Of a DNA stretch of 64,000 nucleotides, positions 1-64,000 are shown piece after piece. Every line of letters begins with the position of its first letter. The stretch's first letter is position 1. The position numbers and the translations under genes were made by a program. The notes beneath the pieces were generated by a model that ran no database searches, was not told the DNA's origin, and was given only the letters and a program-made list of their open reading frames with translations. The stretch comes from Ruegeria lacuscaerulensis (GTDB lineage: Bacteria > Pseudomonadota > Alphaproteobacteria > Rhodobacterales > Rhodobacteraceae). The DNA lies in the NCBI RefSeq assembly GCF_013034685.1, contig NZ_WQGO01000004.1:310001-374000 (forward strand), written 5' to 3'.

Positions 1-1
1 G

Positions 2-580
2 GCCGAGCCAGGCCAGAAAATCTGGTTGGAGCCCAATGACGACCCCAAGAAAAAGCTGAAATATGGCTGGCGGCTGGTCGGCCACGAAAATGGGCATTTT
101 ACCGGGGTAGACACATCGCTACCAAACAAGGCCCTGCGCGCGGCGTTACTGGAGCGAGAAATCCCGGCGCTGGCCGCCTATGAAACCATCCGGCCCGAGG
201 TCAAATACGGCGAAAACAGCCGCATCGACTTTCTTCTGACCCAACCCGGCCTGCCCGATGCCTATGTCGAGGTCAAAAGTGTCACTCTGTCCCGCCAGCC
301 CGGTCTGGCCGAATTTCCCGACAGCGTCACCGCGCGCGGCACCAAACATCTGGGAGAGCTGGCCGCAATGGCAGCACAAGGCCACCGGGCGATCATGCTG
401 TATCTGGTACAACGCACCGACTGCGACCGCTTTGCTCTGGCTGCCGATATCGACCCGGCCTATGCAGCCGCGTTCGAGGCCGCACAAGGGGTCGAGCGGC
501 TGATCTGCGGTACCACGATCACGCCCGAAGGGGTCTGGGTCGACACCGACAAGATCTGGCACGTCGACGGTCGCCCTTAG
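2..580 (+). CDS. sfsA: Sugar fermentation stimulation protein SfsA, 5' truncated
   Basis: SfsA family, a nuclease-fold protein proposed to bind DNA; its exact role is unsettled. The frame is open to the left edge, so the N-terminus (about 40 residues, judging from the usual 230-240) lies outside. A TTG at 26 could be read as a start, but the in-frame residues before it (AEPGQKIWLEP) already match the family, so this is a cut gene. Recognisable stretches are DDPKKKLKYGW, EVKYGENSRIDFLL and YVEVKSVTL, the last two holding the conserved acidic and Lys residues of the nuclease-like core. It ends at 580, overlapping by 4 bp the end of the opposite lipoprotein gene. Confidence 0.93.
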   Translation, partial: AEPGQKIWLEPNDDPKKKLKYGWRLVGHENGHFTGVDTSLPNKALRAALLEREIPALAAYETIRPEVKYGENSRIDFLLTQPGLPDAYVEVKSVTLSRQPGLAEFPDSVTARGTKHLGELAAMAAQGHRAIMLYLVQRTDCDRFALAADIDPAYAAAFEAAQGVERLICGTTITPEGVWVDTDKIWHVDGRP

Positions 581-939
581 TCAAGAATTTGGAAGTCGCC
601 CAGATAAGACCCCGTGTCGGGGCTGAACGCCTGATAACCACCGCTTTCTGTCCGGCCCACGGTCGCGCACAGCTTTGCCCCCTGCCGGAACGCAGCCCAT
701 TGGCTGCATATCGCGTCTTCTTCAAGCCACCACGCGCCTGTGTCCTGCCCTAAACGAGGCACCAGCACCGCGAACTGGCCATCGCGGTCAATTCGCGCCG
801 AGCCCGAGATGTGGAACCGTTCGAATGTGATCCTCCGATCCTGCGCCAAAAGCGCGGCCACATCGGTCGCGGACAGCATCTGAACCTCTTCCCGACATCC
901 CACAAGGGTCAAAACTGCAAGGATCAGACCCTTTTTCAT
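577..939 (-). CDS. Small predicted lipoprotein of unknown function
   Basis: Protein of 120 aa that I do not recognise. It begins MKKGLILAVLTLVGC, a short lipoprotein signal with the lipobox Cys at residue 15. The rest is a soluble domain with two further Cys residues and several Trp. Upstream in-frame starts exist, but the ATG at 939 has the purine-rich GGAAAGG about 9 nt before it and gives the cleanest signal sequence. It converges on sfsA with a 4 bp overlap and faces away from map. Probably an envelope lipoprotein; no catalytic motif seen. Confidence 0.7.
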   Translation of the reverse strand: MKKGLILAVLTLVGCREEVQMLSATDVAALLAQDRRITFERFHISGSARIDRDGQFAVLVPRLGQDTGAWWLEEDAICSQWAAFRQGAKLCATVGRTESGGYQAFSPDTGSYLGDFQILD

Positions 940-1022
940 ATTCACCATCCTTTCCGAGCCACACATGTCTGTACCGGCTTTCTGCACTTGCGCAGATCAC
1001 AAGATCGCGCGCAAATTTACTT

Positions 1023-1050
1023 TTGACACGCCATGATTTAAGATCATAAC
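1023..1050 (+). promoter_or_regulatory. Candidate promoter for map with an inverted repeat in the spacer
   Basis: TTGACA at 1023-1028, a 16 bp spacer and CATAAC at 1045-1050 form a plausible sigma-70 promoter reading towards map. The spacer and -10 carry the inverted repeat ATGAT-ttaag-ATCAT (1033-1047), which could be an operator. It implies a leader of about 130 nt before the map start. Inferred from sequence only. Confidence 0.4.
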
Positions 1051-1186
1051 CCATACTGAAGGTTGAATTTCCAGGCTTTGCGCCTCATCTGAACCATCGA
1101 TCCCGCCGCGACCGGACGCCCTCTGGTACTTTCTGCACAAGCAGCGTAAAAGGAGCGCTGCGCGAAACATTTGGAGCCTCGCACCG

Positions 1187-1999
1187 ATGAAAGAACATCG
1201 TGGCCGTCTGACCAAGGACGGTATCCGCATTTACGAACAGGGTGACTTTGCCGGGATGCACGCGGCAGGGGCCTTGGCTGCGCGGATATTGGATGACATC
1301 GCCCCGCATGTCTTTCCCGGCCAAACCACGGGCGCGATTGACGGGCTGATCACCCAGATGGTCGAAGATGCGGGCGCGACCTCGGCAACCATCGGCTACA
1401 AGGGCTATCAGCACGCCAGCTGTATCAGCGTCAATCACGTGGTCTGCCACGGCATTCCTGGCGATAAACGTCTGAAAGAGGGCGATATCCTGAATATCGA
1501 CGTCACGGTCATCGTGGATGGCTGGTTCGGCGACACCTCGCGCATGTATGTGGCCGGAAAACTGCCCCGCAAGGCTGAGCGTCTGATCCAAGTGACCCAT
1601 GATGCCCTGTTCAAGGGGATCGAGATGGTTAAACCCGGCAACACTTTCGGTGATATCGGCCACGCTATTCAGGCCTATGTCGAAGCGCACCGTATGAGCG
1701 TTGTACGCGATTTCTGCGGTCACGGTCTGGGACGTGTGTTCCACGCGCCGCCCAACGTGCTGCATTACGGCCGCCCAGGCACCGGCGCTGTGCTGGAAGA
1801 GGGCATGTTCTTCACCATCGAACCCATGGTCAATCTGGGCCGCCCCGAGACCAAGACGCTGGCCGATGACTGGACAGCTGTGACCCGCGACAAGTCTCTG
1901 TCGGCGCAGTTCGAACATTCGGTTGGCGTGACGGCAAACGGGGTTGAGATTTTCACCCTGTCGCCGGGTGATATGTTCCACCCGACCTATTCGTCCTGA
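1187..1999 (+). CDS. map: Methionine aminopeptidase, type I
   Basis: Removes the initiator methionine from nascent proteins in the cytoplasm, using a di-metal centre. The 270 aa length is normal for type I. The five metal ligands are visible: Asp105 (NIDVTVI), Asp116 (GWFGDTS), His179 (GHGLGR), Glu212 (FTIEPM) and Glu243 (QFEHSVG); the substrate-binding His88 is in CHGIPGD. The start ATG at 1187 precedes the typical lead-in before the pita-bread fold. It is monocistronic, convergent with a short gene whose last 13 bp overlap its 3' end. Confidence 0.96.
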   Translation: MKEHRGRLTKDGIRIYEQGDFAGMHAAGALAARILDDIAPHVFPGQTTGAIDGLITQMVEDAGATSATIGYKGYQHASCISVNHVVCHGIPGDKRLKEGDILNIDVTVIVDGWFGDTSRMYVAGKLPRKAERLIQVTHDALFKGIEMVKPGNTFGDIGHAIQAYVEAHRMSVVRDFCGHGLGRVFHAPPNVLHYGRPGTGAVLEEGMFFTIEPMVNLGRPETKTLADDWTAVTRDKSLSAQFEHSVGVTANGVEIFTLSPGDMFHPTYSS

Positions 2000-2172
2000 T
2001 CTTTGGCCTGATCGCGTAGAAGCTTCAGCAACAGGGTCTCGTCCCGCCACGGGATGACGGCGTCATGGATGAAAACCGGTGCGCGCAGCGGTTTACGCTC
2101 GGGGCCGGTGGCCGAGTCTGTGGCGGCATCCTGCTTGGGTGCCCAGAACAATGGGGGTAATGCGCGATCCAT
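1987..2172 (-). CDS. Small conserved-looking hypothetical protein, 61 aa
   Basis: An unrecognised 61 aa protein, rich in Pro at the N-terminus (MDRALPPLFWAPKQ) and ending in a charged helix-like tail (LLLKLLRDQAKDQDE). It has an AGGG ribosome-binding site about 8 nt before its ATG and lies 25 bp downstream of the HAD phosphatase gene on the same strand, so it is probably the last gene of an rsmD-HAD operon. Its final codons overlap the 3' end of map. Its reality rests on position, RBS and a non-random composition; function unknown. Confidence 0.55.
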   Translation of the reverse strand: MDRALPPLFWAPKQDAATDSATGPERKPLRAPVFIHDAVIPWRDETLLLKLLRDQAKDQDE

Positions 2173-2197
2173 GCTGAAACCCTAGCATGTTTTGCGA

Positions 2198-2833
2198 TCA
2201 GAGTCCCAAAAGCTCGGGCAGTTGTGACATCTGCGTGAACACCTCGGCGCCCAAGGCGGACAATCCCGCGCCGTCATCATGGGAGGCATAGGCCAGACAG
2301 CGCATCTCGGCCCGGATCGCAGCAGTGACGCCATTTTCGCTGTCTTCGATGACAACCGGGCGGACAGCACCGAAATGCTGCGCTGCGGTCAGAAACAGGG
2401 TCGGGTCCGGCTTGGCGGTCCCCATTACCTGGGCCGAGAACATGACGTCCTTGAATCGATCCCAAAGCCCGTTCTGGCCCAGCGTGATCTGCATTTTCTC
2501 TGGGCGGCCATTCGAGGCCACGCAATAGGGAACACTGGCGGTCTCCAGCCGCTGCAACACGTTCCGAACACCGGGCACCAGAGGCGTTCCGGCGCGCAAG
2601 GCGGCGTAAACCTCGGTATAGATTTGCTCCACCCAGTCGTCGGGCAGGTCTGCCCCAAGGTTGCGCGCCTGTTGGTGGACGCCGCTCATGGTGCCGCCTA
2701 CGAACAGAGACATGCATTCCGACAGCGACACATGCAAATCGTAACGTGCAAGGTTGTCGACCAGAACCTGATTGGTCAGCCTTTCGCTGTCCACCAGAAC
2801 GCCGTCACAATCGAAGATGACCAGATCATGCAT
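2198..2833 (-). CDS. HAD-superfamily hydrolase, phosphoglycolate phosphatase/beta-phosphoglucomutase-like
   Basis: HAD subfamily IA phosphatase, 211 aa. Motif I FDCDGVLVDSE near residue 7 has the nucleophile and general-acid Asp pair. Motif II is the Ser of CVASNGRPEK, motif III the Lys of GTAKPDP, and motif IV the acidic VIEDSENG. The cap sits between motifs I and II, as in phosphoglycolate phosphatase and related sugar-phosphate enzymes. The substrate cannot be told from sequence. Its start overlaps the rsmD stop by 8 bp, indicating translational coupling. Confidence 0.85.
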   Translation of the reverse strand: MHDLVIFDCDGVLVDSERLTNQVLVDNLARYDLHVSLSECMSLFVGGTMSGVHQQARNLGADLPDDWVEQIYTEVYAALRAGTPLVPGVRNVLQRLETASVPYCVASNGRPEKMQITLGQNGLWDRFKDVMFSAQVMGTAKPDPTLFLTAAQHFGAVRPVVIEDSENGVTAAIRAEMRCLAYASHDDGAGLSALGAEVFTQMSQLPELLGL

Positions 2834-3386
2834 CGGCGCGGTCCTTCCACATCAGAGTGATATGCGTGTCGCCGTATTTGCGGGCGTCTTGCAGGATGAA
2901 CCCCTCGGGCGGTTGCATCGGCGCGTTCTCCTCCCACACAATCAGCGCGTCGTCCGCGAACCACCCTTGGGTCAGAGCCGCGATGGCCTTCTGGCCCATC
3001 GACTTGCCATAGGGCGGGTCGAGGAAGAGCAAATCATAAGGCGCGTCGGTGTTTTCACCCAGCCGGGTCGCGTCGCGTCGGATCAGCTGGGTGCGGTCTG
3101 CACTGCGGGTCAGGTCGATATTCTTTCGGATCAGACCCTGCGCTACGCGCCCGTCATCCACGAAGGTCACATGGGAAGCACCACGCGACAGTGCCTCAAG
3201 CCCCAGCGCACCAGTGCCTGCAAACACGTCCAGCACACGCAGCCCGTCAAAATCAATCTGATGGCTGAGGACGTTGAACAGACTTTCGCGCACCCGGTCC
3301 GTGGTAGGCCGCAGATGCGCCCCCGAATCGCCTTTGCCGACCGAGGCCAGGGCTCGGCCTCGGAAATCTCCGGCGATAATCCTCAC
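2826..3386 (-). CDS. rsmD: 16S rRNA (guanine966-N2)-methyltransferase RsmD
   Basis: Methylates N2 of G966 of 16S rRNA with S-adenosylmethionine. The 186 aa protein begins MRIIAGDFRGR, typical of RsmD, followed by RPTTDRVRESLFNVL, the SAM-binding motif VLDVFAGTGALGLEAL and the catalytic DPPYGKSM. The start overlaps by 4 bp the stop of the upstream flavoprotein gene, and the stop overlaps the HAD gene, so the three genes probably share a transcript. Confidence 0.95.
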   Translation of the reverse strand: MRIIAGDFRGRALASVGKGDSGAHLRPTTDRVRESLFNVLSHQIDFDGLRVLDVFAGTGALGLEALSRGASHVTFVDDGRVAQGLIRKNIDLTRSADRTQLIRRDATRLGENTDAPYDLLFLDPPYGKSMGQKAIAALTQGWFADDALIVWEENAPMQPPEGFILQDARKYGDTHITLMWKDRADA

Positions 3387-4594
3387 GCTTTGAGCAGCGG
3401 TTTCAGGTCCGCAGTCGGGTCGGCTACCACGGCGGGATCAGCGGTCTTGCCCGCGTCGATCAGGCGTTTGCCGACCATATAAGCACGAGGGTCGTTCATC
3501 GCGTCCACCGCAATCAGTTGATCGCCTTTGTAGTACCAGAAGGACACGGTTGCGCCCTCACCTTGCCGGGTCACGACGCGGTCATAGCCCGTGTTCAGAC
3601 CCGCGATCTGCAGCTTGACGTCATACTGGTCGGACCAGAACCACGGTGTTGCAGTGTAATCCTTGGCCGCGCCCAGCATGTTCTGGGCCACGATCTCGGC
3701 CTGATCAATGGCGTTGGGCACGCTTTCCAAACGAATGCGCCCTTCGCCATGCGGGAAAGACGCACAATCGCCTGCCGCCCAAATCGACGGATTGGATGTG
3801 CGGCCATGGGCGTCGGTCTTGATACCGTTCTCCAGCTCCAGCCCCGCCATCTCTGCCAGTTGGGTCGCGGGCGCGATGCCCACACCTACCACAACGAAAT
3901 CAACGGCAATCTCGGTGCCATCGGTCAGAACCGCGCCCACCACTTTGCCATCCTCGCCCAGCAGACGGTCCAGCCCGACGCCTTCACGGATATCGGCCCC
4001 GTATCCGGAATGCAGCGCCCGGAAATAGTCGCTGGTCTCAGGTGCGGCGACCCGTTGCAGGATGCGGTCGGCCATCTCGACCAAGGTCACCTTGACCCCG
4101 CGCTTGGCGCAAACCGCAGCCGCCTCGAGCCCGATATAACCTCCGCCTACGATTAGCGCGCGGGCGCCGTCGGTCACGCGCGGCTCCATCTCGTCGATAT
4201 GGGCCAAATCGCGCACCACATGTACGCCTGCCAGATCGCCACCAATCGCAGCAGGCAGATGGCGCGGGTCGGACCCAGTGGTCAGGGCCAGTTCGTCATA
4301 GGAAATGACCTCATCACCCAGCGACACGGTCTTGGCTTGCGGATCAATCGCGGTCACACGCTGACCCAGACGCAGGGTGATATTGTTCTCGGCATAAAAG
4401 CTCTCGGGGCGCAGGAACAGGCGCTCCAGCTCCATCTCGCCCAGCAAATAAGCCTTGGACAGGGGCGGGCGCTGATAAGGCAGATGCGGCTCGGCCCCGA
4501 TCAGGGTGATGTCCCCGTCAAACCCGTCTTTGCGCAGCCGCGCCACCAGCGATGCACCCGCCTGCCCGGCACCGATCACGACAATATGGCTCAT
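3383..4594 (-). CDS. FAD/NAD-dependent ferredoxin (rubredoxin/putidaredoxin-type) reductase
   Basis: Flavoprotein of about 403 aa that moves electrons from NAD(P)H to a small iron-sulfur or other acceptor protein. The N-terminal FAD motif VVIGAGQAGASL, the internal NAD motif ALIVGGGYIGLEAAA and the late FAD motif WAAGDCASF are all present; the C-terminal reductase domain resembles putidaredoxin/rhodocoxin reductases. The start at 4594 (MSHIVVIGAG) has a purine-rich GGGTGAGGGG just before it; an upstream in-frame ATG would add an unlikely tail. No ferredoxin or P450 gene is adjacent, so the partner is unknown. It is divergent from the peroxiredoxin gene. Confidence 0.88.
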   Translation of the reverse strand: MSHIVVIGAGQAGASLVARLRKDGFDGDITLIGAEPHLPYQRPPLSKAYLLGEMELERLFLRPESFYAENNITLRLGQRVTAIDPQAKTVSLGDEVISYDELALTTGSDPRHLPAAIGGDLAGVHVVRDLAHIDEMEPRVTDGARALIVGGGYIGLEAAAVCAKRGVKVTLVEMADRILQRVAAPETSDYFRALHSGYGADIREGVGLDRLLGEDGKVVGAVLTDGTEIAVDFVVVGVGIAPATQLAEMAGLELENGIKTDAHGRTSNPSIWAAGDCASFPHGEGRIRLESVPNAIDQAEIVAQNMLGAAKDYTATPWFWSDQYDVKLQIAGLNTGYDRVVTRQGEGATVSFWYYKGDQLIAVDAMNDPRAYMVGKRLIDAGKTADPAVVADPTADLKPLLKA

Positions 4595-4693
4595 CTTCCC
4601 CTCACCCTGTCGAATTCCCGTGGTCTCCTCCACGCGACCACCTATATTGCGGCTAAGCCCGACTCTGCAAATCCAAACGACAGGAGCACAAAA

Positions 4694-5179
4694 ATGATTT
4701 CAACAGGTGATACGCTGCCCGACGCCACACTGACCCAGATCGGTGCGGAAGGCCCCGAGGAGGTCCGGATTTCCGATAAAACAAACGGGCGCAAAGTGGT
4801 GATATTTGCCGTCCCCGGCGCGTTCACGCCCACCTGCCATTCGGCCCATGTGCCCAGCTTCATGCGCACCAAGGATCAGTTCGATGCCAAAGGCGTGGAC
4901 GAAATCATCTGCCTGTCGGTCAACGACCCCTTCGTGATGAAAGCCTGGGGCGAGGCCACCGGCGCGTCAGATGCGGGACTGACCATGCTGGCAGATGCCG
5001 CGTCCGAATTCACCAAGGCCATCGGCATGGATTTCGACGCTCCGCCGGCCGGGCTGATCGCGCGCTCGAAACGCTATGCGATGCTGGTCGAGGATGGCAA
5101 AATCACCGCGCTGAACTTGGAAGAAAGCCCCGGCGCGTGCGAAATCTCGGCTGGTGAGGGTCTTTTGGACGTCATCTGA
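4694..5179 (+). CDS. Peroxiredoxin, Prx5-type
   Basis: Thiol peroxidase of 161 aa reducing hydrogen or organic peroxides. The peroxidatic Cys48 lies in PGAFTPTCHSAHVP, the Prx5/PrxII signature; Cys73 and Cys149 (GACEIS) are possible resolving residues. The start ATG at 4694 follows AGGAG at normal spacing. The divergent neighbour is a ferredoxin-reductase-like flavoprotein, which could share a redox role, though the reductant is more likely glutaredoxin or glutathione. A clear terminator follows. Confidence 0.93.
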   Translation: MISTGDTLPDATLTQIGAEGPEEVRISDKTNGRKVVIFAVPGAFTPTCHSAHVPSFMRTKDQFDAKGVDEIICLSVNDPFVMKAWGEATGASDAGLTMLADAASEFTKAIGMDFDAPPAGLIARSKRYAMLVEDGKITALNLEESPGACEISAGEGLLDVI

Positions 5180-5187
5180 TCCGGTTT

Positions 5188-5208
5188 GGCCCCGGTTCTG
5201 TCGGGGCC
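5188..5208 (+). terminator. Rho-independent terminator after the peroxiredoxin gene
   Basis: Stem GGCCCCG/CGGGGCC (5188-5194 and 5202-5208) with a 7 nt loop, followed by TTTGCCCTATTT. It starts 8 bp after the stop codon. Confidence 0.75.
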
Positions 5209-5223
5209 TTTGCCCTATTTAAC

Positions 5224-5270
5224 TTGATAGATACCCCTGAACGGCAAATACTCGGCCTAGTTGTTCAGGG
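5224..5270 (+). promoter_or_regulatory. Candidate promoter and leader inverted repeat ahead of the glycine-zipper lipoprotein
   Basis: TTGATA (5224-5229), 17 bp spacer and AATACT (5247-5252) form a candidate sigma-70 promoter. An exact inverted repeat CCCTGAAC (5235-5242) and GTTCAGGG (5263-5270) spans it; its right arm runs into the GGGAG that serves as ribosome-binding site for the ATG at 5280. Confidence 0.4.
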
Positions 5271-5279
5271 AGTCCTTTT

Positions 5280-5525
5280 ATGAAGCTCAAGTCCATTACC
5301 CTATGTCTGGGCACAGCAGGCGCACTGGCCGCGTGCGGCCCTGCCCCCACACCACAACAACAAGCCGCCCGCCAACATGAGATCGCCTGCCTCAGCGGCA
5401 CGGTCGGCGGCGCGCTATTGGGTGGCGTCATCGGCAATCAGTTTGGTGGCGGGTCCGGCAAGACGATCCTGACAGCAGCAGGGGCTGCCGTCGGCGGGAT
5501 CGAAGGTCAGAAATTCGCGTGCTGA
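5280..5525 (+). CDS. Small glycine-zipper lipoprotein
   Basis: An 81 aa envelope protein. The signal ends in a lipobox LAAC (Cys19), so it should be lipidated. The mature part has the glycine-rich GGALLGGVIGNQFGGG and TAAGAAVGG segments of glycine-zipper 2TM proteins (SlyB/OsmB-like families), which insert in or associate with the outer membrane. It is the first of three small exported proteins in a row (5280-6223). The exact function is unknown; related proteins are often stress-induced. Confidence 0.78.
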   Translation: MKLKSITLCLGTAGALAACGPAPTPQQQAARQHEIACLSGTVGGALLGGVIGNQFGGGSGKTILTAAGAAVGGIEGQKFAC

Positions 5526-5535
5526 GGGGGACATC

Positions 5536-5883
5536 ATGAAACTTGGGATTTTGACACTTGGCCTGACCCTTTTGGCTGGGACCGTTGCGGCCGAAACGGT
5601 AGCAGAGCTGCATGAGAATGAATTGAAAGCCATCGACGCCAACAACGATGGATTTCTGTCAAAGGATGAGTTCAACGCTTTTTCCGACTATGCGTTTCAG
5701 GCGATGGACGAAGACAAGAACGGCACTCTGGGGTTAGACGAAGCCAAGCCCTTTCTGGACATAAAGCAATTCCAAAGCGTTGACCGCAATCAGGATAACA
5801 TTATCTCTCGGTCAGAGTTCGATGCGCAGATGAACGACGACTTCACGTCTGCCGACAAAGACGGGAACGGCCAGTTGGACTAG
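5536..5883 (+). CDS. Secreted EF-hand calcium-binding protein
   Basis: A 115 aa protein with a cleavable signal peptide (MKLGILTLGLTLLAGTVAA). It carries successive EF-hand loops: DANNDGFLSKDE, DEDKNGTLGLDE, DRNQDNIISRSE and a C-terminal DKDGNGQLD at which the protein stops, so the fourth loop lacks its last acidic ligand. Probably a periplasmic calcium-binding or calcium-buffering protein. It lies 10 bp after the glycine-zipper gene and likely shares its transcript. Confidence 0.85.
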   Translation: MKLGILTLGLTLLAGTVAAETVAELHENELKAIDANNDGFLSKDEFNAFSDYAFQAMDEDKNGTLGLDEAKPFLDIKQFQSVDRNQDNIISRSEFDAQMNDDFTSADKDGNGQLD

Positions 5884-5908
5884 GGCCGCCCGAACCCGAC
5901 AGGAGCGT

Positions 5909-6223
5909 ATGATGAACAAATGGATATCGCTGGGTGTTCTGGGTCTGCTAGCGGCTTGCGACGTGCCGCAGGCGCCGATTGTGACAGGACCAGACGGCCA
6001 GCAACGGATTCAGATCAATACCAGCGGGATGACCTGCTATGATACGCGCTGTCTGTATATTGACCCGGCGGCGCGGTCGGTGCGGTCGAACGGCCTGCGC
6101 ACGACGCGCATCCCCGGCAATATCGACGTCAGCAGCGGCACCGTCACGCCGGATGAGTTCCGTCAAATGGGTGTTGCCGCCTCGCTGGCGGGTGGCGTCG
6201 GCTCGGCAAGCGACCGGGGTTAA
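5909..6223 (+). CDS. Hypothetical lipoprotein, 104 aa
   Basis: I do not recognise the family. The N-terminus [17 protein letters not shown] is a lipoprotein signal with lipobox LAAC. The mature part has two Cys close together (TCYDTRC), which may form a disulfide, and a Gly/Ser-rich end. It sits 25 bp after the EF-hand gene, completing a run of three small envelope proteins. It overlaps the end of the convergent pterin dehydratase gene by 4 bp. Confidence 0.7.
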
Positions 6224-6513
6224 ACCAGACTGTCCATCTTGCGGGCCAGCTTGGCGTCCAGCGCCGACAAACCGCCCACATCATGGGTGGACAGTGTCAC
6301 CTCGACCCTGTTGTAGACATTGAACCATTCGGGGTGATGGTTCCATTTCTCAGCAAAGATGGCCACTTGGGTCATCCAGCCGAAGGCCTGGACAAAATTC
6401 TTGAACGTGAAGGTCTTGGTGATCGCATCCCGGCCTTCAACCATGGTCCAGCCGGTTTGAAACAACGGGTCCAGAAGGGGGCCGCGCGTTTCGGTCGACA
6501 AAAGTTCGGTCAT
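6220..6513 (-). CDS. phhB: Pterin-4a-carbinolamine dehydratase
   Basis: Dehydrates 4a-hydroxytetrahydrobiopterin formed by aromatic amino acid hydroxylases, regenerating the pterin cofactor. The 97 aa length is normal. The active-site signature is [21 protein letters not shown], in which the consecutive His residues are catalytic; [11 protein letters not shown] follows as in the family. The start ATG at 6513 overlaps the end of the upstream GNAT gene by 4 bp. No phenylalanine hydroxylase gene is in the window, so its partner is elsewhere or it has another role. Confidence 0.92.
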
Positions 6514-7697
6514 TGCTGTTCCTCCGGGTTCGCTTTTCTGAACGGGCCGTAATCCGTCAGAATCTCGATCTCTTCTCCCACTGCGTGGGCCTCGGCGTCC
6601 AGATATTTTCGGATCGCGTCCGCAAAGCCAGGGTCGTTGACCCAATGCAGGCTGTGCGTGCGCGTTGGCAGATAACCGCGGGCCAGCTTGTGTTCCCCCT
6701 GCGCCCCGGCCTCGACCCGAGACAAACCCTGCGCGATGGCGATGTCGATCGCCCTATAATAGCACAGTTCGAAATGCAGACAGGCATGGTGCTCGACGCA
6801 GCCCCAATGGCGGCCATAAAGCGTTTCGCGTCCGATGAAGTTCAACGCGCCTGCAATCGGGTATCCGTCACGCTCGGCCAGAACCAGCGCCATGTCGTCG
6901 GCCATGGTTTCATGGGCAATGTCAAAGAATTGACGTGTCAGGTATGGCATCCCCCATTTGCGCGAGCCTGTGTCCTGATAGAACCGCCAAAATGCGTCCC
7001 AATGTTCGGGCCGCAAGTCGTCACCGGTGAGCGTGCGGATTTCTCCACCAAACCCACAGGCCTGCGCGCGCTCCTTGCGGATATTCTTGCGTTTGCGCGA
7101 CGAGAGCGCCGCCAGAAACCCGTCGAAATCCGCATATTCATCATTCAGCCAGTGAAACTGCTGCGAATGGCGCACCATCAGACCCATTTCTTCACCCGCT
7201 TCGGCCTCGGCCTCGGTGCAGAAGGTCGCGTGGATGGATGAGACCTGATTATCCGCCGCCAGTTGCACGGCACCTTGTACGAGGGCCGACAGCCCGACGC
7301 CCTCATAGCCGAGCCGCACCAGAAACCGTCGCCCCGTGGCGGGCGTAAACGGCACCGCGATTTGCAGCTTGGGGTAATAGCGCCCACCCGCATTTTCGTA
7401 GGCATGCGCCCAGTTGTGGTCAAAGATATACTCGCCCTGAGAATGCGACTTGGCGTACATCGGTGCCGCCCCGATCAGCATCCCGTCCAGATAAGCGGTC
7501 AGATATTGCGGCTGCCAACCCGTGCCCCGCCCGACCGAGCCGCTGTTTTCCAACGCCAACAAGAACCGATGCGTGGTAAATGGATCCAGTGGACGACCGC
7601 CATCGGCCGCCTCGGGGCAGGCACAGCTGTCCCACTCTGCCGCAGGGATTTGCGAGAGCGACCCCAGTACCCGAACCTCGATTTGCGCCTGATCCAT
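6510..7697 (-). CDS. GNAT/FemAB-like acyltransferase (DUF482, COG3146-type)
   Basis: A 395 aa protein of the peptidoglycan-biosynthesis-like DUF482 family, related to GNAT and FemAB acyltransferases. Recognisable stretches are [35 protein letters not shown] and [20 protein letters not shown]. The substrate is not known. It lies in an apparent operon ridA-GDPD-this gene-PCD, with a 45 bp gap upstream and a 4 bp overlap downstream. The context gives little on function. Confidence 0.82.
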
Positions 7698-7742
7698 GTG
7701 CCCTCCGCGTCTTGTCTTTATCTGTGACGGATGGGGTGGGGT

Positions 7743-8510
7743 TCAACCCGGATGGGCGGCCAAATACCCTTCGAAGGTCACATTATCGGCAACCTTGCGG
7801 GCCTCTGCCTCTTGTTCGGGCGAGCGGATGGTCCAGCACAGGATCGGCACGCCCTGCGCCTTCAGCGCAGCCACGCGGGGGCGCGACAAGTCTGCGGCCT
7901 CATGGCTGATAAAGCCGGCCCCCACCCGATCGAAATCGGGGATGTCGCGCAGGTGGTCACAAACCGCTTGCGGCAAATGCTCAATCTCGGGCTGGTAGGA
8001 ACAGGTGGTGATCCCACGCGGCAGATGCGGTGCCAGCCGTGCCAGTTCAGCGACCGAGTTGGGGTTGAACGACATCAGCGCCACCGGCCCGTCATAGCCT
8101 TGCAACGCGCGCACCGTATCCGCCTCGAGCGGGCCGACATTGGGGCCCATCGCCCCATCCTGATCCTTCAGCTCAATCAGCAGGGGCACTTGCCCAGCCA
8201 CGATTGCAAGCACCTCGTCAAAGGTCGGAATGCCGTCCTCACCGTGCAAAAGCCGCGTGGCTTGCGCCTCATCCGCCGTGATCTGCTGGATCGGACCGGA
8301 TCGGCCGGTCAGCCGCGTCATGTCATAGTCATGAAACACCATAGCCCGGTTATCGCGGCTGCGTTGCAGGTCGATCTCGATCCCGTAACCGGCCTCGACA
8401 GCCGCGCGAATGGCCGCCCGGCTGTTTTCCGGGCGGTTGTCCGAGAGGTCATGCAGGGCCCGATGCGCAATCGGGGCCTGCAAGAGCACATCAGGTAGGG
8501 CAGGTATCAT
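7743..8510 (-). CDS. Glycerophosphodiester phosphodiesterase family protein
   Basis: A 255 aa enzyme of the GDPD TIM-barrel family, which cleaves glycerophosphodiesters to glycerol-3-phosphate and an alcohol. The signature is present: AHRALHDLSDNRPENS (catalytic His), GIEIDLQRSRDN (metal-binding Glu and Asp) and VFHDYDMTRLTG (second His). The missing signal peptide suggests a cytoplasmic enzyme. The start ATG at 8510 overlaps the ridA stop by 4 bp. The substrate cannot be fixed. Confidence 0.88.
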   Translation of the reverse strand: MIPALPDVLLQAPIAHRALHDLSDNRPENSRAAIRAAVEAGYGIEIDLQRSRDNRAMVFHDYDMTRLTGRSGPIQQITADEAQATRLLHGEDGIPTFDEVLAIVAGQVPLLIELKDQDGAMGPNVGPLEADTVRALQGYDGPVALMSFNPNSVAELARLAPHLPRGITTCSYQPEIEHLPQAVCDHLRDIPDFDRVGAGFISHEAADLSRPRVAALKAQGVPILCWTIRSPEQEAEARKVADNVTFEGYLAAHPG

Positions 8511-8962
8511 GCGACCTCGAAGATGCCTTCGATCTCGACCGCGACACCCAGCGGCAACGCAGCGGCACTGACAGCCGAGCGCGAGTGACGGCCCGCTTCG
8601 CCCAGCGCCTCGACCAGAAAATCCGAGGCCCCGTTGATCACCTGCGGCTGCGCGGTGAAATCTGCGGTCGAGTTCACGAACCCGGTCAGCTTGATCACGC
8701 GCACCAGCTTGTCGATATCGCCACCACAGGCCGCCTTGACCTGCGCCAGTAGGTTGATTGCGCAAACCTTGGCCGCCGCGGCACCCGCTTCGACATCCAT
8801 GTCGTCGCCCAGCTTGCCGGTGATCATCGTGCCGTCGTTCGAGATCTGGCCCGAGACATAGACGATATTGCCCACGCGCACGAAGGGCACATAGTTGGCG
8901 GCGGGTGCAGGTGCGTCCGGCAGGGTGACGCCCAGGCTGTCCAGTTTGGCTGCGATGCTCAT
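8507..8962 (-). CDS. RidA family (YjgF/YER057c/UK114) protein
   Basis: RidA-type proteins hydrolyse reactive enamine/imine intermediates to keto acids and ammonia. This 151 aa member has VRVGNIVYVSGQIS and the conserved GRHSRSAVSAAALPLGVAVEIEG region in which the Arg of the RSA segment binds the substrate carboxylate. It belongs to the longer YjgF-like branch, so a true RidA activity is not certain. It is the first gene of a four-gene operon. The ATG at 8962 is followed by MSIAAKLDSLGVTLP, typical for the branch. Confidence 0.88.
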   Translation of the reverse strand: MSIAAKLDSLGVTLPDAPAPAANYVPFVRVGNIVYVSGQISNDGTMITGKLGDDMDVEAGAAAAKVCAINLLAQVKAACGGDIDKLVRVIKLTGFVNSTADFTAQPQVINGASDFLVEALGEAGRHSRSAVSAAALPLGVAVEIEGIFEVA

Positions 8963-9247
8963 GTGATACTCCTCACCTAAATTCGACTCGGACGGACGCT
9001 AACCGGGATAGCGCGGATCGAAAAGCATGAAACCGGCAGTTTTATGGTTAGCCGCGCAGTAAGCATAACTTCTCTTGTTCGGGACTGTTGAACTTGGGTC
9101 ACTTTACGTTGACCACTTGTCCGGGTTACATGCTGAGTGTTTCAATCTATTTGAGAAACACCTATGTGACATTGAATTGCGCCGCTTGTTGCGGTCGAAG
9201 ACAGTATTGATTGAACGTCCAGGCATATTCATTCCTGACGTGTTGGA
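8963..9247. other. Divergent intergenic region between ridA and mlaA
   Basis: A 285 bp stretch without a convincing gene. It holds an inverted repeat GTGTTTC (9137-9143) / GAAACAC (9155-9161) about 90 bp before the mlaA start, which could be a leader hairpin or operator. No promoter stands out above background. Confidence 0.4.
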
Positions 9248-10075
9248 GTGGCAAAGACCGTGTTGAGCAAAGTCAGCTTGAAGCCTCTGATCCTTGTGTC
9301 CCTGGTGGCAACTCTTGGTGCCTGCGCCACGCGCCCGCCTGCTGACGCCCCTCCCGGAGAGGTCTTTGACCCCTATGAAAAGACCAATCGGGGTATTCAC
9401 GACTTTAACCTCGGCGTTGACCGCTTTCTGTTCCGACCCGCGTCAAAAGGCTATGTGAAAATCTTCCCCGATCCGGTCGTGACCAGCTTCAGCAATTTCG
9501 CCGAGAACCTGACCTTGCCGGGACAGGCGCTGGACTATCTGTTGCAGGGCAACCTGAAACAGTCGGGCAACGCATTGCTGCGCTTTGCCATCAACAGCAC
9601 TGTAGGCGGGGCCGGGTTGTCCAAACCCGCAGACGAGCTGAACCTGCCGCCTGTCGATACTGATTTCGGCGAGACCCTGCATGTCTGGGGCGTGGGCGAA
9701 GGCGCCTACGTCGAATTGCCGTTCTATGGTCCCTCGACCCAGCGTGATGCGATTGGTGTTGTGTTCAACCTGTTCTCGAACCCGATCAACTTTTCCCCGG
9801 TGCGCCCGGTCGACAATATCGGTGTTTATGCCGAGGTGGTGCGCCGCATGGGCGATCGAGGCCGGTTCTCGGACACGGTGGACTCGATTCTGTATGAAAG
9901 TGCCGACAGCTATGCGCAGGCACAAACCATCTACCTGCAAAACCGCCGTTTTGAACTGGCGCGTGATGACGAAGACGCCTATCTGGGCCTGTATGACGAC
10001 CCCTATTCCGTAACCGGGACCGACCCGGTCAGGGACCCCTATCTTGACCCTTACGAGGACCCCTATGCCGAGTAA
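9248..10075 (+). CDS. mlaA: Phospholipid-binding outer-membrane lipoprotein MlaA (VacJ)
   Basis: Outer-membrane lipoprotein that removes mislocalised phospholipids from the outer leaflet and passes them to MlaC. It has 275 aa, a GTG start at 9248 and a signal with lipobox LGAC (Cys26). The MlaA body is clear: FDPYEKTNRGIHDFN, RFAINSTVGGAGL, ETLHVWGVGEGAYVELPFYG and the ring-helix region. The C-terminus is a Tyr/Asp/Pro-rich tail with repeats of the type DPY (about seven), which is longer and more acidic than usual. mlaC overlaps its end by 11 bp. Confidence 0.95.
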   Translation: MAKTVLSKVSLKPLILVSLVATLGACATRPPADAPPGEVFDPYEKTNRGIHDFNLGVDRFLFRPASKGYVKIFPDPVVTSFSNFAENLTLPGQALDYLLQGNLKQSGNALLRFAINSTVGGAGLSKPADELNLPPVDTDFGETLHVWGVGEGAYVELPFYGPSTQRDAIGVVFNLFSNPINFSPVRPVDNIGVYAEVVRRMGDRGRFSDTVDSILYESADSYAQAQTIYLQNRRFELARDDEDAYLGLYDDPYSVTGTDPVRDPYLDPYEDPYAE

Positions 10076-10667
10076 TCTGATGAACCGACGCGGTTTCGTC
10101 GCCACCGGCCTGGCCGGGGCGCTGATGACCGCCCTGCCCGCCTACGCCCAGACCGAGGCCAGCGCGAAGGCGCTGGTGGTCAGCGTGGTGGATGACATCA
10201 ACCGCGTGATCGCTTCGGGCAAATCCGAAAACGCGATGATCCGCGATTTCGAGAAGATCTTTACCCAATATGCCGACGTGCCAATCATGGCGCGTTACGT
10301 ACTGGGTGCCGATGGCCGCTCGGCCAGCCCGGCGCAGTTGCGACAATTCACCAAAGCCTTTCAGGGCTATATCTCGAACAAATATGGCCGCCGCTTCCGT
10401 GAATTCATTGGCGGCCAGGTTACAGTTCGCAACGCCCGCAAAATCAAGGCTGGGTACGAAGTACGCACCTCGGTCAAGCTGCAGGGCTCGTCCCCGTTTG
10501 AGGTGACTTTCCTTGTATCCGACAAATCGGGCCGAGACCGGTTCTTCAACATGTTTATCGAAGGGGTGAACATGCTGCTGACCGAACGGACCGAGATTGG
10601 TGCGATGCTGGATGCCCGTGGTGGCGATCTGAACCGGTTGATCAAGGACCTGAACAAAGTCGGTTGA
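10065..10667 (+). CDS. mlaC: Periplasmic phospholipid shuttle MlaC (Ttg2D family)
   Basis: Carries phospholipids between MlaA and the inner-membrane MlaFEDB complex. About 200 aa. The N-terminus (NRRGFVATGLAGALMTALPAYA) has a twin-arginine-like motif, so Tat export is possible, as for some alphaproteobacterial MlaC proteins. The body has FTQYADVPIMARYVLG, SNKYGRRFREF and a C-terminal MLTERTEIGAMLDARGG. The ATG at 10065 with GAGGA upstream is chosen; ATG 10080 is an alternative. Only mlaA and mlaC are here; mlaFED must be elsewhere. Confidence 0.93.
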   Translation: MPSNLMNRRGFVATGLAGALMTALPAYAQTEASAKALVVSVVDDINRVIASGKSENAMIRDFEKIFTQYADVPIMARYVLGADGRSASPAQLRQFTKAFQGYISNKYGRRFREFIGGQVTVRNARKIKAGYEVRTSVKLQGSSPFEVTFLVSDKSGRDRFFNMFIEGVNMLLTERTEIGAMLDARGGDLNRLIKDLNKVG

Positions 10668-10686
10668 GCGTCTTTAAAAATGCAAG

Positions 10687-10720
10687 CAGCGCCGCGCAAC
10701 CTTTTGGTCGCGCGGCGCTG
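10687..10720. terminator. Bidirectional terminator between mlaC and the sugar ABC operon
   Basis: An 11 bp stem CAGCGCCGCGC/GCGCGGCGCTG (10687-10697, 10710-10720) with a 12 nt loop. Read on the minus strand it is followed by CTTGCATTTTT; on the plus strand by TGCGTTT. It separates convergent genes. Confidence 0.75.
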
Positions 10721-10725
10721 TGCGT

Positions 10726-11823
10726 TTAGTTCAGGCGTTCACCGGTTTCCTGAGCAAAGTAAGACACTTTGCTCATGTCGAAGGCCAGATTCAGCATCTT
10801 GCCCGCCTGCGCGCTGGTTTCAGCGTGCAAACGCGCCGTGACCTGCTTGCCGCCCAGCTCCGAGACCACATAGGTGTCGGCCCCTGCGGGTTCGACCATG
10901 TCGACCAGACATTCAGCCTCTTGCACGCCGTCGCCGGCGCGGAACCCGGCTTCGGCGATGTCTTCGGGACGCAGGCCCAGGATGACATCCTTGGGAAGCG
11001 CCAGATCGCGGGCGTCGTTCAGCACCAGTGTCTCACCACTGTCGCGCGCGATGGCGATCTGGGTCCCCGCTCCGTTCTTATGCGCCTGCGCCGGAATCAA
11101 GTTCATCGCGGGCGAGCCCATGAAGTCAGCAACAAACAGGTTGGCCGGGTTGTTATAGATCTCGGCCGGTGTGCCGATCTGCTGAACGACTCCACCTTTC
11201 AGCACGACGATCTTGGTCGCCAGTGTCATCGCCTCGATCTGGTCATGGGTCACGTAAACGATCGAGGCATCCAGCGTTTGGTGCAGCTTCTTGATCTCGG
11301 TCCGCATCTCGACCCGCAGCTTGGCGTCGAGGTTGGATAGCGGTTCATCGAACAGGAACAGCTTGGGATCGCGCACCAGCGCCCGACCCATTGCCACACG
11401 CTGACGCTGACCGCCCGATAATTGGCTGGGGCGGCGGTTCAGCAGAGGTTCGATCTGCAACAGTTGGGCGACCTCTTTCAGCTTGGCATCCTGCGTCGCC
11501 TGATCGACCCCGCGCACTTTCATGCCAAAGGTTATGTTCTTGGCCACGGTCATGGTCGGGTACAAAGCGTAGGACTGGAACACCATCGCGATGTCGCGGT
11601 CCTTGGGGCTGACATGGGTCATGTCATTGCCCCCAATGGACAGGGTGCCGCCAGTGATCTCCTCCAACCCGGCAATGCAGTTCAGCAGGGTGGACTTGCC
11701 GCAGCCCGAGGGGCCGACGAGCACCAGGAAATCGCCCGGCTCGATCGAGATGTTGATGTCCTTCAGAATCTCGGTCGCACCGTAATTCTTATAGAGTTTG
11801 TTGATATCAAGGATGGGTGCCAT
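10726..11823 (-). CDS. Sugar ABC transporter ATP-binding protein (MalK/UgpC family)
   Basis: ATPase of a CUT1 carbohydrate importer, 365 aa. Walker A GPSGCGKST, the Q-loop in MVFQSYALYP, ABC signature [15 protein letters not shown], Walker B LFLFDEPLSNLDA and the switch His in YVTHDQ are all intact. The C-terminal 130 residues form the OB-fold regulatory domain of MalK-type ATPases. It is the last gene of the SBP-permease-permease-ATPase operon, 5 bp after the second permease. Confidence 0.95.
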   Translation of the reverse strand: MAPILDINKLYKNYGATEILKDINISIEPGDFLVLVGPSGCGKSTLLNCIAGLEEITGGTLSIGGNDMTHVSPKDRDIAMVFQSYALYPTMTVAKNITFGMKVRGVDQATQDAKLKEVAQLLQIEPLLNRRPSQLSGGQRQRVAMGRALVRDPKLFLFDEPLSNLDAKLRVEMRTEIKKLHQTLDASIVYVTHDQIEAMTLATKIVVLKGGVVQQIGTPAEIYNNPANLFVADFMGSPAMNLIPAQAHKNGAGTQIAIARDSGETLVLNDARDLALPKDVILGLRPEDIAEAGFRAGDGVQEAECLVDMVEPAGADTYVVSELGGKQVTARLHAETSAQAGKMLNLAFDMSKVSYFAQETGERLN

Positions 11824-11828
11824 GGGTC

Positions 11829-12734
11829 TTATCCCTTCACAGAACCGGCGGTCAGGCCGCGTATGAAATACTTACCGGCAACGACATAGACGAGCAGCGT
11901 CGGTAGCCCCGCGATAATCGCGGCGGCCATGTCGACGTTGTATTCTTTCACGCCGGTGGTGGAGTTTACGATGTTATTGAGCGCCACTGTCACGGGTTGC
12001 GTACCCGCCTGGCTGAACGACACGCCGAACAGGAAGTCGTTCCAGATCTGCGTGAACTGCCAGATCACGGTCACAACGATGATCGGCAGCGACAGCGGCA
12101 GGAAGATCGACCAGAAGATCCGCAGGAACCCGGCCCCATCAACGCGTGCTGCCTTGGTCAGCTCGGACGGGATGGTGACATAGTAGTTACGGAAAAACAG
12201 CGTGGTGAAGCCCAGCCCGTAGATCACATGGACAAAGATCAGGCCCGGAATGGTCCCGGCGATCCCCATCATGCCCAACAGGCGCGCCATCGGCAGCAAA
12301 ACCACCTGAAACGGGATGAAGCAGCCAAACAGCATCAGCGAGAAAATGATGTTCGCGCCTTTGAACCGCCAATGCGCCACGACATAGCCGTTCAGCGCAC
12401 CCAGCAGGGTCGAGATGGCCACTGCAGGCACCGCGATGAGGACCGAGTTCCAGAAATATGGCCGCAGGCCCTCGCACTGAATACCGGTACAGGCACCGGA
12501 CCATGCGGTTTTCCAGGCATCAAAGCTGACCTCGCGCGGTAAAGAGATCAGGGACCCGGTGCGGATTTCCTCAAGGCTTTTCAGCGATGTGGTCAACATC
12601 ACAAACAGCGGCATCAGGTAATACAGCGCAAACAGGCCCAGCAGGACGTACAGCAACCAACGCAGGGCAACTTTGCCAACGGCACTTTGGCTACGGGGTT
12701 CGGTTTGGGATTGGGGCATCGACAGATCAGTCAT
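11829..12734 (-). CDS. Sugar ABC transporter permease (MalG-like, CUT1)
   Basis: Inner-membrane permease of 301 aa with about six transmembrane helices and an N-terminal Gln/Ser/Pro-rich cytoplasmic lead. The EAA coupling loop is visible as ELTKAARVDGAGFLRIFWSI, which docks to the ATPase. Its start overlaps the first permease's stop by 8 bp. With the neighbouring genes it forms a glucose/mannose-type importer. Confidence 0.94.
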   Translation of the reverse strand: MTDLSMPQSQTEPRSQSAVGKVALRWLLYVLLGLFALYYLMPLFVMLTTSLKSLEEIRTGSLISLPREVSFDAWKTAWSGACTGIQCEGLRPYFWNSVLIAVPAVAISTLLGALNGYVVAHWRFKGANIIFSLMLFGCFIPFQVVLLPMARLLGMMGIAGTIPGLIFVHVIYGLGFTTLFFRNYYVTIPSELTKAARVDGAGFLRIFWSIFLPLSLPIIVVTVIWQFTQIWNDFLFGVSFSQAGTQPVTVALNNIVNSTTGVKEYNVDMAAAIIAGLPTLLVYVVAGKYFIRGLTAGSVKG

Positions 12735-13599
12735 TTTTCGCCCTCAGCTCTGAGTAAAGATAGGGAACGACGATGGCAAAGACGACCAGCATCATGATCA
12801 TCGCGGACGACGCCGCCTGACCAATATCGCCGCGCGAAAACGCCATGGCGTACATGTATGTGGCTGGCAGATCGGTTGCGTAACCGGGGCCACCACCCGT
12901 GAGGGCGATGACAAGGTCAAAGCTCTTGATCGCAAGGTGGGCCAGCACGATGAAGGCGGACAGGAAGATCGGGGCCATCGACGGGATGATGATCGCCGTG
13001 TAGATGCGCCATGTGGGGATACCATCGACCTGGGCTGCCTTGATGATCTCACCATCCACCGAGCGTAGACCAGCGAGGAACAGCGCCATGACGAAGCCTG
13101 AGCTTTGCCAGATCGCGGCCATCACGATGGTGTAGATCGCGTAATCGGGGTTCACCAGCCAGTCGAACTCGAAATTGGTAAAGCCCCAGCCCTGCACCAT
13201 GGATTCGATCCCCAGACCGGGGTTCAGTATCCACTTCCACGCGGTACCGGTCACGATCATCGACAGCGCCATCGGGTACAGATAGATCGTTCGGATGGCC
13301 CCTTCGACGCGGATCTTCTGATCCAGCAGAATGGCCAGCAGCAGGCCCAGCACCATCGCGATCACGATGAACAGCGCACCAAAGATATAGAGGTTGTTGA
13401 TCGCCGTATCCCAACGGGGTGAGTCAAACAGGCGTTCATATTGAATGAAGCCTTTGATCTCGTATTTCGGCAACAGTTTCGATCGGGTCAGCGACACCCA
13501 AGCCGTCCATCCGATAAAGCCGTAGACAAAGATCAATACGGCAATGAACGACGGTGCCAGCACCACCTTGGGCAGGTGGTTTTCCAGCCATTCGGACAT
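12727..13599 (-). CDS. Sugar ABC transporter permease (MalF-like, CUT1)
   Basis: Inner-membrane permease of 290 aa with about six membrane helices. The EAA loop is GEIIKAAQVDGIPTWRIYTA. The start ATG at 13599 has a strong GGAGGAAA ribosome-binding site. It lies 58 bp after the binding-protein gene, and that gap holds a strong hairpin that may reduce read-through from the SBP gene. Confidence 0.94.
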   Translation of the reverse strand: MSEWLENHLPKVVLAPSFIAVLIFVYGFIGWTAWVSLTRSKLLPKYEIKGFIQYERLFDSPRWDTAINNLYIFGALFIVIAMVLGLLLAILLDQKIRVEGAIRTIYLYPMALSMIVTGTAWKWILNPGLGIESMVQGWGFTNFEFDWLVNPDYAIYTIVMAAIWQSSGFVMALFLAGLRSVDGEIIKAAQVDGIPTWRIYTAIIIPSMAPIFLSAFIVLAHLAIKSFDLVIALTGGGPGYATDLPATYMYAMAFSRGDIGQAASSAMIMMLVVFAIVVPYLYSELRAKND

Positions 13600-13619
13600 G
13601 ATTTCCTCCGGGGAAAAAT

Positions 13620-13649
13620 GCTCTGCCCCGTCAGTATAGGGGGCAGAGC
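13620..13649 (-). terminator. Intercistronic hairpin between SBP and permease genes
   Basis: A perfect 10 bp stem GCTCTGCCCC/GGGGCAGAGC (13620-13629, 13640-13649) with a 10 nt loop; on the minus strand it is followed by ATTTTT. It lies 8 bp after the SBP stop, so it probably acts as a partial terminator or a 3' stabiliser that raises SBP levels over the permeases. Confidence 0.65.
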
Positions 13650-13657
13650 GATTTGGA

Positions 13658-14902
13658 TCAGTAGCTGTTGGCCACTGCCGCCGCCAATTGCTGAACCGCG
13701 TCAGCCGACGACATATCCGAGTTGAAATGCGCGGTCACAACATCCGTGATCGCACCAGACTGCGAGCCGCGCAGCGCCATGCCGTGGGCATAAGACGGCA
13801 ACAGCGAGCCTGCATCCGAGGTCGAACCCATATCTTCGGCCGACAAGTTGGCGCAGATGTCAAAGTCATCCAGTGCCACGTCGGTCCGCGCGGGGATCGA
13901 GCCTTTGTTCAGATTGAACACTTTCTGGAAGTTCGGCGCGACGATCAGCTTGGCCAGCAGGTCCTGACCGGCTTTCTTGTCGTCACCTTCCACGTCGAAC
14001 ATGGCAAAGCTGTCGACGTTGTACAGGTAGCCGTCACCGGGGGTCGAGGCACACAGGAAATCCTCGCCGGGCTTTTTGCCCGCCGCCAGGAACTCGCCCT
14101 TGGCCCAATCACCCATGATCTGGAACGCCGCCTCACCGTTCATGACCATCGCGGTGGCCAGGTTCCAGTCGCGGCCTGAGAAGTTCTCGTCCACGTAGCC
14201 GCGCAGGGTGCGCATCTGGTCAAACACCTGCACCATCGTGTCCGAGGTCAGCGCCTCAGGGTCCAGATCGACCAGCGCTTTCTGGAAGAACTCGGGGCCG
14301 CCAATGCCCAGAACCACGGTTTCAAAAACGGTCGCGTCCTGCCATGCCTGACCACCATGGGCAAGCGGGATCACACCTGCGGCTTGCAGCTTGTCTGCGG
14401 CAGCGTTGAATTCGTCCCACGTGGTCGGCATCTCGATGCCATTTGCGGCCAGAACGTCGGCGTTTGCCCAGATCCAGTCAACGCGGTGTACGTTCACCGG
14501 CGCAGCGCACCACGTGCCCTCGCATTTCATGTGACCAGCGATCGAGGCGGGCAGAACGTCGGCCCAGCCTTCGGCCTCGGCCACGGATGAGATATCGGCC
14601 AGCACGCCTTCTTCATACCATTCCTGAATGGCCGGGCCTTTCAACTGAACAGCAGTCGGCGCGTTGCCCGACAGAACGCGAGCGCGCAGCGCGGTCATCG
14701 CGGCATCACCGCCGCCACCGGCCACGGGCATATCGGTCCAGCTGCCACCATTGGCCGCGAATTCCTCTTGCAGGACGGCAACTGACTTGGCCTCACCACC
14801 CGATGTCCACCAATGCAGAACTTCTGCCTGGGGGCCCGCCAACACCGACGATCCGGCCACAACAGCCAGCGTCGATACGGTGGCAAATGCAAAACGTTTC
14901 AT
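13658..14902 (-). CDS. Sugar ABC transporter substrate-binding protein, glucose/mannose type
   Basis: Periplasmic binding protein of 414 aa, family 1 (MalE-like cluster). The signal peptide is MKRFAFATVSTLAVVAGSSVLA. The mature start EVLHWWTSGGEAKSVAVLQ and the WCAAPVNVHRVDWIWAN segment match the glucose/mannose-binding proteins of Pseudomonas (GtsA) and Thermus; the Trp residues likely stack on the sugar. The start ATG at 14902 gives a normal signal peptide. It is the first gene of the operon and divergent from an OmpR-type two-component system. Confidence 0.93.
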   Translation of the reverse strand: MKRFAFATVSTLAVVAGSSVLAGPQAEVLHWWTSGGEAKSVAVLQEEFAANGGSWTDMPVAGGGGDAAMTALRARVLSGNAPTAVQLKGPAIQEWYEEGVLADISSVAEAEGWADVLPASIAGHMKCEGTWCAAPVNVHRVDWIWANADVLAANGIEMPTTWDEFNAAADKLQAAGVIPLAHGGQAWQDATVFETVVLGIGGPEFFQKALVDLDPEALTSDTMVQVFDQMRTLRGYVDENFSGRDWNLATAMVMNGEAAFQIMGDWAKGEFLAAGKKPGEDFLCASTPGDGYLYNVDSFAMFDVEGDDKKAGQDLLAKLIVAPNFQKVFNLNKGSIPARTDVALDDFDICANLSAEDMGSTSDAGSLLPSYAHGMALRGSQSGAITDVVTAHFNSDMSSADAVQQLAAAVANSY

Positions 14903-15032
14903 TTCTTGTCTCCTCCCTGAGAACCTAAGAGGCTGCCGCAGCAGCGATGTCGGCCATACTGGGGCGCACGGGCCGTCTGGCAACTTGGAATCCGCGCCAA
15001 ACCCGTGCGTCAGACCAATTTTTCACCGCTTC

Positions 15033-15078
15033 TGTTACAGCGTGTTACGTTGACATTGAATCTGTTTCCGTTCGTTAC
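15033..15078. promoter_or_regulatory. Phased direct repeats, candidate OmpR-family operator
   Basis: Four hexamers on one DNA face: TGTTAC (15033), TGTTAC (15043), TGTTTC (15063) and CGTTAC (15073). Starts within each pair are exactly 10 bp apart and the pairs are 30 bp apart. Tandem half-sites with 10-11 bp spacing are the usual target of dimeric OmpR/PhoB-type regulators. The array lies between the SBP gene and the response-regulator gene and could control both. Confidence 0.55.
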
Positions 15079-15122
15079 AATTGACGATGTCAGAGGGGCC
15101 ACAACCGGGGAGGACAGACATC

Positions 15123-15857
15123 ATGAGCATTCCGCGACTGTTGGTGGTGGATGACGACCTCGAGATGCGGTCGATGATGACTCAGTTCATGCAGCAAAAC
15201 GGGTTCATTGCCCTACCCGCCCGATCGGAATCCGAAATCCGTGGGCATCTGGGGGCGGGCCGCATTGACCTGATCTTGCTGGACGTGATGCTGGGCGATG
15301 AAAACGGCGTCGAGATCTGCGCCCGCCTGCGCGCCGAACAGGATGTGCCGATCATTCTGGTCTCGGCCCTGTCAGCCGACCATCAGCGCATGGCGGGGTA
15401 CGAGGTCGGGGCCGATGACTATATCGCCAAGCCTTTCAACCCGCAGCTTCTGCTCGCCCGCGTGCGGGCGGTGATGCAACGGGCGCGGCGGTCATCGTCG
15501 CTGGCCTACCGCCGCCGCATCCACAGCTTCCGCTTTGACGGCTGGCTCTATGACGGCAAACGCGATGAGGTGCATTCGCCCGAAGGCTATTTGGTGGCGC
15601 TGTCCCAGCGTGAGACGGCGTTGCTCAAGGTTCTGCTTGCCAATCCGCATATCCCCCTGACAAGGGATGAGATCGTCGCCGCGCTGGATGTCACCGGCGG
15701 CTCCGACAAACCCGAGGCGCAGGGCCGCGCCATCGACATGCTGGTTGGGCGGTTGCGATCGAAAATCGAAGCCAACCCGAAGGACCCGCAGATGCTGCGC
15801 ACCGAACGCGGCGTCGGCTATGTTTTTGCCGCTGACGTGTCGGTGCAAGAGGAATGA
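15123..15857 (+). CDS. OmpR-family response regulator, GltR-like
   Basis: DNA-binding response regulator of 244 aa. The receiver domain has the acidic VVDDD, phosphoacceptor Asp54 (LILLDVMLG) and Lys103 (YIAKPF). The C-terminal winged helix (about 150-240) ends with LRTERGVGYVF. The ATG at 15123 follows GGGGAGGA. It overlaps the histidine kinase by 4 bp. Divergence from a glucose-type ABC operon matches the Pseudomonas arrangement in which GtrS-GltR controls gtsABCD, so the proposed target is the neighbouring transporter. Confidence 0.9.
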   Translation: MSIPRLLVVDDDLEMRSMMTQFMQQNGFIALPARSESEIRGHLGAGRIDLILLDVMLGDENGVEICARLRAEQDVPIILVSALSADHQRMAGYEVGADDYIAKPFNPQLLLARVRAVMQRARRSSSLAYRRRIHSFRFDGWLYDGKRDEVHSPEGYLVALSQRETALLKVLLANPHIPLTRDEIVAALDVTGGSDKPEAQGRAIDMLVGRLRSKIEANPKDPQMLRTERGVGYVFAADVSVQEE

Positions 15858-17296
15858 CACTGCGCCTGCGCAATCTTGGTTGGCTCTGGGTGATCTCGGC
15901 CTTCGCAACGGGGCTGGTATCGGCCAGCCTGTGGTTTGCTTCGGCCCGTGCCTGGAATCAGTTCCTAACGCAATCCTTCGTCGCGGGGTTTACCGTTTAC
16001 GAAGACCTGCGCACCGGGATCGCTCCGGCCGCTCCGCTGTCCATTTCGCCCTTGTCACCGGCGGATACCGGGCTGGCCGATATGGGAGAGTTCCAGCAAT
16101 TGCCTGGGTCTTCTGGCCGTCGGTTCCTGACCAACCTTTCGATCCTGACCGACAGTTCAGCGCCGCTCAACGGGCGTGAATTGACGCTGGCGATCCTGTC
16201 CGATCGTCTCGTGTATCCGGTGTCGGATATCGTGTCACGCAGTGATCAGACCGGGCCTGAGAAGATGGGCAACCTGACCCGGCTGCTGGCCACCTATTGC
16301 AGCGAACCGATCCTGATTGCGCAATTCGGGCGCGGGCCGTGGTACCGCGTGGATGGCACCGGGATCTGGGGCTGTGGCGCAGCGCCGACAGATCTGCGCC
16401 TGCCCGCGATATTGCTGGGCATCGTGGCGCTGGCGGTCCTTCTGACCTCGGTCGGCAACGTGTCCGATACATTCACCCGGTTTGCCCATGCCCTGCGCGA
16501 CCGTCGGAGGCGTGGAGGCCCCGACAGCTATGACGCCGACGGGCCAACCGAGCTGCGCGATATCGTGTCTGCGGTGAACGCCCATCTAGACGCCGAACGC
16601 GCCTTGCTAGAACAACGGGCCACGGTCTTGTCGGGTGTCAGCCACGATCTAGGCACCCCCGCAACCCGCGTCCGGCTGCGCGCTGCGTTGATCGCCGATG
16701 ACGAGCTGCGCGAAAAGCTGGAAGCGGATGTGGACCAGATGACCGGCATGATCGAAAGCGTTCTGACCTACACGCGTTCAGAACTGAGCGTCGAGGAACC
16801 GCGCCAGATTTCTCTGACATCCTTGGTCGAATCTGTCGTCGCCGATTATCAGGACATGGACCTGCCGGTGACGCTTCAGAATGTCGACCCGGTCGCGGTC
16901 GAGGGTGCTCCGTCCGTTTTCATGTCCCGCCGCGGGCATGGGACGCTGCTGGAAACCCGACGCATGTTGGTAACGGGTCGACCCATTTCGCTGAAACGAG
17001 CATTGACCAATCTGATCGACAATGCGCTGAAATATGGCCGCCACGCCGAGGTTCAGCTGGAAACCGACGCGCGCACCGCGACAATCACCGTCGAGGACAA
17101 GGGCAATGACCTGACTGTGGACGAAATCGAAGCCCTGATGGCCCCGTTTCAGCGCGGATCAAATACCGGCTCGTCAGACGGGTTTGGCCTGGGTCTGACA
17201 ATTGCGGCCACAGTGGCTGACCAGCATGGTGGTGGGCTGCATTTCGAGGCCGGGGATCAGGGGCTGCGCGCCCGATTGACGATCACGCGGCAGTAA
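15854..17296 (+). CDS. Membrane sensor histidine kinase, partner of the OmpR-type regulator
   Basis: A 480 aa sensor kinase. TM1 about 9-29 and TM2 about 181-201 bracket a periplasmic sensor of about 150 residues with two Cys (151 region and 174). A HAMP-like linker follows, then the dimerisation/phosphoacceptor His264 in SGVSHDLGTPATRVRL and the N-box ALTNLIDNALKYG. The G1 box reads VEDKGNDL instead of the usual DxGPGI, and the H-box has Gly where Arg is common; GFGLGLTIA is normal. It should sense a periplasmic sugar or sugar-loaded binding protein. Confidence 0.88.
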   Translation: MTLRLRNLGWLWVISAFATGLVSASLWFASARAWNQFLTQSFVAGFTVYEDLRTGIAPAAPLSISPLSPADTGLADMGEFQQLPGSSGRRFLTNLSILTDSSAPLNGRELTLAILSDRLVYPVSDIVSRSDQTGPEKMGNLTRLLATYCSEPILIAQFGRGPWYRVDGTGIWGCGAAPTDLRLPAILLGIVALAVLLTSVGNVSDTFTRFAHALRDRRRRGGPDSYDADGPTELRDIVSAVNAHLDAERALLEQRATVLSGVSHDLGTPATRVRLRAALIADDELREKLEADVDQMTGMIESVLTYTRSELSVEEPRQISLTSLVESVVADYQDMDLPVTLQNVDPVAVEGAPSVFMSRRGHGTLLETRRMLVTGRPISLKRALTNLIDNALKYGRHAEVQLETDARTATITVEDKGNDLTVDEIEALMAPFQRGSNTGSSDGFGLGLTIAATVADQHGGGLHFEAGDQGLRARLTITRQ

Positions 17297-17300
17297 TCTG

Positions 17301-18029
17301 TCAGCCCATGTAGCTTCGCACCAAAGCGCTGGCGATCAGGGACCACCCATCCGCAATGACAAAAAACGCCAGTTTGAACGGCAGTGAAACCGTTGCAGGT
17401 GGCACCATCATCATCCCCATCGACATAAGCACCGCAGCTACCACAAGGTCGATGATCAGAAAGGGCAGGAAGATCAGAAAACCGATCTGAAAGGCCCGCG
17501 CAATCTCGGACAACATGAAAGAGGGCATCAGGATCGACAGCGGCGCATCCGGCGACACATCCACCGCATTGCCTTCGGGGCGCAGCGCAGCCATGGCGTA
17601 GAACGTGTCAGGGTCCAGCCGTGCGGCCATGAAGGCGCGAAACGGTTGAAGGGCGCGTTCCAAAGCGGGCTCGACCTCCATCGTTTCGTCGACCATGGGT
17701 TGGATGCCAGTGGTCCAGGCCTCGGTGAAAACAGGCTCCATGATGAAATAGGTCAGAAACAAAGCCAGGCTGACGATCAACATGTTGGGCGGTGATTGCT
17801 GCAACCCGATCCCTTGCCGAAGGATGGCCAGCACGGTGATCAGAAAAGGAAAACAGGTGATCATGATCGCCAACCCCGGTGCGAGGCTGAGCACGGTAAT
17901 CAACAGGATCAATTGGATCGTCCGCGCCGAGATCGAACCACCGTCACCCAGCGACAAGGACACATCCTGCGCCGCTGCAAAAGACGGTGTCAGCAGCAGC
18001 GCCACGATGATCCAGGGCAGAACGCGCAT
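17301..18029 (-). CDS. fliP: Flagellar export gate protein FliP
   Basis: Core membrane protein of the flagellar type III export gate, 242 aa. A cleavable N-terminal signal (ends AAAQ) is followed by the four helices of FliP; LILLITVLSLAPGLAIMITCF, SPPNMLIVSLALFLTYFIM and MPSFMLSEIARAFQIGFLIF are highly typical. The ATG at 18029 overlaps the fliN stop as TGATG; a TTG 3 bp earlier is an alternative. It is the last gene of fliF-fliH-fliN-fliP and converges on the kinase gene with a 4 bp gap. Confidence 0.96.
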   Translation of the reverse strand: MRVLPWIIVALLLTPSFAAAQDVSLSLGDGGSISARTIQLILLITVLSLAPGLAIMITCFPFLITVLAILRQGIGLQQSPPNMLIVSLALFLTYFIMEPVFTEAWTTGIQPMVDETMEVEPALERALQPFRAFMAARLDPDTFYAMAALRPEGNAVDVSPDAPLSILMPSFMLSEIARAFQIGFLIFLPFLIIDLVVAAVLMSMGMMMVPPATVSLPFKLAFFVIADGWSLIASALVRSYMG

Positions 18030-18316
18030 CAACCGATCCCGTTTTGCAGATCGGCAATCTCGGTCAGGCGCACGGCCAGTTGTCCGGCCTGATCGCCTTC
18101 CATCTCTTCCAGCAAGCCGCGGGCCACCAGCTGGTCCCCTACATAAAGATCCACCGGATCCTCGATCCGTTTGTCCAAAGTCAGCACCGCATTTTCACCC
18201 ATATTCAACAGATCGCGGATCAGTGGGCGGGCGCGGCCGACCGAGACCGTGACCTCGATCGGGACCGATTCAAACGGGTTGGATTTTTCGCTTTTGGGAG
18301 TTTGGGGATCACTCAT
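18029..18316 (-). CDS. fliN: Flagellar motor switch protein FliN
   Basis: C-ring component, 95 aa, nearly all of it the SpoA (surface presentation of antigens) domain. The conserved run is VPIEVTVSVGRARPLIRDLL, then GENAVLTLDKRIEDPVDLYVG and VARGLL. Shorter than the 137 aa E. coli protein because the N-terminal extension is brief. It overlaps fliH by 8 bp and fliP by 1 bp, so translation is coupled. Confidence 0.93.
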   Translation of the reverse strand: MSDPQTPKSEKSNPFESVPIEVTVSVGRARPLIRDLLNMGENAVLTLDKRIEDPVDLYVGDQLVARGLLEEMEGDQAGQLAVRLTEIADLQNGIG

Positions 18317-18905
18317 TGCTCAATGCCTCTTTTGCCTCAAATACAAACGCGTCGAACGCGGCGCGGATCGACGTCAGCAGGCCGCCGCAATCCACCTCGC
18401 GCCGCGAGATACCGATCTGCAATCTAGCCTGGCCGGGTTTGATCTGCGGGTCTGAGATGACTTGCGCCATCTCGGCCATCCCCTCGGGCAGCATCTCTTT
18501 CACCTCAGCCGCGAGGCCTTCGGGGACGAAAACCTGCATCGGCTCATTGATCTGTTCGCGAGCCATGTCGGTCAGTTGTTCGGCCAGCCGGATGGTATAA
18601 CCCCGCTCCAAAGTTTCGGGCAGGACCGCGAGCATCAGGCTGTTGAACATCGGTTCCAGCGACAGTGTCATCCGTGTTACCGCCTCATGATAGGTGAAGG
18701 ACATGTCCTCAAGCGACTTGGCCAACTCGGTCGAGATCCGACCTCGGTTTTGCTCCTGTGCCTGAACGGCATCTTCCCAACCGGCGGCATAGCCCTGTTC
18801 GAACGCCGCCAGACGCTGTTCCTCCAACCCGTCCTCATCCAGCAAGTGCAGCTTTCCACCGCCAGCCTGCAACGTGAAATCTTCCAGCAAATGGGCGATC
18901 GACAT
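18309..18905 (-). CDS. fliH: FliH-like flagellar export apparatus protein
   Basis: A 198 aa protein in the FliH position, directly after fliF (stop and start overlap as TGATG). FliH is the stator-like regulator of the export ATPase FliI. The centre is an acidic/Gln-rich helix (AGWEDAVQAQEQNRG) and the C-terminal half has LAEQLTDMAREQ, then QIGISRREVDCGG, like the beta hairpin of FliH/V-ATPase E subunits. Divergent in sequence; the assignment leans on gene order. fliI is not in the window. Confidence 0.75.
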   Translation of the reverse strand: MSIAHLLEDFTLQAGGGKLHLLDEDGLEEQRLAAFEQGYAAGWEDAVQAQEQNRGRISTELAKSLEDMSFTYHEAVTRMTLSLEPMFNSLMLAVLPETLERGYTIRLAEQLTDMAREQINEPMQVFVPEGLAAEVKEMLPEGMAEMAQVISDPQIKPGQARLQIGISRREVDCGGLLTSIRAAFDAFVFEAKEALSNE

Positions 18906-20500
18906 CAGACCTTTTCCTCGCCTTCTTCAAGCCAGCTGCGCAGGATTTCGACCGTTTCCTCCTGCTTGTCGCCAATCATCGCCCGCAGCCGATCTACCGG
19001 GTCCGCCCCGGGCTGAGAAGCCAGCGCTGGAACATCCCCGCCCGCGACCTGACCCGCGATCGGTGCGAATTGCCCGCCTTCTTCGGTCGCAATCTCACCC
19101 GTCAAAACCGAGCCTGGTTCGGGTAGACTTCCAGTAGGTAGTAGTGCCGTGGTCACAACCGGCTTGGTCAAAATAGGCCGGATCACGAACAAACCGAGGA
19201 TCAGAGACACAATCGCTAGAACTGCCATCTGGATCAGCGACATTGCGTCGAAATGCACCTTCTGCCAGATCGAAGCCGAGGCCAGCGTGCCCTGCGGTTC
19301 AACAACCGGCAGGTCCATGGATTTCAGCGTGATCACGTCGCCGCGTTCCGCATCAAACCCCACGGCCGAAGCGACCAATTCCTTCAACGCCTCCATCTCT
19401 GTTTCGGGCATGGGGGCAAAACTTTCCGTGCCGGTCGCATCCACACTGCGCGTTCCATTCACCAGAACGGCCACAGTCAGACGTTTGATCGCGCCGGGGG
19501 CGTTGTGAACCTCAAGCTCCGTCTCGGACACCTCGTAGTTTACCCGCTCGCGCGTGTGGGTGGCGTTCGAGTTCGACTCGTCGCCCCCCGCGCCGTCACC
19601 ATCCGGCAGGTTCGACGCAACGGTGACATCGGCGGATTGATTGCGCGCGCTGTCTGAACGTTCTTCGACATCGGTGCTGATCGCCACACGACCGTTGGGG
19701 TCAAAGCGACGCTCGCGAATGGATTCGGTTTTCGTCACCGTATCTACGCTGACTTCTACAACGGCATTGCCCGTACCTACGCGGGCTTCGGCCAAACGCA
19801 GGACCTTTTCCCGCAATTGCCGCGACCTGTCATCCGCCGTATCGGAGGCAACGGCGTTTTCCTGCGCGCCAATCACAGCCCCGTTCGAATCGATGATCGC
19901 CACATTCTCGGGCGCAAGACCACTGACCGCGGATGAGACCAGAAACCGGATCGCCTTGGCCTGATCTGACGTGATATCCGCCCCCGAAGACACCAGATAA
20001 ACCGAGGCAGTCGGTGCAACGCTGCGCTGAAATGGATTGGTTGAACCATTGGCGATGTGCACTCGCGCCTGGCTGATATGGGGTGCCCCTACAATCGTGC
20101 GGGCCAGTTCACCCTCTTTGGCGCGCCAATAAGCGGCGTCAAACATTTGCGAAGTGGTCCCGAACCCGCTGAGCGTATCCAGCAGTTCGTACCCCCGGTT
20201 TCCATTCGCAGGCAAACCCTCGCTCGCCAGAGTCATGCGCAACTCATCCCGCTGCGACCCCGGCACGTAGATCGAGCCGCCCCGAATCTCAAAGGGCACG
20301 CCGCGCTGATCCAGTGACCGAACGATATCGCCCGCCGCCCCACTTTCCAGCCCGGCATAAAGCAAGGTCATCGACGGTGCCGTTATCAGCCGCGACATCG
20401 CAAGGACCCCAAGAAATACCAGCATAACCGCACCGGCAACGATGATTTGTTTTCGCCTGTCCAAACTTGTCCAGACAGTTCCGATCTGCTGCACGCTCAC
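18905..20500 (-). CDS. fliF: Flagellar MS-ring protein FliF
   Basis: Forms the MS ring in the inner membrane, 531 aa. TM1 about 19-39, then the ring-building YscJ/FliF domain with LLYAGLESGAAGDIVRSLDQ and ARVHIA; a low-complexity periplasmic loop (SNLPDGDGAGGDESNSN) is next; TM2 lies about 435-457. The acidic C-terminal helix (RLRAMIGDKQEETVEILRSW) is the FliG-binding end. It is the first gene of its operon; fliG does not follow it here, unlike in many bacteria. Confidence 0.96.
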   Translation of the reverse strand: MSVQQIGTVWTSLDRRKQIIVAGAVMLVFLGVLAMSRLITAPSMTLLYAGLESGAAGDIVRSLDQRGVPFEIRGGSIYVPGSQRDELRMTLASEGLPANGNRGYELLDTLSGFGTTSQMFDAAYWRAKEGELARTIVGAPHISQARVHIANGSTNPFQRSVAPTASVYLVSSGADITSDQAKAIRFLVSSAVSGLAPENVAIIDSNGAVIGAQENAVASDTADDRSRQLREKVLRLAEARVGTGNAVVEVSVDTVTKTESIRERRFDPNGRVAISTDVEERSDSARNQSADVTVASNLPDGDGAGGDESNSNATHTRERVNYEVSETELEVHNAPGAIKRLTVAVLVNGTRSVDATGTESFAPMPETEMEALKELVASAVGFDAERGDVITLKSMDLPVVEPQGTLASASIWQKVHFDAMSLIQMAVLAIVSLILGLFVIRPILTKPVVTTALLPTGSLPEPGSVLTGEIATEEGGQFAPIAGQVAGGDVPALASQPGADPVDRLRAMIGDKQEETVEILRSWLEEGEEKV

Positions 20501-20552
20501 CTCCGACTCGCCGACATTCTGCTTGGCGCATCCCTTGTTTGACCGATTGCCC

Positions 20553-20567
20553 TTAATAATCGGTTAG
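20553..20567. promoter_or_regulatory. CtrA-like box between divergent flagellar operons
   Basis: TTAA-N7-TTAG at 20553-20567, seven of eight positions of the CtrA consensus TTAA-N7-TTAA. It sits 52 bp before fliF and 46 bp before fliL, placing it to control both operons. CtrA controls flagellar genes in many alphaproteobacteria, including Rhodobacteraceae. Confidence 0.55.
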
Positions 20568-20613
20568 TCCCTACCGGGTTATGACGATTGCAGAACGGAT
20601 GGATGAGGACGTC

Positions 20614-21111
20614 ATGACTGACGCAACTGCAGAACAGGCAGAAGCCCCAGAAAAGCCTGGGAAAAAGGGATTGATACTAGGTGTGATTCTAGCCCTGTCC
20701 GGCGCGGGTGGAGGGTATTTTGCAACCACGTCCGGGCTGTTGCCAATAGGCGCCATGCCCAAGGCGCAAGGGGCGGTTGAAGAGGCGGAAAAAAAGCCTG
20801 CAAAAGCCTTGCCTGACGTTGGATTCGTCGATCTTCCGCCGCTGATCCTGTCGCTGAACTCGGGCGATTCGCGGCACCTGAAATTTCACGCTCAGCTTGA
20901 GGTGAACTCGGACTATCTGGGCGATGTCGAAAAGATGAAGCCGCGAATCATGGATGTGTTGAACGGGTATCTGCGGGCGGTTGAAATCTCGGATCTTGAG
21001 GATTCGTTGGCCCTGGTGCGCATTCGCGGGCATCTGCTGCGGCGCATCGGCATTGTAGTTGGCGAGGATCGCGTTCGCGATGTCCTCGTGATGGAATTCG
21101 TTTTGAATTAG
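20614..21111 (+). CDS. fliL: Flagellar basal-body-associated protein FliL
   Basis: Bitopic protein that surrounds and supports the stator complexes, 165 aa from the ATG at 20614. A single TM helix (GLILGVILALSGAGGGYF) follows a short charged N-terminus; the periplasmic domain has DLPPLILSLNSGDSRHLKFH and ends in LVMEFVLN. The ATG at 20614 has GAGG 5 nt before it; ATG codons at 20581 and 20599 would add a few residues. First gene of the plus-strand flagellar/mot operon. Confidence 0.92.
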   Translation: MTDATAEQAEAPEKPGKKGLILGVILALSGAGGGYFATTSGLLPIGAMPKAQGAVEEAEKKPAKALPDVGFVDLPPLILSLNSGDSRHLKFHAQLEVNSDYLGDVEKMKPRIMDVLNGYLRAVEISDLEDSLALVRIRGHLLRRIGIVVGEDRVRDVLVMEFVLN

Positions 21112-21120
21112 GAGGCAAAG

Positions 21121-21600
21121 TTGGAACTGATCGCAGATATTTTCCTAGTCGCAGGCGCCTTGGGCGCAGGTCTCTATTGCTTTGTTCTGTCTCGACGCCT
21201 CAAGCGATTCACCGATCTTGAAAAGGGCGTTGGCGGGGCCGTTGCCGTTCTTTCGGCACAGTCGGATGAATTAAAGAAATCGCTGGAGTCCGCGCGTGCG
21301 GCGTCGGACCGCTCCGGGGACACCTTGAAGCAATTGACGCAACGGGCGGAGACGGTCGCGCAGCGGTTGGAGCTGATGATGGCGTCGATGCATGACATCG
21401 TGCCGGATCAGGAAGCCCCAAAGGATACAGCCTCGCCCGCGACCGAGCCTACGGTGCCACCAGAGCCTGAGGTTGCAAAGGTTGAAGCTGCGGAAGCCCC
21501 CGAGCAAAAGGAGGAACCCGTTCCTGAGCCTGCGGAAAAACGAACGGCTGGTCCGATGTTTATGCGGCATGGTCGCAAGAGGCGTGAGGCCACGGCATGA
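21121..21600 (+). CDS. Bitopic, proline-rich flagellar-cluster protein (PflI/DUF6468-like)
   Basis: A 159 aa protein with a TTG start 9 bp after fliL, preceded by GGAGG. TM helix near the N-terminus (about 3-22), a coiled-coil segment about 30-95 (LSAQSDELKKSLESARAA), then a Pro/Glu-rich tail (about 100-145). This layout and the position between fliL and motE resemble Caulobacter PflI, which affects flagellar placement. The match is from memory of architecture and gene order, not alignment. Confidence 0.6.
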   Translation: MELIADIFLVAGALGAGLYCFVLSRRLKRFTDLEKGVGGAVAVLSAQSDELKKSLESARAASDRSGDTLKQLTQRAETVAQRLELMMASMHDIVPDQEAPKDTASPATEPTVPPEPEVAKVEAAEAPEQKEEPVPEPAEKRTAGPMFMRHGRKRREATA

Positions 21601-22169
21601 AAACAAGGCAGAGCAACAAACCCAAAGGCGGCGTGCTTGCTGTGATCTCTTTGCTGATGATCGGATCGGCTGCGATTCGCGTCGGGTTGGAGGCTGGTCC
21701 GGCACTGGCCAAGAACCCCGAACCGACGGTCAAGCAAGCCAAGCCAGAAGGTATGGAAAAGCCCGGCGCACAGGAATTGTTGACAGAACTTCTGCGACGC
21801 GAAGCGGCGTTGGAAAAGCGCGAAGCCGCCGCAATCGACAAGGAAAAGGCGTTGGAAATCGCCGAGCAAGCCATCGAAACCCGAATGGTCGCTATGCAAG
21901 CGGCCGAAGAGAACCTGCGCGAAACGCTGGCCTATGCGGAAAAAGCGGCCGAGACCGACCTGACCCGGCTGACGGATGTGTATCAAAGCATGAAACCCAA
22001 AGACGCAGCCGCCTTGTTCGAGACGATGGATCCAGGTTTTGCCGCCGGTTTCCTGTCACGGATGCCTGCGGATGCCGCTGCTGGCGTGCTGGCGGGGATA
22101 AGCCCTGAGGCCGCCTATACAATCAGCGTCATCATGGCGGGGCGCAACGCTGCCGCGCCACAGGAATGA
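21597..22169 (+). CDS. motE: MotE-like protein (MgtE N-domain fold, coiled coil)
   Basis: A 190 aa protein with an N-terminal TM helix or uncleaved signal, a long charged coiled coil (about 65-125) and a C-terminal MgtE N-like domain with VYQSMKPKDAAALFETMDP and LSRMPADAAAGVLAGISPE. In Sinorhizobium, MotE is the periplasmic chaperone for MotC. Its start overlaps the previous gene by 4 bp. Presence of motE and motA argues that a MotC-like partner should be near, and the 712 aa protein downstream is a candidate. Confidence 0.8.
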   Translation: MKTRQSNKPKGGVLAVISLLMIGSAAIRVGLEAGPALAKNPEPTVKQAKPEGMEKPGAQELLTELLRREAALEKREAAAIDKEKALEIAEQAIETRMVAMQAAEENLRETLAYAEKAAETDLTRLTDVYQSMKPKDAAALFETMDPGFAAGFLSRMPADAAAGVLAGISPEAAYTISVIMAGRNAAAPQE

Positions 22170-22215
22170 CGTCCATGTTCACCAAAGCCGCGTTTGAGTT
22201 TGCTGGAGGCCCCTC

Positions 22216-23085
22216 ATGATCGGACTAGTCGGAATTGTCGTCATCTTCGTCATGGTGTTCGGTGGCTATCTGGCCGCTGGCGGCAAGATGACCATCATCA
22301 TGAAATCTCTGCCGTTCGAAATGATGATGATCGGGGGCGCAGCGGTCGGAGCGTTTTTGATCAGCAACGACATGAGCGCGGTGAAGCATACGCTCAAGGA
22401 CATGTGGAAGGTGTTCAAAGGTCCGAAATGGAAACCCGATGACTACCGCGACCTGTTATGCCTTCTGTTTTCCCTGATCCGCATCGCCAAAGCCAACCCG
22501 GTCGAGGTCGAGCAACATATAGAAGACCCCGAAAATTCCGCAGTGTTTTCGGCCTATCCGAAGATTCAATCCGACAAAGAGGCCGTGGATCTGATCTGCG
22601 ACACGATGCGGTCGGCTTCGATGAACTACGACGACCCCCATCAGGTCGAAGAAGTTCTGGAAAAGCGGATGGAGGCGAATTTTCACCACGCCATGCATTC
22701 CAGCCATGCATTGCAGACGGTTGCGGATGGCTTGCCAGCCCTGGGGATCGTGGCTGCGGTTTTAGGGGTGATCAAGACCATGGGATCGATCGACCAGCCA
22801 CCCGAGGTACTGGGTAAACTGATCGGGGGGGCTCTGGTTGGGACCTTTCTGGGCGTGTTCCTGGCCTATGGTCTGGTCGGGCCATTCGCAGGAAAACTGA
22901 AGGCCGTGGTTGAGGAAGACAACCATTTCTATCAACTGATCAAAGAGGTTCTGGTCGCCAATCTGCACAACCACAACCCCGCGATGTGCATTGAAGTCGG
23001 TCGCCAGAACACGCCGACCCATAACCGCCCTGGTTTTTCGGAACTGGAAGAGGCGTTGAAAGAGCTGAAACAGGCGGCGGCATGA
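22216..23085 (+). CDS. motA: Flagellar motor stator protein MotA
   Basis: Proton-channel stator subunit, 289 aa with four TM helices. GLVGIVVIFVMVFGGYLAAGG is TM1; the cytoplasmic loop has the torque-generating charged region about 85-155 (LEKRMEANFHHA). TM3 begins VADGLPALGIVAAVLGVIKTMG and TM4 LIGGALVGTFLGVFLAYGLVGP, both with conserved Pro. No motB follows; the next gene encodes an exported protein of unknown type. Confidence 0.95.
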   Translation: MIGLVGIVVIFVMVFGGYLAAGGKMTIIMKSLPFEMMMIGGAAVGAFLISNDMSAVKHTLKDMWKVFKGPKWKPDDYRDLLCLLFSLIRIAKANPVEVEQHIEDPENSAVFSAYPKIQSDKEAVDLICDTMRSASMNYDDPHQVEEVLEKRMEANFHHAMHSSHALQTVADGLPALGIVAAVLGVIKTMGSIDQPPEVLGKLIGGALVGTFLGVFLAYGLVGPFAGKLKAVVEEDNHFYQLIKEVLVANLHNHNPAMCIEVGRQNTPTHNRPGFSELEEALKELKQAAA

Positions 23086-25220
23086 TCCGACTTGGTCTTT
23101 TTCTTGCAGTGTTGCTTGCAGCAAACGGTGCCACTGCGCGTGAAGCCACCGTGCGCTCGGGAGAGCATGAGGACTACACCAGGCTGGTCATTCAGGTGCC
23201 GCCTGGCACCGGCTGGGTCCTCACCCAAACCAAGTATGGTGCGCGTCTGAACGTCACCCTGGAGGATGTTCATTTCGAAACCACTTCGGTCTTCCGCAGG
23301 CTGTCTCAAAACCGTTTGTCCGCCATTTCTCAGGCTGAACCGGGCGGGCCGTTGGAAATGCAATTCGGGTGTGAATGCGCGGCTTCGGCGTTTTTATACC
23401 AAGACACCATGATTGTGGTCGATATTGCCATTGCGCAGGCCCTGCCACCGATAGGTGCGGACATTCCTCCGCCCATCTTGCCGCAAGCAAACCGCGACAC
23501 CGGGCTGCTGGCGGCGGCTCAGAACCGCAACGTCTTGTCAATGCCTGCGCTTCCGACGCCATTGCTTGGGTTTGAGGATCGCCTGTCAGAACGTCTATTA
23601 CAAGGTGCAGACCGGGGCATCGTTGACCTTGAGCTTGCCCAGGTTGGCCCGCGATCGTCGATCTTTGACGGTGCCACGGAAGGGCCAGCAGACCCGACAG
23701 GGAATATCAGCGTATCGACGGTGCTCGATGAATTGAACGGTCTATTGGGGCCCGATTTGATCGGGTTTGAACAAGAACCTGCCTGCATATCCGATACAGA
23801 GTTGGGGTTCGAGACGTGGGGTGGCTCAGCCGATTTCCCTCAGCAAATAGCCACCTTAAGATCAGGTTTGTTTCAGGAATTCGATCGGGTTGATCAGGAC
23901 ACAGCGTTGTCTCTGGCAAAGCTGTACGCATTCTATGGCTTCGGCGCCGAGGCGATGCAGGCTTTGGCATTGGTGGAAGATCCCGATGCTGACGTAAACC
24001 GGATTGCAGCAATTGCGCAGTTTTTGGACGCAGGGCACGTGGCAGACGACAATCCGTTTGGTGGCTTGCAACGATGCGGGGGTGACGTTGCACTTTGGGC
24101 TGTTCTGATGGCCGGGGAATTATCCGCTGAAGCAAACTTGGACAGGGTAGAGCAATCATTTTCACGGCTGCCAACGCATCTAAGACGGCAATTTGGACCT
24201 GATCTATCCGAAATTTTGGTCGATGCAGGTCGGTTAGAAGCCGCTCGACGCGTATTGCGGTCTGTTGACCGGGCGGGAATTCAAAACGCCTCGGACACAA
24301 CACGGGCCAAAGCTAAGGTCGCAGCCGCCGAAGGTGACGCTCCAAAAGCCGAGGCGTTGCTAAACGACGTGGTTGCATCCTCCGGCCCCAATCTGGACGC
24401 TCCGCTCGCTTTGGCGCGGCTGATCGAAAACCGATGGGTTGATCGAGGCGCCGCTTCACCCAAAGAAGTCGCCCTTGCGGCGTCTTTTTCGAACGAGTTT
24501 CGTAAATCCGAGATCGAGCCACAGTTAAAACGGGCTCATGCTGTGGCCCTAAGTCTGACTCAGGAATTCGACCTAGCATTTGATGCTGCCTTGGAAATAC
24601 CTGCAGGGCAAGAACGCCTGGCCACGTTGAACCGGATTTCTCACATTCTGGTGGAGAGGGCGGATGACATAACATTTCTACGTCGGGCGTTGGAATTTGC
24701 ATCCGGTGATACGCAGGACCTGAGCACAAATACGGCTGTCGCGTTGGCAAACCGTCTGGTGAAGCTTGGGTTCCCTGAACCAGCGCTGGCTTTGTCGAAC
24801 AGACCCCAAGATACGGTGCAACGGTCAGAGCGTGCACGGATCAGGGCACGCTCTGCCTTGCAAACGCAACGCCCTCACCAAGCTATGCTTGAACTGGAAG
24901 GGGACAGTTCGGAAGAGGCATTGCGTATCAGGCACCAAGCGATGCAGGCCCTTGGCGATTTCGATACAGCCGGAGAGCTATCGCGCACATTAGGGCAGGC
25001 GGAGCAGGCTGACCGAAATTTTTGGCTGGCCGACCGCCCCGAAGCCATTGATCAAGAGGAAGAAACGCAATTTGGTTTGGTTAGCAAGGCGACACAGGTC
25101 CTGATCACTCCTCCTGTTTCGCAACCTGACAAGCCTTTGGCCGAGGCGGCGGATTTACTTCAGGATAGTGTCGAAGCTAGGGAAAAAATCACCCAATTGC
25201 TTACTATTCTCGAGCAGTGA
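23082..25220 (+). CDS. Large exported helical-repeat protein of the mot operon, possible MotC counterpart
   Basis: A 712 aa protein of unrecognised family, starting with a 4 bp overlap on motA. The signal peptide (MIRLGLFLAVLLAANGATA) predicts periplasmic location. Residues 20-120 look like a beta-rich AMIN-type domain (TRLVIQVPPGTGW); the rest is mostly helical with alternating hydrophobic patterns suggestive of TPR/Sel1-like repeats (ALSLAKLYAFYGFGAEAMQAL, LARLIENRW, ALANRLVKLGFPEPALAL). Periplasmic MotC (430 aa in rhizobia) is the expected partner of MotE-MotB; this one is larger and not demonstrably homologous. It is more A/T-rich in places than its neighbours. Confidence 0.8.
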   Translation: MIRLGLFLAVLLAANGATAREATVRSGEHEDYTRLVIQVPPGTGWVLTQTKYGARLNVTLEDVHFETTSVFRRLSQNRLSAISQAEPGGPLEMQFGCECAASAFLYQDTMIVVDIAIAQALPPIGADIPPPILPQANRDTGLLAAAQNRNVLSMPALPTPLLGFEDRLSERLLQGADRGIVDLELAQVGPRSSIFDGATEGPADPTGNISVSTVLDELNGLLGPDLIGFEQEPACISDTELGFETWGGSADFPQQIATLRSGLFQEFDRVDQDTALSLAKLYAFYGFGAEAMQALALVEDPDADVNRIAAIAQFLDAGHVADDNPFGGLQRCGGDVALWAVLMAGELSAEANLDRVEQSFSRLPTHLRRQFGPDLSEILVDAGRLEAARRVLRSVDRAGIQNASDTTRAKAKVAAAEGDAPKAEALLNDVVASSGPNLDAPLALARLIENRWVDRGAASPKEVALAASFSNEFRKSEIEPQLKRAHAVALSLTQEFDLAFDAALEIPAGQERLATLNRISHILVERADDITFLRRALEFASGDTQDLSTNTAVALANRLVKLGFPEPALALSNRPQDTVQRSERARIRARSALQTQRPHQAMLELEGDSSEEALRIRHQAMQALGDFDTAGELSRTLGQAEQADRNFWLADRPEAIDQEEETQFGLVSKATQVLITPPVSQPDKPLAEAADLLQDSVEAREKITQLLTILEQ

Positions 25221-25256
25221 ACCGTATCAATTGGGGCCCGATTCCCCGCGAAACTG

Positions 25257-26606
25257 CTATCGCGGGGGTGAAGAAACCAGCGACGCCAGATCGGCATATC
25301 TAGAATGCGGTTCAATCCAGGACAAGATCGCATCGCGGATCGCGTTAGCCCGATGCGCTCCGACAACTGGTTCTGCGAACTCGGAATATTTCGCCAAAAC
25401 CTCATCGCGCGACATAGGCGCCTCAGGGCCACCGCGGGCGTGGATATCGCCCGATTGCAAAATGCGCCCGTCCGTTGTCTCAATTGATACATCTGCCCAG
25501 CGCCCACCCGGGAACCGTTGCGAATGCCTCTCTTCCTCGCTCACGTGTATACGGGAAATCAGGCCCGCGATCCGGGGGTCGGACAGTCCGGGCCCTGAGA
25601 TATGCTCGGCTCCGATACGGCCATACAGAACCTGAACTGCAACAGCGAAGGGCAGAGAGTACTGTGCTTGCGAAGTGGTCGCGGGCATTCCAGAAAACAG
25701 TCGCACGGCCTCACAAAAAGTGTTGATCTGGATCGAATGGATCTGGTCACCGACCAAACTGTGTTTCGACATCAGCGCGCGGACCCCATCTATCGCGGCG
25801 TGGGCCCAGCGGCAGATCGGGTACGGCTTCACATATTGATACTCAACCTGCCAAAACCTGCCCAAATCCGCCCAATGAGGGGCGGCAATCTCGGCCTCGA
25901 TCGTGATGGCAGGCGCCCCGGTAAACCCCCGCTCGGCCAGAATCGCCGCAGACAGGCCGACCATCGCACCCCATCCCGAACCATCATGCAGCATCGTGGG
26001 ATTGGCGATCTCGCGCATCATCTGGCTGCGCGGCCCATGATATTCGGCGATCCCCAGCGCCTGCCGCAACTGGTCTGGAGTGAGCCCGCGCAAACGGGCC
26101 GCCATTGCGACCACGCCCAGCGCATTCCAGGCCCCAGAGGTGTGATATTCGCTGACCGACGCGTGCAACGAAATCCCCGCGCGGCCCGCGATTTCATAGC
26201 CAGTGATCACAGCAGCCAAAGCCTGCGGGCCAGTCAAATTCGGGCAATGCGTGGCAAGCGCAACCAACGCAGGCAGCACAACCACGCCGATATGGCCTTT
26301 GGTCGGGTTATACCCGTCATGCCCGTCCAGATTGTCTGTCTGTGTCGCCGCCGCATATGCAGCGCCAGCCATACTGACGGGTCGCCCGTCAAACATCAGC
26401 CGAGCGCTGAAGGAAGAATCCGTGCTGGCGTAGAGCAATGCCGCCGTATCCCGCGCGATCACGCCCGCTTCCATCGGGCCGGAGGCAATCAGGATACCCA
26501 TAGTGTCCACCATCATCAGCGCCGCTGCCTCTTTGGCGCTGTCTGGCATTTCCTCGGGTGGGCGATTTAGGACGAAATTTGCAACGCGGGCGAACGTATC
26601 GGTCAT
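25257..26606 (-). CDS. MmgE/PrpD family protein
   Basis: A 449 aa member of the MmgE/PrpD fold, whose known relatives include 2-methylcitrate dehydratase, cis-aconitate decarboxylase and iminodisuccinate epimerase. Characteristic runs are DNLDGHDGYNPTKGHIGVVVLPAL, VITGYEIAGRAGISLH, and KPYPICRWAHAAIDG, where the active-site Lys/His are found. Start overlaps the end of the FAD/GcvT gene by 4 bp, so they are co-transcribed. The substrate is unknown, but linkage to N-methylglycine catabolism suggests a small dicarboxylate or amino-acid derivative. Confidence 0.9.
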   Translation of the reverse strand: MTDTFARVANFVLNRPPEEMPDSAKEAAALMMVDTMGILIASGPMEAGVIARDTAALLYASTDSSFSARLMFDGRPVSMAGAAYAAATQTDNLDGHDGYNPTKGHIGVVVLPALVALATHCPNLTGPQALAAVITGYEIAGRAGISLHASVSEYHTSGAWNALGVVAMAARLRGLTPDQLRQALGIAEYHGPRSQMMREIANPTMLHDGSGWGAMVGLSAAILAERGFTGAPAITIEAEIAAPHWADLGRFWQVEYQYVKPYPICRWAHAAIDGVRALMSKHSLVGDQIHSIQINTFCEAVRLFSGMPATTSQAQYSLPFAVAVQVLYGRIGAEHISGPGLSDPRIAGLISRIHVSEEERHSQRFPGGRWADVSIETTDGRILQSGDIHARGGPEAPMSRDEVLAKYSEFAEPVVGAHRANAIRDAILSWIEPHSRYADLASLVSSPPR

Positions 26607-29047
26607 TCGGCAGGCTCTATAGCGGGCTTAGAGACATCACGCAGCCGATATCCCGCAGGATCAAAAGGAGGTTCAGCCAGAATAGTTGCGCGATGCGGTT
26701 TGCCGAGGATGAACACCTCAACCCTATCACCGGGTTTTGCGACTTGCGGGTTTGCGAACCCAAGGGCCAGCGATTTACCGACCGAATACCCGAAGCCGCC
26801 CGATGTCACGCGCCCGACCGAATGACCATCTGGTGTAAAGATCGGCTCACCGCCCGAGGCGTCGGCGGTGTCCACCTCAATTTCGAACATCGACAAAACC
26901 TCACGCACAGGATTGTTCTTGATGGCCAGATAGGCCTGCTTGTGCAGGAAATCCTTGTCCAGCTTGATGAGGCCGTCCAGCCCGACTTCCTGCGGCCAGT
27001 ATTCCTGACTGTACTCTCGCCCCCACGAGCCGTAGCCCTTTTCGATACGCAGACTACCCAGCGCACGGCCGCCAACTGGGCCGCCGCCTTGCTCTTTCGC
27101 GGCCTCCAGCAAGGCCGTGTAAAGCGCAACCTGATCGCTCTCAGCGCAGTGCAGCTCCCACCCAAGGTCGCCGGTAAAACTGACACGGATGGCGAGGCAG
27201 GAAACGGCCGCCACGTCTATCTGACGTGAACGCATGAAGCGGAACCCTTCGTTGGACAGATCCGCATTGGTCAGCCGTTGCAGCACATCGCGCGATTTCG
27301 GGCCGGCGACGTTGAACCCGGCGATACGGTTTGTGGCAACCTCGAAACGGGTACCTTCAGGCAGATCAACCATGTTGAAGAACCGCTGGTGATAGCGCTC
27401 GGCCATGCCCGAGCCGATCATCATGTATTCGTCATCGGCGACTTTGGTGATGGTAAAGTCCCCGGCAACGCCTCCGCGCACTGAAATCAACGGGGTCAAA
27501 CACGACCGGCCAACCTCGGTCGGTATCCGGTTGGCAACAAGACGATCCAGCCAATCATGCGCCCCTGGCCCCTTGATCACATAGTTGGCGAAGTTCGAGA
27601 TGTCGATCACACCCACAATGTCGCGCAACATCTGCACCTCTCGGCCAACCGGTTCCCACCAATTCTGGCGGGTGAAGCCGTTGGTTTCGACCACACCGGG
27701 TTGATCAGCGAACCAGAGGGGGTGTTCCCACCCGCAGTTCAGGCCAAAGACGCAGCCCATCTCCTTTTGCATCTGATAGGCCGGGCGCAGGCGCGCGGGG
27801 CGTCCGGCGCTGCGCTCTTCGTTCGGGAAATGGATGGCGAAGCGGTGCGTATAAACGTCCTGCACCCGCGCCTTTGTGAAGGCCTTGTCGGCCCAGTCGC
27901 CTAACCGCGCCAGATCCCAGGCAAACATGTCGTGTTGCGGCTCGCCCTCGATCATCCATTGCGCCGACAACAGGCCAAGCCCGCCCGATTGCGAAAATCC
28001 GGGGATGATCCCGGTGCAGCAGAAATAGTTCTGCAACTCGGGCACAGGCCCCCAGATCGCATTACTGTCCGGCGACCAGATCATCGGGCCATTGATTACC
28101 CGCTTCACCCCCGCAGTTGCCGCAACGGGCACGCGTTCGGTGGCCCGGATAACGTTTTCCATGATGCGGTCCAGATCGTCGGGGAACAGATCGTGGGCGA
28201 AATCCAGCGGTGTGCCGTTTTCGGCCCAAAACCGCATGTCCTTCTCATAGGCCCCGATCAGCAAGCCATTGCCCTCTTGCCTGAAGTAGTACTCGCCATC
28301 CCGGTCGGCGATGGACGGCAAGCGACGGCCCAACGCGGCGACTTCATCAATCGCTTCGGTGACAAAATACTGATGTTCAGTCGGTTGCAGGGGCAGTTCA
28401 ATCCCAGCCATCGCGGCCACTTCACGCCCCCACAATCCACCGGCATTGACCACCCACTGCGTATGGATATCGCCCTTTGCGGTGCGTACGATCCACGATC
28501 CGTCTAGTTGCTGTTCAGTGCCTAACACAGGGCAAAACCGCTCAATACTGGCACCCATCGCGCGTGCTCCGGCGGCATAGGCATGGGTCACGCCCGAGGG
28601 GTCAACATTGCCGCCATCAGGTTCGAACATGATACAGCGGATATCATCGAATTGCGCCAGAGGGTGCAGTTCCATAGCCTGTTCGCGGCTGATCTCGTGG
28701 AAGTTAAGACCGTAGAAACGCGCCTTGGCTTCTTGCAGGCGCAGTTGGTGTTCGCGATCCTCGGTCTGCGCCAAATAGAGCGAGCCGGATTGAAACACGC
28801 CGCAGCCCTGTCCGGTTTCCTTCTCTAGCTCTTTGTACAGGTTCATCGTGTAGTGCTGAATGCGCGTGATGTTGTTGTTGTCATGCAGCCCGTGGATATT
28901 GGCCGCTGCGTGCCACGTGGACCCACTGGTCAACTCATCGCGTTCCAGCAGGACAACGTCAGTCCAGCCCAGCTTGGCCAGGTGATACAGGATCGAGCAG
29001 CCGACCAGCCCCCCTCCGATGACAACGGCCTGAGCATGGGTTTTCAT
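26603..29047 (-). CDS. FAD-dependent dimethylglycine/sarcosine dehydrogenase-type protein with GcvT domain
   Basis: An 814 aa flavoprotein of the DMGDH/SARDH family, which demethylates N-methylglycines and passes the methyl to tetrahydrofolate. N-terminal DAO domain: VVIGGGLVGCSILYHLAKLG, then SGSTWHAAANIHGLH, where His46 is the covalent FAD site in the family. The C-terminal half (about 420 onwards) has the FAO_M and GcvT domains, with NRIAGFNVAGPKSRDVLQ and LGWELHCA. The ATG at 29047 has AGGAGG 7 nt upstream. It lies in an operon with MmgE/PrpD; I could not decide between dimethylglycine and sarcosine. Confidence 0.9.
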   Translation of the reverse strand: MKTHAQAVVIGGGLVGCSILYHLAKLGWTDVVLLERDELTSGSTWHAAANIHGLHDNNNITRIQHYTMNLYKELEKETGQGCGVFQSGSLYLAQTEDREHQLRLQEAKARFYGLNFHEISREQAMELHPLAQFDDIRCIMFEPDGGNVDPSGVTHAYAAGARAMGASIERFCPVLGTEQQLDGSWIVRTAKGDIHTQWVVNAGGLWGREVAAMAGIELPLQPTEHQYFVTEAIDEVAALGRRLPSIADRDGEYYFRQEGNGLLIGAYEKDMRFWAENGTPLDFAHDLFPDDLDRIMENVIRATERVPVAATAGVKRVINGPMIWSPDSNAIWGPVPELQNYFCCTGIIPGFSQSGGLGLLSAQWMIEGEPQHDMFAWDLARLGDWADKAFTKARVQDVYTHRFAIHFPNEERSAGRPARLRPAYQMQKEMGCVFGLNCGWEHPLWFADQPGVVETNGFTRQNWWEPVGREVQMLRDIVGVIDISNFANYVIKGPGAHDWLDRLVANRIPTEVGRSCLTPLISVRGGVAGDFTITKVADDEYMMIGSGMAERYHQRFFNMVDLPEGTRFEVATNRIAGFNVAGPKSRDVLQRLTNADLSNEGFRFMRSRQIDVAAVSCLAIRVSFTGDLGWELHCAESDQVALYTALLEAAKEQGGGPVGGRALGSLRIEKGYGSWGREYSQEYWPQEVGLDGLIKLDKDFLHKQAYLAIKNNPVREVLSMFEIEVDTADASGGEPIFTPDGHSVGRVTSGGFGYSVGKSLALGFANPQVAKPGDRVEVFILGKPHRATILAEPPFDPAGYRLRDVSKPAIEPAE

Positions 29048-29346
29048 TGGCGCACCTCCTACAGAGCTTGCACGAAAGTCAGCCACAGGTCAGGGGCTAC
29101 TGATGCTCTGTTCCCGACGCAAAATGTCGGTAATGACGATCAAAGCGCCGGAAGCAAACGCCGCGTCGGCGGATCATCGCCCGGTGACACCAAACGCGCG
29201 ATGTCGTGAGCGTTTGTGTCTTGAAATGAGACGCACTGATTCTTTGATTAAATTAGGAAGCACGAAAATACGTGCCGAATAGGTCGAAACGCGACGGGAC
29301 AGGCTGGTTTGAAACTCGGTGAAGACCGCGTGGATCAGCGGAAATC
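29048..29346. other. Intergenic region upstream of the flavoprotein gene
   Basis: About 300 bp with no gene I can support. It should hold the promoter of the minus-strand dehydrogenase operon, but no clear -35/-10 pair stands out. I looked for a glycine riboswitch, since the gene handles N-methylglycines, and saw no match to its core motifs. Confidence 0.3.
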
Positions 29347-29374
29347 TTGAAAAGTTCCTAAAATGTTTTATATT
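29347..29374 (+). promoter_or_regulatory. Sigma-70-type promoter for the 109 aa protein
   Basis: TTGAAA at 29347-29352, 16 bp spacer, TATATT at 29369-29374. It is a good consensus match and lies in an A/T-rich patch, leaving a leader of about 37 nt before the ATG at 29418. Confidence 0.6.
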
Positions 29375-29417
29375 TGTTCCACGTGAATGTCTGAGGTGGA
29401 ACGGAGGTATTCGAGCT

Positions 29418-29747
29418 ATGGCCAACGCTGCCCGTCAAAGCTGGTACGACGCACCCAGCAACGACTATCACATGCTGCCCGTCACGGACCGGCAGATGCG
29501 CTATGCGCGCGCGATTGCTCAGCAATCGGCGCTTGAAATCCCGGTCGAGGCACAACGCGACCGCAGGGCCATGTCCCAGTGGATTTCGGCGCATAAACAG
29601 GATGACCCGTCACCATTTGCCAATTACCCCACCAGCAAACAGGTCGCTTTTGCCGAACGGATCTCGCGTTCCAAACGCAGGCCGATACCGTCTGAGTGTT
29701 TCCGCGACAAGCACATGATGTCCCGGTGGATTGACACCAACAAATAG
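29418..29747 (+). CDS. Small basic protein of two tandem 38-residue repeats
   Basis: A 109 aa protein of unknown function. It is built of two tandem copies of one motif: residues 23-60 and 72-109, with 14 identities in 38 aligned positions (T-x2-Q-x3-A-x2-I, then IP, RD, MS-x-WI and a terminal Lys). The motif resembles the short helical Q-x3-A type repeats that occur beside DNA-binding or primase domains in larger proteins, though I cannot name a family. High Arg/Lys content suggests nucleic-acid contact. Its own promoter precedes it. Confidence 0.75.
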   Translation: MANAARQSWYDAPSNDYHMLPVTDRQMRYARAIAQQSALEIPVEAQRDRRAMSQWISAHKQDDPSPFANYPTSKQVAFAERISRSKRRPIPSECFRDKHMMSRWIDTNK

Positions 29748-29750
29748 GCT

Positions 29751-30251
29751 CTAGTCCGAGTGGTTTCGGGCGAAAAGTGCCACGGCAGCGGCGACGAAGA
29801 GGCCCAGCAGGATGTAGCCTGTCACCGCTTCTGACACAGCCAACGCGCGGCACAGGCCAGTCGGGGCCATGTCGCCATATCCAACGGTGGTGAAGGTGAC
29901 ATATGAGAAATACAGGATATCCCCCGGTCCGCTGGCACCGACCACGCAGTTGTCTTTATAGCCGAACGCACCATAGACGGCGGCGAACAGGAAGGGGACG
30001 ACCTGAATAAAGGATACGCCCATCAAGAACAGCACGCGGCGCGGGGATTTCACCTGTGTCATATAGTACCACGATTGCGAGACAATCCACAGGAACAGGC
30101 CCACGGATGCAAACGTGCCCAACGTATCGCCCGCCGTTGATTCACTAAGGCGGGAAAGGCCGAACCAGGCAAAGAAGCTGGCCAAAACCATACCGCCTGC
30201 GGCAAGCAGGGTCGATTTCCATTCTTCCAACGTTGTCGGCTCGCGGCGCAT
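29751..30251 (-). CDS. Two-pore-domain type potassium channel family protein
   Basis: Inner-membrane channel of 166 aa. The selectivity filter TTVGYGDMAP follows a pore helix (YFSYVTF), and a TM helix follows (ALAVSEAVTGYILLGLFVAA). Three hydrophobic segments precede the pore, one more than in KcsA. No RCK domain is present, so gating is not by bound nucleotide. ATG 30251 has GGAG 5 nt before it; a TTG 54 bp upstream is less likely. It is 63 bp downstream of trhO. Confidence 0.88.
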   Translation of the reverse strand: MRREPTTLEEWKSTLLAAGGMVLASFFAWFGLSRLSESTAGDTLGTFASVGLFLWIVSQSWYYMTQVKSPRRVLFLMGVSFIQVVPFLFAAVYGAFGYKDNCVVGASGPGDILYFSYVTFTTVGYGDMAPTGLCRALAVSEAVTGYILLGLFVAAAVALFARNHSD

Positions 30252-30314
30252 GTCGTCTCCGTCTTTAACGGGTGCGATGATCGGGGTTTCGCCCCGCCCG
30301 TGCAACCGAGTGGT

Positions 30315-31220
30315 TTAGTCTGCGCCCAAATGTTCCTGCCCGCGTTGGAGCGCCAGCCCGATCTGCTTCTGCCGCTCGCGGAAGCGCATCTTGTCAGCTT
30401 CCGAGGTTTCATCGACGCATTGATGGCACGCAACGCCGTGTTCATATTCAGGGCGTTTCATATCCTCGGGCAGGATCGGACGGCGGCAGCCATGGCACAG
30501 GTTGTGGGGCCCCTCGACCAGCCCGTGCCCCACGGACACGCGATTGTCGAAGACGAAACACTCACCCTGCCAAGTGCTGTCCTCGGCGGGCATTTCCTCA
30601 AGATATCGCAGGATACCGCCTTTCAGGTGATAGACATCCTCGACCCCCTGACCCAGCAGGAAGTTGGTGGATTTCTCGCACCGAATACCGCCGGTGCAGA
30701 ACATGGCAACACGCTTGTTGTGAAAGCGGTCCTTGTTTTCCTCCCACCAGGCCGGAAATTCGCGGAAACTGGCTGTTTCAGGGTCTATTGCCCCTTCAAA
30801 CGTACCAATCGCCACCTCATAATCGTTGCGGGTGTCGATCACCACCACATCGTCGGAACGGATCAGGTCGTTCCACTCCTCCGGCTCGACATAGTTGCCG
30901 ACACGGGCGCGCGGATCGACATCCGGCTGGCCCATTGTCACGATCTCTTTCTTCAGGCGCACCTTCATCTTCCCGAAAGGCGGATGGTCGGCGGTGGCCT
31001 CTTTCCATTCCAGATCGGCGCAACCCGGCAGCGCTTTGATATGCGCCAGCACGGCGTCAATCCCGGCGCGCGGGCCCGCGATGGTGCCGTTGATCCCCTC
31101 TTGCGCAAGCAGCAGCGTGCCTTTGACCGATTGTGCACGGCACAGGTCCAGCAAGGGTTCGCGCAAGGCGGCGTGATTAGCGAAACGGGTGAAGTGATAT
31201 AGGGCAGCGATGGTATACAT
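30315..31220 (-). CDS. trhO: tRNA uridine(34) hydroxylase TrhO (rhodanese-like, YceA family)
   Basis: Performs prephenate-independent 5-hydroxylation of uridine 34 in tRNA. The 301 aa protein has an acylphosphatase-like N-domain (HFTRFANHAALREPL, AQEGINGTIAGP), then a rhodanese domain with the active-site Cys in MFCTGGIRCEKST, and a C-terminal zinc-like cluster (LCHGCRRP, VACHQCVDE). The length and all landmarks fit the family. Divergent from pncA with a 93 bp gap. Confidence 0.93.
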   Translation of the reverse strand: MYTIAALYHFTRFANHAALREPLLDLCRAQSVKGTLLLAQEGINGTIAGPRAGIDAVLAHIKALPGCADLEWKEATADHPPFGKMKVRLKKEIVTMGQPDVDPRARVGNYVEPEEWNDLIRSDDVVVIDTRNDYEVAIGTFEGAIDPETASFREFPAWWEENKDRFHNKRVAMFCTGGIRCEKSTNFLLGQGVEDVYHLKGGILRYLEEMPAEDSTWQGECFVFDNRVSVGHGLVEGPHNLCHGCRRPILPEDMKRPEYEHGVACHQCVDETSEADKMRFRERQKQIGLALQRGQEHLGAD

Positions 31221-31313
31221 GCGCGCGGTCTAGCCCCACGCGTGCAGAGTCGCAAGGGATCGGATTGACGCCCCCCGCTCGCCCCCTTACCGATAGCTGA
31301 AAAGGAGAGCGCG

Positions 31314-31907
31314 ATGACCCATGCCCTGATCGTAATCGACGTCCAGAACGATTTCTGCCCCGGCGGCGCGTTGGCCGTTCCCGGCGGCGATGAGATCGTC
31401 GCCCCGATCAACGCGATTATGGATGAGTTCGACGCGGTGATCCTGACGCAGGACTGGCATCCGGCAGGGCATTCCTCATTCGCCAGTACTCATGCAGGAA
31501 AGAACCCATTTGACGTAGTAGAAATGCCCTATGGCCCGCAGGTGCTCTGGCCGGATCATTGCGTGCAGGGAACGCAGGGCGCAGCGTTTCATCCCGATCT
31601 GCGCATTGAAGGCGATTTGATCATTCGCAAAGGGTTTCGCAGTGCGGTTGACAGCTACTCAGCCTTTTTCGAGAACGATCAGACTACGCCAACCGGGTTG
31701 GAGGGCTATCTCAACACCCGAGGCATCCGCAAACTGACGATGGTGGGCCTGGCCACGGATTTCTGCGTTCACTTCTCAGCCGTGGACGCGGCGCGGTTGG
31801 GATTTGAGGTGACGGTGAATATGGGACTGTGCCGCGCGATTGATCTGGACGGCTCGCTGACGGCAGCAGAAACAGCGATGAAGGCTGCCGGTGTGACCTT
31901 GGCTTAG
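31314..31907 (+). CDS. pncA: Nicotinamidase/pyrazinamidase PncA
   Basis: Hydrolyses nicotinamide to nicotinate for NAD salvage. 197 aa. Catalytic triad Asp9 (VIDVQNDF), Lys106 (IIRKGF) and Cys151 (TDFCVHF); metal ligands Asp47, His49 (QDWHP) and His53. Length and spacing are normal. It lies 690 bp from pncB, with one gene between on the opposite strand, forming an NAD-salvage neighbourhood. Confidence 0.96.
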   Translation: MTHALIVIDVQNDFCPGGALAVPGGDEIVAPINAIMDEFDAVILTQDWHPAGHSSFASTHAGKNPFDVVEMPYGPQVLWPDHCVQGTQGAAFHPDLRIEGDLIIRKGFRSAVDSYSAFFENDQTTPTGLEGYLNTRGIRKLTMVGLATDFCVHFSAVDAARLGFEVTVNMGLCRAIDLDGSLTAAETAMKAAGVTLA

Positions 31908-32437
31908 GGCGCGGAGCCCGAATCCAACAGATATTTCAGGACCACAAAAATAATAACCGCCAGCCCAAGAGCCACGCCAATGCGGGCGGGCAAGGTGCGG
32001 CGTTCCGGCGTTGCCGGGGATTTATAGCGCGGGTTCGGGGTCCAATCAGCGGTGTTGCGTCGCTGACCGTTGCGCGGGCGGGCCGATTTGACGTCCCGAA
32101 GGAATTTCCAAAAGTCGAATTCGCCGCAATATTCGCCCTTAACACCCATTTCCCGAATGTTGGCAAACAGCGCTTTCAGAATCCGTTCACGCTCGGCCTC
32201 GTCACGGGGTCGATAAAAGCCATGCATCAACTGGCTTCCGGTCGCGTCCAGACCGAAACCTGCATCCTGAAAGATCTTGCGGATTTTCGGAGAAGCCGCC
32301 CGCAGCGCGTCCGCCGTTTTCACATTGCGGAACATTGCGCGCAAAACGGGCTTTTTCGAAGCCCCCTCTGCGCCTTGTTCGCCTTCTCCGTCCCCCGGAT
32401 CGACAACAACGATGTCAAAATCGTACTCGAGAACCAT
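31904..32437 (-). CDS. Tail-anchored hypothetical protein, 177 aa
   Basis: No family recognised. The N-terminal 25 residues are acidic (DIVVVDPGDGEGEQG); residues 30-120 look globular with the run MHGFYRPRDEAERERIL and WKFLRDVKSARPR; a basic linker follows; the only membrane segment is at the C-terminus (about 151-172, GVALGLAVIIFVVLKYLL), so it is probably tail-anchored with the body in the cytoplasm. It sits between pncA and pncB on the opposite strand, overlapping pncA's end by 4 bp. Confidence 0.7.
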   Translation of the reverse strand: MVLEYDFDIVVVDPGDGEGEQGAEGASKKPVLRAMFRNVKTADALRAASPKIRKIFQDAGFGLDATGSQLMHGFYRPRDEAERERILKALFANIREMGVKGEYCGEFDFWKFLRDVKSARPRNGQRRNTADWTPNPRYKSPATPERRTLPARIGVALGLAVIIFVVLKYLLDSGSAP

Positions 32438-32601
32438 TCACTAACTTAACCTCGACTTCCAAACCCCTCTTCTCACTAACCGGTGAAAAGATCACACAAT
32501 TTGCTCGCTTTGTGACCTGAGCTTGTCATTGTCACCAAACCAGCGACTCTTGCCATTCCACACACCGATTGATCTAACAACGGAAATCGCAGGAGTTCCT
32601 C

Positions 32602-33894
32602 ATGGTCGATATTGCGGCACGTGTGTACAATCATAAATGGCAGATTGACCCAATTATACGGTCTTTAATCGACACAGATTTCTACAAACTGCTGATGTGC
32701 CAGTCAGTGTTTCGAAATCGGCCCCAAACGGAAGTGGTGTTTTCGCTGATCAATCGGTCGAATCACATCCCCCTCGCCAAGCTTATTGATGAGGGCGAAC
32801 TGCGCGAACAGCTGGATCATATCCGCTCGCTCAGCCTTAGCCGCGGCGAAAGCACTTGGCTGCGGGGCAATATGTTCTACGGCAAGCGACAGATGTTCCG
32901 ATCCGATTTCATGGAGTGGTTCGAGAACCTGCGCCTGCCGGCCTATCATCTGGAACGCAAGGGCGATCAGTACGAACTGACCTTCGAAGGCAAATGGCAT
33001 GAGGTCATGTTGTGGGAAATCCCGGCCCTGGCCGTGTTGATGGAATTGCGCTCTCGCGCAGTTCTCAACGACATGCGCCGGTTCGAGCTGCAAGTGCTCT
33101 ATGCCCGCGCCATGACCCGCGTTTGGGAAAAGATTGAGCAACTGCGTGATATTGATGGGCTGGGCATTGCGGATTTCGGCACCAGGCGGCGTCATTCTTT
33201 TCTGTGGCAGGATTGGTGCGTGCAGGCGATGATCGAAGGATTAGGGTCTGCTTTTTCCGGCACGTCGAACTGCCTGATTGCCATGCGCCGCGAGGTTGAG
33301 GCCATCGGCACCAACGCGCATGAGTTGCCCATGGTCTATTCCGCACTGGCCGACACAGACGCCGAATTGGCGCAAGCGCCCTATGATGTTCTCAGGGATT
33401 GGCATGATGAGCATGATGGCAACCTGCGCATCATCCTGCCCGACACCTATGGAACACAGGGCTTTTTGGACCGCGCACCCGACTGGCTGGCAGGCTGGAC
33501 GGGCATCCGCGTCGACAGTGGTGATCCGGCAGCCGCAGCGGAAACCGCCATCAACTGGTGGAAATCACGCGGCGAGGATCCGCGCGAGAAGCGCGTGATC
33601 TTTTCCGACGGGCTGGATGTAGACAAGATCCGCGAGTTGCACGGCCAGTTTGCCGGACGGACCAATATTTCCTTTGGCTGGGGTACATTGCTGACCAACG
33701 ATTTTCGCGGGTTGGTGCCGGATGACGCGCTTGCACCGTTTTCTCTGGTCTGCAAGGCGGTCTCGGCCAACGGGCGCCCGACGGTCAAATTGTCGGACAA
33801 TCCCGAAAAGGCGATGGGTCCGGCGGATGAGATCGAACGTTACAAACGTGTCTTCGGGGTCGGTGCGCAAGAAGCGATCGAGGTCATCGTTTAG
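32602..33894 (+). CDS. pncB: Nicotinate phosphoribosyltransferase PncB
   Basis: Converts nicotinate and PRPP to nicotinate mononucleotide, with ATP-driven phosphohistidine. 430 aa. The lead SLIDTDFYKLLMCQSVF is diagnostic; IADFGTRRRHSF, the His of GTNAHELPM (phosphorylation site in the family) and IRVDSGDP are all present. ATG 32602 follows AGGAG. With pncA it completes the salvage of nicotinamide through nicotinate. No regulatory motif for NAD control could be assigned upstream. Confidence 0.95.
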   Translation: MVDIAARVYNHKWQIDPIIRSLIDTDFYKLLMCQSVFRNRPQTEVVFSLINRSNHIPLAKLIDEGELREQLDHIRSLSLSRGESTWLRGNMFYGKRQMFRSDFMEWFENLRLPAYHLERKGDQYELTFEGKWHEVMLWEIPALAVLMELRSRAVLNDMRRFELQVLYARAMTRVWEKIEQLRDIDGLGIADFGTRRRHSFLWQDWCVQAMIEGLGSAFSGTSNCLIAMRREVEAIGTNAHELPMVYSALADTDAELAQAPYDVLRDWHDEHDGNLRIILPDTYGTQGFLDRAPDWLAGWTGIRVDSGDPAAAAETAINWWKSRGEDPREKRVIFSDGLDVDKIRELHGQFAGRTNISFGWGTLLTNDFRGLVPDDALAPFSLVCKAVSANGRPTVKLSDNPEKAMGPADEIERYKRVFGVGAQEAIEVIV

Positions 33895-33897
33895 ACC

Positions 33898-35349
33898 CTA
33901 ACCATGGTAGTTCGCCACGGTTTTAAGCTGTAAGAAGCCATAGAGCGCCTCGAAACCCTTTTCGCGGCCATGGCCAGATTTACCGACGCCGCCAAATGGC
34001 AGTTCGACCCCGCCGCCGGCCCCGTAATTATTGACGAAAACCTGCCCCGCCTGCAGCCGTTTCGCCAACCTCATCTGCCGCGCACCGTCGCGGGTCCAGA
34101 TGCTGGCGACAAGCCCATAGTCGGTACTGTTGGCGATCTCTGCGGCTTCGTCCTCGGTGTCGAACGGGATCAACACCTGCACTGGGCCGAAAATCTCATC
34201 CTGCGCCAACGTATGATCAGGCGGCACATCGGCGAACAGGGTTGGCCGCACATAAGCACCTTGAGCCGGAGCATCCTCAACGATTTGTCCCTGCGCCACG
34301 ATGGTCAAATCTTTGCCCTTGGCCAGAAATCCTTCGACAATCTGTTGTTGCCGAGCCGAGATTAAAGGCCCCACCCGCAAATCCTGCACCGCAGGTCCAA
34401 CGGTCAGATCAGCATAGGCCGCAACCATGCGCGCCTTGACTTGGCTATAAACCCCACGCTGCACCAGAATGCGGGACGAGGCCGAACAGGTCTGCCCCGC
34501 GTTCTGAATACCCGCATTCACCAGAAACGGAAGGGCCGCGTCCAGATCGGCATCATCAAACACCAGTTGCGGGGATTTTCCGCCCAATTCCAACGTTACT
34601 GGTACAACATTGCGCCCCGCCGCCTGCTGCACCAAGGCCCCTGTCGCGACCGACCCGGTGAACGAGATGTGGTGGACGCCGGGATGGGCCGACAGTGCTG
34701 CTCCGGCCTCGGCCCCTAAACCCGGCACCACGTTTAGCGCACCAGCGGGCAAACCCGCTTGTTGGGCCAGATGCGCAAAGGCCAGCGCGGTCAGGCAGGC
34801 CTCTTCCGCCGGTTTCAGCACGCAGGCATTGCCCATCGCCAGTGCCGCCCCGACCGAACGCCCGATGATCTGCATCGGGTAATTCCACGGCACGATATGG
34901 CCCGTCACCCCATGGGGTTCGCGCAGGGTATAAACGGTGTAGCCGTCCAGATAGGGAATCGTCTCGCCCATAACCTTATCCGCCGCGCCGCCGTAGAATT
35001 CGCAATACCGCGCCAAGGCCACCGCATCCGCGCGCGCCTGAGTCAGCGGTTTGCCCACATCCATCGCCTCCAACGCAGCCAGATCGTCCACGCGTTCAAG
35101 TACCAACTGACCCAATCGTGTCAGGATCCGCCCGCGTTCCATTGCGGTTTTACGGCCCCAATCCTCATCTAGTGCTGCCTGCGCAGCCGCGACCGCCGCG
35201 TCGATATCGGACGTATCCCCCCGCGCGATGCGACAGATTTCCGAACCGTCAGAGGGGTTGATCAAAGGCAGGTCGACGCCAGCAGAGGGCGCGATCCACT
35301 CTCCACCAATCAAACAAAGTGCGGGGTTGAACCAAAGAGGATTGGGCAT
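33898..35349 (-). CDS. NAD(P)-dependent aldehyde dehydrogenase at the end of the ABC/pLGIC operon
   Basis: A 483 aa aldehyde dehydrogenase of the betaine-aldehyde/aminoaldehyde-like group. Catalytic Glu in VTLELGGKSPQLVF and nucleophile Cys in NAGQTCSASSR; the NAD-binding FTGSVATG and the C-terminal GVGKSGHGREKG are intact. ATG 35349 has GGAG 7 nt before it. It lies 32 bp after the ABC ATPase gene on the same strand, so it may process the imported compound. The substrate is not fixed by sequence. Confidence 0.9.
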   Translation of the reverse strand: MPNPLWFNPALCLIGGEWIAPSAGVDLPLINPSDGSEICRIARGDTSDIDAAVAAAQAALDEDWGRKTAMERGRILTRLGQLVLERVDDLAALEAMDVGKPLTQARADAVALARYCEFYGGAADKVMGETIPYLDGYTVYTLREPHGVTGHIVPWNYPMQIIGRSVGAALAMGNACVLKPAEEACLTALAFAHLAQQAGLPAGALNVVPGLGAEAGAALSAHPGVHHISFTGSVATGALVQQAAGRNVVPVTLELGGKSPQLVFDDADLDAALPFLVNAGIQNAGQTCSASSRILVQRGVYSQVKARMVAAYADLTVGPAVQDLRVGPLISARQQQIVEGFLAKGKDLTIVAQGQIVEDAPAQGAYVRPTLFADVPPDHTLAQDEIFGPVQVLIPFDTEDEAAEIANSTDYGLVASIWTRDGARQMRLAKRLQAGQVFVNNYGAGGGVELPFGGVGKSGHGREKGFEALYGFLQLKTVANYHG

Positions 35350-35381
35350 GTTTCTCTCCATTCAGGCTCTAATCATACATT

Positions 35382-36980
35382 TCAGCCAGCAAGCGCCCCG
35401 ATATCAGGCAGTACCGGCGCGGCGTCGATCAGGGTACGGGTATAGGCGTGCTGCGGATTGGCAAAGACCTGCTCGGTCTCGCCTTGTTCCACGATCTTGC
35501 CCGCCTGCATGACCATCACCCGATCAGTGATCGTGCGCACCACGCTCAGGTCATGGCTGATGAACAGATAGGTCAGGTTATAGGTCGCGCACAGCTCGGC
35601 CAGCAGATCCAGGATTTGCGCACGAACTGAAACATCAAGGGCCGAGACCGCTTCATCAAACAGGATCAATTCGGGGCGGATGATCAAGGCACGGGCAATG
35701 GCGATACGCTGACGCTGCCCGCCCGAAAATTCGTGGATGTATTTCCCCGCATCATCGGGGCTGAGGCCCACGGCGGTCAGCATTTCTGCGATCCGGTCCT
35801 GCCGCTCGGTCCCTGTGGGCGGCGTGTCCAGCAAATGAAACGGTTCGGTGATCAAACGCGCGACTTTGTGGCGGGGGTTGAAGCTGCCATAGGGGTCCTG
35901 AAACACCACCTGCATTTTACGGCGCACCGCAGGGTTTGGTTTATGGCCCGTGAGAACGAGTGCACCATCCAGACGGATTTCCCCCGCTTGTACCTCTTCC
36001 AAGCCCAGAATAGCCCGCGTTAGGGTCGATTTTCCACATCCAGACTCACCTACCAAACCCAGCCGTTCACCTCGATTGAGCGTAAAGCTGACCTGATCCA
36101 CCGCGCGGTGGTGGCCCGGCGTGTCGAACAGACCCTTGCGCGGCAAACGATAGTCGCGGACGACCTGAGTGACCTCTAACAACGGGCGATCACCCGCTGT
36201 GTCGGGCAAGGCCACCTGATGATCCGAGGCCTCAAACAGCATACGGGTGTAAGGGTGCTGCATGTTGTGCAGCAGATCGTCGGTGGGGCCCGCTTCCACG
36301 ACCTCGCCGTGCCGCATCACGACGATCTGGTCTGCCATGTCAGCGACCACGGCCAAATCATGGGTGATCATCAGCAGACCCATGCCATATTCGCGAACCA
36401 ACCCTTTCAGCAGATCGAGGATTTGTGCCTGCGTGGTCACGTCCAGCGCCGTTGTCGGCTCATCCGCGATCAGCAGATTGGGCCGCAAGGCAATAGCCAT
36501 GGCAATGACAACGCGTTGGCGTTGCCCGCCTGACAGCTCATGCGGATAGCGAGACAGGGGAAAGCGCTCCGGGGGAAGGCCCACGCGGCGCAATACTTCC
36601 TTCGCGTGGTCCAGAGCCTGCGTGGCAGGCATGGCCTTATGGATCAGGATTGTTTCCATAACCTGATCGCCGATGGACTTCACCGGGTTCAGGGCTGTCA
36701 TCGGTTCTTGAAACACCATCCCGATTGCGGCCCCGCGCAGGGCACACATCTCGGCTTCGGGAGTTGTCAGCAGGTCGCGCCCTTCCAGCCGGATCTCGCC
36801 CTGCGTCTGCGCCCCGTTGGGCAACAGTTGCATCACGGCCAAAGCGGTCATCGACTTGCCCGAGCCGCTTTCACCTGTCACGGCGACGATCTGGCCGGGA
36901 TCAATGGACAGGTTAATCTTCTTCAGGATCGGCGCCCCGTGGATGGACAGCGACAGGTTTTCGACCTCAAGCAAACTCAT
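35382..36980 (-). CDS. Dipeptide/nickel-type ABC transporter, fused double ATP-binding protein
   Basis: A 532 aa fusion of DppD-like and DppF-like ATPases (GsiA/YejF architecture). Half 1: [41 protein letters not shown]. Half 2: [43 protein letters not shown]. Each ends with the oligopeptide-ABC C-terminal extension. The ATG at 36980 overlaps the second permease's stop by 4 bp. Energises the importer formed with the two permeases upstream. Confidence 0.95.
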
Positions 36981-37792
36981 GCGCGCGCCACCCTGATCCG
37001 AGGGTCCAGCCAATCGCGCAGCCCGTCGCCCAGCAGGTTCAGACCCAGCACCGTGACAATGATCGCCAGCCCTGGAATCAGAGCCAAATGCGGGGCAAAA
37101 CTGACCATTGTCTGCGCATCGGCCAGCATGCGGCCCCAGCTAGGTGTGGGCGGTTGCGCACCAAGTCCGACGTAAGACAGCCCGGCTTCGGCTAGTATCC
37201 CCAGCGAGAACTGGATGGTGCCCTGTACGATCAGCAGATTGGCGACATTGGGCAGGATATGTTCCGCCGATATGCGCGCAGCACCCTTGCCCGAGACACG
37301 GGCGGCGAGGATGAACTCACGCTCCCACAGGGACAGCGCCGCGCCGCGGGTGATACGGGCGAAGACGGGGATGTTAAAGATACCGATGGCGATAATCGCG
37401 TTGATCGCCCCTGCGCCGAATACGGCTGTGATCAGGATCGCAATGACCAGCGATGGGAAGGCAAAGACCAGATCATTGCCGCGCATGATCACCTCATCCA
37501 GCCAAGATCCTTTGCGCGCCGCCGCTGTCAGGCCAAGCGGCACGCCCAGCGCCATACCGATCCCCACGGCAACTAGGGCGACCGCAATCGACGTGCGCGC
37601 GCCCACCATAATCATCGAGAACATGTCGCGCCCGAAATGATCCGTGCCAAACCAGCTCTGTGCGCTTGGCGTCTTTAGCTTGCCGGGAATATCCAACGCG
37701 GCGTGGTCGTAAGGTGTCCAGACAAAGGACACCAGCGCCGCCAGCAGAACCAGCGAGGACAGCAAGGCGCCAAGGATCAGGTTGCGGCTCAT
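36977..37792 (-). CDS. Dipeptide/nickel-type ABC transporter permease (DppC-like)
   Basis: Permease of 271 aa with the DppC features: NFGTDHFGRDMFS-like start (here WFGTDHFGRDMFSMIMVGAR), five to six TM helices, and the EAA loop around LILAARVSGKGAARISAEHILP. Overlaps the next permease by 4 bp and the ATPase by 4 bp, showing tight coupling within the operon. Confidence 0.94.
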   Translation of the reverse strand: MSRNLILGALLSSLVLLAALVSFVWTPYDHAALDIPGKLKTPSAQSWFGTDHFGRDMFSMIMVGARTSIAVALVAVGIGMALGVPLGLTAAARKGSWLDEVIMRGNDLVFAFPSLVIAILITAVFGAGAINAIIAIGIFNIPVFARITRGAALSLWEREFILAARVSGKGAARISAEHILPNVANLLIVQGTIQFSLGILAEAGLSYVGLGAQPPTPSWGRMLADAQTMVSFAPHLALIPGLAIIVTVLGLNLLGDGLRDWLDPRIRVARA

Positions 37793-38736
37793 GTCCGGCT
37801 CCTGAGGCGGGGATCGACGGCAGCATAAGCCAGATCGACCAGGAAATTCACGGTGATGACGGCAAAGACCAGCAACATGACGACCGATTCCACCACAATC
37901 AGATCACGGGCCGAGATCGCCTGAAACACCAAACGCCCAAGGCCGGGCAGGTAAAAGACCTGTTCGATGATGATCGACCCAGCCAAGAGGAATGAAAACT
38001 GCAGCCCAATGATGGTCAGCACCGGGATCAGCGCGTTGCGGACGCCGTGCCGCCACAGGGCCTGACGGCGCGACAGACCCTTGGCGCGGGCAGTGCGCAT
38101 GAAATCCTCGCCCAGAATATCCAACAGAGATGACCGCATGACCCGCGCCAGAATCGCTGCTTGCGGCAAGGCCAGCGCGACGGCGGGCAGCGTCAACGAA
38201 TGCAACCCGGTCCAAAACCCCTGATCCCAACCTGCGAACCCTCCGGCGTTGAACCAGCGCAGGTTTATGGCAAAGATCAGCACCAGCATCATGGCAAACC
38301 AGAAATTGGGCACCGCAATGCCCAGCTGCGTCGCACCCATCACGGTCAGATCGCCGGGCTTGCCCCGACGCGCAGCAGCGTAAATCCCGGCTGGGAAGGC
38401 AATCAGTGTCGACAAGGTCAATGCATAGAGCGCCAGCGGCAAAGACACCCAAAGCCGATCCTGGATCATCTGCGAAACTGGCGTGCGATAGGTATAGGAG
38501 GTGCCGAAATCACCCACCAGCATTCCGCTGACCCAGTTGAAGTAGCGCTCAAGCTTTGAGCCATCCAAGCCCAACTCAGCCCGTAGCGCAGCTAGCGTGT
38601 CCTCTTGCGCGTTTACGCCCAGCATGAAGGATGCCGGATCGCCCGGTGCAACCTCGATCACTGCGAAGATCACGACCGAAGCAACAGCCAGGCTGATCAT
38701 CAGCGATATCAGGCGTTTGAAAGCGTAGCGCAGCAT
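37789..38736 (-). CDS. Dipeptide/nickel-type ABC transporter permease (DppB-like)
   Basis: Permease of 315 aa beginning [20 protein letters not shown], the usual DppB start with a TM1 followed by [10 protein letters not shown]. The EAA loop is [28 protein letters not shown] chose the ATG at 38736; a GTG 9 bp upstream is possible and the RBS is weak for both. It follows the ligand-gated channel gene by 40 bp and is the first permease gene of the operon. Confidence 0.93.
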
Positions 38737-38776
38737 AGATCGCACGTTAGGGTCACAGGTGCCGTTGGTCCAGCGT

Positions 38777-39838
38777 CTAAGGTATCAGCAAATAAGCAGA
38801 AACCGCGTAGCCGACGATCGCGGCATAGCCCAGAGGATAGATCCACTTAACCGCGTAATTGTCCAGCTTGCGCGCCGTGTCTTCGCGCCCGGCGACCTTG
38901 AGTCTGCGCAAGGCGACGTTGAACACGATCAGCGCCCCGGTCATCAAGAACATCCATTGCAGAACGAAATCCAGAAAGGTCAGATAGCCCAGCTTGGGCA
39001 GATCAGCAGAAATCGCCCAGTTGAAAGCAACGAAGACCAGCAGGTTGCCCCCCGCAATCTCGATCCGTTTGCGGTATTCGTCCAGAAAGAACAGCGCCCA
39101 GCCAACAGCAACGAGTACCAGCATGGGCATGAACACCCTGATCATGTAGTAAGTCTGATGCCTGCTGCCCTGAAAGGCCAGCGCCAACTGATCGCTATCT
39201 TGCCCCGACAGACCCTGAACCTGGGTTTTCACCATTCGCGCATTGCCCAGAACCCATTCTTCCTCGCCCAGCAGATCGCCCAGACCCGAGTAGTCTTCCA
39301 GCGGGTAATACGTCACGTAATCCGAGGGAAAGACTGAAACGACCTCGAAATAGAAATCCTGCGTGTCGAACGGATACTTGCGGAAATCGAAATGAGGGGC
39401 CTGCAAGGTCAGCGAAGATTTCTCGACATAAACCACCCGCCCGTCGCTGCGCAGCGAGGCGGCGGCCTCGTGTATCCATTTGTTGGATTGCTGATTGTGG
39501 ATCACGAAAGCGGGCATGACGGCGCCAATCTCGGCCGCGTGGTCCGCCAGGTCAGACGGGTTGAAGACCCGAATGTCTCGCCCCGTCTTCTCTGAGTCAA
39601 ACGCCAGCAGAGGGTCCGTCCATTCGAACCGCAAAACCGCCACCGCCCCATAGTTTTCCGCCTTTTGATCGACGCTTGTAATCTGGTTGATCCTGATCCC
39701 AACGCCCACATTCAACGGATTTTCGGGGGTGCCGGCCAGTGCGTCCAACCGGGTGCTCAGCGCATTTTGCGCACCCGCCATCGAGGCCAGCCCGCAGAGC
39801 GTACACACGCATAGCAAAAGAACATGGAAAGACGTCAT
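38777..39838 (-). CDS. Pentameric ligand-gated ion channel (prokaryotic Cys-loop receptor relative, GLIC/ELIC type)
   Basis: A 353 aa membrane protein. A signal peptide (cleavage after MAGA about residue 23) leads to an all-beta extracellular domain with the superfamily Pro-loop signature YPFDTQ (155-160), lacking the Cys pair as in other bacterial members. Four TM helices follow at about 231-253 (M1, with the conserved Pro in VFMPMLVLV), 258-281 (M2), 286-310 (M3) and 332-353 (M4). M2-M3 reads AFNWAISADLPKLGYLTF, very like GLIC (AFN, LPK, Y-x-T). It lies inside the ABC operon, 61 bp after the binding-protein gene and 40 bp before dppB. ATG 39838 has GGTGAG 7 nt upstream; a GTG start at 39850 is an alternative. 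Confidence 0.9.
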   Translation of the reverse strand: MTSFHVLLLCVCTLCGLASMAGAQNALSTRLDALAGTPENPLNVGVGIRINQITSVDQKAENYGAVAVLRFEWTDPLLAFDSEKTGRDIRVFNPSDLADHAAEIGAVMPAFVIHNQQSNKWIHEAAASLRSDGRVVYVEKSSLTLQAPHFDFRKYPFDTQDFYFEVVSVFPSDYVTYYPLEDYSGLGDLLGEEEWVLGNARMVKTQVQGLSGQDSDQLALAFQGSRHQTYYMIRVFMPMLVLVAVGWALFFLDEYRKRIEIAGGNLLVFVAFNWAISADLPKLGYLTFLDFVLQWMFLMTGALIVFNVALRRLKVAGREDTARKLDNYAVKWIYPLGYAAIVGYAVSAYLLIP

Positions 39839-39869
39839 GATACTGCTCACCCTGACCCTGGCAAAACTT

Positions 39870-39890
39870 GGGGCCGCGCAACACGGCCCC
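39870..39890 (-). terminator. Intercistronic hairpin between SBP and ligand-gated channel genes
   Basis: Stem GGGGCCG/CGGCCCC (39870-39876, 39884-39890) with a 7 nt loop, followed on the minus strand by AAGTTTT. It lies 8 bp after the SBP stop and could act as a partial terminator lowering channel and permease levels relative to the binding protein. Confidence 0.6.
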
Positions 39891-39898
39891 AGTTCCGG

Positions 39899-41386
39899 TC
39901 ATTCAGACCAACTGATCTGCGTCAGATCGATGGCAGCCGTGGGCGCGTTCTCCCACAGGCCCTGCACACCTGCTTTGGCAACACCCAGCTTGGCCAGCTG
40001 GAACAGATAGCCGTTGACAAAATCGGTGGCGATCAGGCGTTGCGCATCGCCCAGCAATTTCTTGCGCTGATCCGGGTCGGTTGTTTCGTTCAACAGTTCC
40101 ATCAGAGCCTGAAAGTCGCTGCTGTCATACTGGAAGTAATAGTCGGGCCGCGCATAGATGCCGATATCCATCGGCTCGGTATGGCTGACGATAGTCAGGC
40201 CAAAATCCTTGCCCTTGAACACCGATTCCAACCATTGCGCCCATTCAACATTGATGATCTCGGCCTTGATCCCGACCTCGGCCAGTTGCGCCGCGATGAT
40301 CTCACCGCCGCGACGGGCGTAAGAGGGGGGCGGCAGGTGCAACGTGGTTTCGAACCCGTCAGCATAGCCTGCATCAGCCAGAAGCTGCGCGGCTTTTTTG
40401 GGGTCATAGGCCGAATTGCCGGTCAGATCGACATAGGCCGGATTGTGCGGTGCGAAATGAGTGCCGATGGGGGTGCCATAGCCGAACATCGCTCCGTCAA
40501 TAATCGCCTGCCGATCGATCGCATGGGCCAAAGCCTGCCGCACGCGGATATCGTCAAAGGGTGGCTTTTTGTTGTTCGTGGACAGGATCGTTTCGCCCTC
40601 GGTCGAGCCGACCAGCACCTGAAACCGCGAATCCGCCTCGAACTGAGGCAGGTTTTCGGGGGCCGGGAAATTGTCGAACACATCCACATCATCGGCCATC
40701 ATCGCAGCAAATGCAGCGGTCGGATCCGAGATAAACTTGAACGTAGCGGTCTCCAACGCGGGTTGATCGCCCCAATAGTTCGGGTTGCGGTTCAGCGTGA
40801 TGCTGTCGCCCTGCACCCAGTCGCCAAAGGTATAGGCCCCGGTACCAACCGGGTTGGTCTTGATGTTCTCGATGCTTTCAGGCGCGACAATCACCGCATC
40901 GCCCCACGCCATGTTGAACAGGAAGTTCCCGTTCGGTGCAGACAACGTGACCTTGACAGTCAGCGGGTCCACCACCTCGACACTGTCGATCCCGGCAAAC
41001 AGGGCTTTTTGCGCGTTGGCGCTGTCTTCGGCGCGGGCGCGGTCAAGGCTGAACTTGACGTCCTCGGCATCCATGGTCGAGCCGTCATGGAAGGTCACCC
41101 CATCATGCAGCTTGAAAGTATAGACGGTGCCGTCATCCGAAATCTCCCAGCTTTCCGCCAGCCCCGGCACGACCGAGCCATCGCCCATAAAACGGGTCAA
41201 CCCTTCGAAGATATTAGTATAAACGACCGAATCGATGGCCTGCGCGGCGGCGCTTGTCGGGTCCAGATGCGGAGGCTCCAACTGCATCGCAATGGTAATA
41301 TCGGATTTGGCCCAAGCCTGCCCGGCGAAGAGGCTGGCTCCCACGGCCAACACCGACGCAAAGGACCGAAACGTCTGCTTTGTCAT
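39899..41386 (-). CDS. ABC transporter substrate-binding protein, family 5 (DppA/OppA/NikA-like)
   Basis: Periplasmic binding protein of 495 aa. Signal peptide MTKQTFRSFASVLAVGASLFAGQAWA; mature KSDITIAMQLEPPHLDP. The family landmarks are FEGLTRFMGDGSVVPGLAESWEI, TFKLHDGVTFHDGS, NPVGTGAYTFGDW and RVRQALAHAIDRQ. The start at 41386 has GGGAG about 9 nt upstream. First gene of a six-gene unit: SBP, ligand-gated channel, DppB, DppC, ATPase, ALDH. Ligand not known; peptide, opine, amine or similar. Confidence 0.93.
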   Translation of the reverse strand: MTKQTFRSFASVLAVGASLFAGQAWAKSDITIAMQLEPPHLDPTSAAAQAIDSVVYTNIFEGLTRFMGDGSVVPGLAESWEISDDGTVYTFKLHDGVTFHDGSTMDAEDVKFSLDRARAEDSANAQKALFAGIDSVEVVDPLTVKVTLSAPNGNFLFNMAWGDAVIVAPESIENIKTNPVGTGAYTFGDWVQGDSITLNRNPNYWGDQPALETATFKFISDPTAAFAAMMADDVDVFDNFPAPENLPQFEADSRFQVLVGSTEGETILSTNNKKPPFDDIRVRQALAHAIDRQAIIDGAMFGYGTPIGTHFAPHNPAYVDLTGNSAYDPKKAAQLLADAGYADGFETTLHLPPPSYARRGGEIIAAQLAEVGIKAEIINVEWAQWLESVFKGKDFGLTIVSHTEPMDIGIYARPDYYFQYDSSDFQALMELLNETTDPDQRKKLLGDAQRLIATDFVNGYLFQLAKLGVAKAGVQGLWENAPTAAIDLTQISWSE

Positions 41387-41413
41387 GTAAATCACTCCCC
41401 ACTGAAAATGTGT

Positions 41414-41434
41414 GACCCTTCGTTTCCGAGGGTC
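41414..41434. promoter_or_regulatory. Inverted repeat in the leader of the ABC/channel operon
   Basis: GACCCT (41414-41419) and AGGGTC (41429-41434) form an exact inverted repeat about 28 bp before the SBP start. It could be an operator for control by substrate or a 5' leader hairpin. Confidence 0.3.
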
Positions 41435-41557
41435 GTTCTGAGACCAATGTCCCCATAAACCCAAGGTCAATCAAGGAAATGTTCGCGCAACCGGGGTTTC
41501 TATGGCCCATGTCGATCTGTTATGCCGCGCTGCAACATGAACCCCGGAGCAACGATC

Positions 41558-42397
41558 ATGAGTGCCACCGCCCGCAAAAAAGCCCCAAACGCCCAGGATA
41601 TCCGCGACCTCAAAGGCGGCGAGCCCATCGTCAGCTTGACCGCGTATACCACGCCGATGGCGCGGTTGATGGATGCCCATTGCGATTTCGTACTGGTTGG
41701 CGACAGCGTCGGCATGGTGCTGCACGGGCTGGAATCGACGCTGGGCGTGACGATGGAGATGATGGTGATGCACGGGCAGGCCGTCGCCCGCGGGCTGAGC
41801 AATGCGATGATGGTCATCGACATGCCCTTTGGCAGCTATGAACACTCCCCTGCCGACGCCTTTCGCAACGCTGCGCATCTGATGGCTGAAACCGGCGCCG
41901 GTGCCGTCAAGCTGGAGGGCGGGGTTGAGATGGCCGAGACCATCCGATTTCTGGTCCAACGCGGCATTCCGGTGATGGCCCATATCGGCCTGACCCCACA
42001 ATCGATCAACACGCTGGGTGGCTACAAGGTACAGGGCCGCGATGATCAGGCCGAGGCGGTTCTGGCCGACGCCCACGCCGTCGCAGGCGCAGGCGCGTTT
42101 TCGGTCGTGTTAGAGAAGGTTCCGCAAGGCCTGGCCGATCGCATCACAGCAGAGGTTGCGATCCCCACCATTGGCATCGGTGCATCTGCGGGCTGTGACG
42201 GGCAAATTCTTGTGGTCGACGACATGGTGGGCTTTTTCACCGCCTTCAAACCGAAATTCGTCAAACGCTATGCCGAACTTGGCCCGCTGGCCGAAGCCGC
42301 CATCGCCGAATACGCCGCCGAAGTGCGCGCCCGCAGCTTTCCGGCGGACGAACATGTCTTTGCCGATCAGGCCCCGTCCAAAGGACCAAAGACATGA
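41558..42397 (+). CDS. panB: 3-methyl-2-oxobutanoate hydroxymethyltransferase PanB
   Basis: First committed step of pantothenate synthesis: hydroxymethylation of 2-ketoisovalerate with methylene-THF. 279 aa. The TIM-barrel metal site is in [24 protein letters not shown]-like [11 protein letters not shown] (catalytic Glu) and TIGIGAS are typical. The ATG at 41558 has GGAG 8 nt upstream; an earlier ATG would add 12 residues. It overlaps panC by 4 bp. Confidence 0.97.
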
Positions 42398-43236
42398 CAG
42401 CCCCCATCTTGCGCCGCCTTGCAGATCTGCGCGCGCTGACAACCGAATGGCACCGCAAGGGTGAAGTCATCGGCGTGGTCCCCACCATGGGCGCGCTGCA
42501 TCAGGGGCACCTGTCACTGGTTGAGGCCGCCAAGGCCGGGGCCGACCGCGTGATCGTCACGATCTTTGTGAACCCCAAGCAGTTCAACAACCCCGAAGAC
42601 TTGGCCAATTATCCGCGCACGGAACATGAGGACGCGCAGAAACTGGGCCCATTTGACGTGGATGCGATATATGTGCCCGATCCTGATGAGATCTATCCGC
42701 AGGGCTTTGCCTCCACCGTTTCCGTCACCGGCCTGACCAATGTGATGGAGGGTGAATTCCGCCCCGGTCATTTCGATGGCGTCGCCACTGTCGTCGCGAA
42801 GCTGTTCCTGCAGACGCAGGCAGACAGAGCCTATTTCGGGGAAAAAGACTATCAACAACTGATGGTCGTGCGCCGTATGGCCCGCGATCTGGATATCCCG
42901 ATTGAGGTTGTTGGCTGTCCCACGGTGCGCGAACCCTCAGGGCTGGCGATGTCCTCGCGCAACCTGCGTCTGTCGCCAGAGGGGTTGGAGGTTGCTGCCC
43001 ACAAGCACCGGATCATGATCGAACTGGCCACCTCGCTGAAAGATGGCGCGGCATTCGACGCCTTGGCCGCGCGGGCACAGACCGATCTGCTGGCAGCGGG
43101 CTTTACGCAAGTCGAATATATCCAACTGCGCTGCGCCGAGACGCTGGATCCGCTGACCCATGCCGACCGCCCCGCCCGGCTGTTTGTGGCCGCTTGGGCG
43201 GACGGCGTGCGACTGATCGACAATATTCCGGTCTGA
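42394..43236 (+). CDS. panC: Pantothenate synthetase PanC
   Basis: Ligates pantoate and beta-alanine using ATP. 280 aa. The nucleotidyl-transferase signatures are [16 protein letters not shown] (HxGH) and the KMSKS-like [26 protein letters not shown] completes the ATP site. Overlap with panB (ATGA) shows an operon. Length normal. Confidence 0.97.
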
Positions 43237-43306
43237 TCGCTCTGGCCCCAGCCACGCTGTTTGCGCTAAAGTCCTGCAAAACCAATACCGGAGGGGGGCG
43301 CAGGGC

Positions 43307-44785
43307 ATGACCTATATTCTCGCCATTGATCAGGGCACCACATCATCGCGGGCCATTCTGTTTGACGCTGAAATGCAGCGCGCTGGCACCGCACAGCACG
43401 AATTCACCCAGCATTTCCCGCAGGAAGGCTGGGTCGAACACGACCCCGAGGAAATCTGGGACAGCGTTTTGCGGGTCTGCCGCGAGGTGATGGAAACCAA
43501 TGGCGTCACCCCCGACCAAATCGCCGGTATCGGCATCACCAACCAGCGTGAAACCACCGTGGTCTGGGATCGCGCCACCGGGAAACCGATCCACAACGCC
43601 ATCGTCTGGCAGGACCGCCGCACCGCCGAGATTTGCGCCCGCTACAAACAAGCCGGTTGCGAGGATGATGTGACGGCCCAGACCGGCTTGCTGCTGGACC
43701 CATATTTCTCGGGCACCAAGGTGAAATGGCTGCTGGATACCGTCCCCGGCGCGCGCGAAAAGGCCGAACCCGGAGAGCTGCTGTTCGGCACCATCGACAG
43801 CTTCCTGATCTGGCGTCTAACCGAAGGCCGCAGCCACGCCACCGACGCCACAAACGCCGCCCGCACCCTGTTGTTCGACATCCACAAAGGCGAATGGAGC
43901 ACGGAGATCTGTGATCTACTGGACGTGCCGATGAATATGCTGCCGCAGGTCCATGATTGTGCCTCGGACTTCGGAGAAACGACCCTGTTTGGGGGAAATA
44001 TCCCCATTTTGGGCGTCGCCGGCGACCAACAGGCCGCCACCATTGGGCAGGCGTGTTTTCAGCCGGGGATGATGAAATCCACCTATGGCACGGGCTGTTT
44101 CGCGCTGCTGAACACGGGCGACAAGCCGGTCGAATCGAAGAACCGTCTGCTGACTACCATCGCCTACCAGCTGGACGGCAAACGGACCTATGCGTTGGAG
44201 GGCTCGATCTTTGTGGCCGGGGCTGCGGTGCAGTGGCTGCGTGATGCGTTGCAGATCATCGAAACGGCCCCCGAAAGCGGAGAATTGGCGCAACAAGCAG
44301 ACCCTAATCAGCATGTCGTGCTGGTGCCCGCTTTTACCGGGCTGGGCGCGCCTTACTGGAAACCCGATTGCCGGGGCGCAGTGTTCGGTCTGACCCGCAA
44401 CTCAGGTCGGGCCGAGTTCGCCAAAGCCACCTTGGAAAGCATCGCCTACCAGACCCGCGATCTGTGGCACGCCATGCAAGGCGACTGGGGCGCGGATACC
44501 GATGTGACGCTGCGCGTCGACGGTGGCGCCAGCGCCTCGGATTGGGCGATGCAGGGTTTGTCGGACTATCTGGGGGCCGAAGTTGACCGTCCGGTGATGC
44601 AGGAAACAACTGCTCTGGGTGCGGCGTGGCTGGCCGGAATGCGCGCGGGGGTCTATCCCGATCAGCAAGGATTCTCGGAGACCTGGGCGCTGGATCGCCG
44701 GTTTAAACCTGAAATGTCGCAGGAAGATCGTGATGCCGCCTATGACCGTTGGAAACGGGCTGTGTCGGCCGCGATGGCGTTCTGA
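43307..44785 (+). CDS. glpK: Glycerol kinase GlpK
   Basis: Phosphorylates glycerol to glycerol-3-phosphate. 492 aa of FGGY-kinase fold: [17 protein letters not shown] (phosphate 1), [17 protein letters not shown] (glycerol contact Arg), [11 protein letters not shown] and [15 protein letters not shown]. No glycerol transporter or glpD is adjacent, so it seems isolated from the rest of the glp regulon. ATG 43307 follows GGAGGGGGG at close spacing. Confidence 0.97.
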
Positions 44786-44791
44786 ACCCGG

Positions 44792-44815
44792 TGAAGGATC
44801 AGCTATGATCCTTCA
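44792..44815. terminator. Convergent terminator between glpK and smpB
   Basis: Perfect 10 bp stem TGAAGGATCA/TGATCCTTCA (44792-44801, 44806-44815) with loop GCTA, 6 bp after the glpK stop and overlapping the last codons of smpB. It can serve both genes, though no T-run follows. Confidence 0.6.
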
Positions 44816-45281
44816 TCAACCGCTGCTTCTGGCGTGACCAGTCGCGTTTGGCCTGCGTCTCACGCTTATCGTGCAGTTTCTTACCCTTGGCGATTCCAAT
44901 TTTCAGCTTGGCCCGGCCCTTGTGATTGAAATACAAAACCAGCGGCACCAGCGTCATACCCTTGCGCTGGGTCGCATTCCACAGACTCGACAATTCCTTG
45001 CGCGATACCAACAACTTGCGGCGGCGGCGTTCTTCATGCTTGAAGACCTTCGCCTGCTCGTAAGGCGCGATATAGCTATTGATCAGCCACAGCTCTCCGT
45101 CATCGACCGAGGCATAGCTTTCGGCAATGTTCGAGCCACCCGCGCGTAAGGATTTGACCTCGGAGCCTTCCAGCATGATGCCGCACTCAATATCCTCTTC
45201 GATCGCGTAATCGAAGCGGGCCCGCCGGTTTTCGGCGATGACTTTGTAGTTCGGGTCGGTCTTCTGCTTCTGCTTGGCCAT
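44799..45281 (-). CDS. smpB: SsrA-binding protein SmpB
   Basis: Binds tmRNA and delivers it to stalled ribosomes in trans-translation. 160 aa. The family signature [32 protein letters not shown] and the basic C-terminal tail ([20 protein letters not shown]) that enters the mRNA channel are present. tmRNA itself is not in the window. The terminator shared with glpK covers the end. Confidence 0.97.
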
Positions 45282-45322
45282 GACGCGTTGATTTAGGCGG
45301 CTTGGCGCGGCCTTGCAAGCCC

Positions 45323-45865
45323 TCAGGTCTTGGCCGAGATGATCAGGTCGGGGCCGAAAATCGTGTCGGCGTGGTTGTGCAGATAAATCTTGAGCCAGGG
45401 CGTGAAACGCTCGGGGTGGCGCTGCACCTCGGCCAGAAGGTCGTGATAGTCGATCCAGCGGATATCCATCACCTCGTCGGGGTTCGGTTCGATCTGCAAT
45501 GGCCCACGCACATGAGCGAGGAACACGTCCACCACCTCATGCTCGATCATCGAATTGCCCACATCGGCGTGGTATTCCAGCCGGTGACGGTATTCGGGAT
45601 AAAGTCCGGTAATCCCCAACTCTTCGCGCAGGCGGCGCACTGCGCATTCCGAGGGCGTCTCACCCCAGTCGGGATGGGTGCAGCAGGTATTCGCCCACAG
45701 GCCCGGCGTATGGTATTTGCCCATCGCCCGGCGTTGCAGCAAAATCTCGGTGCCGCGCACGACAAAGACCGACACCGCCTTGTGCCGCAAACCCTTTTCA
45801 TGCGCTTCAAGCTTGTCCACGGGGGTCAACTCGCCATCGACCCAGGCCGGGATCATGATTCCCAT
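45323..45865 (-). CDS. idi: Isopentenyl-diphosphate delta-isomerase, type I
   Basis: Interconverts IPP and DMAPP for isoprenoid synthesis (quinones, carotenoids). 180 aa Nudix-fold. Active-site Cys in [12 protein letters not shown], acidic Glu in the Nudix-like RRLREELGI, and the Glu of the [10 protein letters not shown] stretch. Starts [11 protein letters not shown]. Stands alone on the minus strand between smpB and the cytochrome gene. Confidence 0.93.
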
Positions 45866-45959
45866 CTTTCAACTCCTGCTGCCTGCCCGACGGACAGGTC
45901 GGGCTCGTTCGGCTGCGTATGTCCAAGGTGGCGATGTTGAGCACTCATATCAATCGCAC

Positions 45960-45988
45960 GAAAGGCCGCAGGGGGACTGCGGCCTTTC
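45960..45988 (-). terminator. Terminator after the cytochrome c gene
   Basis: A 12 bp perfect stem GAAAGGCCGCAG/CTGCGGCCTTTC (45960-45971, 45977-45988) with a 5 nt loop, 29 bp beyond the stop at 46018 on the minus strand. The T-run is short (TTTCG). Confidence 0.65.
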
Positions 45989-46017
45989 GATGAATCTCAG
46001 GAGATCGGTGTCAGATA

Positions 46018-46431
46018 TTATTCGCCCGAAACGCTGACGATATAGGCATAGACGTCTTCACCGCCGGATTTCAGCCGGAAGGTCATTTTCGACTTGGCCG
46101 CTGTGTCATCCAGATAGGTTTTCAGGAAGGCTTTGGGGTCCTGAACATATCCAACGAAAGTCGTTTCATCCCAGACCAGGCCATTTTCACCTGCAGCGAC
46201 AAGGCTGTCACCATATTTGAATCCATCAACGGTACCAGCGGTACGGCCTGCGATGGCGTAGAGGTTCGGACCAGTCTTGCCGCCTTTGACGATGGCTTCA
46301 CCGGAGGCATCGGCGATCTGGTGGCAGGACTTGCATTTGTTGAACGCTTTCTTGCCCGCTTCGGCGTCACCTTCTGCATAGGCAGGAAGGGCCAGAAGAC
46401 CGGCAACTGCGGTGGCGAGGATACGATTCAT
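46018..46431 (-). CDS. Cytochrome c2/c550-type electron carrier
   Basis: Small soluble class I c-type cytochrome, 137 aa with a signal peptide (cleavage after YAEG region, AYA). Haem is bound by Cys33, Cys36 and His37 (CKSCHQ); the sixth ligand is Met116 (KSKMTFRL). Close to cytochrome c2 of Rhodobacter and c550 of Paracoccus, which carry electrons from bc1 to oxidase or reaction centre. The ATG at 46431 has GGAG 8 nt before it. Confidence 0.9.
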   Translation of the reverse strand: MNRILATAVAGLLALPAYAEGDAEAGKKAFNKCKSCHQIADASGEAIVKGGKTGPNLYAIAGRTAGTVDGFKYGDSLVAAGENGLVWDETTFVGYVQDPKAFLKTYLDDTAAKSKMTFRLKSGGEDVYAYIVSVSGE

Positions 46432-46544
46432 AGCTTTTGCTCCGATACGAATTGGCTGCACTGAATGGATCGTCAGTGCAGATGAGAGTCAACGCGCAGA
46501 TTGCCGCGCGATGGCACTGTGTCACAGCCCGACTTTGGTCGTCC

Positions 46545-47564
46545 TTAACTTAAGTCATGTATCTGTGACCAACAGGGTAACAGATCCCCTGTCTGTGGCG
46601 TCGCCTCAAAGATGGCGCGACCTATGGCGCGGGCCAGACAGACGGCCGCTGCGTGTCCCAGCGCTCCTATCTGCATCGGGTCACCCCCAAGCGGGCGGGT
46701 CCCCGTGCTGACTGCAAAGACCAGGTCCCCGTCGCCCGGCGTATGGGCGGGAACGATGGCGCGGGCAATACCATCATGGGCGGCAACCGCCATTCGATGA
46801 CATTGCGACTTGGACAGTTTGGCGTCGGTGGCGACAATCGCGATGGTGGTATTTGCTTTGTCCGGCGCCGCCGGGTGCATGGCCTGCGCCTTGCGGCTGG
46901 GGCCTGGTTGCCCCAGACCCGAATTCGGGTCGGGTCCCAGTCCTCCGAATTCACTATCCATTTCGAACGGCGCGGCCCAGAAATGGCGATCACCCGGCGT
47001 GGTGACACTGCCCAGTGGGTTCGCCGCCGCCAAAGCGCCGACCGTGATGCCATTGGGCAGAACGGCAGAAGCCGAGCCCAGCCCGCCCTTTTGCATCGCT
47101 GCCAATGCGCCGGTGCCGGCCCCAATGCTGCCGAGTTCAAATTGATCTGAGGCCGAGAGATACGCTTGATGACCCAAGCTGCGATACGGGTTTTCAACCC
47201 ATGCCTTTTCACCGCCGTTCAGCAAGTCAAACAGGATGGCGCCCGGAACGATGGGGACCACAGCCGCGCCGACGGCGAAGCCCCGACCCTGCGCGCGCAT
47301 GGCATCCGAGACGCCGGAGCAGGCATCTAACCCGAAGGCCGATCCCCCGGACAACACGATGGCGTCGACTCGGTCCACGGATTTGTCCGGGGCGAGAAGG
47401 TCAGTCTCACGCGTGCCCGGAGCGCCGCCCATCACATGGACCGATGCGATGAACGGGTTGGCGGAGGTCAGGACCGTGGTGCCGGATTTCAGCGCTGCGT
47501 CCTGCGCGTTGCCGACCAGAAGGCCGGGGATATCGGTGATCAGGTTTTTGGGTCCGGGTGTCAC
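46545..47564 (-). CDS. P1 family peptidase (S58, DmpA/BapA-like)
   Basis: A 339 aa Ntn-fold aminopeptidase of the DmpA family. The self-processing site is near KANTTIAIVATDA; the nucleophile is probably Thr239 or Thr240, at which autocleavage yields alpha and beta chains. TVLTS, LSGGSAFGLDACSGV and GAGTGA are typical of the N-terminal part. Possible beta-aminopeptidase or D-amino amidase. 82 bp after the SDR gene, same strand. Confidence 0.88.
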   Translation of the reverse strand: MTPGPKNLITDIPGLLVGNAQDAALKSGTTVLTSANPFIASVHVMGGAPGTRETDLLAPDKSVDRVDAIVLSGGSAFGLDACSGVSDAMRAQGRGFAVGAAVVPIVPGAILFDLLNGGEKAWVENPYRSLGHQAYLSASDQFELGSIGAGTGALAAMQKGGLGSASAVLPNGITVGALAAANPLGSVTTPGDRHFWAAPFEMDSEFGGLGPDPNSGLGQPGPSRKAQAMHPAAPDKANTTIAIVATDAKLSKSQCHRMAVAAHDGIARAIVPAHTPGDGDLVFAVSTGTRPLGGDPMQIGALGHAAAVCLARAIGRAIFEATPQTGDLLPCWSQIHDLS

Positions 47565-47645
47565 GACTGACTGGTCCGTTTGGGGCGGAAAGCGCGCGGG
47601 CGCGCTGCCTCCGGCGGGGATATTTTTGGCCAGATGAAGGGCGGA

Positions 47646-48392
47646 TCAGATACAGCGGCCACCATCGACCTCCAAAGCTGTGCCAGTGATCATGCTGGCC
47701 TCGTCCGAGCACAGGAATAGGGCGGCGTTTGCCATATCCTGCGGGGTTGAGAAACGGCCGAGCGGGATGGTTGAGAGGAATTTGGCGCGGATTTCCGGGG
47801 TGTCTTCGCCCATGAAGGATTTCAGCAGCGGGGTTTCACCGGCCACCGGGCAGATGGCGTTGACGCGCACGCCGGACGGGGCCAGTTCCACAGCCATGGT
47901 TTTGGTGGCCGTGATCATCCAGCCCTTGGACGCGTTGTACCAATTCAGGTTCGGGCGCGGCGACAGGCCCGCCGTGGAAGCCACGTTCAGGATCGCGCCT
48001 GCGCCGCGTGCCTTCATCGCCGGGACAAAGGCGCGAGCGGTCAGGTAGACAGATTTCATGTTCACGTTGAAGACGCGGTCGAAATCATGCTCGGTCACGT
48101 CCTCTAGCGGAGTTGGCAGGTGGGTAACGCCCGCATTGTTGACCAAAATATCGAGGGTTCCGAAGGTTGCGGCTGCGGCGTCGGCCATGGCCTGAACCGA
48201 AGCTCGATCAGCTACATCCACCTGTTGCGCGGTGGCTTGGTCGCCAAGGGACGTGGCCATGTCTTGTGCCGCGTCGCCGTTGATATCTGCAACCATCACG
48301 CGGGCACCTTCGGCTATGAATGTCTGCGCGATGCCTGCACCGAAACCGGATGCACCGCCGGTTACGATTGCCGTTTTACTCTTAAGCCTCAT
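47646..48392 (-). CDS. Short-chain dehydrogenase/reductase
   Basis: SDR of 248 aa. Coenzyme motif VTGGASGFGAGIA, NNAGVTH, catalytic Ser in NVASTAGLS and Tyr/Lys in WYNASKGW, all in normal order. The start at 48392 (MRLKSKTAIVTGG) has GAGGGCAAGG upstream. Substrate not assigned; glucose-1-dehydrogenase-like or 3-oxoacyl reductase-like proteins look the same. Confidence 0.92.
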   Translation of the reverse strand: MRLKSKTAIVTGGASGFGAGIAQTFIAEGARVMVADINGDAAQDMATSLGDQATAQQVDVADRASVQAMADAAAATFGTLDILVNNAGVTHLPTPLEDVTEHDFDRVFNVNMKSVYLTARAFVPAMKARGAGAILNVASTAGLSPRPNLNWYNASKGWMITATKTMAVELAPSGVRVNAICPVAGETPLLKSFMGEDTPEIRAKFLSTIPLGRFSTPQDMANAALFLCSDEASMITGTALEVDGGRCI

Positions 48393-48447
48393 AGCCTTGC
48401 CCTCCCGTTTGGTGGTCAGACTAGCAAGGCGCGGGGAAACTGCCAGT

Positions 48448-48867
48448 TCAATCTTCGTTAACCCGTCCGCGCAGTGCCTTGACGTCAGAGCGCGCCTTTT
48501 TCGCTGCCAGCCGCCGTTTAACCGAACCATAGGTGGGTTTGGTGGCGATGCGCCGTTTGGGTTTGACCAGCGCGCGGGAAATCAACTCGGCCAGGCGGGC
48601 GCGGGCCAATTCTCGGTTCCGGGCTTGTGAGCGCGTTTCCTCGCACTGGATGATGATCGCGCCGTCTTTGGTCCAGCGCCGTCCGGCCAACCGTTTCAGC
48701 CGCGCCTTGACCGGATCGGGCAGGGATGGTGAGCGCGCAGCCTCGAACCGCAACTCGACTGCGGTTGAAACCTTGTTCACATTCTGCCCACCAGGGCCGG
48801 AGGACCGAACAAAGGTTTCGGTCATTTCCCAGTCTTGCAGGATGATATCGTCGGTGATGCGCAACAT
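48448..48867 (-). CDS. arfB: Alternative ribosome-rescue factor ArfB (YaeJ/ICT1 family peptidyl-tRNA hydrolase)
   Basis: Releases the peptide from ribosomes stalled without a stop codon. 139 aa. GGQ motif in SSGPGGQNVNKVST is intact; the basic C-terminal tail RRLAAKKARSDVKALRGR enters the empty mRNA channel. The ATG at 48867 has AAGG 8 nt upstream. With smpB nearby (3.2 kb away) the window holds two rescue systems. Confidence 0.93.
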   Translation of the reverse strand: MLRITDDIILQDWEMTETFVRSSGPGGQNVNKVSTAVELRFEAARSPSLPDPVKARLKRLAGRRWTKDGAIIIQCEETRSQARNRELARARLAELISRALVKPKRRIATKPTYGSVKRRLAAKKARSDVKALRGRVNED

Positions 48868-48894
48868 GAGGCGGACCTTAGCGGGCGCGGGCGG

Positions 48895-48928
48895 AAACAA
48901 AAAGGGCCGCCCCGGTGGGACGGCCCTT
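48895..48928 (-). terminator. Strong terminator of the candidate small RNA
   Basis: Stem AAGGGCCG/CGGCCCTT (48902-48909, 48921-48928), extended by a 3 bp inner pairing, followed on the minus strand by TTTTTGTTT. It lies 28 bp before the arfB start, so it isolates arfB from upstream transcripts. Confidence 0.8.
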
Positions 48929-48998
48929 CGAAAGTACAGGAGGTTGGGTCGGTTAGATCAATCGACCAGCCGGGGTGATTACCCCGCCAAGGGCTGCC

Positions 48999-49055
48999 CT
49001 AGCAGGCTTTCCCCCCGGTTGTTCCGACACCTCTCTCCAATCTCTTTCTCGACAC
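48999..49055 (-). CDS. Possible 18-codon small ORF with an ideal Shine-Dalgarno
   Basis: GTG start at 49055 exactly 7 nt after AGGAGG; encodes a basic 18 aa peptide (V/M-SRKRLERGVGTTGGKAC) and stops at TAG 48999. The peptide may be a leader or have no function of its own. It lies in the candidate small RNA. Confidence 0.35.
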   Translation of the reverse strand: MSRKRLERGVGTTGGKAC

Positions 49056-49130
49056 TGGATCACCTCCTTTTCTATCTGTTGCGGTTGATAAGGATGGTGA
49101 CACAAGATGCGCTATTCTCAAAGCACTTTT

Positions 49131-49775
49131 TTACGCGGGCTGTGCAGTCAATCGGCCAACGATCACTTTGAACGGGATCAGGGCGATCAGGGCCAGCGAC
49201 AATTTCACCAGCCAATCCGCAAAGGCCAGCGTCACCCACAAGGGCGCCATCGGGCCGGTCAGCATGAAGGGCACGGGCTCCCACGCCCAGTTGATCGCGG
49301 CGTCCGCATTGGCACCGAAGAATGTGACCGAGGCCGAGAAGGCCAGCGTAAAGAAGATCGCAGTGTCCAGCGCAGACCCAACCAGTGTCGAGACCAGCGG
49401 TGCGCGCCACCAGCGTCCGCCGCGCAGCGAATTGAACACGGTGACGTCGGTCAGCTGCGCGATCAGGAAAGCGGTGCCCGAGGCTACGGCGATGCGCAGC
49501 GGGACAGCGGCATAGGTGAACCCGTCACCTTGCAACATGATCTGGCTGCCGATCAGCGAGCAGATGATGCCGGTGACAAACCCGGCGAACACGACCTTGC
49601 GGGCCGGGCCCACGCCATAGACGCGGTTCATGATGTCCGTGACCAGGAAGGCCAGCGGATAGGTAAAAGCACCCCAGGTCAACAGCCCGTCAAAGATCAG
49701 GAACTGGACCAGAAAGTTCGAGGCCACGACAATGGCGGCCATGGCAAAAATGCCGGGAATAAAGCTGCGTTGCAT
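49131..49775 (-). CDS. yhhQ: Queuosine precursor transporter (YhhQ/QueT-like, DUF165)
   Basis: Inner-membrane transporter of 214 aa, about six TM helices, of the family that imports preQ0/preQ1 or queuine bases. Typical are FAGFVTGIICSLIGSQ-type helices, TYPLAFLVTDIMNRVYG and RIAVASGTAFLIAQLTDVTVFN, and SALDTAIFF. The upstream region showed no known preQ1 riboswitch. It lies last in a minus-strand run with mepA and the phytase-like gene, 91 bp after the latter. Confidence 0.92.
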   Translation of the reverse strand: MQRSFIPGIFAMAAIVVASNFLVQFLIFDGLLTWGAFTYPLAFLVTDIMNRVYGVGPARKVVFAGFVTGIICSLIGSQIMLQGDGFTYAAVPLRIAVASGTAFLIAQLTDVTVFNSLRGGRWWRAPLVSTLVGSALDTAIFFTLAFSASVTFFGANADAAINWAWEPVPFMLTGPMAPLWVTLAFADWLVKLSLALIALIPFKVIVGRLTAQPA

Positions 49776-49866
49776 ATTTTGATGCCCGTTTTGTCAAGGT
49801 AGCGGCGACTTGGCCAAGGGACCGTCCCAAGGCAAGCTGTGCGTTTAGACCCTTGGGTGTTCTGAG

Positions 49867-50751
49867 TCAATCGGGCAGAAGATACTCGACCAGCTCGGTA
49901 CGTTGCAGCGCCAGAAAGTTGTCATCCGAGATCATGGTGGCGCGCAAACGGTCTTGGTCATCGCGCCAGATGGACAACCCCTCGAGGTTGTCATGCGTGC
50001 CGGTGCCCGTTTCAAACAGGGTTTCTTCGCCGGTCACCTCCCCGTCGCCCAACTGCCAGCGTCGCAAACGCGAGCGGAAGCCGGTCCACCCGACTGCGCG
50101 CTCTAACAGGTAAAACCGCCCGTCAGGGCCGACATCCGCCGCAACAGGCAAAAACTTACCGCGTTGCGGCAAGACAAAGGGGGTCGCCCAACCCTGACCA
50201 TCCCAACGGTAGACGGGAATATCACCCTGCGCGGTGCGGTTCTTTTCCGGCAAGGTATAGAGACGACCGCTGGAATCCATCGCCAGCGCCTCGAACGACC
50301 CGTTGCCATTCAATGCGTCGAACGCTTTGGGGCGCGGCAGAACACGGGCTTTGGCCTTTAATCCTGTGTAATGCGCGACACGGTGGATACCCTCGAAAGA
50401 GACGTAAAAGCTGCCATCCGGGGCAACGGCGATCCCTTCGGAATCGCCCGCTGTGCCAGACATGGCGCGCCCAGTGCTGGACAAAAGCCGCGCGTGGTCG
50501 GTCAGGGTGACGCCGGTGATCTGGCCCCTGTCGCGCTCGATCCGAGCCTCGATGACCGTGGACCGATCGCTAAGCGCGATTATGCGCTGCCCCTGATCAT
50601 AGACATGAACGGCAGAAAATCCGCCGAACCACGCGGCGGGGTGTTTCCAGGTGTAGCCGCTCAGGTGCGAGGCCGTTTTTGCCTCAACTGCCCAAACAGC
50701 ACCTGCGACCAGAGACGCGGCGATCAGTTGGATTGCAGAACGGCGGCGCAT
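49867..50751 (-). CDS. Exported esterase-like phytase-type beta-propeller protein
   Basis: A 294 aa protein with an N-terminal signal (MRRRSAIQLIAASLVAGAVWA). The body belongs to the esterase-like activity of phytase family (COG4246-type): FGGFSAVHVYD, SEGIAVAPDGSFYVSFEG, GNGSFEALAMDSSGRLYTLPE and TGTHDNLEGLSIW. Catalysis is unproven. The start at 50751 lies 28 bp inside the mepA gene and has a weak RBS, so it is probably translated by coupling. Confidence 0.85.
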   Translation of the reverse strand: MRRRSAIQLIAASLVAGAVWAVEAKTASHLSGYTWKHPAAWFGGFSAVHVYDQGQRIIALSDRSTVIEARIERDRGQITGVTLTDHARLLSSTGRAMSGTAGDSEGIAVAPDGSFYVSFEGIHRVAHYTGLKAKARVLPRPKAFDALNGNGSFEALAMDSSGRLYTLPEKNRTAQGDIPVYRWDGQGWATPFVLPQRGKFLPVAADVGPDGRFYLLERAVGWTGFRSRLRRWQLGDGEVTGEETLFETGTGTHDNLEGLSIWRDDQDRLRATMISDDNFLALQRTELVEYLLPD

Positions 50752-51587
50752 TGTTGCGGCAGATCGGCAAGTCGGTATTCTCGCCGGGGCTTCGGCGCAG
50801 GCGCATTCGGGTCCGGTGGCGGCGGGTTGAGGATGTTGTTCACCCATTCCTGCGCCTGTGCGCAGCCGTCACCCTTGGGGGGTGGGTCCTGATTGACACA
50901 GCCGCGCGACCCTCTCGGGCAAGCCAGGCGAACGTGGAAGTGATAGTGATGCCCCCACCAAGGCCGGATCTTACGCAGATAGGAACGGTTGCCTTTCTCA
51001 TCCTTGCACATTTGCACTTTGGCACCGGGGAAGACAAAAATCCGAGCGACGCGCTTGTCCTTGGCAGCTTCGCGCAGCACCGCGTGGTGTTGCTTGGTCC
51101 AATTGCCGTTTACAAAGGCCCCGTTTTCACGGCGCAGGGAGATGGACGAGATATTCTCGCGCGCCTTGCGGGACAGGCGCATATTGTCACCGGGCAGCAT
51201 CCAGATGTCGATATCCAGACCCAACTGGTGCGAGCGGTGCCCCGAGGTCATCGGCCCGCCCCTCGGCTGGCTGATATCCCCGATATAGAGACCATTCCAC
51301 CCCGGCTGTTTCGCCGCAAACCGGCTGAGGTCCTGCGCGAAGTCGATCGCCTGCGGGTGCCCCCAATTGCGGTTGCGCGACAGGCGCATGGCCTGCCATG
51401 TCGGACCGGTTTCAGGCAGCTGCACCGATCCGGCGGCGCATCCGCGCGAATAACTGCCGAAAGCAGCCGATTTTTGTTCTGACCCGACCTTCTGGGCCCC
51501 GAAAAGCTGCTTGGCCAAGGGTTGTGCCGTGGCTGTGCCTGCCAATGTGATTGCGGCCAAAATGGCCAAAAAACGTAGTAAAATCAT
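50724..51587 (-). CDS. mepA: Penicillin-insensitive murein endopeptidase MepA
   Basis: Periplasmic zinc endopeptidase that cuts D-Ala-mDAP cross-links in peptidoglycan. 287 aa, signal MILLRFLAILAAITLAGTATA. Zinc ligands lie in HRSHQLGLDIDIW (His and Asp) and the His of GHHYHFHVRL. Extra Pro-rich stretch NPPPPDPNAPAPKP near the C-terminus. Overlaps MFS stop by 4 bp and the next gene by 28 bp. Confidence 0.95.
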   Translation of the reverse strand: MILLRFLAILAAITLAGTATAQPLAKQLFGAQKVGSEQKSAAFGSYSRGCAAGSVQLPETGPTWQAMRLSRNRNWGHPQAIDFAQDLSRFAAKQPGWNGLYIGDISQPRGGPMTSGHRSHQLGLDIDIWMLPGDNMRLSRKARENISSISLRRENGAFVNGNWTKQHHAVLREAAKDKRVARIFVFPGAKVQMCKDEKGNRSYLRKIRPWWGHHYHFHVRLACPRGSRGCVNQDPPPKGDGCAQAQEWVNNILNPPPPDPNAPAPKPRREYRLADLPQQCAAVLQSN

Positions 51588-52951
51588 CTGCTCTGATCCC
51601 CTTCCGGTTTCACCCAGCGCATAAGGATTAGACCCAGAATAAACAAAGCGATGATCGGTGACACCCCCAGACGCGCACTGCCGGTCACACTTGTTGCAAT
51701 CCCGATCAGCAACGGCGCGGCAAAGGCGGTTGCACGCCCCGACAAACCATAAAGACCAAAGCTTTCCACCGGAGCCGTAGGATCGGTATGACGCACCATC
51801 AGCGACCGGCTGGCCGATTGCAGAATACCCCCCATACCGCCGATCAGAACGCCACAGCCGAAGAACACCATGTCCGGCAGGCCTGACCCTTCGGGCAATG
51901 TGATCCCGTAAATCTGTGTCCGGTCCATCGACACCACCGTGACGCAGACAAAGATCAGTACCCAGATGGCGACCAAGATCACTGGTTTAGGGCCGTATTT
52001 CTTGTCTGCCTTACCCCCAATCCACGCAAAGATGGCCGAGGCCAGAACGCTCACAATTCCAAACACGCCGATCTTGATAAGGCCCCATTCCAGCACCAGC
52101 CGCGCATAGACCCCGCCAAAGCTGTAAAGCCCGTTCAACGCGTCACGGTAGAACATGGACGAGCCCAGATAAGTCGCCAGACTGACACGGTGGCGCAAGT
52201 CCGAGATAGATTTTCCCAGCAGTTTCAGCGCATCCCCGACCGAGCCCTGTTTTCCGCTGTCAGGATCGTCCTTTACCCACAGGAAATAGGGCACCATGAA
52301 CAGGATGAACCAGATCGCGGTAAAGGGTCCGACGAACCGCGTGCCCTCCTGCGCAGCGGCGTCCAGCCCAAGGATCGGCGCAATCCCGATCAGCGTCTTG
52401 CCATTGGGTTGTTCGACAAACAGCGTCAGCATGATCGCCAGCGAGATCAACCCGCCAAAATAGCCAAAGGCAAAGCCCGAGCCTGAAATCTCACCCACTT
52501 CATTATCATCGCCCAGTTCGGGTAGTTGCGAGTTGATAAAGATCAGCGCGTATTCAGCGCCCACAAAGCCTAGACCAAAGGCCGACAGCATCAGCCACAT
52601 GTTTGACCCATCAGGCAGCGTGTACCACAGCGCGGCGGACCCCACGGCATACATGACCGAGAAGGCAAAGATCCAAGGGATGCGCCGCCCCGACACATCG
52701 GCCATCGCTCCCAGCAACGGCGCACCAAACGCGATGATCAGCCCAGTGATCGTCAGGCAATTTGCCCAAACCGTCTGCGCCCGCGCTGCGGCGGCTTCGG
52801 CATCCAGCCCGGTGCCGCTGAAATACCCCGCCGCAATCCCTGCGAAATAGGGGCCAAAGACAAATGTCACCAGCAATGTATGAAAAGGTTGCGACGCCCA
52901 ATCGAAAAACCACCAGCCCCAGATGCGCTTGCGCTTGGAAATCTCTGCCAT
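51584..52951 (-). CDS. MFS transporter, UMF1/Atg22-like
   Basis: Twelve-TM transporter of 455 aa of the UMF1 (Atg22-like) family. The first helix has WGWWFFDWASQPFHTLLVTFVF, a hallmark; GAPLLGAMADVSGRR is the MFS loop 2-3 motif. The acceptable start is ATG 52951 (MAEISKRKRI). It heads the operon with mepA and the phytase-like protein, but its substrate (sugars or amino acids in relatives) cannot be named. Confidence 0.9.
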   Translation of the reverse strand: MAEISKRKRIWGWWFFDWASQPFHTLLVTFVFGPYFAGIAAGYFSGTGLDAEAAAARAQTVWANCLTITGLIIAFGAPLLGAMADVSGRRIPWIFAFSVMYAVGSAALWYTLPDGSNMWLMLSAFGLGFVGAEYALIFINSQLPELGDDNEVGEISGSGFAFGYFGGLISLAIMLTLFVEQPNGKTLIGIAPILGLDAAAQEGTRFVGPFTAIWFILFMVPYFLWVKDDPDSGKQGSVGDALKLLGKSISDLRHRVSLATYLGSSMFYRDALNGLYSFGGVYARLVLEWGLIKIGVFGIVSVLASAIFAWIGGKADKKYGPKPVILVAIWVLIFVCVTVVSMDRTQIYGITLPEGSGLPDMVFFGCGVLIGGMGGILQSASRSLMVRHTDPTAPVESFGLYGLSGRATAFAAPLLIGIATSVTGSARLGVSPIIALFILGLILMRWVKPEGDQSR

Positions 52952-53081
52952 GACCGCCCCTGTTTTTTCTTGCTTCAATAAGACGGGGCTTTGGGTCAAT
53001 TCGCAAGCGTTCTGTGGGCGCGGGCTTGCTCTTTGACGCAAGGGCGCTTAGGTCTCAGGCAATCGACCACCCGGAGGCCCC

Positions 53082-53369
53082 ATGCTGTCGTTGATCCAAA
53101 TTCTGCTGCTGATCCTGGACATTGTCTGGTTCATCATTCTGGCCCATGTGATCATGAGCTGGCTGATCAACTTTCAGGTGCTCAACCTGCATCAGCAACT
53201 GGTGGCACAAATCTGGTACGGCCTGAACCGGATACTCGAACCGATCTATGGCCCCATACGGCGTTTTTTGCCCAATATGGGCGGTCTGGATCTGACACCT
53301 CTGGTCGTGCTGGTCGGTGTCTATGCGCTGCGGATCATTCTGATCAACAACATGGTCTATTTCGTCTGA
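53082..53369 (+). CDS. YggT family membrane protein
   Basis: A 95 aa inner-membrane protein with two TM helices, 7-27 and about 68-90, and a central GLNRILEPIYGPIRRFLPNMGGLDLTPL, the YggT signature. Function uncertain; relatives affect cell division, chloroplast nucleoid partition or osmotic shock. 78 bp before recQ and perhaps its own unit. Confidence 0.93.
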   Translation: MLSLIQILLLILDIVWFIILAHVIMSWLINFQVLNLHQQLVAQIWYGLNRILEPIYGPIRRFLPNMGGLDLTPLVVLVGVYALRIILINNMVYFV

Positions 53370-53447
53370 CCTCTTGTTCACCGAATCTTAGTATGAGATT
53401 GTCCTGTCTTAAGAGCAGAAAAACCTTAAAACAGGGCAACCCCGCAG

Positions 53448-55487
53448 ATGTTCGACTCCGCGCCTTTGCTGCGAGATGTCTTTGGATTCGACGACTTCCG
53501 ACCCGGTCAGGAAGAGATCGTCGACGCCGTGACGGCAGGCGAGAACGTGCTGGCCATAATGCCCACGGGCGGTGGCAAATCCCTGTGTTTCCAACTACCT
53601 GCCCTGTTGCGCGACGGGGTGACGGTGGTGATTTCCCCCCTGATCGCCCTGATGCGCGATCAGGTGCGCGGGCTGCAAGAGGCCGGGGTTGAGGCTGGCG
53701 CGCTGACCTCGGGCAACACCCCCGAAGAAACCGATGCGGTGTGGGAGGCGCTGGAGGCCGGGCGGCTGAAGCTGCTCTACATGGCTCCCGAACGTCTGGC
53801 CGCCGGGTCAGCTCTGGGCATGCTGCGCCGGATCAATGTCGGCCTTATTGCGGTGGACGAGGCGCATTGCGTCAGCCAATGGGGCCATGATTTCCGCCCC
53901 GATTACCTGCGGATCGGAGAGCTGCGGCGCGCACTGAACGTCCCCTTGGCGGCCTTTACCGCCACAGCGGATGCGGAAACGCAGGATGAGATTGTCGAGA
54001 AACTGTTCGACGGCACCGCACCCCGCAAATTCCTGCGCGGCTTTGACCGACCCAACATCCATCTGGCCTTTGCTGCCAAAGACGGGCCACGCAAACAGGT
54101 GCTGGATTTCGCCGCCGCGCGCAAAGGGCAATCCGGCATCGTTTATTGCGGCACCCGCAACAAGACCGAGGTGCTGGCGCAGGCCCTACGTGCCGAGGGC
54201 CATTCGGCCTGTCACTATCACGGCGGTATGGACCCCGAAGATCGCCGCATTGTCGAAACCCGCTTTGCGCGCGAAGACGGGTTGATCGTGGTCGCGACCG
54301 TCGCCTTTGGTATGGGCATCGACAAACCCGATATCCGCTGGGTCGCCCACGCGGACCTGCCGAAATCCATAGAAGCCTATTATCAGGAGATCGGGCGCGC
54401 CGGACGTGACGGCGACCCTGCGGAAACGCTGACCCTGTTTGGCCCCGATGACATCCGCCTGCGCCGCGCGCAAATTGACGAGGGGCTGGCCCCACCGGAA
54501 CGCCGCATGGCCGATCATGCCCGTCTGAACGCCTTGCTTGGGTTGGCCGAGGCGCTGGTCTGCCGCCGTCAAACCCTGCTGGGTTACTTCGGTGAACAGG
54601 CCGAACCCTGTGGCAAATGCGATCTGTGCGATGCCCCGCCCGAGGTATTCGACGGCACCACGCCGGTTCGCATGGCCCTGTCTGCCATCTTGCGCACCGA
54701 GGAATGGTTCGGCGCAGGCCATCTGATCGACATCCTGCTGGCCAACGAAACCGACAAGGTCCGCGCGCGGCGGCATGATGCGCTGTCCACATGGGGCATT
54801 GGAAAAGACTGGTCCCGCCCGCAATGGCAGGCGATTTTCCGGCAGATGATGGGGCATGATCTGGTCCGCCCAGACCCCGACCGCCATGGCGCGCTGCGCA
54901 TGACCGAAGCCGCCAAACCGATCCTGAAGGGCAAGGCGCAGATCAACCTGCGCAAGGACTCGATCCGCAAAGCCACCCGCCGCCCTGCCGTCAAGGCGAT
55001 GGTGGCCGAAGAAGACGCGCCACTGCTGTCCGCGCTCAAGGCCAAACGCCGCGCGCTGGCGGAATCGCAGCGGGTGCCCGCCTACGTCATTTTCCCTGAC
55101 CGCACCCTGATCGAAATGGCCGAGACCCGCCCCATGACGCTGGACGACATGGCCCGGATCGGCGGCGTCGGTGCAAAAAAGCTAGAACGCTATGGCGACA
55201 CTTTCCTTGAGGTGATCGCAGGTGAGGCCGCCGCGCTGCACCCTGCCCGGCGCAAACTGGCCGGGCGCGATCAGGGGGACATCTACGACCAGCTTTTGGC
55301 CGTTCAGAACGATCTGGCACGCGGGCCTGACGGGATCGACAAACCGCTGACCTGTTCTGCCTCGCAACTGGCCAAGGTCGCGCAATTGCGCCCCGGCGAT
55401 CAGCGCGGGCTGGAACAAGTGCTGGGCGATCGTCGTCACGAAAGGTTTGGGGCCGCTTTTCTGGACGTCTTGCAACAAGCGGGCTAG
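53448..55487 (+). CDS. recQ: ATP-dependent DNA helicase RecQ
   Basis: 3'-5' helicase for recombination and replication repair. 679 aa against 609 in E. coli. Walker A TGGGKS (residues 40-45), DEAH (137-140), motif VI QEIGRAGRDG, the zinc site Cys372, Cys388, Cys391 and Cys394, then an HRDC domain about 522-595. The last 80 residues are a charged extension resembling a second HRDC-like helix bundle. ATG at 53448; yaaA follows. Confidence 0.96.
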   Translation: MFDSAPLLRDVFGFDDFRPGQEEIVDAVTAGENVLAIMPTGGGKSLCFQLPALLRDGVTVVISPLIALMRDQVRGLQEAGVEAGALTSGNTPEETDAVWEALEAGRLKLLYMAPERLAAGSALGMLRRINVGLIAVDEAHCVSQWGHDFRPDYLRIGELRRALNVPLAAFTATADAETQDEIVEKLFDGTAPRKFLRGFDRPNIHLAFAAKDGPRKQVLDFAAARKGQSGIVYCGTRNKTEVLAQALRAEGHSACHYHGGMDPEDRRIVETRFAREDGLIVVATVAFGMGIDKPDIRWVAHADLPKSIEAYYQEIGRAGRDGDPAETLTLFGPDDIRLRRAQIDEGLAPPERRMADHARLNALLGLAEALVCRRQTLLGYFGEQAEPCGKCDLCDAPPEVFDGTTPVRMALSAILRTEEWFGAGHLIDILLANETDKVRARRHDALSTWGIGKDWSRPQWQAIFRQMMGHDLVRPDPDRHGALRMTEAAKPILKGKAQINLRKDSIRKATRRPAVKAMVAEEDAPLLSALKAKRRALAESQRVPAYVIFPDRTLIEMAETRPMTLDDMARIGGVGAKKLERYGDTFLEVIAGEAAALHPARRKLAGRDQGDIYDQLLAVQNDLARGPDGIDKPLTCSASQLAKVAQLRPGDQRGLEQVLGDRRHERFGAAFLDVLQQAG

Positions 55488-55519
55488 ATACCCCGAACAG
55501 GCAAGCGAAGAGGGCGGAT

Positions 55520-56290
55520 ATGCTGGTAGTGATTTCCCCGGCCAAACGGCTGGACTGGGCCGAGCGCGACGTGACGGTCACACAACCGGATTTTCAGGAT
55601 GACGCGATCCGACTATCGAAAACCGCCCGCAACCTGACGCTGGGCGATCTGAAAAAGCTGATGGACCTGAGCGATGATCTGGCCCGCCTTAACCGCGACC
55701 GCTATCGCGCCTTTTCCGATGCGCCCGAGGCCGACCTGATCCGCCCCGCCGCGCTGGCCTTTGCCGGTGACACCTATCAGGGGCTTGAGGCCGCATCTTT
55801 GGATGCAGATGAAATGGCATGGGCACAGGATCACCTGCGCATTCTGTCGGGGCTTTACGGCGTGCTGCGTCCGCTGGACGCCATTCAGGCCTATCGGCTT
55901 GAGATGGGCAGCAAGCTGAAAACCCGGCGCGGCAAGAACCTGTATGAATACTGGCGCGATCAGCTCAGCAAGGCATTGAACGCGCAAGGCGCGCAGATCG
56001 GGTCGGATGTGCTGGTAAATTGCGCCAGCCAGGAATATTTCGGCGCGGTTGATCCCAAGGCACTGAAACTGCGGGTCATCACGCCGGTGTTCATGGAGGA
56101 CAAGGCAGGCACCCCCAAGATCGTCAGCTTTTTCGCCAAGAAAGCGCGCGGGGCCATGGCGCGCTATGTCATCCAGCACCGCCTGACCGATCCTGCGGGG
56201 CTGTTGGACTTTGACAGCGGTGGGTATGAATACCGCCCCGACCTGTCATCCGAGGACAAACCCGTCTTTGTGCGCCCCTATCAGGCCTGA
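55520..56290 (+). CDS. yaaA: Peroxide stress protein YaaA (DUF328)
   Basis: A 256 aa member of the YaaA family, which limits intracellular iron-driven DNA damage during peroxide stress in E. coli. Start MLVVISPAKRLDW; conserved LYGVLRPLDAIQAYRLEMG and NCASQEYFGAV, VFMEDKAGTPKIVSFFAKKARGAMARY. 32 bp after recQ, consistent with a DNA-protection unit. It ends overlapping the VOC gene by 10 bp. Confidence 0.96.
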   Translation: MLVVISPAKRLDWAERDVTVTQPDFQDDAIRLSKTARNLTLGDLKKLMDLSDDLARLNRDRYRAFSDAPEADLIRPAALAFAGDTYQGLEAASLDADEMAWAQDHLRILSGLYGVLRPLDAIQAYRLEMGSKLKTRRGKNLYEYWRDQLSKALNAQGAQIGSDVLVNCASQEYFGAVDPKALKLRVITPVFMEDKAGTPKIVSFFAKKARGAMARYVIQHRLTDPAGLLDFDSGGYEYRPDLSSEDKPVFVRPYQA

Positions 56291-56739
56291 TCCTGCATCG
56301 AAGTGTCATAGGCCACCAGCTCGACCGTATTGCCTTCGGGGTCTTCGGTGAAAATACCGCGCCAACCGATCCAGCTGAACTGCTCGACGCGGTAAGGCTG
56401 GCCCAACTGGTCATACCAGCGCAGGACGGCCTCTTGCTCCTGAAACGGCAAAGACAAAGCAATGTGATGCAGCGATGACCCGGCCCCGGTCGTGGGGCGG
56501 CCTGCACCTGCGGGATGCAAACCGGGGCGCGGAGCGGCCGTGTGGTGGAACAAGGCCAATACCTGCGTGTGGCCGCCAAATCCTGGGCCAATTCGAAAGA
56601 ATGTGATGGCGCTGTTGTGGTCGCCGCTCAGGCGCTCCAACCCGATGACATCCTCATAGAATGCTACCATTGCGCGCATGTCTGCGCACCGAATGGCAAT
56701 CTCGCCCAATGCGCGCGGTTGAAATCCACGGTCCGACAT
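56281..56739 (-). CDS. VOC family (glyoxalase/dioxygenase-fold) protein
   Basis: 152 aa with one VOC fold: IAIRCADMRAMVAFYEDVIGLE, HTQVLALFHH, LHHIALSLP and FTEDPEGNTVELVAYD. The His and Glu residues are at the metal positions, so it may be a metalloenzyme or a resistance-type binding protein. No substrate. Follows the hybrid kinase gene on the minus strand by 9 bp from the kinase stop. Confidence 0.85.
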   Translation of the reverse strand: MSDRGFQPRALGEIAIRCADMRAMVAFYEDVIGLERLSGDHNSAITFFRIGPGFGGHTQVLALFHHTAAPRPGLHPAGAGRPTTGAGSSLHHIALSLPFQEQEAVLRWYDQLGQPYRVEQFSWIGWRGIFTEDPEGNTVELVAYDTSMQDQA

Positions 56740-56748
56740 GGGTACAAC

Positions 56749-58953
56749 CTAGGTGGGTTCCTTTGCGCTATCAATCACCGGCTGTGCGTCATCAGGCTCA
56801 TGATTCAAGATCATCTGATGAATTTTCCGCTTTTGCAGCGGCTTGGTCAGGTAATGATCCAACCCCGCAGACAGGATACCCTGATCATCGCCCGCCATCG
56901 CATGCGCCGTCAGCGCAACGATTGGCACAGCGCGCCCGGTCTGGATCTCATGCCGCCGAATCTCACCCGTAGCCTGTTTTCCATCCATTCCGGGCATCGA
57001 GATATCCATGAAGATCAGGTCGGGGTTAAAATTCATATAAGCCTCAACCGCCTCGGCCCCGTTATTAGCGAAGCGCAGGTCAATGTTCAGCGTCTTGACC
57101 ATCTTTTGCAGGATCAACTGGTTCGTCCTGTTATCCTCAGCCGCCAAGACGCGCATCAGGCGCTGATCCAAGGTGTCTGTGGCGGGCGCTGGCTCGGTTT
57201 CCTGTTGGGCGGGGGCATCCACCTTGTGTTGACCCAATGCAGTCAGGCGCGCGTAAAGCTCGGATCGCGGGATGGGTTTTTGCAAGACCCCTTCGATCAG
57301 GTGACGGGCGGGATTGGCATGTATAGTGCCGGGATTGGCAGACATGACCACAATCGGCAACTCGCCCCAGCCCCGTTCCTTCAATGTGGTGGCAAGTTCC
57401 AACCCATCCATATCCGGCAGGTCGTGGTCGCACAGCACTAGATCGACCGATGAGTCGATAGCCGCCAACGCCTCACCCCCAGAGGTGCAGACAGTGACCC
57501 GAGACCCCAGCCGCCCAAGTTGTTTGGACAAGATCGCGCGGTTGACCGCCAAATCCTCAACCACCAGCACATGGTTGAGCCTGCCTTCAAGATCAGGTGG
57601 TTCGGGCTGAGGACCTTCGGCCGTGGGAAGTGATATCCGAAACCCAAAGCACGAACCCTGCCCCGGATCGCTTTCCACCCAGATCGTTCCGCCCATCAAC
57701 GTGATCAGACGCTTGGTGATAGCCAGACCCAGCCCGGTTCCTTCGAACTGGCGGTTTTTCTCATCTTCGACCTGATTAAACTCTCCAAAGATGTGGTCAA
57801 TTTTCGCCTGCTCGATCCCGATGCCGGTATCTTCGATTGCCACGTGAATATCGCAGCTTTGCGCCTCGGCATTGGGGACGCCGGTGACGCGGATCAGCAC
57901 ATGGCCATTGGCAGTGAATTTGACAGCGTTGCCCACCAAATTGGTCAGAACTTGCCGCACCCGCCCCGGATCGCCAACAAACAGTGTGGGCAGGAACAAG
58001 TCATAGTCGACCAGCAAGGTCAGCCCCTTGTCCCGCACACCCGGTTGCAGCAACATCGCGACCTCAAGGATACAGCGTTCGAAATCGAACTGCTCGGGGT
58101 GCAGGACCAGCTTGTCAGCCTCGACCTTCGAATAGTCCAGAACATCGTTGATGATGACCAGCAACGCCTCGCCCGAATTGCGAATTGTATTGAGATAGAG
58201 CCTTTGTTCCTCATCCAAAGGTGTCTCGTCCAGCAATTCGGTCATGCCGACGATCCCGTTCATTGGGGTTCTGATCTCGTGGCTCATATTCGCCAGAAAG
58301 GCCGACTTTGCCCGATTGGCCGCTTCGGCCCGTTCTCGCGCTGATCGCAATTCAGCCTCATGCCGGACTGAAGCCGAAATATTTAGCGCTAGACTAACCA
58401 CATCGCCGCCGTTGCCACGCTGATCGATGAGTTTGAAGTAGTGACCGTTCCATAGACGAATGACTTCGGGTTGCGGGTTGGCTTGCGTCCACCGTACCTT
58501 CATTCTTTCTATCCAGTCCGGGGCAGCCTCATCTCCAAGGTCGATCAGGCCCTCGGCTGTGAGAATTTCCAGAATACGGGGATAGGCAATGCCCGGCGCC
58601 ACTTCTTCAATTCCGTCAAAGACGCTCAGATAGGCCGTATTGGCGCCGATCAGACGGTTATTACTGTCGAAAAACGCAAACCCGTCATGGAAGGTTTGAA
58701 TCGAGTGCCACAGCCGCCGCTCGGCCACTTCAATCTTTGCATTGGCCAGTGTGAGGTCCGATTTGACCTTCTCATTCTCATCGCGGACGGTTTCAACCTC
58801 GGCCTGCGTCTCGCCAATTCGTTTGGTCAGAGCTATGGCGTGCAGGCCAAGCTTGCGGTTGGCCGCCGATAACTCGGCCTGTTTCATTTCAAGCAAGCGC
58901 TCAGCGGCAAGCCGCGCACGCCGTTCTTGTGCCAGTTTTGTTGCAAGACTCAT
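56749..58953 (-). CDS. Cytosolic hybrid histidine kinase with PAS and two receiver domains
   Basis: 734 aa, no membrane segments. Coiled coil about 3-75, PAS fold about 83-195 ([22 protein letters not shown]), HisKA with His225 ([13 protein letters not shown]), HATPase with N-box and DTGIGI (about 375-380) and GTGLGL. REC1 has Asp509 ([11 protein letters not shown]) and Lys559; REC2 has Asp650 ([11 protein letters not shown]) and Lys704. The likely phosphorelay ends at an HPt that is not encoded here. Divergent from the FAH-fold gene by 117 bp. Confidence 0.92.
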
Positions 58954-59070
58954 CGTGGGCGATCCTCGGGCCATTCCGTCCCAGCATCCGGGCAGAGAGT
59001 GAAGAACTGCTTAAGCCGTTGCTTGGAAGCCAGGGCTTGTGTCAGACTTTTTGCAAACCGGAGGCTACCT

Positions 59071-59922
59071 ATGACAAATGCACGCTATTTTTCTGCCGTC
59101 TGGCTGTTCTGCGCGGCAACGCAGCCCGCTTGGGCCGAATGCGCCACGGATGCGCAGGTTGACCGGTTTGTTCAGGATTATCTTTCCAACACGCCGACTG
59201 CGGCTCTGTCCGCCGATGGAACGATGCAAGACGCATTATGTACGCAGGCCAAAATTTCTACTGCGTTAGAGCCTTATTTGGGCCCAATCATCGGCTACAA
59301 AGCGGGTCTGACCAGCAAGCCCGCGCAGAACCGGTTTGGCGCGGATGAACCGGTGCAGGGGGTCTTGTACCGCGACATGATGGTCGCGAATGGCGCGACG
59401 GTTCCACTGAACTGGGGCGCACGCCCTGTGTTCGAGGCCGATCTGGTTCTGGTCGTGGGAGATGCTGATATCAACATGGCCACGACGCCGCTGGAGGTGA
59501 TGCAAAACATATCAGCCATTCGCCCATTTATGGAACTACCGGACCTGACCCTCGCCGAAGGCGAACCGATCACGCCGATTACGTTGACTGCAATTGGGGT
59601 GGCGCCAAAATTGGGCGTTTTAGGGTCTGATATTCCTGTCTCCGACCCTGCCGCGATGTCCCAGGCCCTGCCAGATATGACCGTCACTTTGCGGGCGGCG
59701 GATGGGGAGGTGTTGGCAGAGGCTCCAGGCGCTGCAGTCATGGGGCACCCAGCCAATGCAGCGTTGTGGCTGATCTCGAAAGGGATCGAGTTTCAACCCG
59801 GCGATCTGATTTCGGTCGGCTCTTTCGGCCCGCTGGTCCCGCCTGCAAAGGGTAAAGGTGGCGCGTCGGTCAGCTATGACGGATTGCCCGGTGACCCCAC
59901 AGTGAGCGTTGTGTTCGACTAA
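59071..59922 (+). CDS. Exported 2-keto-4-pentenoate hydratase-like (FAH fold) protein
   Basis: 283 aa. A signal peptide (MTNARYFSAVWLFCAATQPAWA) is followed by the hydratase/decarboxylase FAH fold: IIGYKAGLTSKPAQ, GADEPVQGVLYRDM and FEADLVLVVGDADI. The metal site of the enzymes uses E-x-E then Glu; here E-x-D is seen with ME in PFMELPDL. Cytoplasmic relatives act in meta-cleavage pathways, so export is unusual. ATG 59071 follows GGAGG at 7 nt. Confidence 0.82.
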   Translation: MTNARYFSAVWLFCAATQPAWAECATDAQVDRFVQDYLSNTPTAALSADGTMQDALCTQAKISTALEPYLGPIIGYKAGLTSKPAQNRFGADEPVQGVLYRDMMVANGATVPLNWGARPVFEADLVLVVGDADINMATTPLEVMQNISAIRPFMELPDLTLAEGEPITPITLTAIGVAPKLGVLGSDIPVSDPAAMSQALPDMTVTLRAADGEVLAEAPGAAVMGHPANAALWLISKGIEFQPGDLISVGSFGPLVPPAKGKGGASVSYDGLPGDPTVSVVFD

Positions 59923-61965
59923 TCAGCGCCGCCCTTCACGCAGCCACCCGCCGACGAGAAACCCGCCAGCCAGCAAGAGCACCAACCACGGCGGCAACAG
60001 CCCAGCCTGCGTGACGTCCCGCGTTTCATAGGCATCGCGTGGTGTCAGGCCGATCCATCCCCGTCCCGAAGCAGGGCGTCCGGCCCGCACATTTCGGATC
60101 GACGGCAAGCCCTCCTCGACCCGGATGGTGCCACCGCGCAATCCCGCCAGAATAGGGTCCAGCACTTCCGAGGTCGCGATCGTGCGCTCGAACTCTTTTG
60201 GCGCGGCGGGGCCAAGGCCGATCACCGCCGAGTGCTCACCCTCCTGCAAACGGTAGAGGCCAATCTCGGGCCCGTAATACTGCGCTTCGAACCGACCGGG
60301 CGAGACCTCGTCCAATGTCACCTCAAGCGTTTCGCCGTTGGGAAGCGTGACGGTCACGGGGCCGACCTCATCTTCAAGGGTCTGGCGAATGATGCGCATG
60401 ATTTGACCGTTGGCTTCGGCCCACAGCGCCTCTTCCTCTAGCTCGGGCTCTTTCATCATCCAATGCGCCAGACGGCGCAGCAGTTCCAATTGCGGTCCGC
60501 CGCCTTCGAACCCGCGGCTCCACAGCCACGCGTGATCCGAGGCCAACATCGCCACGCGCCCCTCACCCACACGGTCCAGCACCAGCAAGGGGCGGTCGTC
60601 CACGCCGGTCATCAGCATCTCACCCCGGCGCTGGTTCACGTCGATCTGCCGCAGCCACGCGCCCCAGTTTTCAGGATCACCCAGATCGGTCGTCACCGGA
60701 TGGCGCTGACCCAGATCCGTCACCATAGGGACAAAGCGTTCTTCGATCACCCGTGCAGTTGGCTGCGCCGGAAGGATTGAGGCCAAAGGCGACCGGAAAA
60801 TACTATCAGCGCTGGCAAAATCCGGCCCCGCCGCGATCAGAACTGCACCACCTTCATTGATGTAGTTACTGACATTGTCCAGATAGATGGCGGGCAGGAT
60901 TCCGCGCCGTTTGTAGCGATCAAAGATGATCAAGTCGAAATCGTTGATCTTTTCCAAAAACAACTCACGCGTGGGGAAGGCGATCAGCGAAAGCTCATCC
61001 ACCGGCACGCCGTCCTGTTTCTCGGGTGGACGCAGGATGGTGAAATGCACCAGATCGACCGAGCTGTCGGATTTCAGCAGGTTCCGCCATGTCCGCCCGC
61101 CGGGATGCGGCTCGCCCGAGACCAGCAGCACCCGCAGGCGATCCCGAACGCCGTTCATCTGGATCAAGGCGGTATTGTTGCGATCGGTCAGCTCACCTTC
61201 GGCCTGCGGAACGGTGAATTGCAGCACATTGCGCCCGCCATGAGGCAGCGTGACGGGCAATTCCACATCTGTGCCAATGGGAATGGTGAATTGCTCGGGC
61301 TCGGCCCCGTCGACCGAGATTTCAAGCGGCGCCGTAGTGGCACCGGTAGGGGCAGCGCCGCTATCCTCGACCCGCAGGGTCAGGGTCACGGGCTCGCCGA
61401 TAATGGCAAAAGCCGGGGCGTTGCGGACAATCAGGCGGCGGTCCCAGTCGCTGGAGCGCCCGGTCTGCAACAGATGCATCGGCGCTGGCAGGTCCGGGGC
61501 CTGATCCGCGTCATGCACGATCCCGTCCGAAACGACAACGATACCCGCGATCCGGGCGCGGGGTTCTTCGGCCAACGCCTCATTCAACGCGGCCATAACC
61601 TGGGTGCCCTCGTCGCCGTCGCCATCGCCGACCTTGATGCGGCGCAGCTCGGTATTGTCGCGGGATTCGATCTCATCCGCCAGGGCATCCGCCGCTTGCG
61701 CTGTTTGTTCAGCCCGGTCCGACAAGGTCTGACTGGCGCTTTCGTCTTCGATCATCAGCACGATGTCGGTCAGAGGCGCACGGTCCTCGACTTGATAAAC
61801 CGGCCCGGACAGCGCCGCGATCACCACCAGCGCCGCCAGCCCACGCAAGGCCCAGCCGGACAGACCACGCCACAGGGCAACAGCCACCCCCGCCAACGCT
61901 ATCGCACCTACCACTGCCAGAACGGGCCACGGGATCAGCGGATCAAAAAGTACGGTTCCCGTCAT
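59923..61965 (-). CDS. Large membrane protein with glutamine amidotransferase-like domain, in the MoxR/DUF58 module
   Basis: 680 aa. Two N-terminal TM helices (about 9-30 and 34-56) precede a periplasmic region with a vWA-like fragment (DIVLMIEDESASQ, IVVVSDGIVHDA) and a GATase1-like segment (FDLIIFDRYKRRG, LIAAGPDFA); one C-terminal TM (LLPPWLVLLLAGGFLVGGWL). No catalytic residue can be named. Overlaps the upstream DUF4159 gene by 4 bp. Probably one of the MoxR-linked membrane proteins; function unknown. Confidence 0.78.
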   Translation of the reverse strand: MTGTVLFDPLIPWPVLAVVGAIALAGVAVALWRGLSGWALRGLAALVVIAALSGPVYQVEDRAPLTDIVLMIEDESASQTLSDRAEQTAQAADALADEIESRDNTELRRIKVGDGDGDEGTQVMAALNEALAEEPRARIAGIVVVSDGIVHDADQAPDLPAPMHLLQTGRSSDWDRRLIVRNAPAFAIIGEPVTLTLRVEDSGAAPTGATTAPLEISVDGAEPEQFTIPIGTDVELPVTLPHGGRNVLQFTVPQAEGELTDRNNTALIQMNGVRDRLRVLLVSGEPHPGGRTWRNLLKSDSSVDLVHFTILRPPEKQDGVPVDELSLIAFPTRELFLEKINDFDLIIFDRYKRRGILPAIYLDNVSNYINEGGAVLIAAGPDFASADSIFRSPLASILPAQPTARVIEERFVPMVTDLGQRHPVTTDLGDPENWGAWLRQIDVNQRRGEMLMTGVDDRPLLVLDRVGEGRVAMLASDHAWLWSRGFEGGGPQLELLRRLAHWMMKEPELEEEALWAEANGQIMRIIRQTLEDEVGPVTVTLPNGETLEVTLDEVSPGRFEAQYYGPEIGLYRLQEGEHSAVIGLGPAAPKEFERTIATSEVLDPILAGLRGGTIRVEEGLPSIRNVRAGRPASGRGWIGLTPRDAYETRDVTQAGLLPPWLVLLLAGGFLVGGWLREGRR

Positions 61966-64000
61966 TGTCCCAACCTGTCCAGCAGAGCAGGCACATGCAC
62001 CTGATCCGATTTGTAATTCCCGGTCAGCACATGCATCACCAGATTAACCCCGAAACGATTGGCCAGTTCGCGCTGCCGCTCTCCGGCATATCCGCGCCCG
62101 ACGGGCAGAAGTGCCTGACCATTGCGATCCACCGCCCAGGCTGCTGCCCAGTCATTGCCACCAATCACCACCGGTGTCACATTGTCATTGAGGTTGCGGA
62201 AGGGCATCCCCTCGATCTGTTCCGCATCCAGCGGGGCGGCTTCAACCCACACATCCGCTCCGGCATGGCGACCCGGAAAATCCTGCAACAGGTAGAATGT
62301 CCGCGTCAGCACATGGTCACGCGGGATCGGCTCTAACGAAGGGATATTCAGCGGCGTAGCCAGTTGCTGTAGCTTGCGTCCATTGGGGCTGGCAGCCCCG
62401 AACCGCGCCACGTTGGAATCGCGCGTGTCAAACAGGATCATGCCACCAGAGCGCAGATAGGCGTTCAGCTTGGAATACGCCTCGACCGAGGGTTGCGGTT
62501 GATCCGGCGTGATCGGCCAGTAGAGCAGCGGGAAGAACGCCAGTTCATCACGCTCCAGATCAACGCCCACAGGCCCGGCCGGTTCCACCGACGTGCGGTA
62601 GAACAGGGTCTGCGCCAACCCGCGCATCCCGGCCTCTGCGATCTCATCCACGTCGGCATTTCCGGTCAGCACATGGGCCAACACCAGTTCAGTCGTTGCG
62701 TTCAGGGCAAATTCGGTCTCGTCGGGCGTTTGCGCCTGCACCTCGGGTGCGATCAGCACTGCGCCCAGCGCAATCGCCGCCGCGCGCGCAAGACCAAGCC
62801 GCCCCGACAACGCCAACGAGGCGATCACGTCCATGGTCAACAACAGCAGCGCAAGACTGAGCAACATGCCTCCAATCGGGGTTTCAGTGCTGATTTCCTG
62901 CCCTTTGATCGGCACATCCGAAGGCCAAGAGACCGGCGTCAGAACGGTATCTTCAGCCAAGACGTTCAACGCCAGCTTCTGTTTGCCGCTTTCATAGAGA
63001 CCAGGGCGCAAGTCAGGACCGATCGTGCCCGTCACCAGATCAACCCCGTCGACACCGGCAAGATTCCCTGCATCCATCAAACCGCCAAAACCGTCCATGA
63101 CTTGCACTGGCGCCCAGGTGGTGCCCTGCAACTGAGACTCTTGCCGCGACTTAGCGGCCGAGGCGACAGCCAGGCGATCCAACATTTCGACGAACAAACC
63201 GGACAGAGGCAAGCTGGACCATTCCGCATCTGCCGTTACGTGAAACAGCACCACCTGCCCCAGACCCAGCGCTTTGCGCGTGACCAGTGGCGTCCCATCC
63301 GAAAGCGATGCAATCACTCGATCCGCCAGATTAGGGTCTGGTTGTGCCATCACCTGCGTCGTAACGGAAACGTCCGACGGCACCCTTAAGCCATAAAAGG
63401 GCGAGCCTTCTGGGAAGGGGGCAAGCCCCTTGGCCTCACCCCAGCTCATCGCACCACCGACCGAGCGGCCGCCGCTGCGCAGACGTACCGGCAACAGCGT
63501 ATCCTCGGCATCGCGGCCCAGATCGCTGGCAGCCATACGCGGTCCGGCAAAGCGCAACAGCAACCCTCCCTGTTCAACCCATTCGACGACCGCCTCTTGC
63601 TCGCCCGCAGACAGTTTCGCCACATCGGCCAGCACGATCACATCTGGGTTCGCGGGCAGCACATCCATCAGCCCGCCTTCGACAAAATCCGCCGTGGGGG
63701 TCAGAACCTGTGTCAGGTAGTGCAACGGCGACAACAGCTCCAGCCCTTCGCGGTTCAGGGTTCCCGCGATCAGCGCAACCTCGCGCCTGCGCAGGCTGTC
63801 ATCGGTCAGGGTCATCGCGCCCGCCGAGCGCTGGCCCTGAATTTCAAACCGAGTGATCCGTGCGCGCAGCTCGGACGGCAAGGCCAGTTCGACCTGCGCC
63901 TGCGTTTCGCCACTGGCAAATTCCATCGCTGCGGATTGCAGAACGCGCATCACTCCAGCCGGGTCACGACCCTGCGCCAAAACAGTGATCTGCTGGGCTG
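61962..64000 (-). CDS. DUF4159 domain membrane protein with BatA-like part, 5' truncated
   Basis: The frame stays open to the right edge, so the N-terminus (usually a BatA-like domain with two TM helices) lies outside. 672 or more residues are seen. An interior TM pair (LLSLALLLLTMDVIASLALS, ARAAAIALGAVLIAPEVQA) divides an N-terminal GATase/vWA-like part from the C-terminal DUF4159 (TTELVLAHVLTGN, DELAFFPLLYWPI, ILFDTRDSNVARFG, FYLLQDFPG). The family accompanies MoxR ATPase and DUF58 genes, expected to the right. Confidence 0.85.
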   Translation of the reverse strand, partial: AQQITVLAQGRDPAGVMRVLQSAAMEFASGETQAQVELALPSELRARITRFEIQGQRSAGAMTLTDDSLRRREVALIAGTLNREGLELLSPLHYLTQVLTPTADFVEGGLMDVLPANPDVIVLADVAKLSAGEQEAVVEWVEQGGLLLRFAGPRMAASDLGRDAEDTLLPVRLRSGGRSVGGAMSWGEAKGLAPFPEGSPFYGLRVPSDVSVTTQVMAQPDPNLADRVIASLSDGTPLVTRKALGLGQVVLFHVTADAEWSSLPLSGLFVEMLDRLAVASAAKSRQESQLQGTTWAPVQVMDGFGGLMDAGNLAGVDGVDLVTGTIGPDLRPGLYESGKQKLALNVLAEDTVLTPVSWPSDVPIKGQEISTETPIGGMLLSLALLLLTMDVIASLALSGRLGLARAAAIALGAVLIAPEVQAQTPDETEFALNATTELVLAHVLTGNADVDEIAEAGMRGLAQTLFYRTSVEPAGPVGVDLERDELAFFPLLYWPITPDQPQPSVEAYSKLNAYLRSGGMILFDTRDSNVARFGAASPNGRKLQQLATPLNIPSLEPIPRDHVLTRTFYLLQDFPGRHAGADVWVEAAPLDAEQIEGMPFRNLNDNVTPVVIGGNDWAAAWAVDRNGQALLPVGRGYAGERQRELANRFGVNLVMHVLTGNYKSDQVHVPALLDRLGQ

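Follow-up and report, generated by a model that had tools for sequence, protein, structure and literature searches.

The closest described relatives of the RNA reported here are the CC2171 RNAs, held by Rfam as family RF01867. CC2171 reportedly goes back to Landt 2008. For MH_s33, a Mesorhizobium huakuii RNA annotated as RF01867, the available part of PMC5596092 lists a 215-nt product, and RF01867 is among the families that gained one more covarying pair in Rfam 15, according to the available part of PMC11701678. The string CC2171 is absent from the accessible text of two Caulobacter sRNA papers (PMC11005374, PMC12559287); the naming there follows CCNA_R numbers, so the absence shows little. 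No identifiable match appears in the accessible portions of a small-proteome study of S. meliloti (PMC10117765), a Ruegeria sRNA survey (PMC4809877), and a study of sRNA-coded peptides (PMC5521070). In Caulobacter, profiling by Schrader et al. showed ncRNA regions to be untranslated, with the exception of two earlier ncRNAs that the available text leaves unnamed (PMC4117421); the general finding weighs against the translation-gated reading proposed below. The open-licence literature searched, as far as its accessible text extends, yielded no function for a CC2171-type RNA.

E. coli Spot 42 and SgrS are dual-function sRNAs. S. meliloti rnTrpL/peTrpL, for which the available part of PMC10117765 gives a ribosome profile of rnTrpL, resembles the present locus in being a small stand-alone RNA with a mini-ORF that is translated; the difference is that here the peptide drifts, whereas the initiation site is kept. 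The CcsR1–4 and SmelA075-type sRNAs share a CCUCC motif with the locus. In those RNAs, CCUCCUCCC sits in several hairpin loops, as described in the available part of PMC3927594, whereas here a single ACCTCC is predicted to be paired to the Shine-Dalgarno (SD) sequence.

The locus lies in Ruegeria lacuscaerulensis, within a window (the whole stretch of DNA that was analysed) of 64 kb. On the minus strand, between a yhhQ-type and an arfB-type gene, the order of parts is AAAAGGAGGTGATCCA, GTG, 18 codons, TAG, hairpins, ACCTCC, and terminator. The SD, the GTG 7 nt further on, the 18-codon ORF, the ACCTCC, and the terminator that the preliminary description had named are thus all present. The parts, with the two neighbouring genes, are as follows, in window coordinates.

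49131–49775, minus strand: yhhQ-type gene (Vut_1; Pfam PF02592), upstream
49117–49122, minus strand: putative −35-like element TTTGAG (TTTTGACA in many relatives), placed by eye in an alignment upstream of 71 family loci
49094–49099, minus strand: putative −10-like element CACCAT (family TGTGnCAnnCT), 17 nt from the −35-like element, likewise placed by eye
48901–49087, minus strand: predicted RNA of ~187 nt; the probable start near 49087 is set by the promoter-like site and the end by the terminator, and the RF01867 match runs from 49080 to 48903
49055–49070, minus strand: full-tail SD AAAGGAGGTGATCCAG, 16 nt, complementary to the 3′ tail of 16S rRNA (duplex −28.2 kcal/mol)
48999–49055, minus strand: mini-ORF of 18 codons from GTG to TAG, VSRKRLERGVGTTGGKAC, supported by stop-codon and frame tests; GTG at 49055–49053, 7 nt past GGAGG; coding part 49055–49002; TAG at 49001–48999
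49036–49059, minus strand: start-codon hairpin, TCCAGT (49059–49054) with ATTGGA (49041–49036), in the RNAalifold consensus
48930–49048, minus strand: long-range helix H1, GAAAG (49048–49044, codons 3–4) with CTTTC (48934–48930); two-sided changes at 5/5 pairs
48949–49027, minus strand: helix P4, TCGG (49027–49024) with CCGA (48952–48949); two-sided changes at 3/4 pairs, in the RNAalifold consensus
48970–49018, minus strand: helix H2, CCGGGG (49018–49013, codons 13–15) with CCCCGG (48975–48970); two-sided changes at 6/6 pairs
48987–49002, minus strand: hairpin H3, CTAGGG-CAGC-CCTTGG, with the stop codon within the stem; two-sided changes at 4/6 pairs
48939–48944, minus strand: anti-SD ACCTCC, predicted SD lock (partner 49067–49062); one-sided changes
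48901–48929, minus strand: intrinsic terminator with a 13-pair stem; two-sided changes at 10/11 pairs
48448–48867, minus strand: arfB-type gene (RF-1 domain; Pfam PF00472), downstream

Beyond arfB, the same strand carries a short-chain dehydrogenase gene and a Peptidase_S58 gene (46545–47564 and 47646–48530 of the window). The segment 48895–49130 folds at −101.6 kcal/mol, compared with −77.2 ± 5.1 for shuffles (z = −4.8; 0/200 as good), and the 181-nt block of the locus, used as a query, matches 112 of 149 family genomes at E ≤ 0.001, some of these matches being short or confined to the terminator. Both results bear out the earlier remark that the parts look too ordered for chance. A tRNA and tmRNA search found none.

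At gathering scores, Rfam returns nothing in the 64-kb window. A permissive scan matches the full RF01867 model (1–159) at E 4.8e-5, and this match is the only one at E ≤ 0.01 in the whole genome (E 8.7e-5). By sequence, the locus is a distant homologue of RF01867 that lies below the Rfam membership threshold (32.1 bits vs a gathering score of 75). The likeness consists of AAGGAGGUGAUCCAGUGUC near the 5′ end, the terminator, the size, and the full-length match. A further candidate for likeness is a helix of the model, joining the first codons to a segment just before the terminator. The model alignment leaves it unpaired in the present sequence; two-sided changes are found for it in the family and the class, RNAalifold omits it in the family, and the energy test within the family is flat (see below). 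Differences are that P4, H2, H3, and the ACCTCC lock are features of the Rhodobacterales family, and that Rfam types RF01867 as 'Gene; sRNA', whereas the ORF here appears to be selected.

The family belongs to the Rhodobacterales. Of the 149 family genomes, 109 contain a 17-nt start motif, and 6 of the remaining 40 contain a looser 24-nt motif; after addition of three genomes in which the 181-nt match reaches the 5′ part (G007, G096, G100), about a fifth of the genomes (~31/149) show no copy. Four of the six looser loci (L259–L262) have the class-wide start type AATG or GATG, with AAAGGAGGTGATCC(A/G)ATG or one base off. It is possible that these link the Rhodobacterales form to the CC2171 form.

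Outside the family, the initiation region AAAGGAGGTGATCC-N-(A/G)TG-TC recurs. AAAGGAGGTGRTCYNNTG is present in 60 of 289 class genomes, one copy each, and a reversed control pattern gave a single match in all. Across the phylum, the strict motif occurs in 50 of 86 alphaproteobacterial genomes vs 2 of 213 others, again one copy each. A related-motif scan gave at least 119 stretches, 80 of which were listed and used as named loci; carriers among the matches listed include Mesorhizobium, Bradyrhizobium, Methylobacterium, Novosphingobium, Sphingobium, Roseomonas, Cereibacter, and Gemmobacter. RF01867 itself matches 69 of the 289 class genomes at E ≤ 0.01 and exceeds the threshold in 9 of these. 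Two of 14 named controls match (Caulobacter vibrioides and Deinobacterium chartae), and a single one of the two exceeds the cut-off; the Deinobacterium match is probably due to chance. As judged from these searches, the RNA is widespread in the class yet far from universal under strict tests.

Several other identities were considered and rejected. Permissive Rfam matches on the same strand to sbrA, suhB/mmgR, and SorY have E values of 0.1 or worse and all fall over the 3′ end. Two Rhodobacter sRNAs, compared by description only and from partially available sources, are StsR, which is under RpoHI/RpoHII (PMC8307010), and Pos19, which is 219 nt long and in the RpoE regulon; both are unlike the present RNA with its sigma-70-like site. 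BjsR3 of Bradyrhizobium has a terminator stem in common with Rhodobacterales, according to its authors in the available part of PMC5082802.

The mini-ORF starts with GTG in 71/71 family loci and has exactly 18 codons in 69 of them. In 83 family-type loci, codon 19 is TGA in 37, TAG in 32, TAA in 12, TGG in none, and something else in two. Both purines thus occur at both positions. The preference for a stop has a Fisher p of 8.5e-13, with kinship uncorrected. Since pairing in H3 alone would permit TGG, the stop itself seems to be selected. The frame is kept as well: a stop before codon 14 occurs in frame 0 of one of the 83 family-type loci and in 25 and 25 loci in the other frames; among 111 other (class-wide) loci, the counts are 0 in frame 0 vs 46 and 52; and among 40 distinct class-wide types, 0 vs 17 and 24, counts that are not independent, as some control-frame early stops share one start motif (TCTAGTGA). 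The 80 named loci were chosen by SD and start motif, which in these tests predetermines the start and codon 2 but leaves the downstream frame free. The selection on stop codon and frame, as distinct from a footprint, indicates that the mini-ORF is translated, and this suggests that translation is part of what the RNA does.

What is selected could be the peptide. According to this proposal, the locus is a small mRNA whose peptide (VSRxxLExGVGT in the family, mostly kept, followed by six free residues) is the product, with the structure tuning its expression. In its favour, serine 2 is kept with synonymous changes (TCG 43, TCT 23, TCA 11), as is glycine 11 (GGG 46, GGA 35), and residues 6, 7, 10, 11, and 12 are almost invariant in the 83 loci. 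However, most of the conserved codons also belong to the initiation region or to segments that pair, codons 13–18 are free, and between orders the peptides share little past M/V-S (MSHC..., MSSD..., MSHGS...). We consider the peptide gene unlikely; even so, it is the likeliest of four rivals, followed by a 30S sponge, then by an arfB leader, and last by an anti-SD sRNA.

The SD is the part that the preliminary description understated. It proves to be 16 nt long in the window and complementary to the 3′ end of 16S rRNA in a Rhodobacter record (L255). The 16S gene in that record, identified by RF00177, ends in ...CGGCTGGATCACCTCCTTTCT / ...CTGGATCACCTCCTTTCT, and GAAAGGAGGTGATCCAG of the RNA is its complement. 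The 16S rRNA gene was not found in the searched R. lacuscaerulensis assembly. In that 4.6-Mb assembly, AAGGAGGTGATCC (49069–49057) occurs once, the 16S complement itself being outside the count. Contiguous complementarity to the 16S tail, with G:U allowed, is 14–17 nt in 113 of 117 anchored loci and 11 nt in the other four. These loci were not fetched by this motif, but their anchor needed AGGAGGTG and a near-motif, so loci losing the motif are invisible to the count; three of 120 loci had no accepted anchor and were left out (L104, L112, L121), although the motif is present in L104. Variants, for example GGTCC and GATCT, are wobble-compatible. The conserved stretch ends about where 16S helix 45 presumably begins.

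The computed duplex of tail and SD is worth ~−28.2 kcal/mol; a 7-nt SD would give −10.7. The computed cost of opening the SD is 11.1 here, with a family mean of 10.0 (n = 77) and a class mean of 6.0 (n = 70). Within the family, the extra SD length would thus pay for the lock, as computed on naked RNA, because −28.2 exceeds the opening cost of 11.1 and −10.7 does not. In Staphylococcus aureus, pairing past the canonical SD toward the start codon has been seen by cryo-EM and toeprinting, and this extended start-proximal pairing was shown to matter, as given in the available part of PMC13009471. The difference, on the same partial text, is that the S. aureus structure has two extra pairs and prediction extends them to many mRNAs, whereas here the pairing is 14–17 nt long and is found in one RNA per genome.

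An SD of this strength could also serve as a decoy: an abundant RNA would titrate either whole 30S subunits or their tails, with the ORF letting the subunits cycle off. The kept tail complementarity, with its wobble-compatible variants and strong duplex, is what such a sponge would be expected to have. Against it, there is a single gene copy per genome, a fixed-length ORF would be needless, and ribosomes outnumber most RNAs. We regard the sponge as quite improbable.

We next consider the structure. The starting set of 197 sequences was reduced by 3 near-duplicates and, after that, by 16 in which no terminator was detected; terminator-score and length filters left, for family + class, 73 + 70 sequences for alignment, 76 + 69 for the duplex-energy swap, and 77 + 70 for pairing probability. 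A hand-named structure of 44 pairs was counted on the 73 family homologues (alignment A1), the alignment from which it was drawn, which favours it: 91.3% of cells are paired and 28 pairs have two-sided changes, compared with a mean of 14.7 in shuffles (0/500 as high). When the partners are slid by 1–3 columns as a control, 35.8–58.5% are paired and 11–19 pairs have two-sided changes. By element, the paired cells in the family are 80% for H1, 97.3% for P4, 75.6% for H2, 83–85% for H3, and 98.4% for the terminator. The start-codon hairpin is 99.5% paired and nearly invariant, leaving little covariation to test. The two hairpins of the preliminary description take a somewhat different shape in the predicted fold, i.e., a compound hairpin (H2 enclosing H3, with the stop codon inside) and a small stem.

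ACCTCC or a close variant (e.g., ATCTCC) is kept in most family sequences. It had been proposed that it can pair with the SD, and this pairing is possible in 98.2% of cells across the 73 homologues, with one-sided changes and a G:U at one pair in 22/73. Its probability exceeds 0.5 in 64 of 70 homologues (70 of the 73 have an identifiable anti-SD). An SD lock is consistent with these one-sided changes but is not proven by them. The SD is paired at 0.96 in the family vs 0.66 in the wider class, where its partners are mixed; the lock may therefore be a family feature.

H1 shows its strongest signal class-wide, where codons 2–8 face the pre-terminator segment. Among 46 distinct 5′ types, the pairing score is 14.59 vs 12.29 ± 0.36 for permutations (0/5000 as high); the true partner ranks first among the 46 in 6 cases, with a median rank of 0.80, and a control segment is slightly high (71/2000). 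Examples are CATTGTCA/TGACAATG, ATGAGATT/AATCTCAT, and CATGAAT/ATTCATG. A duplex-energy swap test gives −14.9 vs −10.1 ± 0.35 class-wide and is flat inside the family (−5.93 vs −6.01). The probability of H1 is 0.02 in the family and 0.32 in the class; the low family value is attributed to competition from the SD lock and the start hairpin. SD:ACCTCC and H1 cross, and therefore a pseudoknot or two states would be required. To summarize, the structural covariation in relatives to which the preliminary description had looked is found class-wide and, for the named helices, within the family, with the caveat that the family consensus of RNAalifold itself (26 pairs, 13 two-sided, of which 10 are in the terminator and 3 in P4) contains, besides the terminator and P4, only the start hairpin and the SD lock, H1, H2, and H3 being absent from it.

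The genomic context bears on whether the RNA acts on its neighbour. In tblastn searches, yhhQ lies upstream on the same strand in 71/71 family loci (15/15 named family-type loci), and arfB, in the same orientation, follows downstream in 62 of the 71 (12/15 named). In the remaining 9 family flanks, including that of a congener (L003), arfB was not seen. Neither gene was found by tblastn near any of 46 class-wide loci, and one of 65 other named loci has both. Neighbours at the class-wide loci are for the most part different, on either strand, and in some cases common to close relatives. In one genome (L041), the gene for the signal recognition particle RNA (positions 962–1058) is ~450 nt away from the homologue.

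A promoter-like TTGAC-17-CAnnCT, recognized by eye, precedes the RNA; a consensus promoter scan does not call the −35-like element. With up to 3 mismatches, the 21-nt promoter form TTGACAAACACAAAATCTGTG was found only at this locus in 4/4 relatives searched. In some relatives (L081, L084, L091, L094–L099, L101), the promoter spacer itself is conserved, approximately AAACACAAAATCTGTG, and contains an inverted repeat, CACA-N5-TGTG, such as might be expected of a regulator site between −35 and −10. With its own terminator, a promoter-like site, and varied neighbours, the RNA therefore looks like its own transcription unit and not an obligate leader.

The conserved order in the Rhodobacterales nonetheless invites an attenuator model, in which ribosomes on the mini-ORF would determine whether transcription continues through the terminator into arfB, here 33 nt past the terminator stem. 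An attenuator should have a constant downstream gene in cis, and arfB is downstream in 62/71 family loci and 0/46 elsewhere; moreover, the terminator is paired in nearly all family cells, and no alternative antiterminator was noticed in the pair counts. An arfB leader is accordingly a poor candidate. Least probable of the four is a trans-acting RNA of the CcsR type that silences mRNAs through ACCTCC: the motif is well kept in the family, but it is predicted to be paired to the RNA's own SD and not exposed in a hairpin loop, no such Rfam match is found at gathering scores, and the suhB/mmgR match is weak (15.9 bits, E 1.3). Of the two identities offered at the outset, "regulated peptide gene or sRNA" is thus supported by the kept stop and open frame, the possible SD:anti-SD pairing, and the covariation in relatives, and the likeness to a CcsR-type anti-SD loop RNA is not supported.

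As to the nature of the locus, we are nearly certain, on comparative grounds, that it encodes a conserved, translated, structured RNA homologous to CC2171. As to its action, the reading that we prefer, and hold tentatively, is that of a stand-alone, translation-gated regulatory RNA, the Rhodobacterales form of the CC2171 RNAs, in which the gating is computed and the output in trans is conjectural. Its sequence-supported elements are the promoter-like site, the terminator of its own, the whole-tail SD, the kept start, frame, and stop, and the helices over the SD, the start, and the first and stop codons.

The proposed sequence of events is as follows. The free RNA would keep its start site shut through pairing of the SD with ACCTCC, the start-codon hairpin, and pairing of codons 3–4 with the CTTTC before the terminator. 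A 30S subunit would open the start site by 16-nt tail pairing, because ~−28 kcal/mol exceeds the opening cost of ~11; an ordinary 7-nt SD (−10.7) would not suffice. The translating ribosome would melt H1 to H3, and the 3′ part (ACCTCC/CTTTC) would thereby be released, either to pair in trans or to decay. The state of the RNA would thus report the ease of 30S initiation, and outside the family, the peptide would be a by-product or minor product. A broader version of the translation-gated reading, which we think possible but rather doubtful, is a class-wide initiation sensor: one RNA per genome, with an SD fitted to the full free 16S tail, would stay closed through its own structure until opened by a competent free 30S subunit, and its function would be the act of translating a short ORF indifferent in sequence rather than the peptide made.

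A family typed as an sRNA gene by Rfam thus appears to be translated and, over much of a bacterial class, retains an SD of unusual length. Even if the peptide is the only product, the gene has relatives in tractable genera (Caulobacter, Cereibacter, Mesorhizobium). If the gating holds, the RNA would offer a simple testbed for the trade-off of SD strength, structure, and initiation, and the Alphaproteobacteria would own a dedicated RNA that reads 30S availability.
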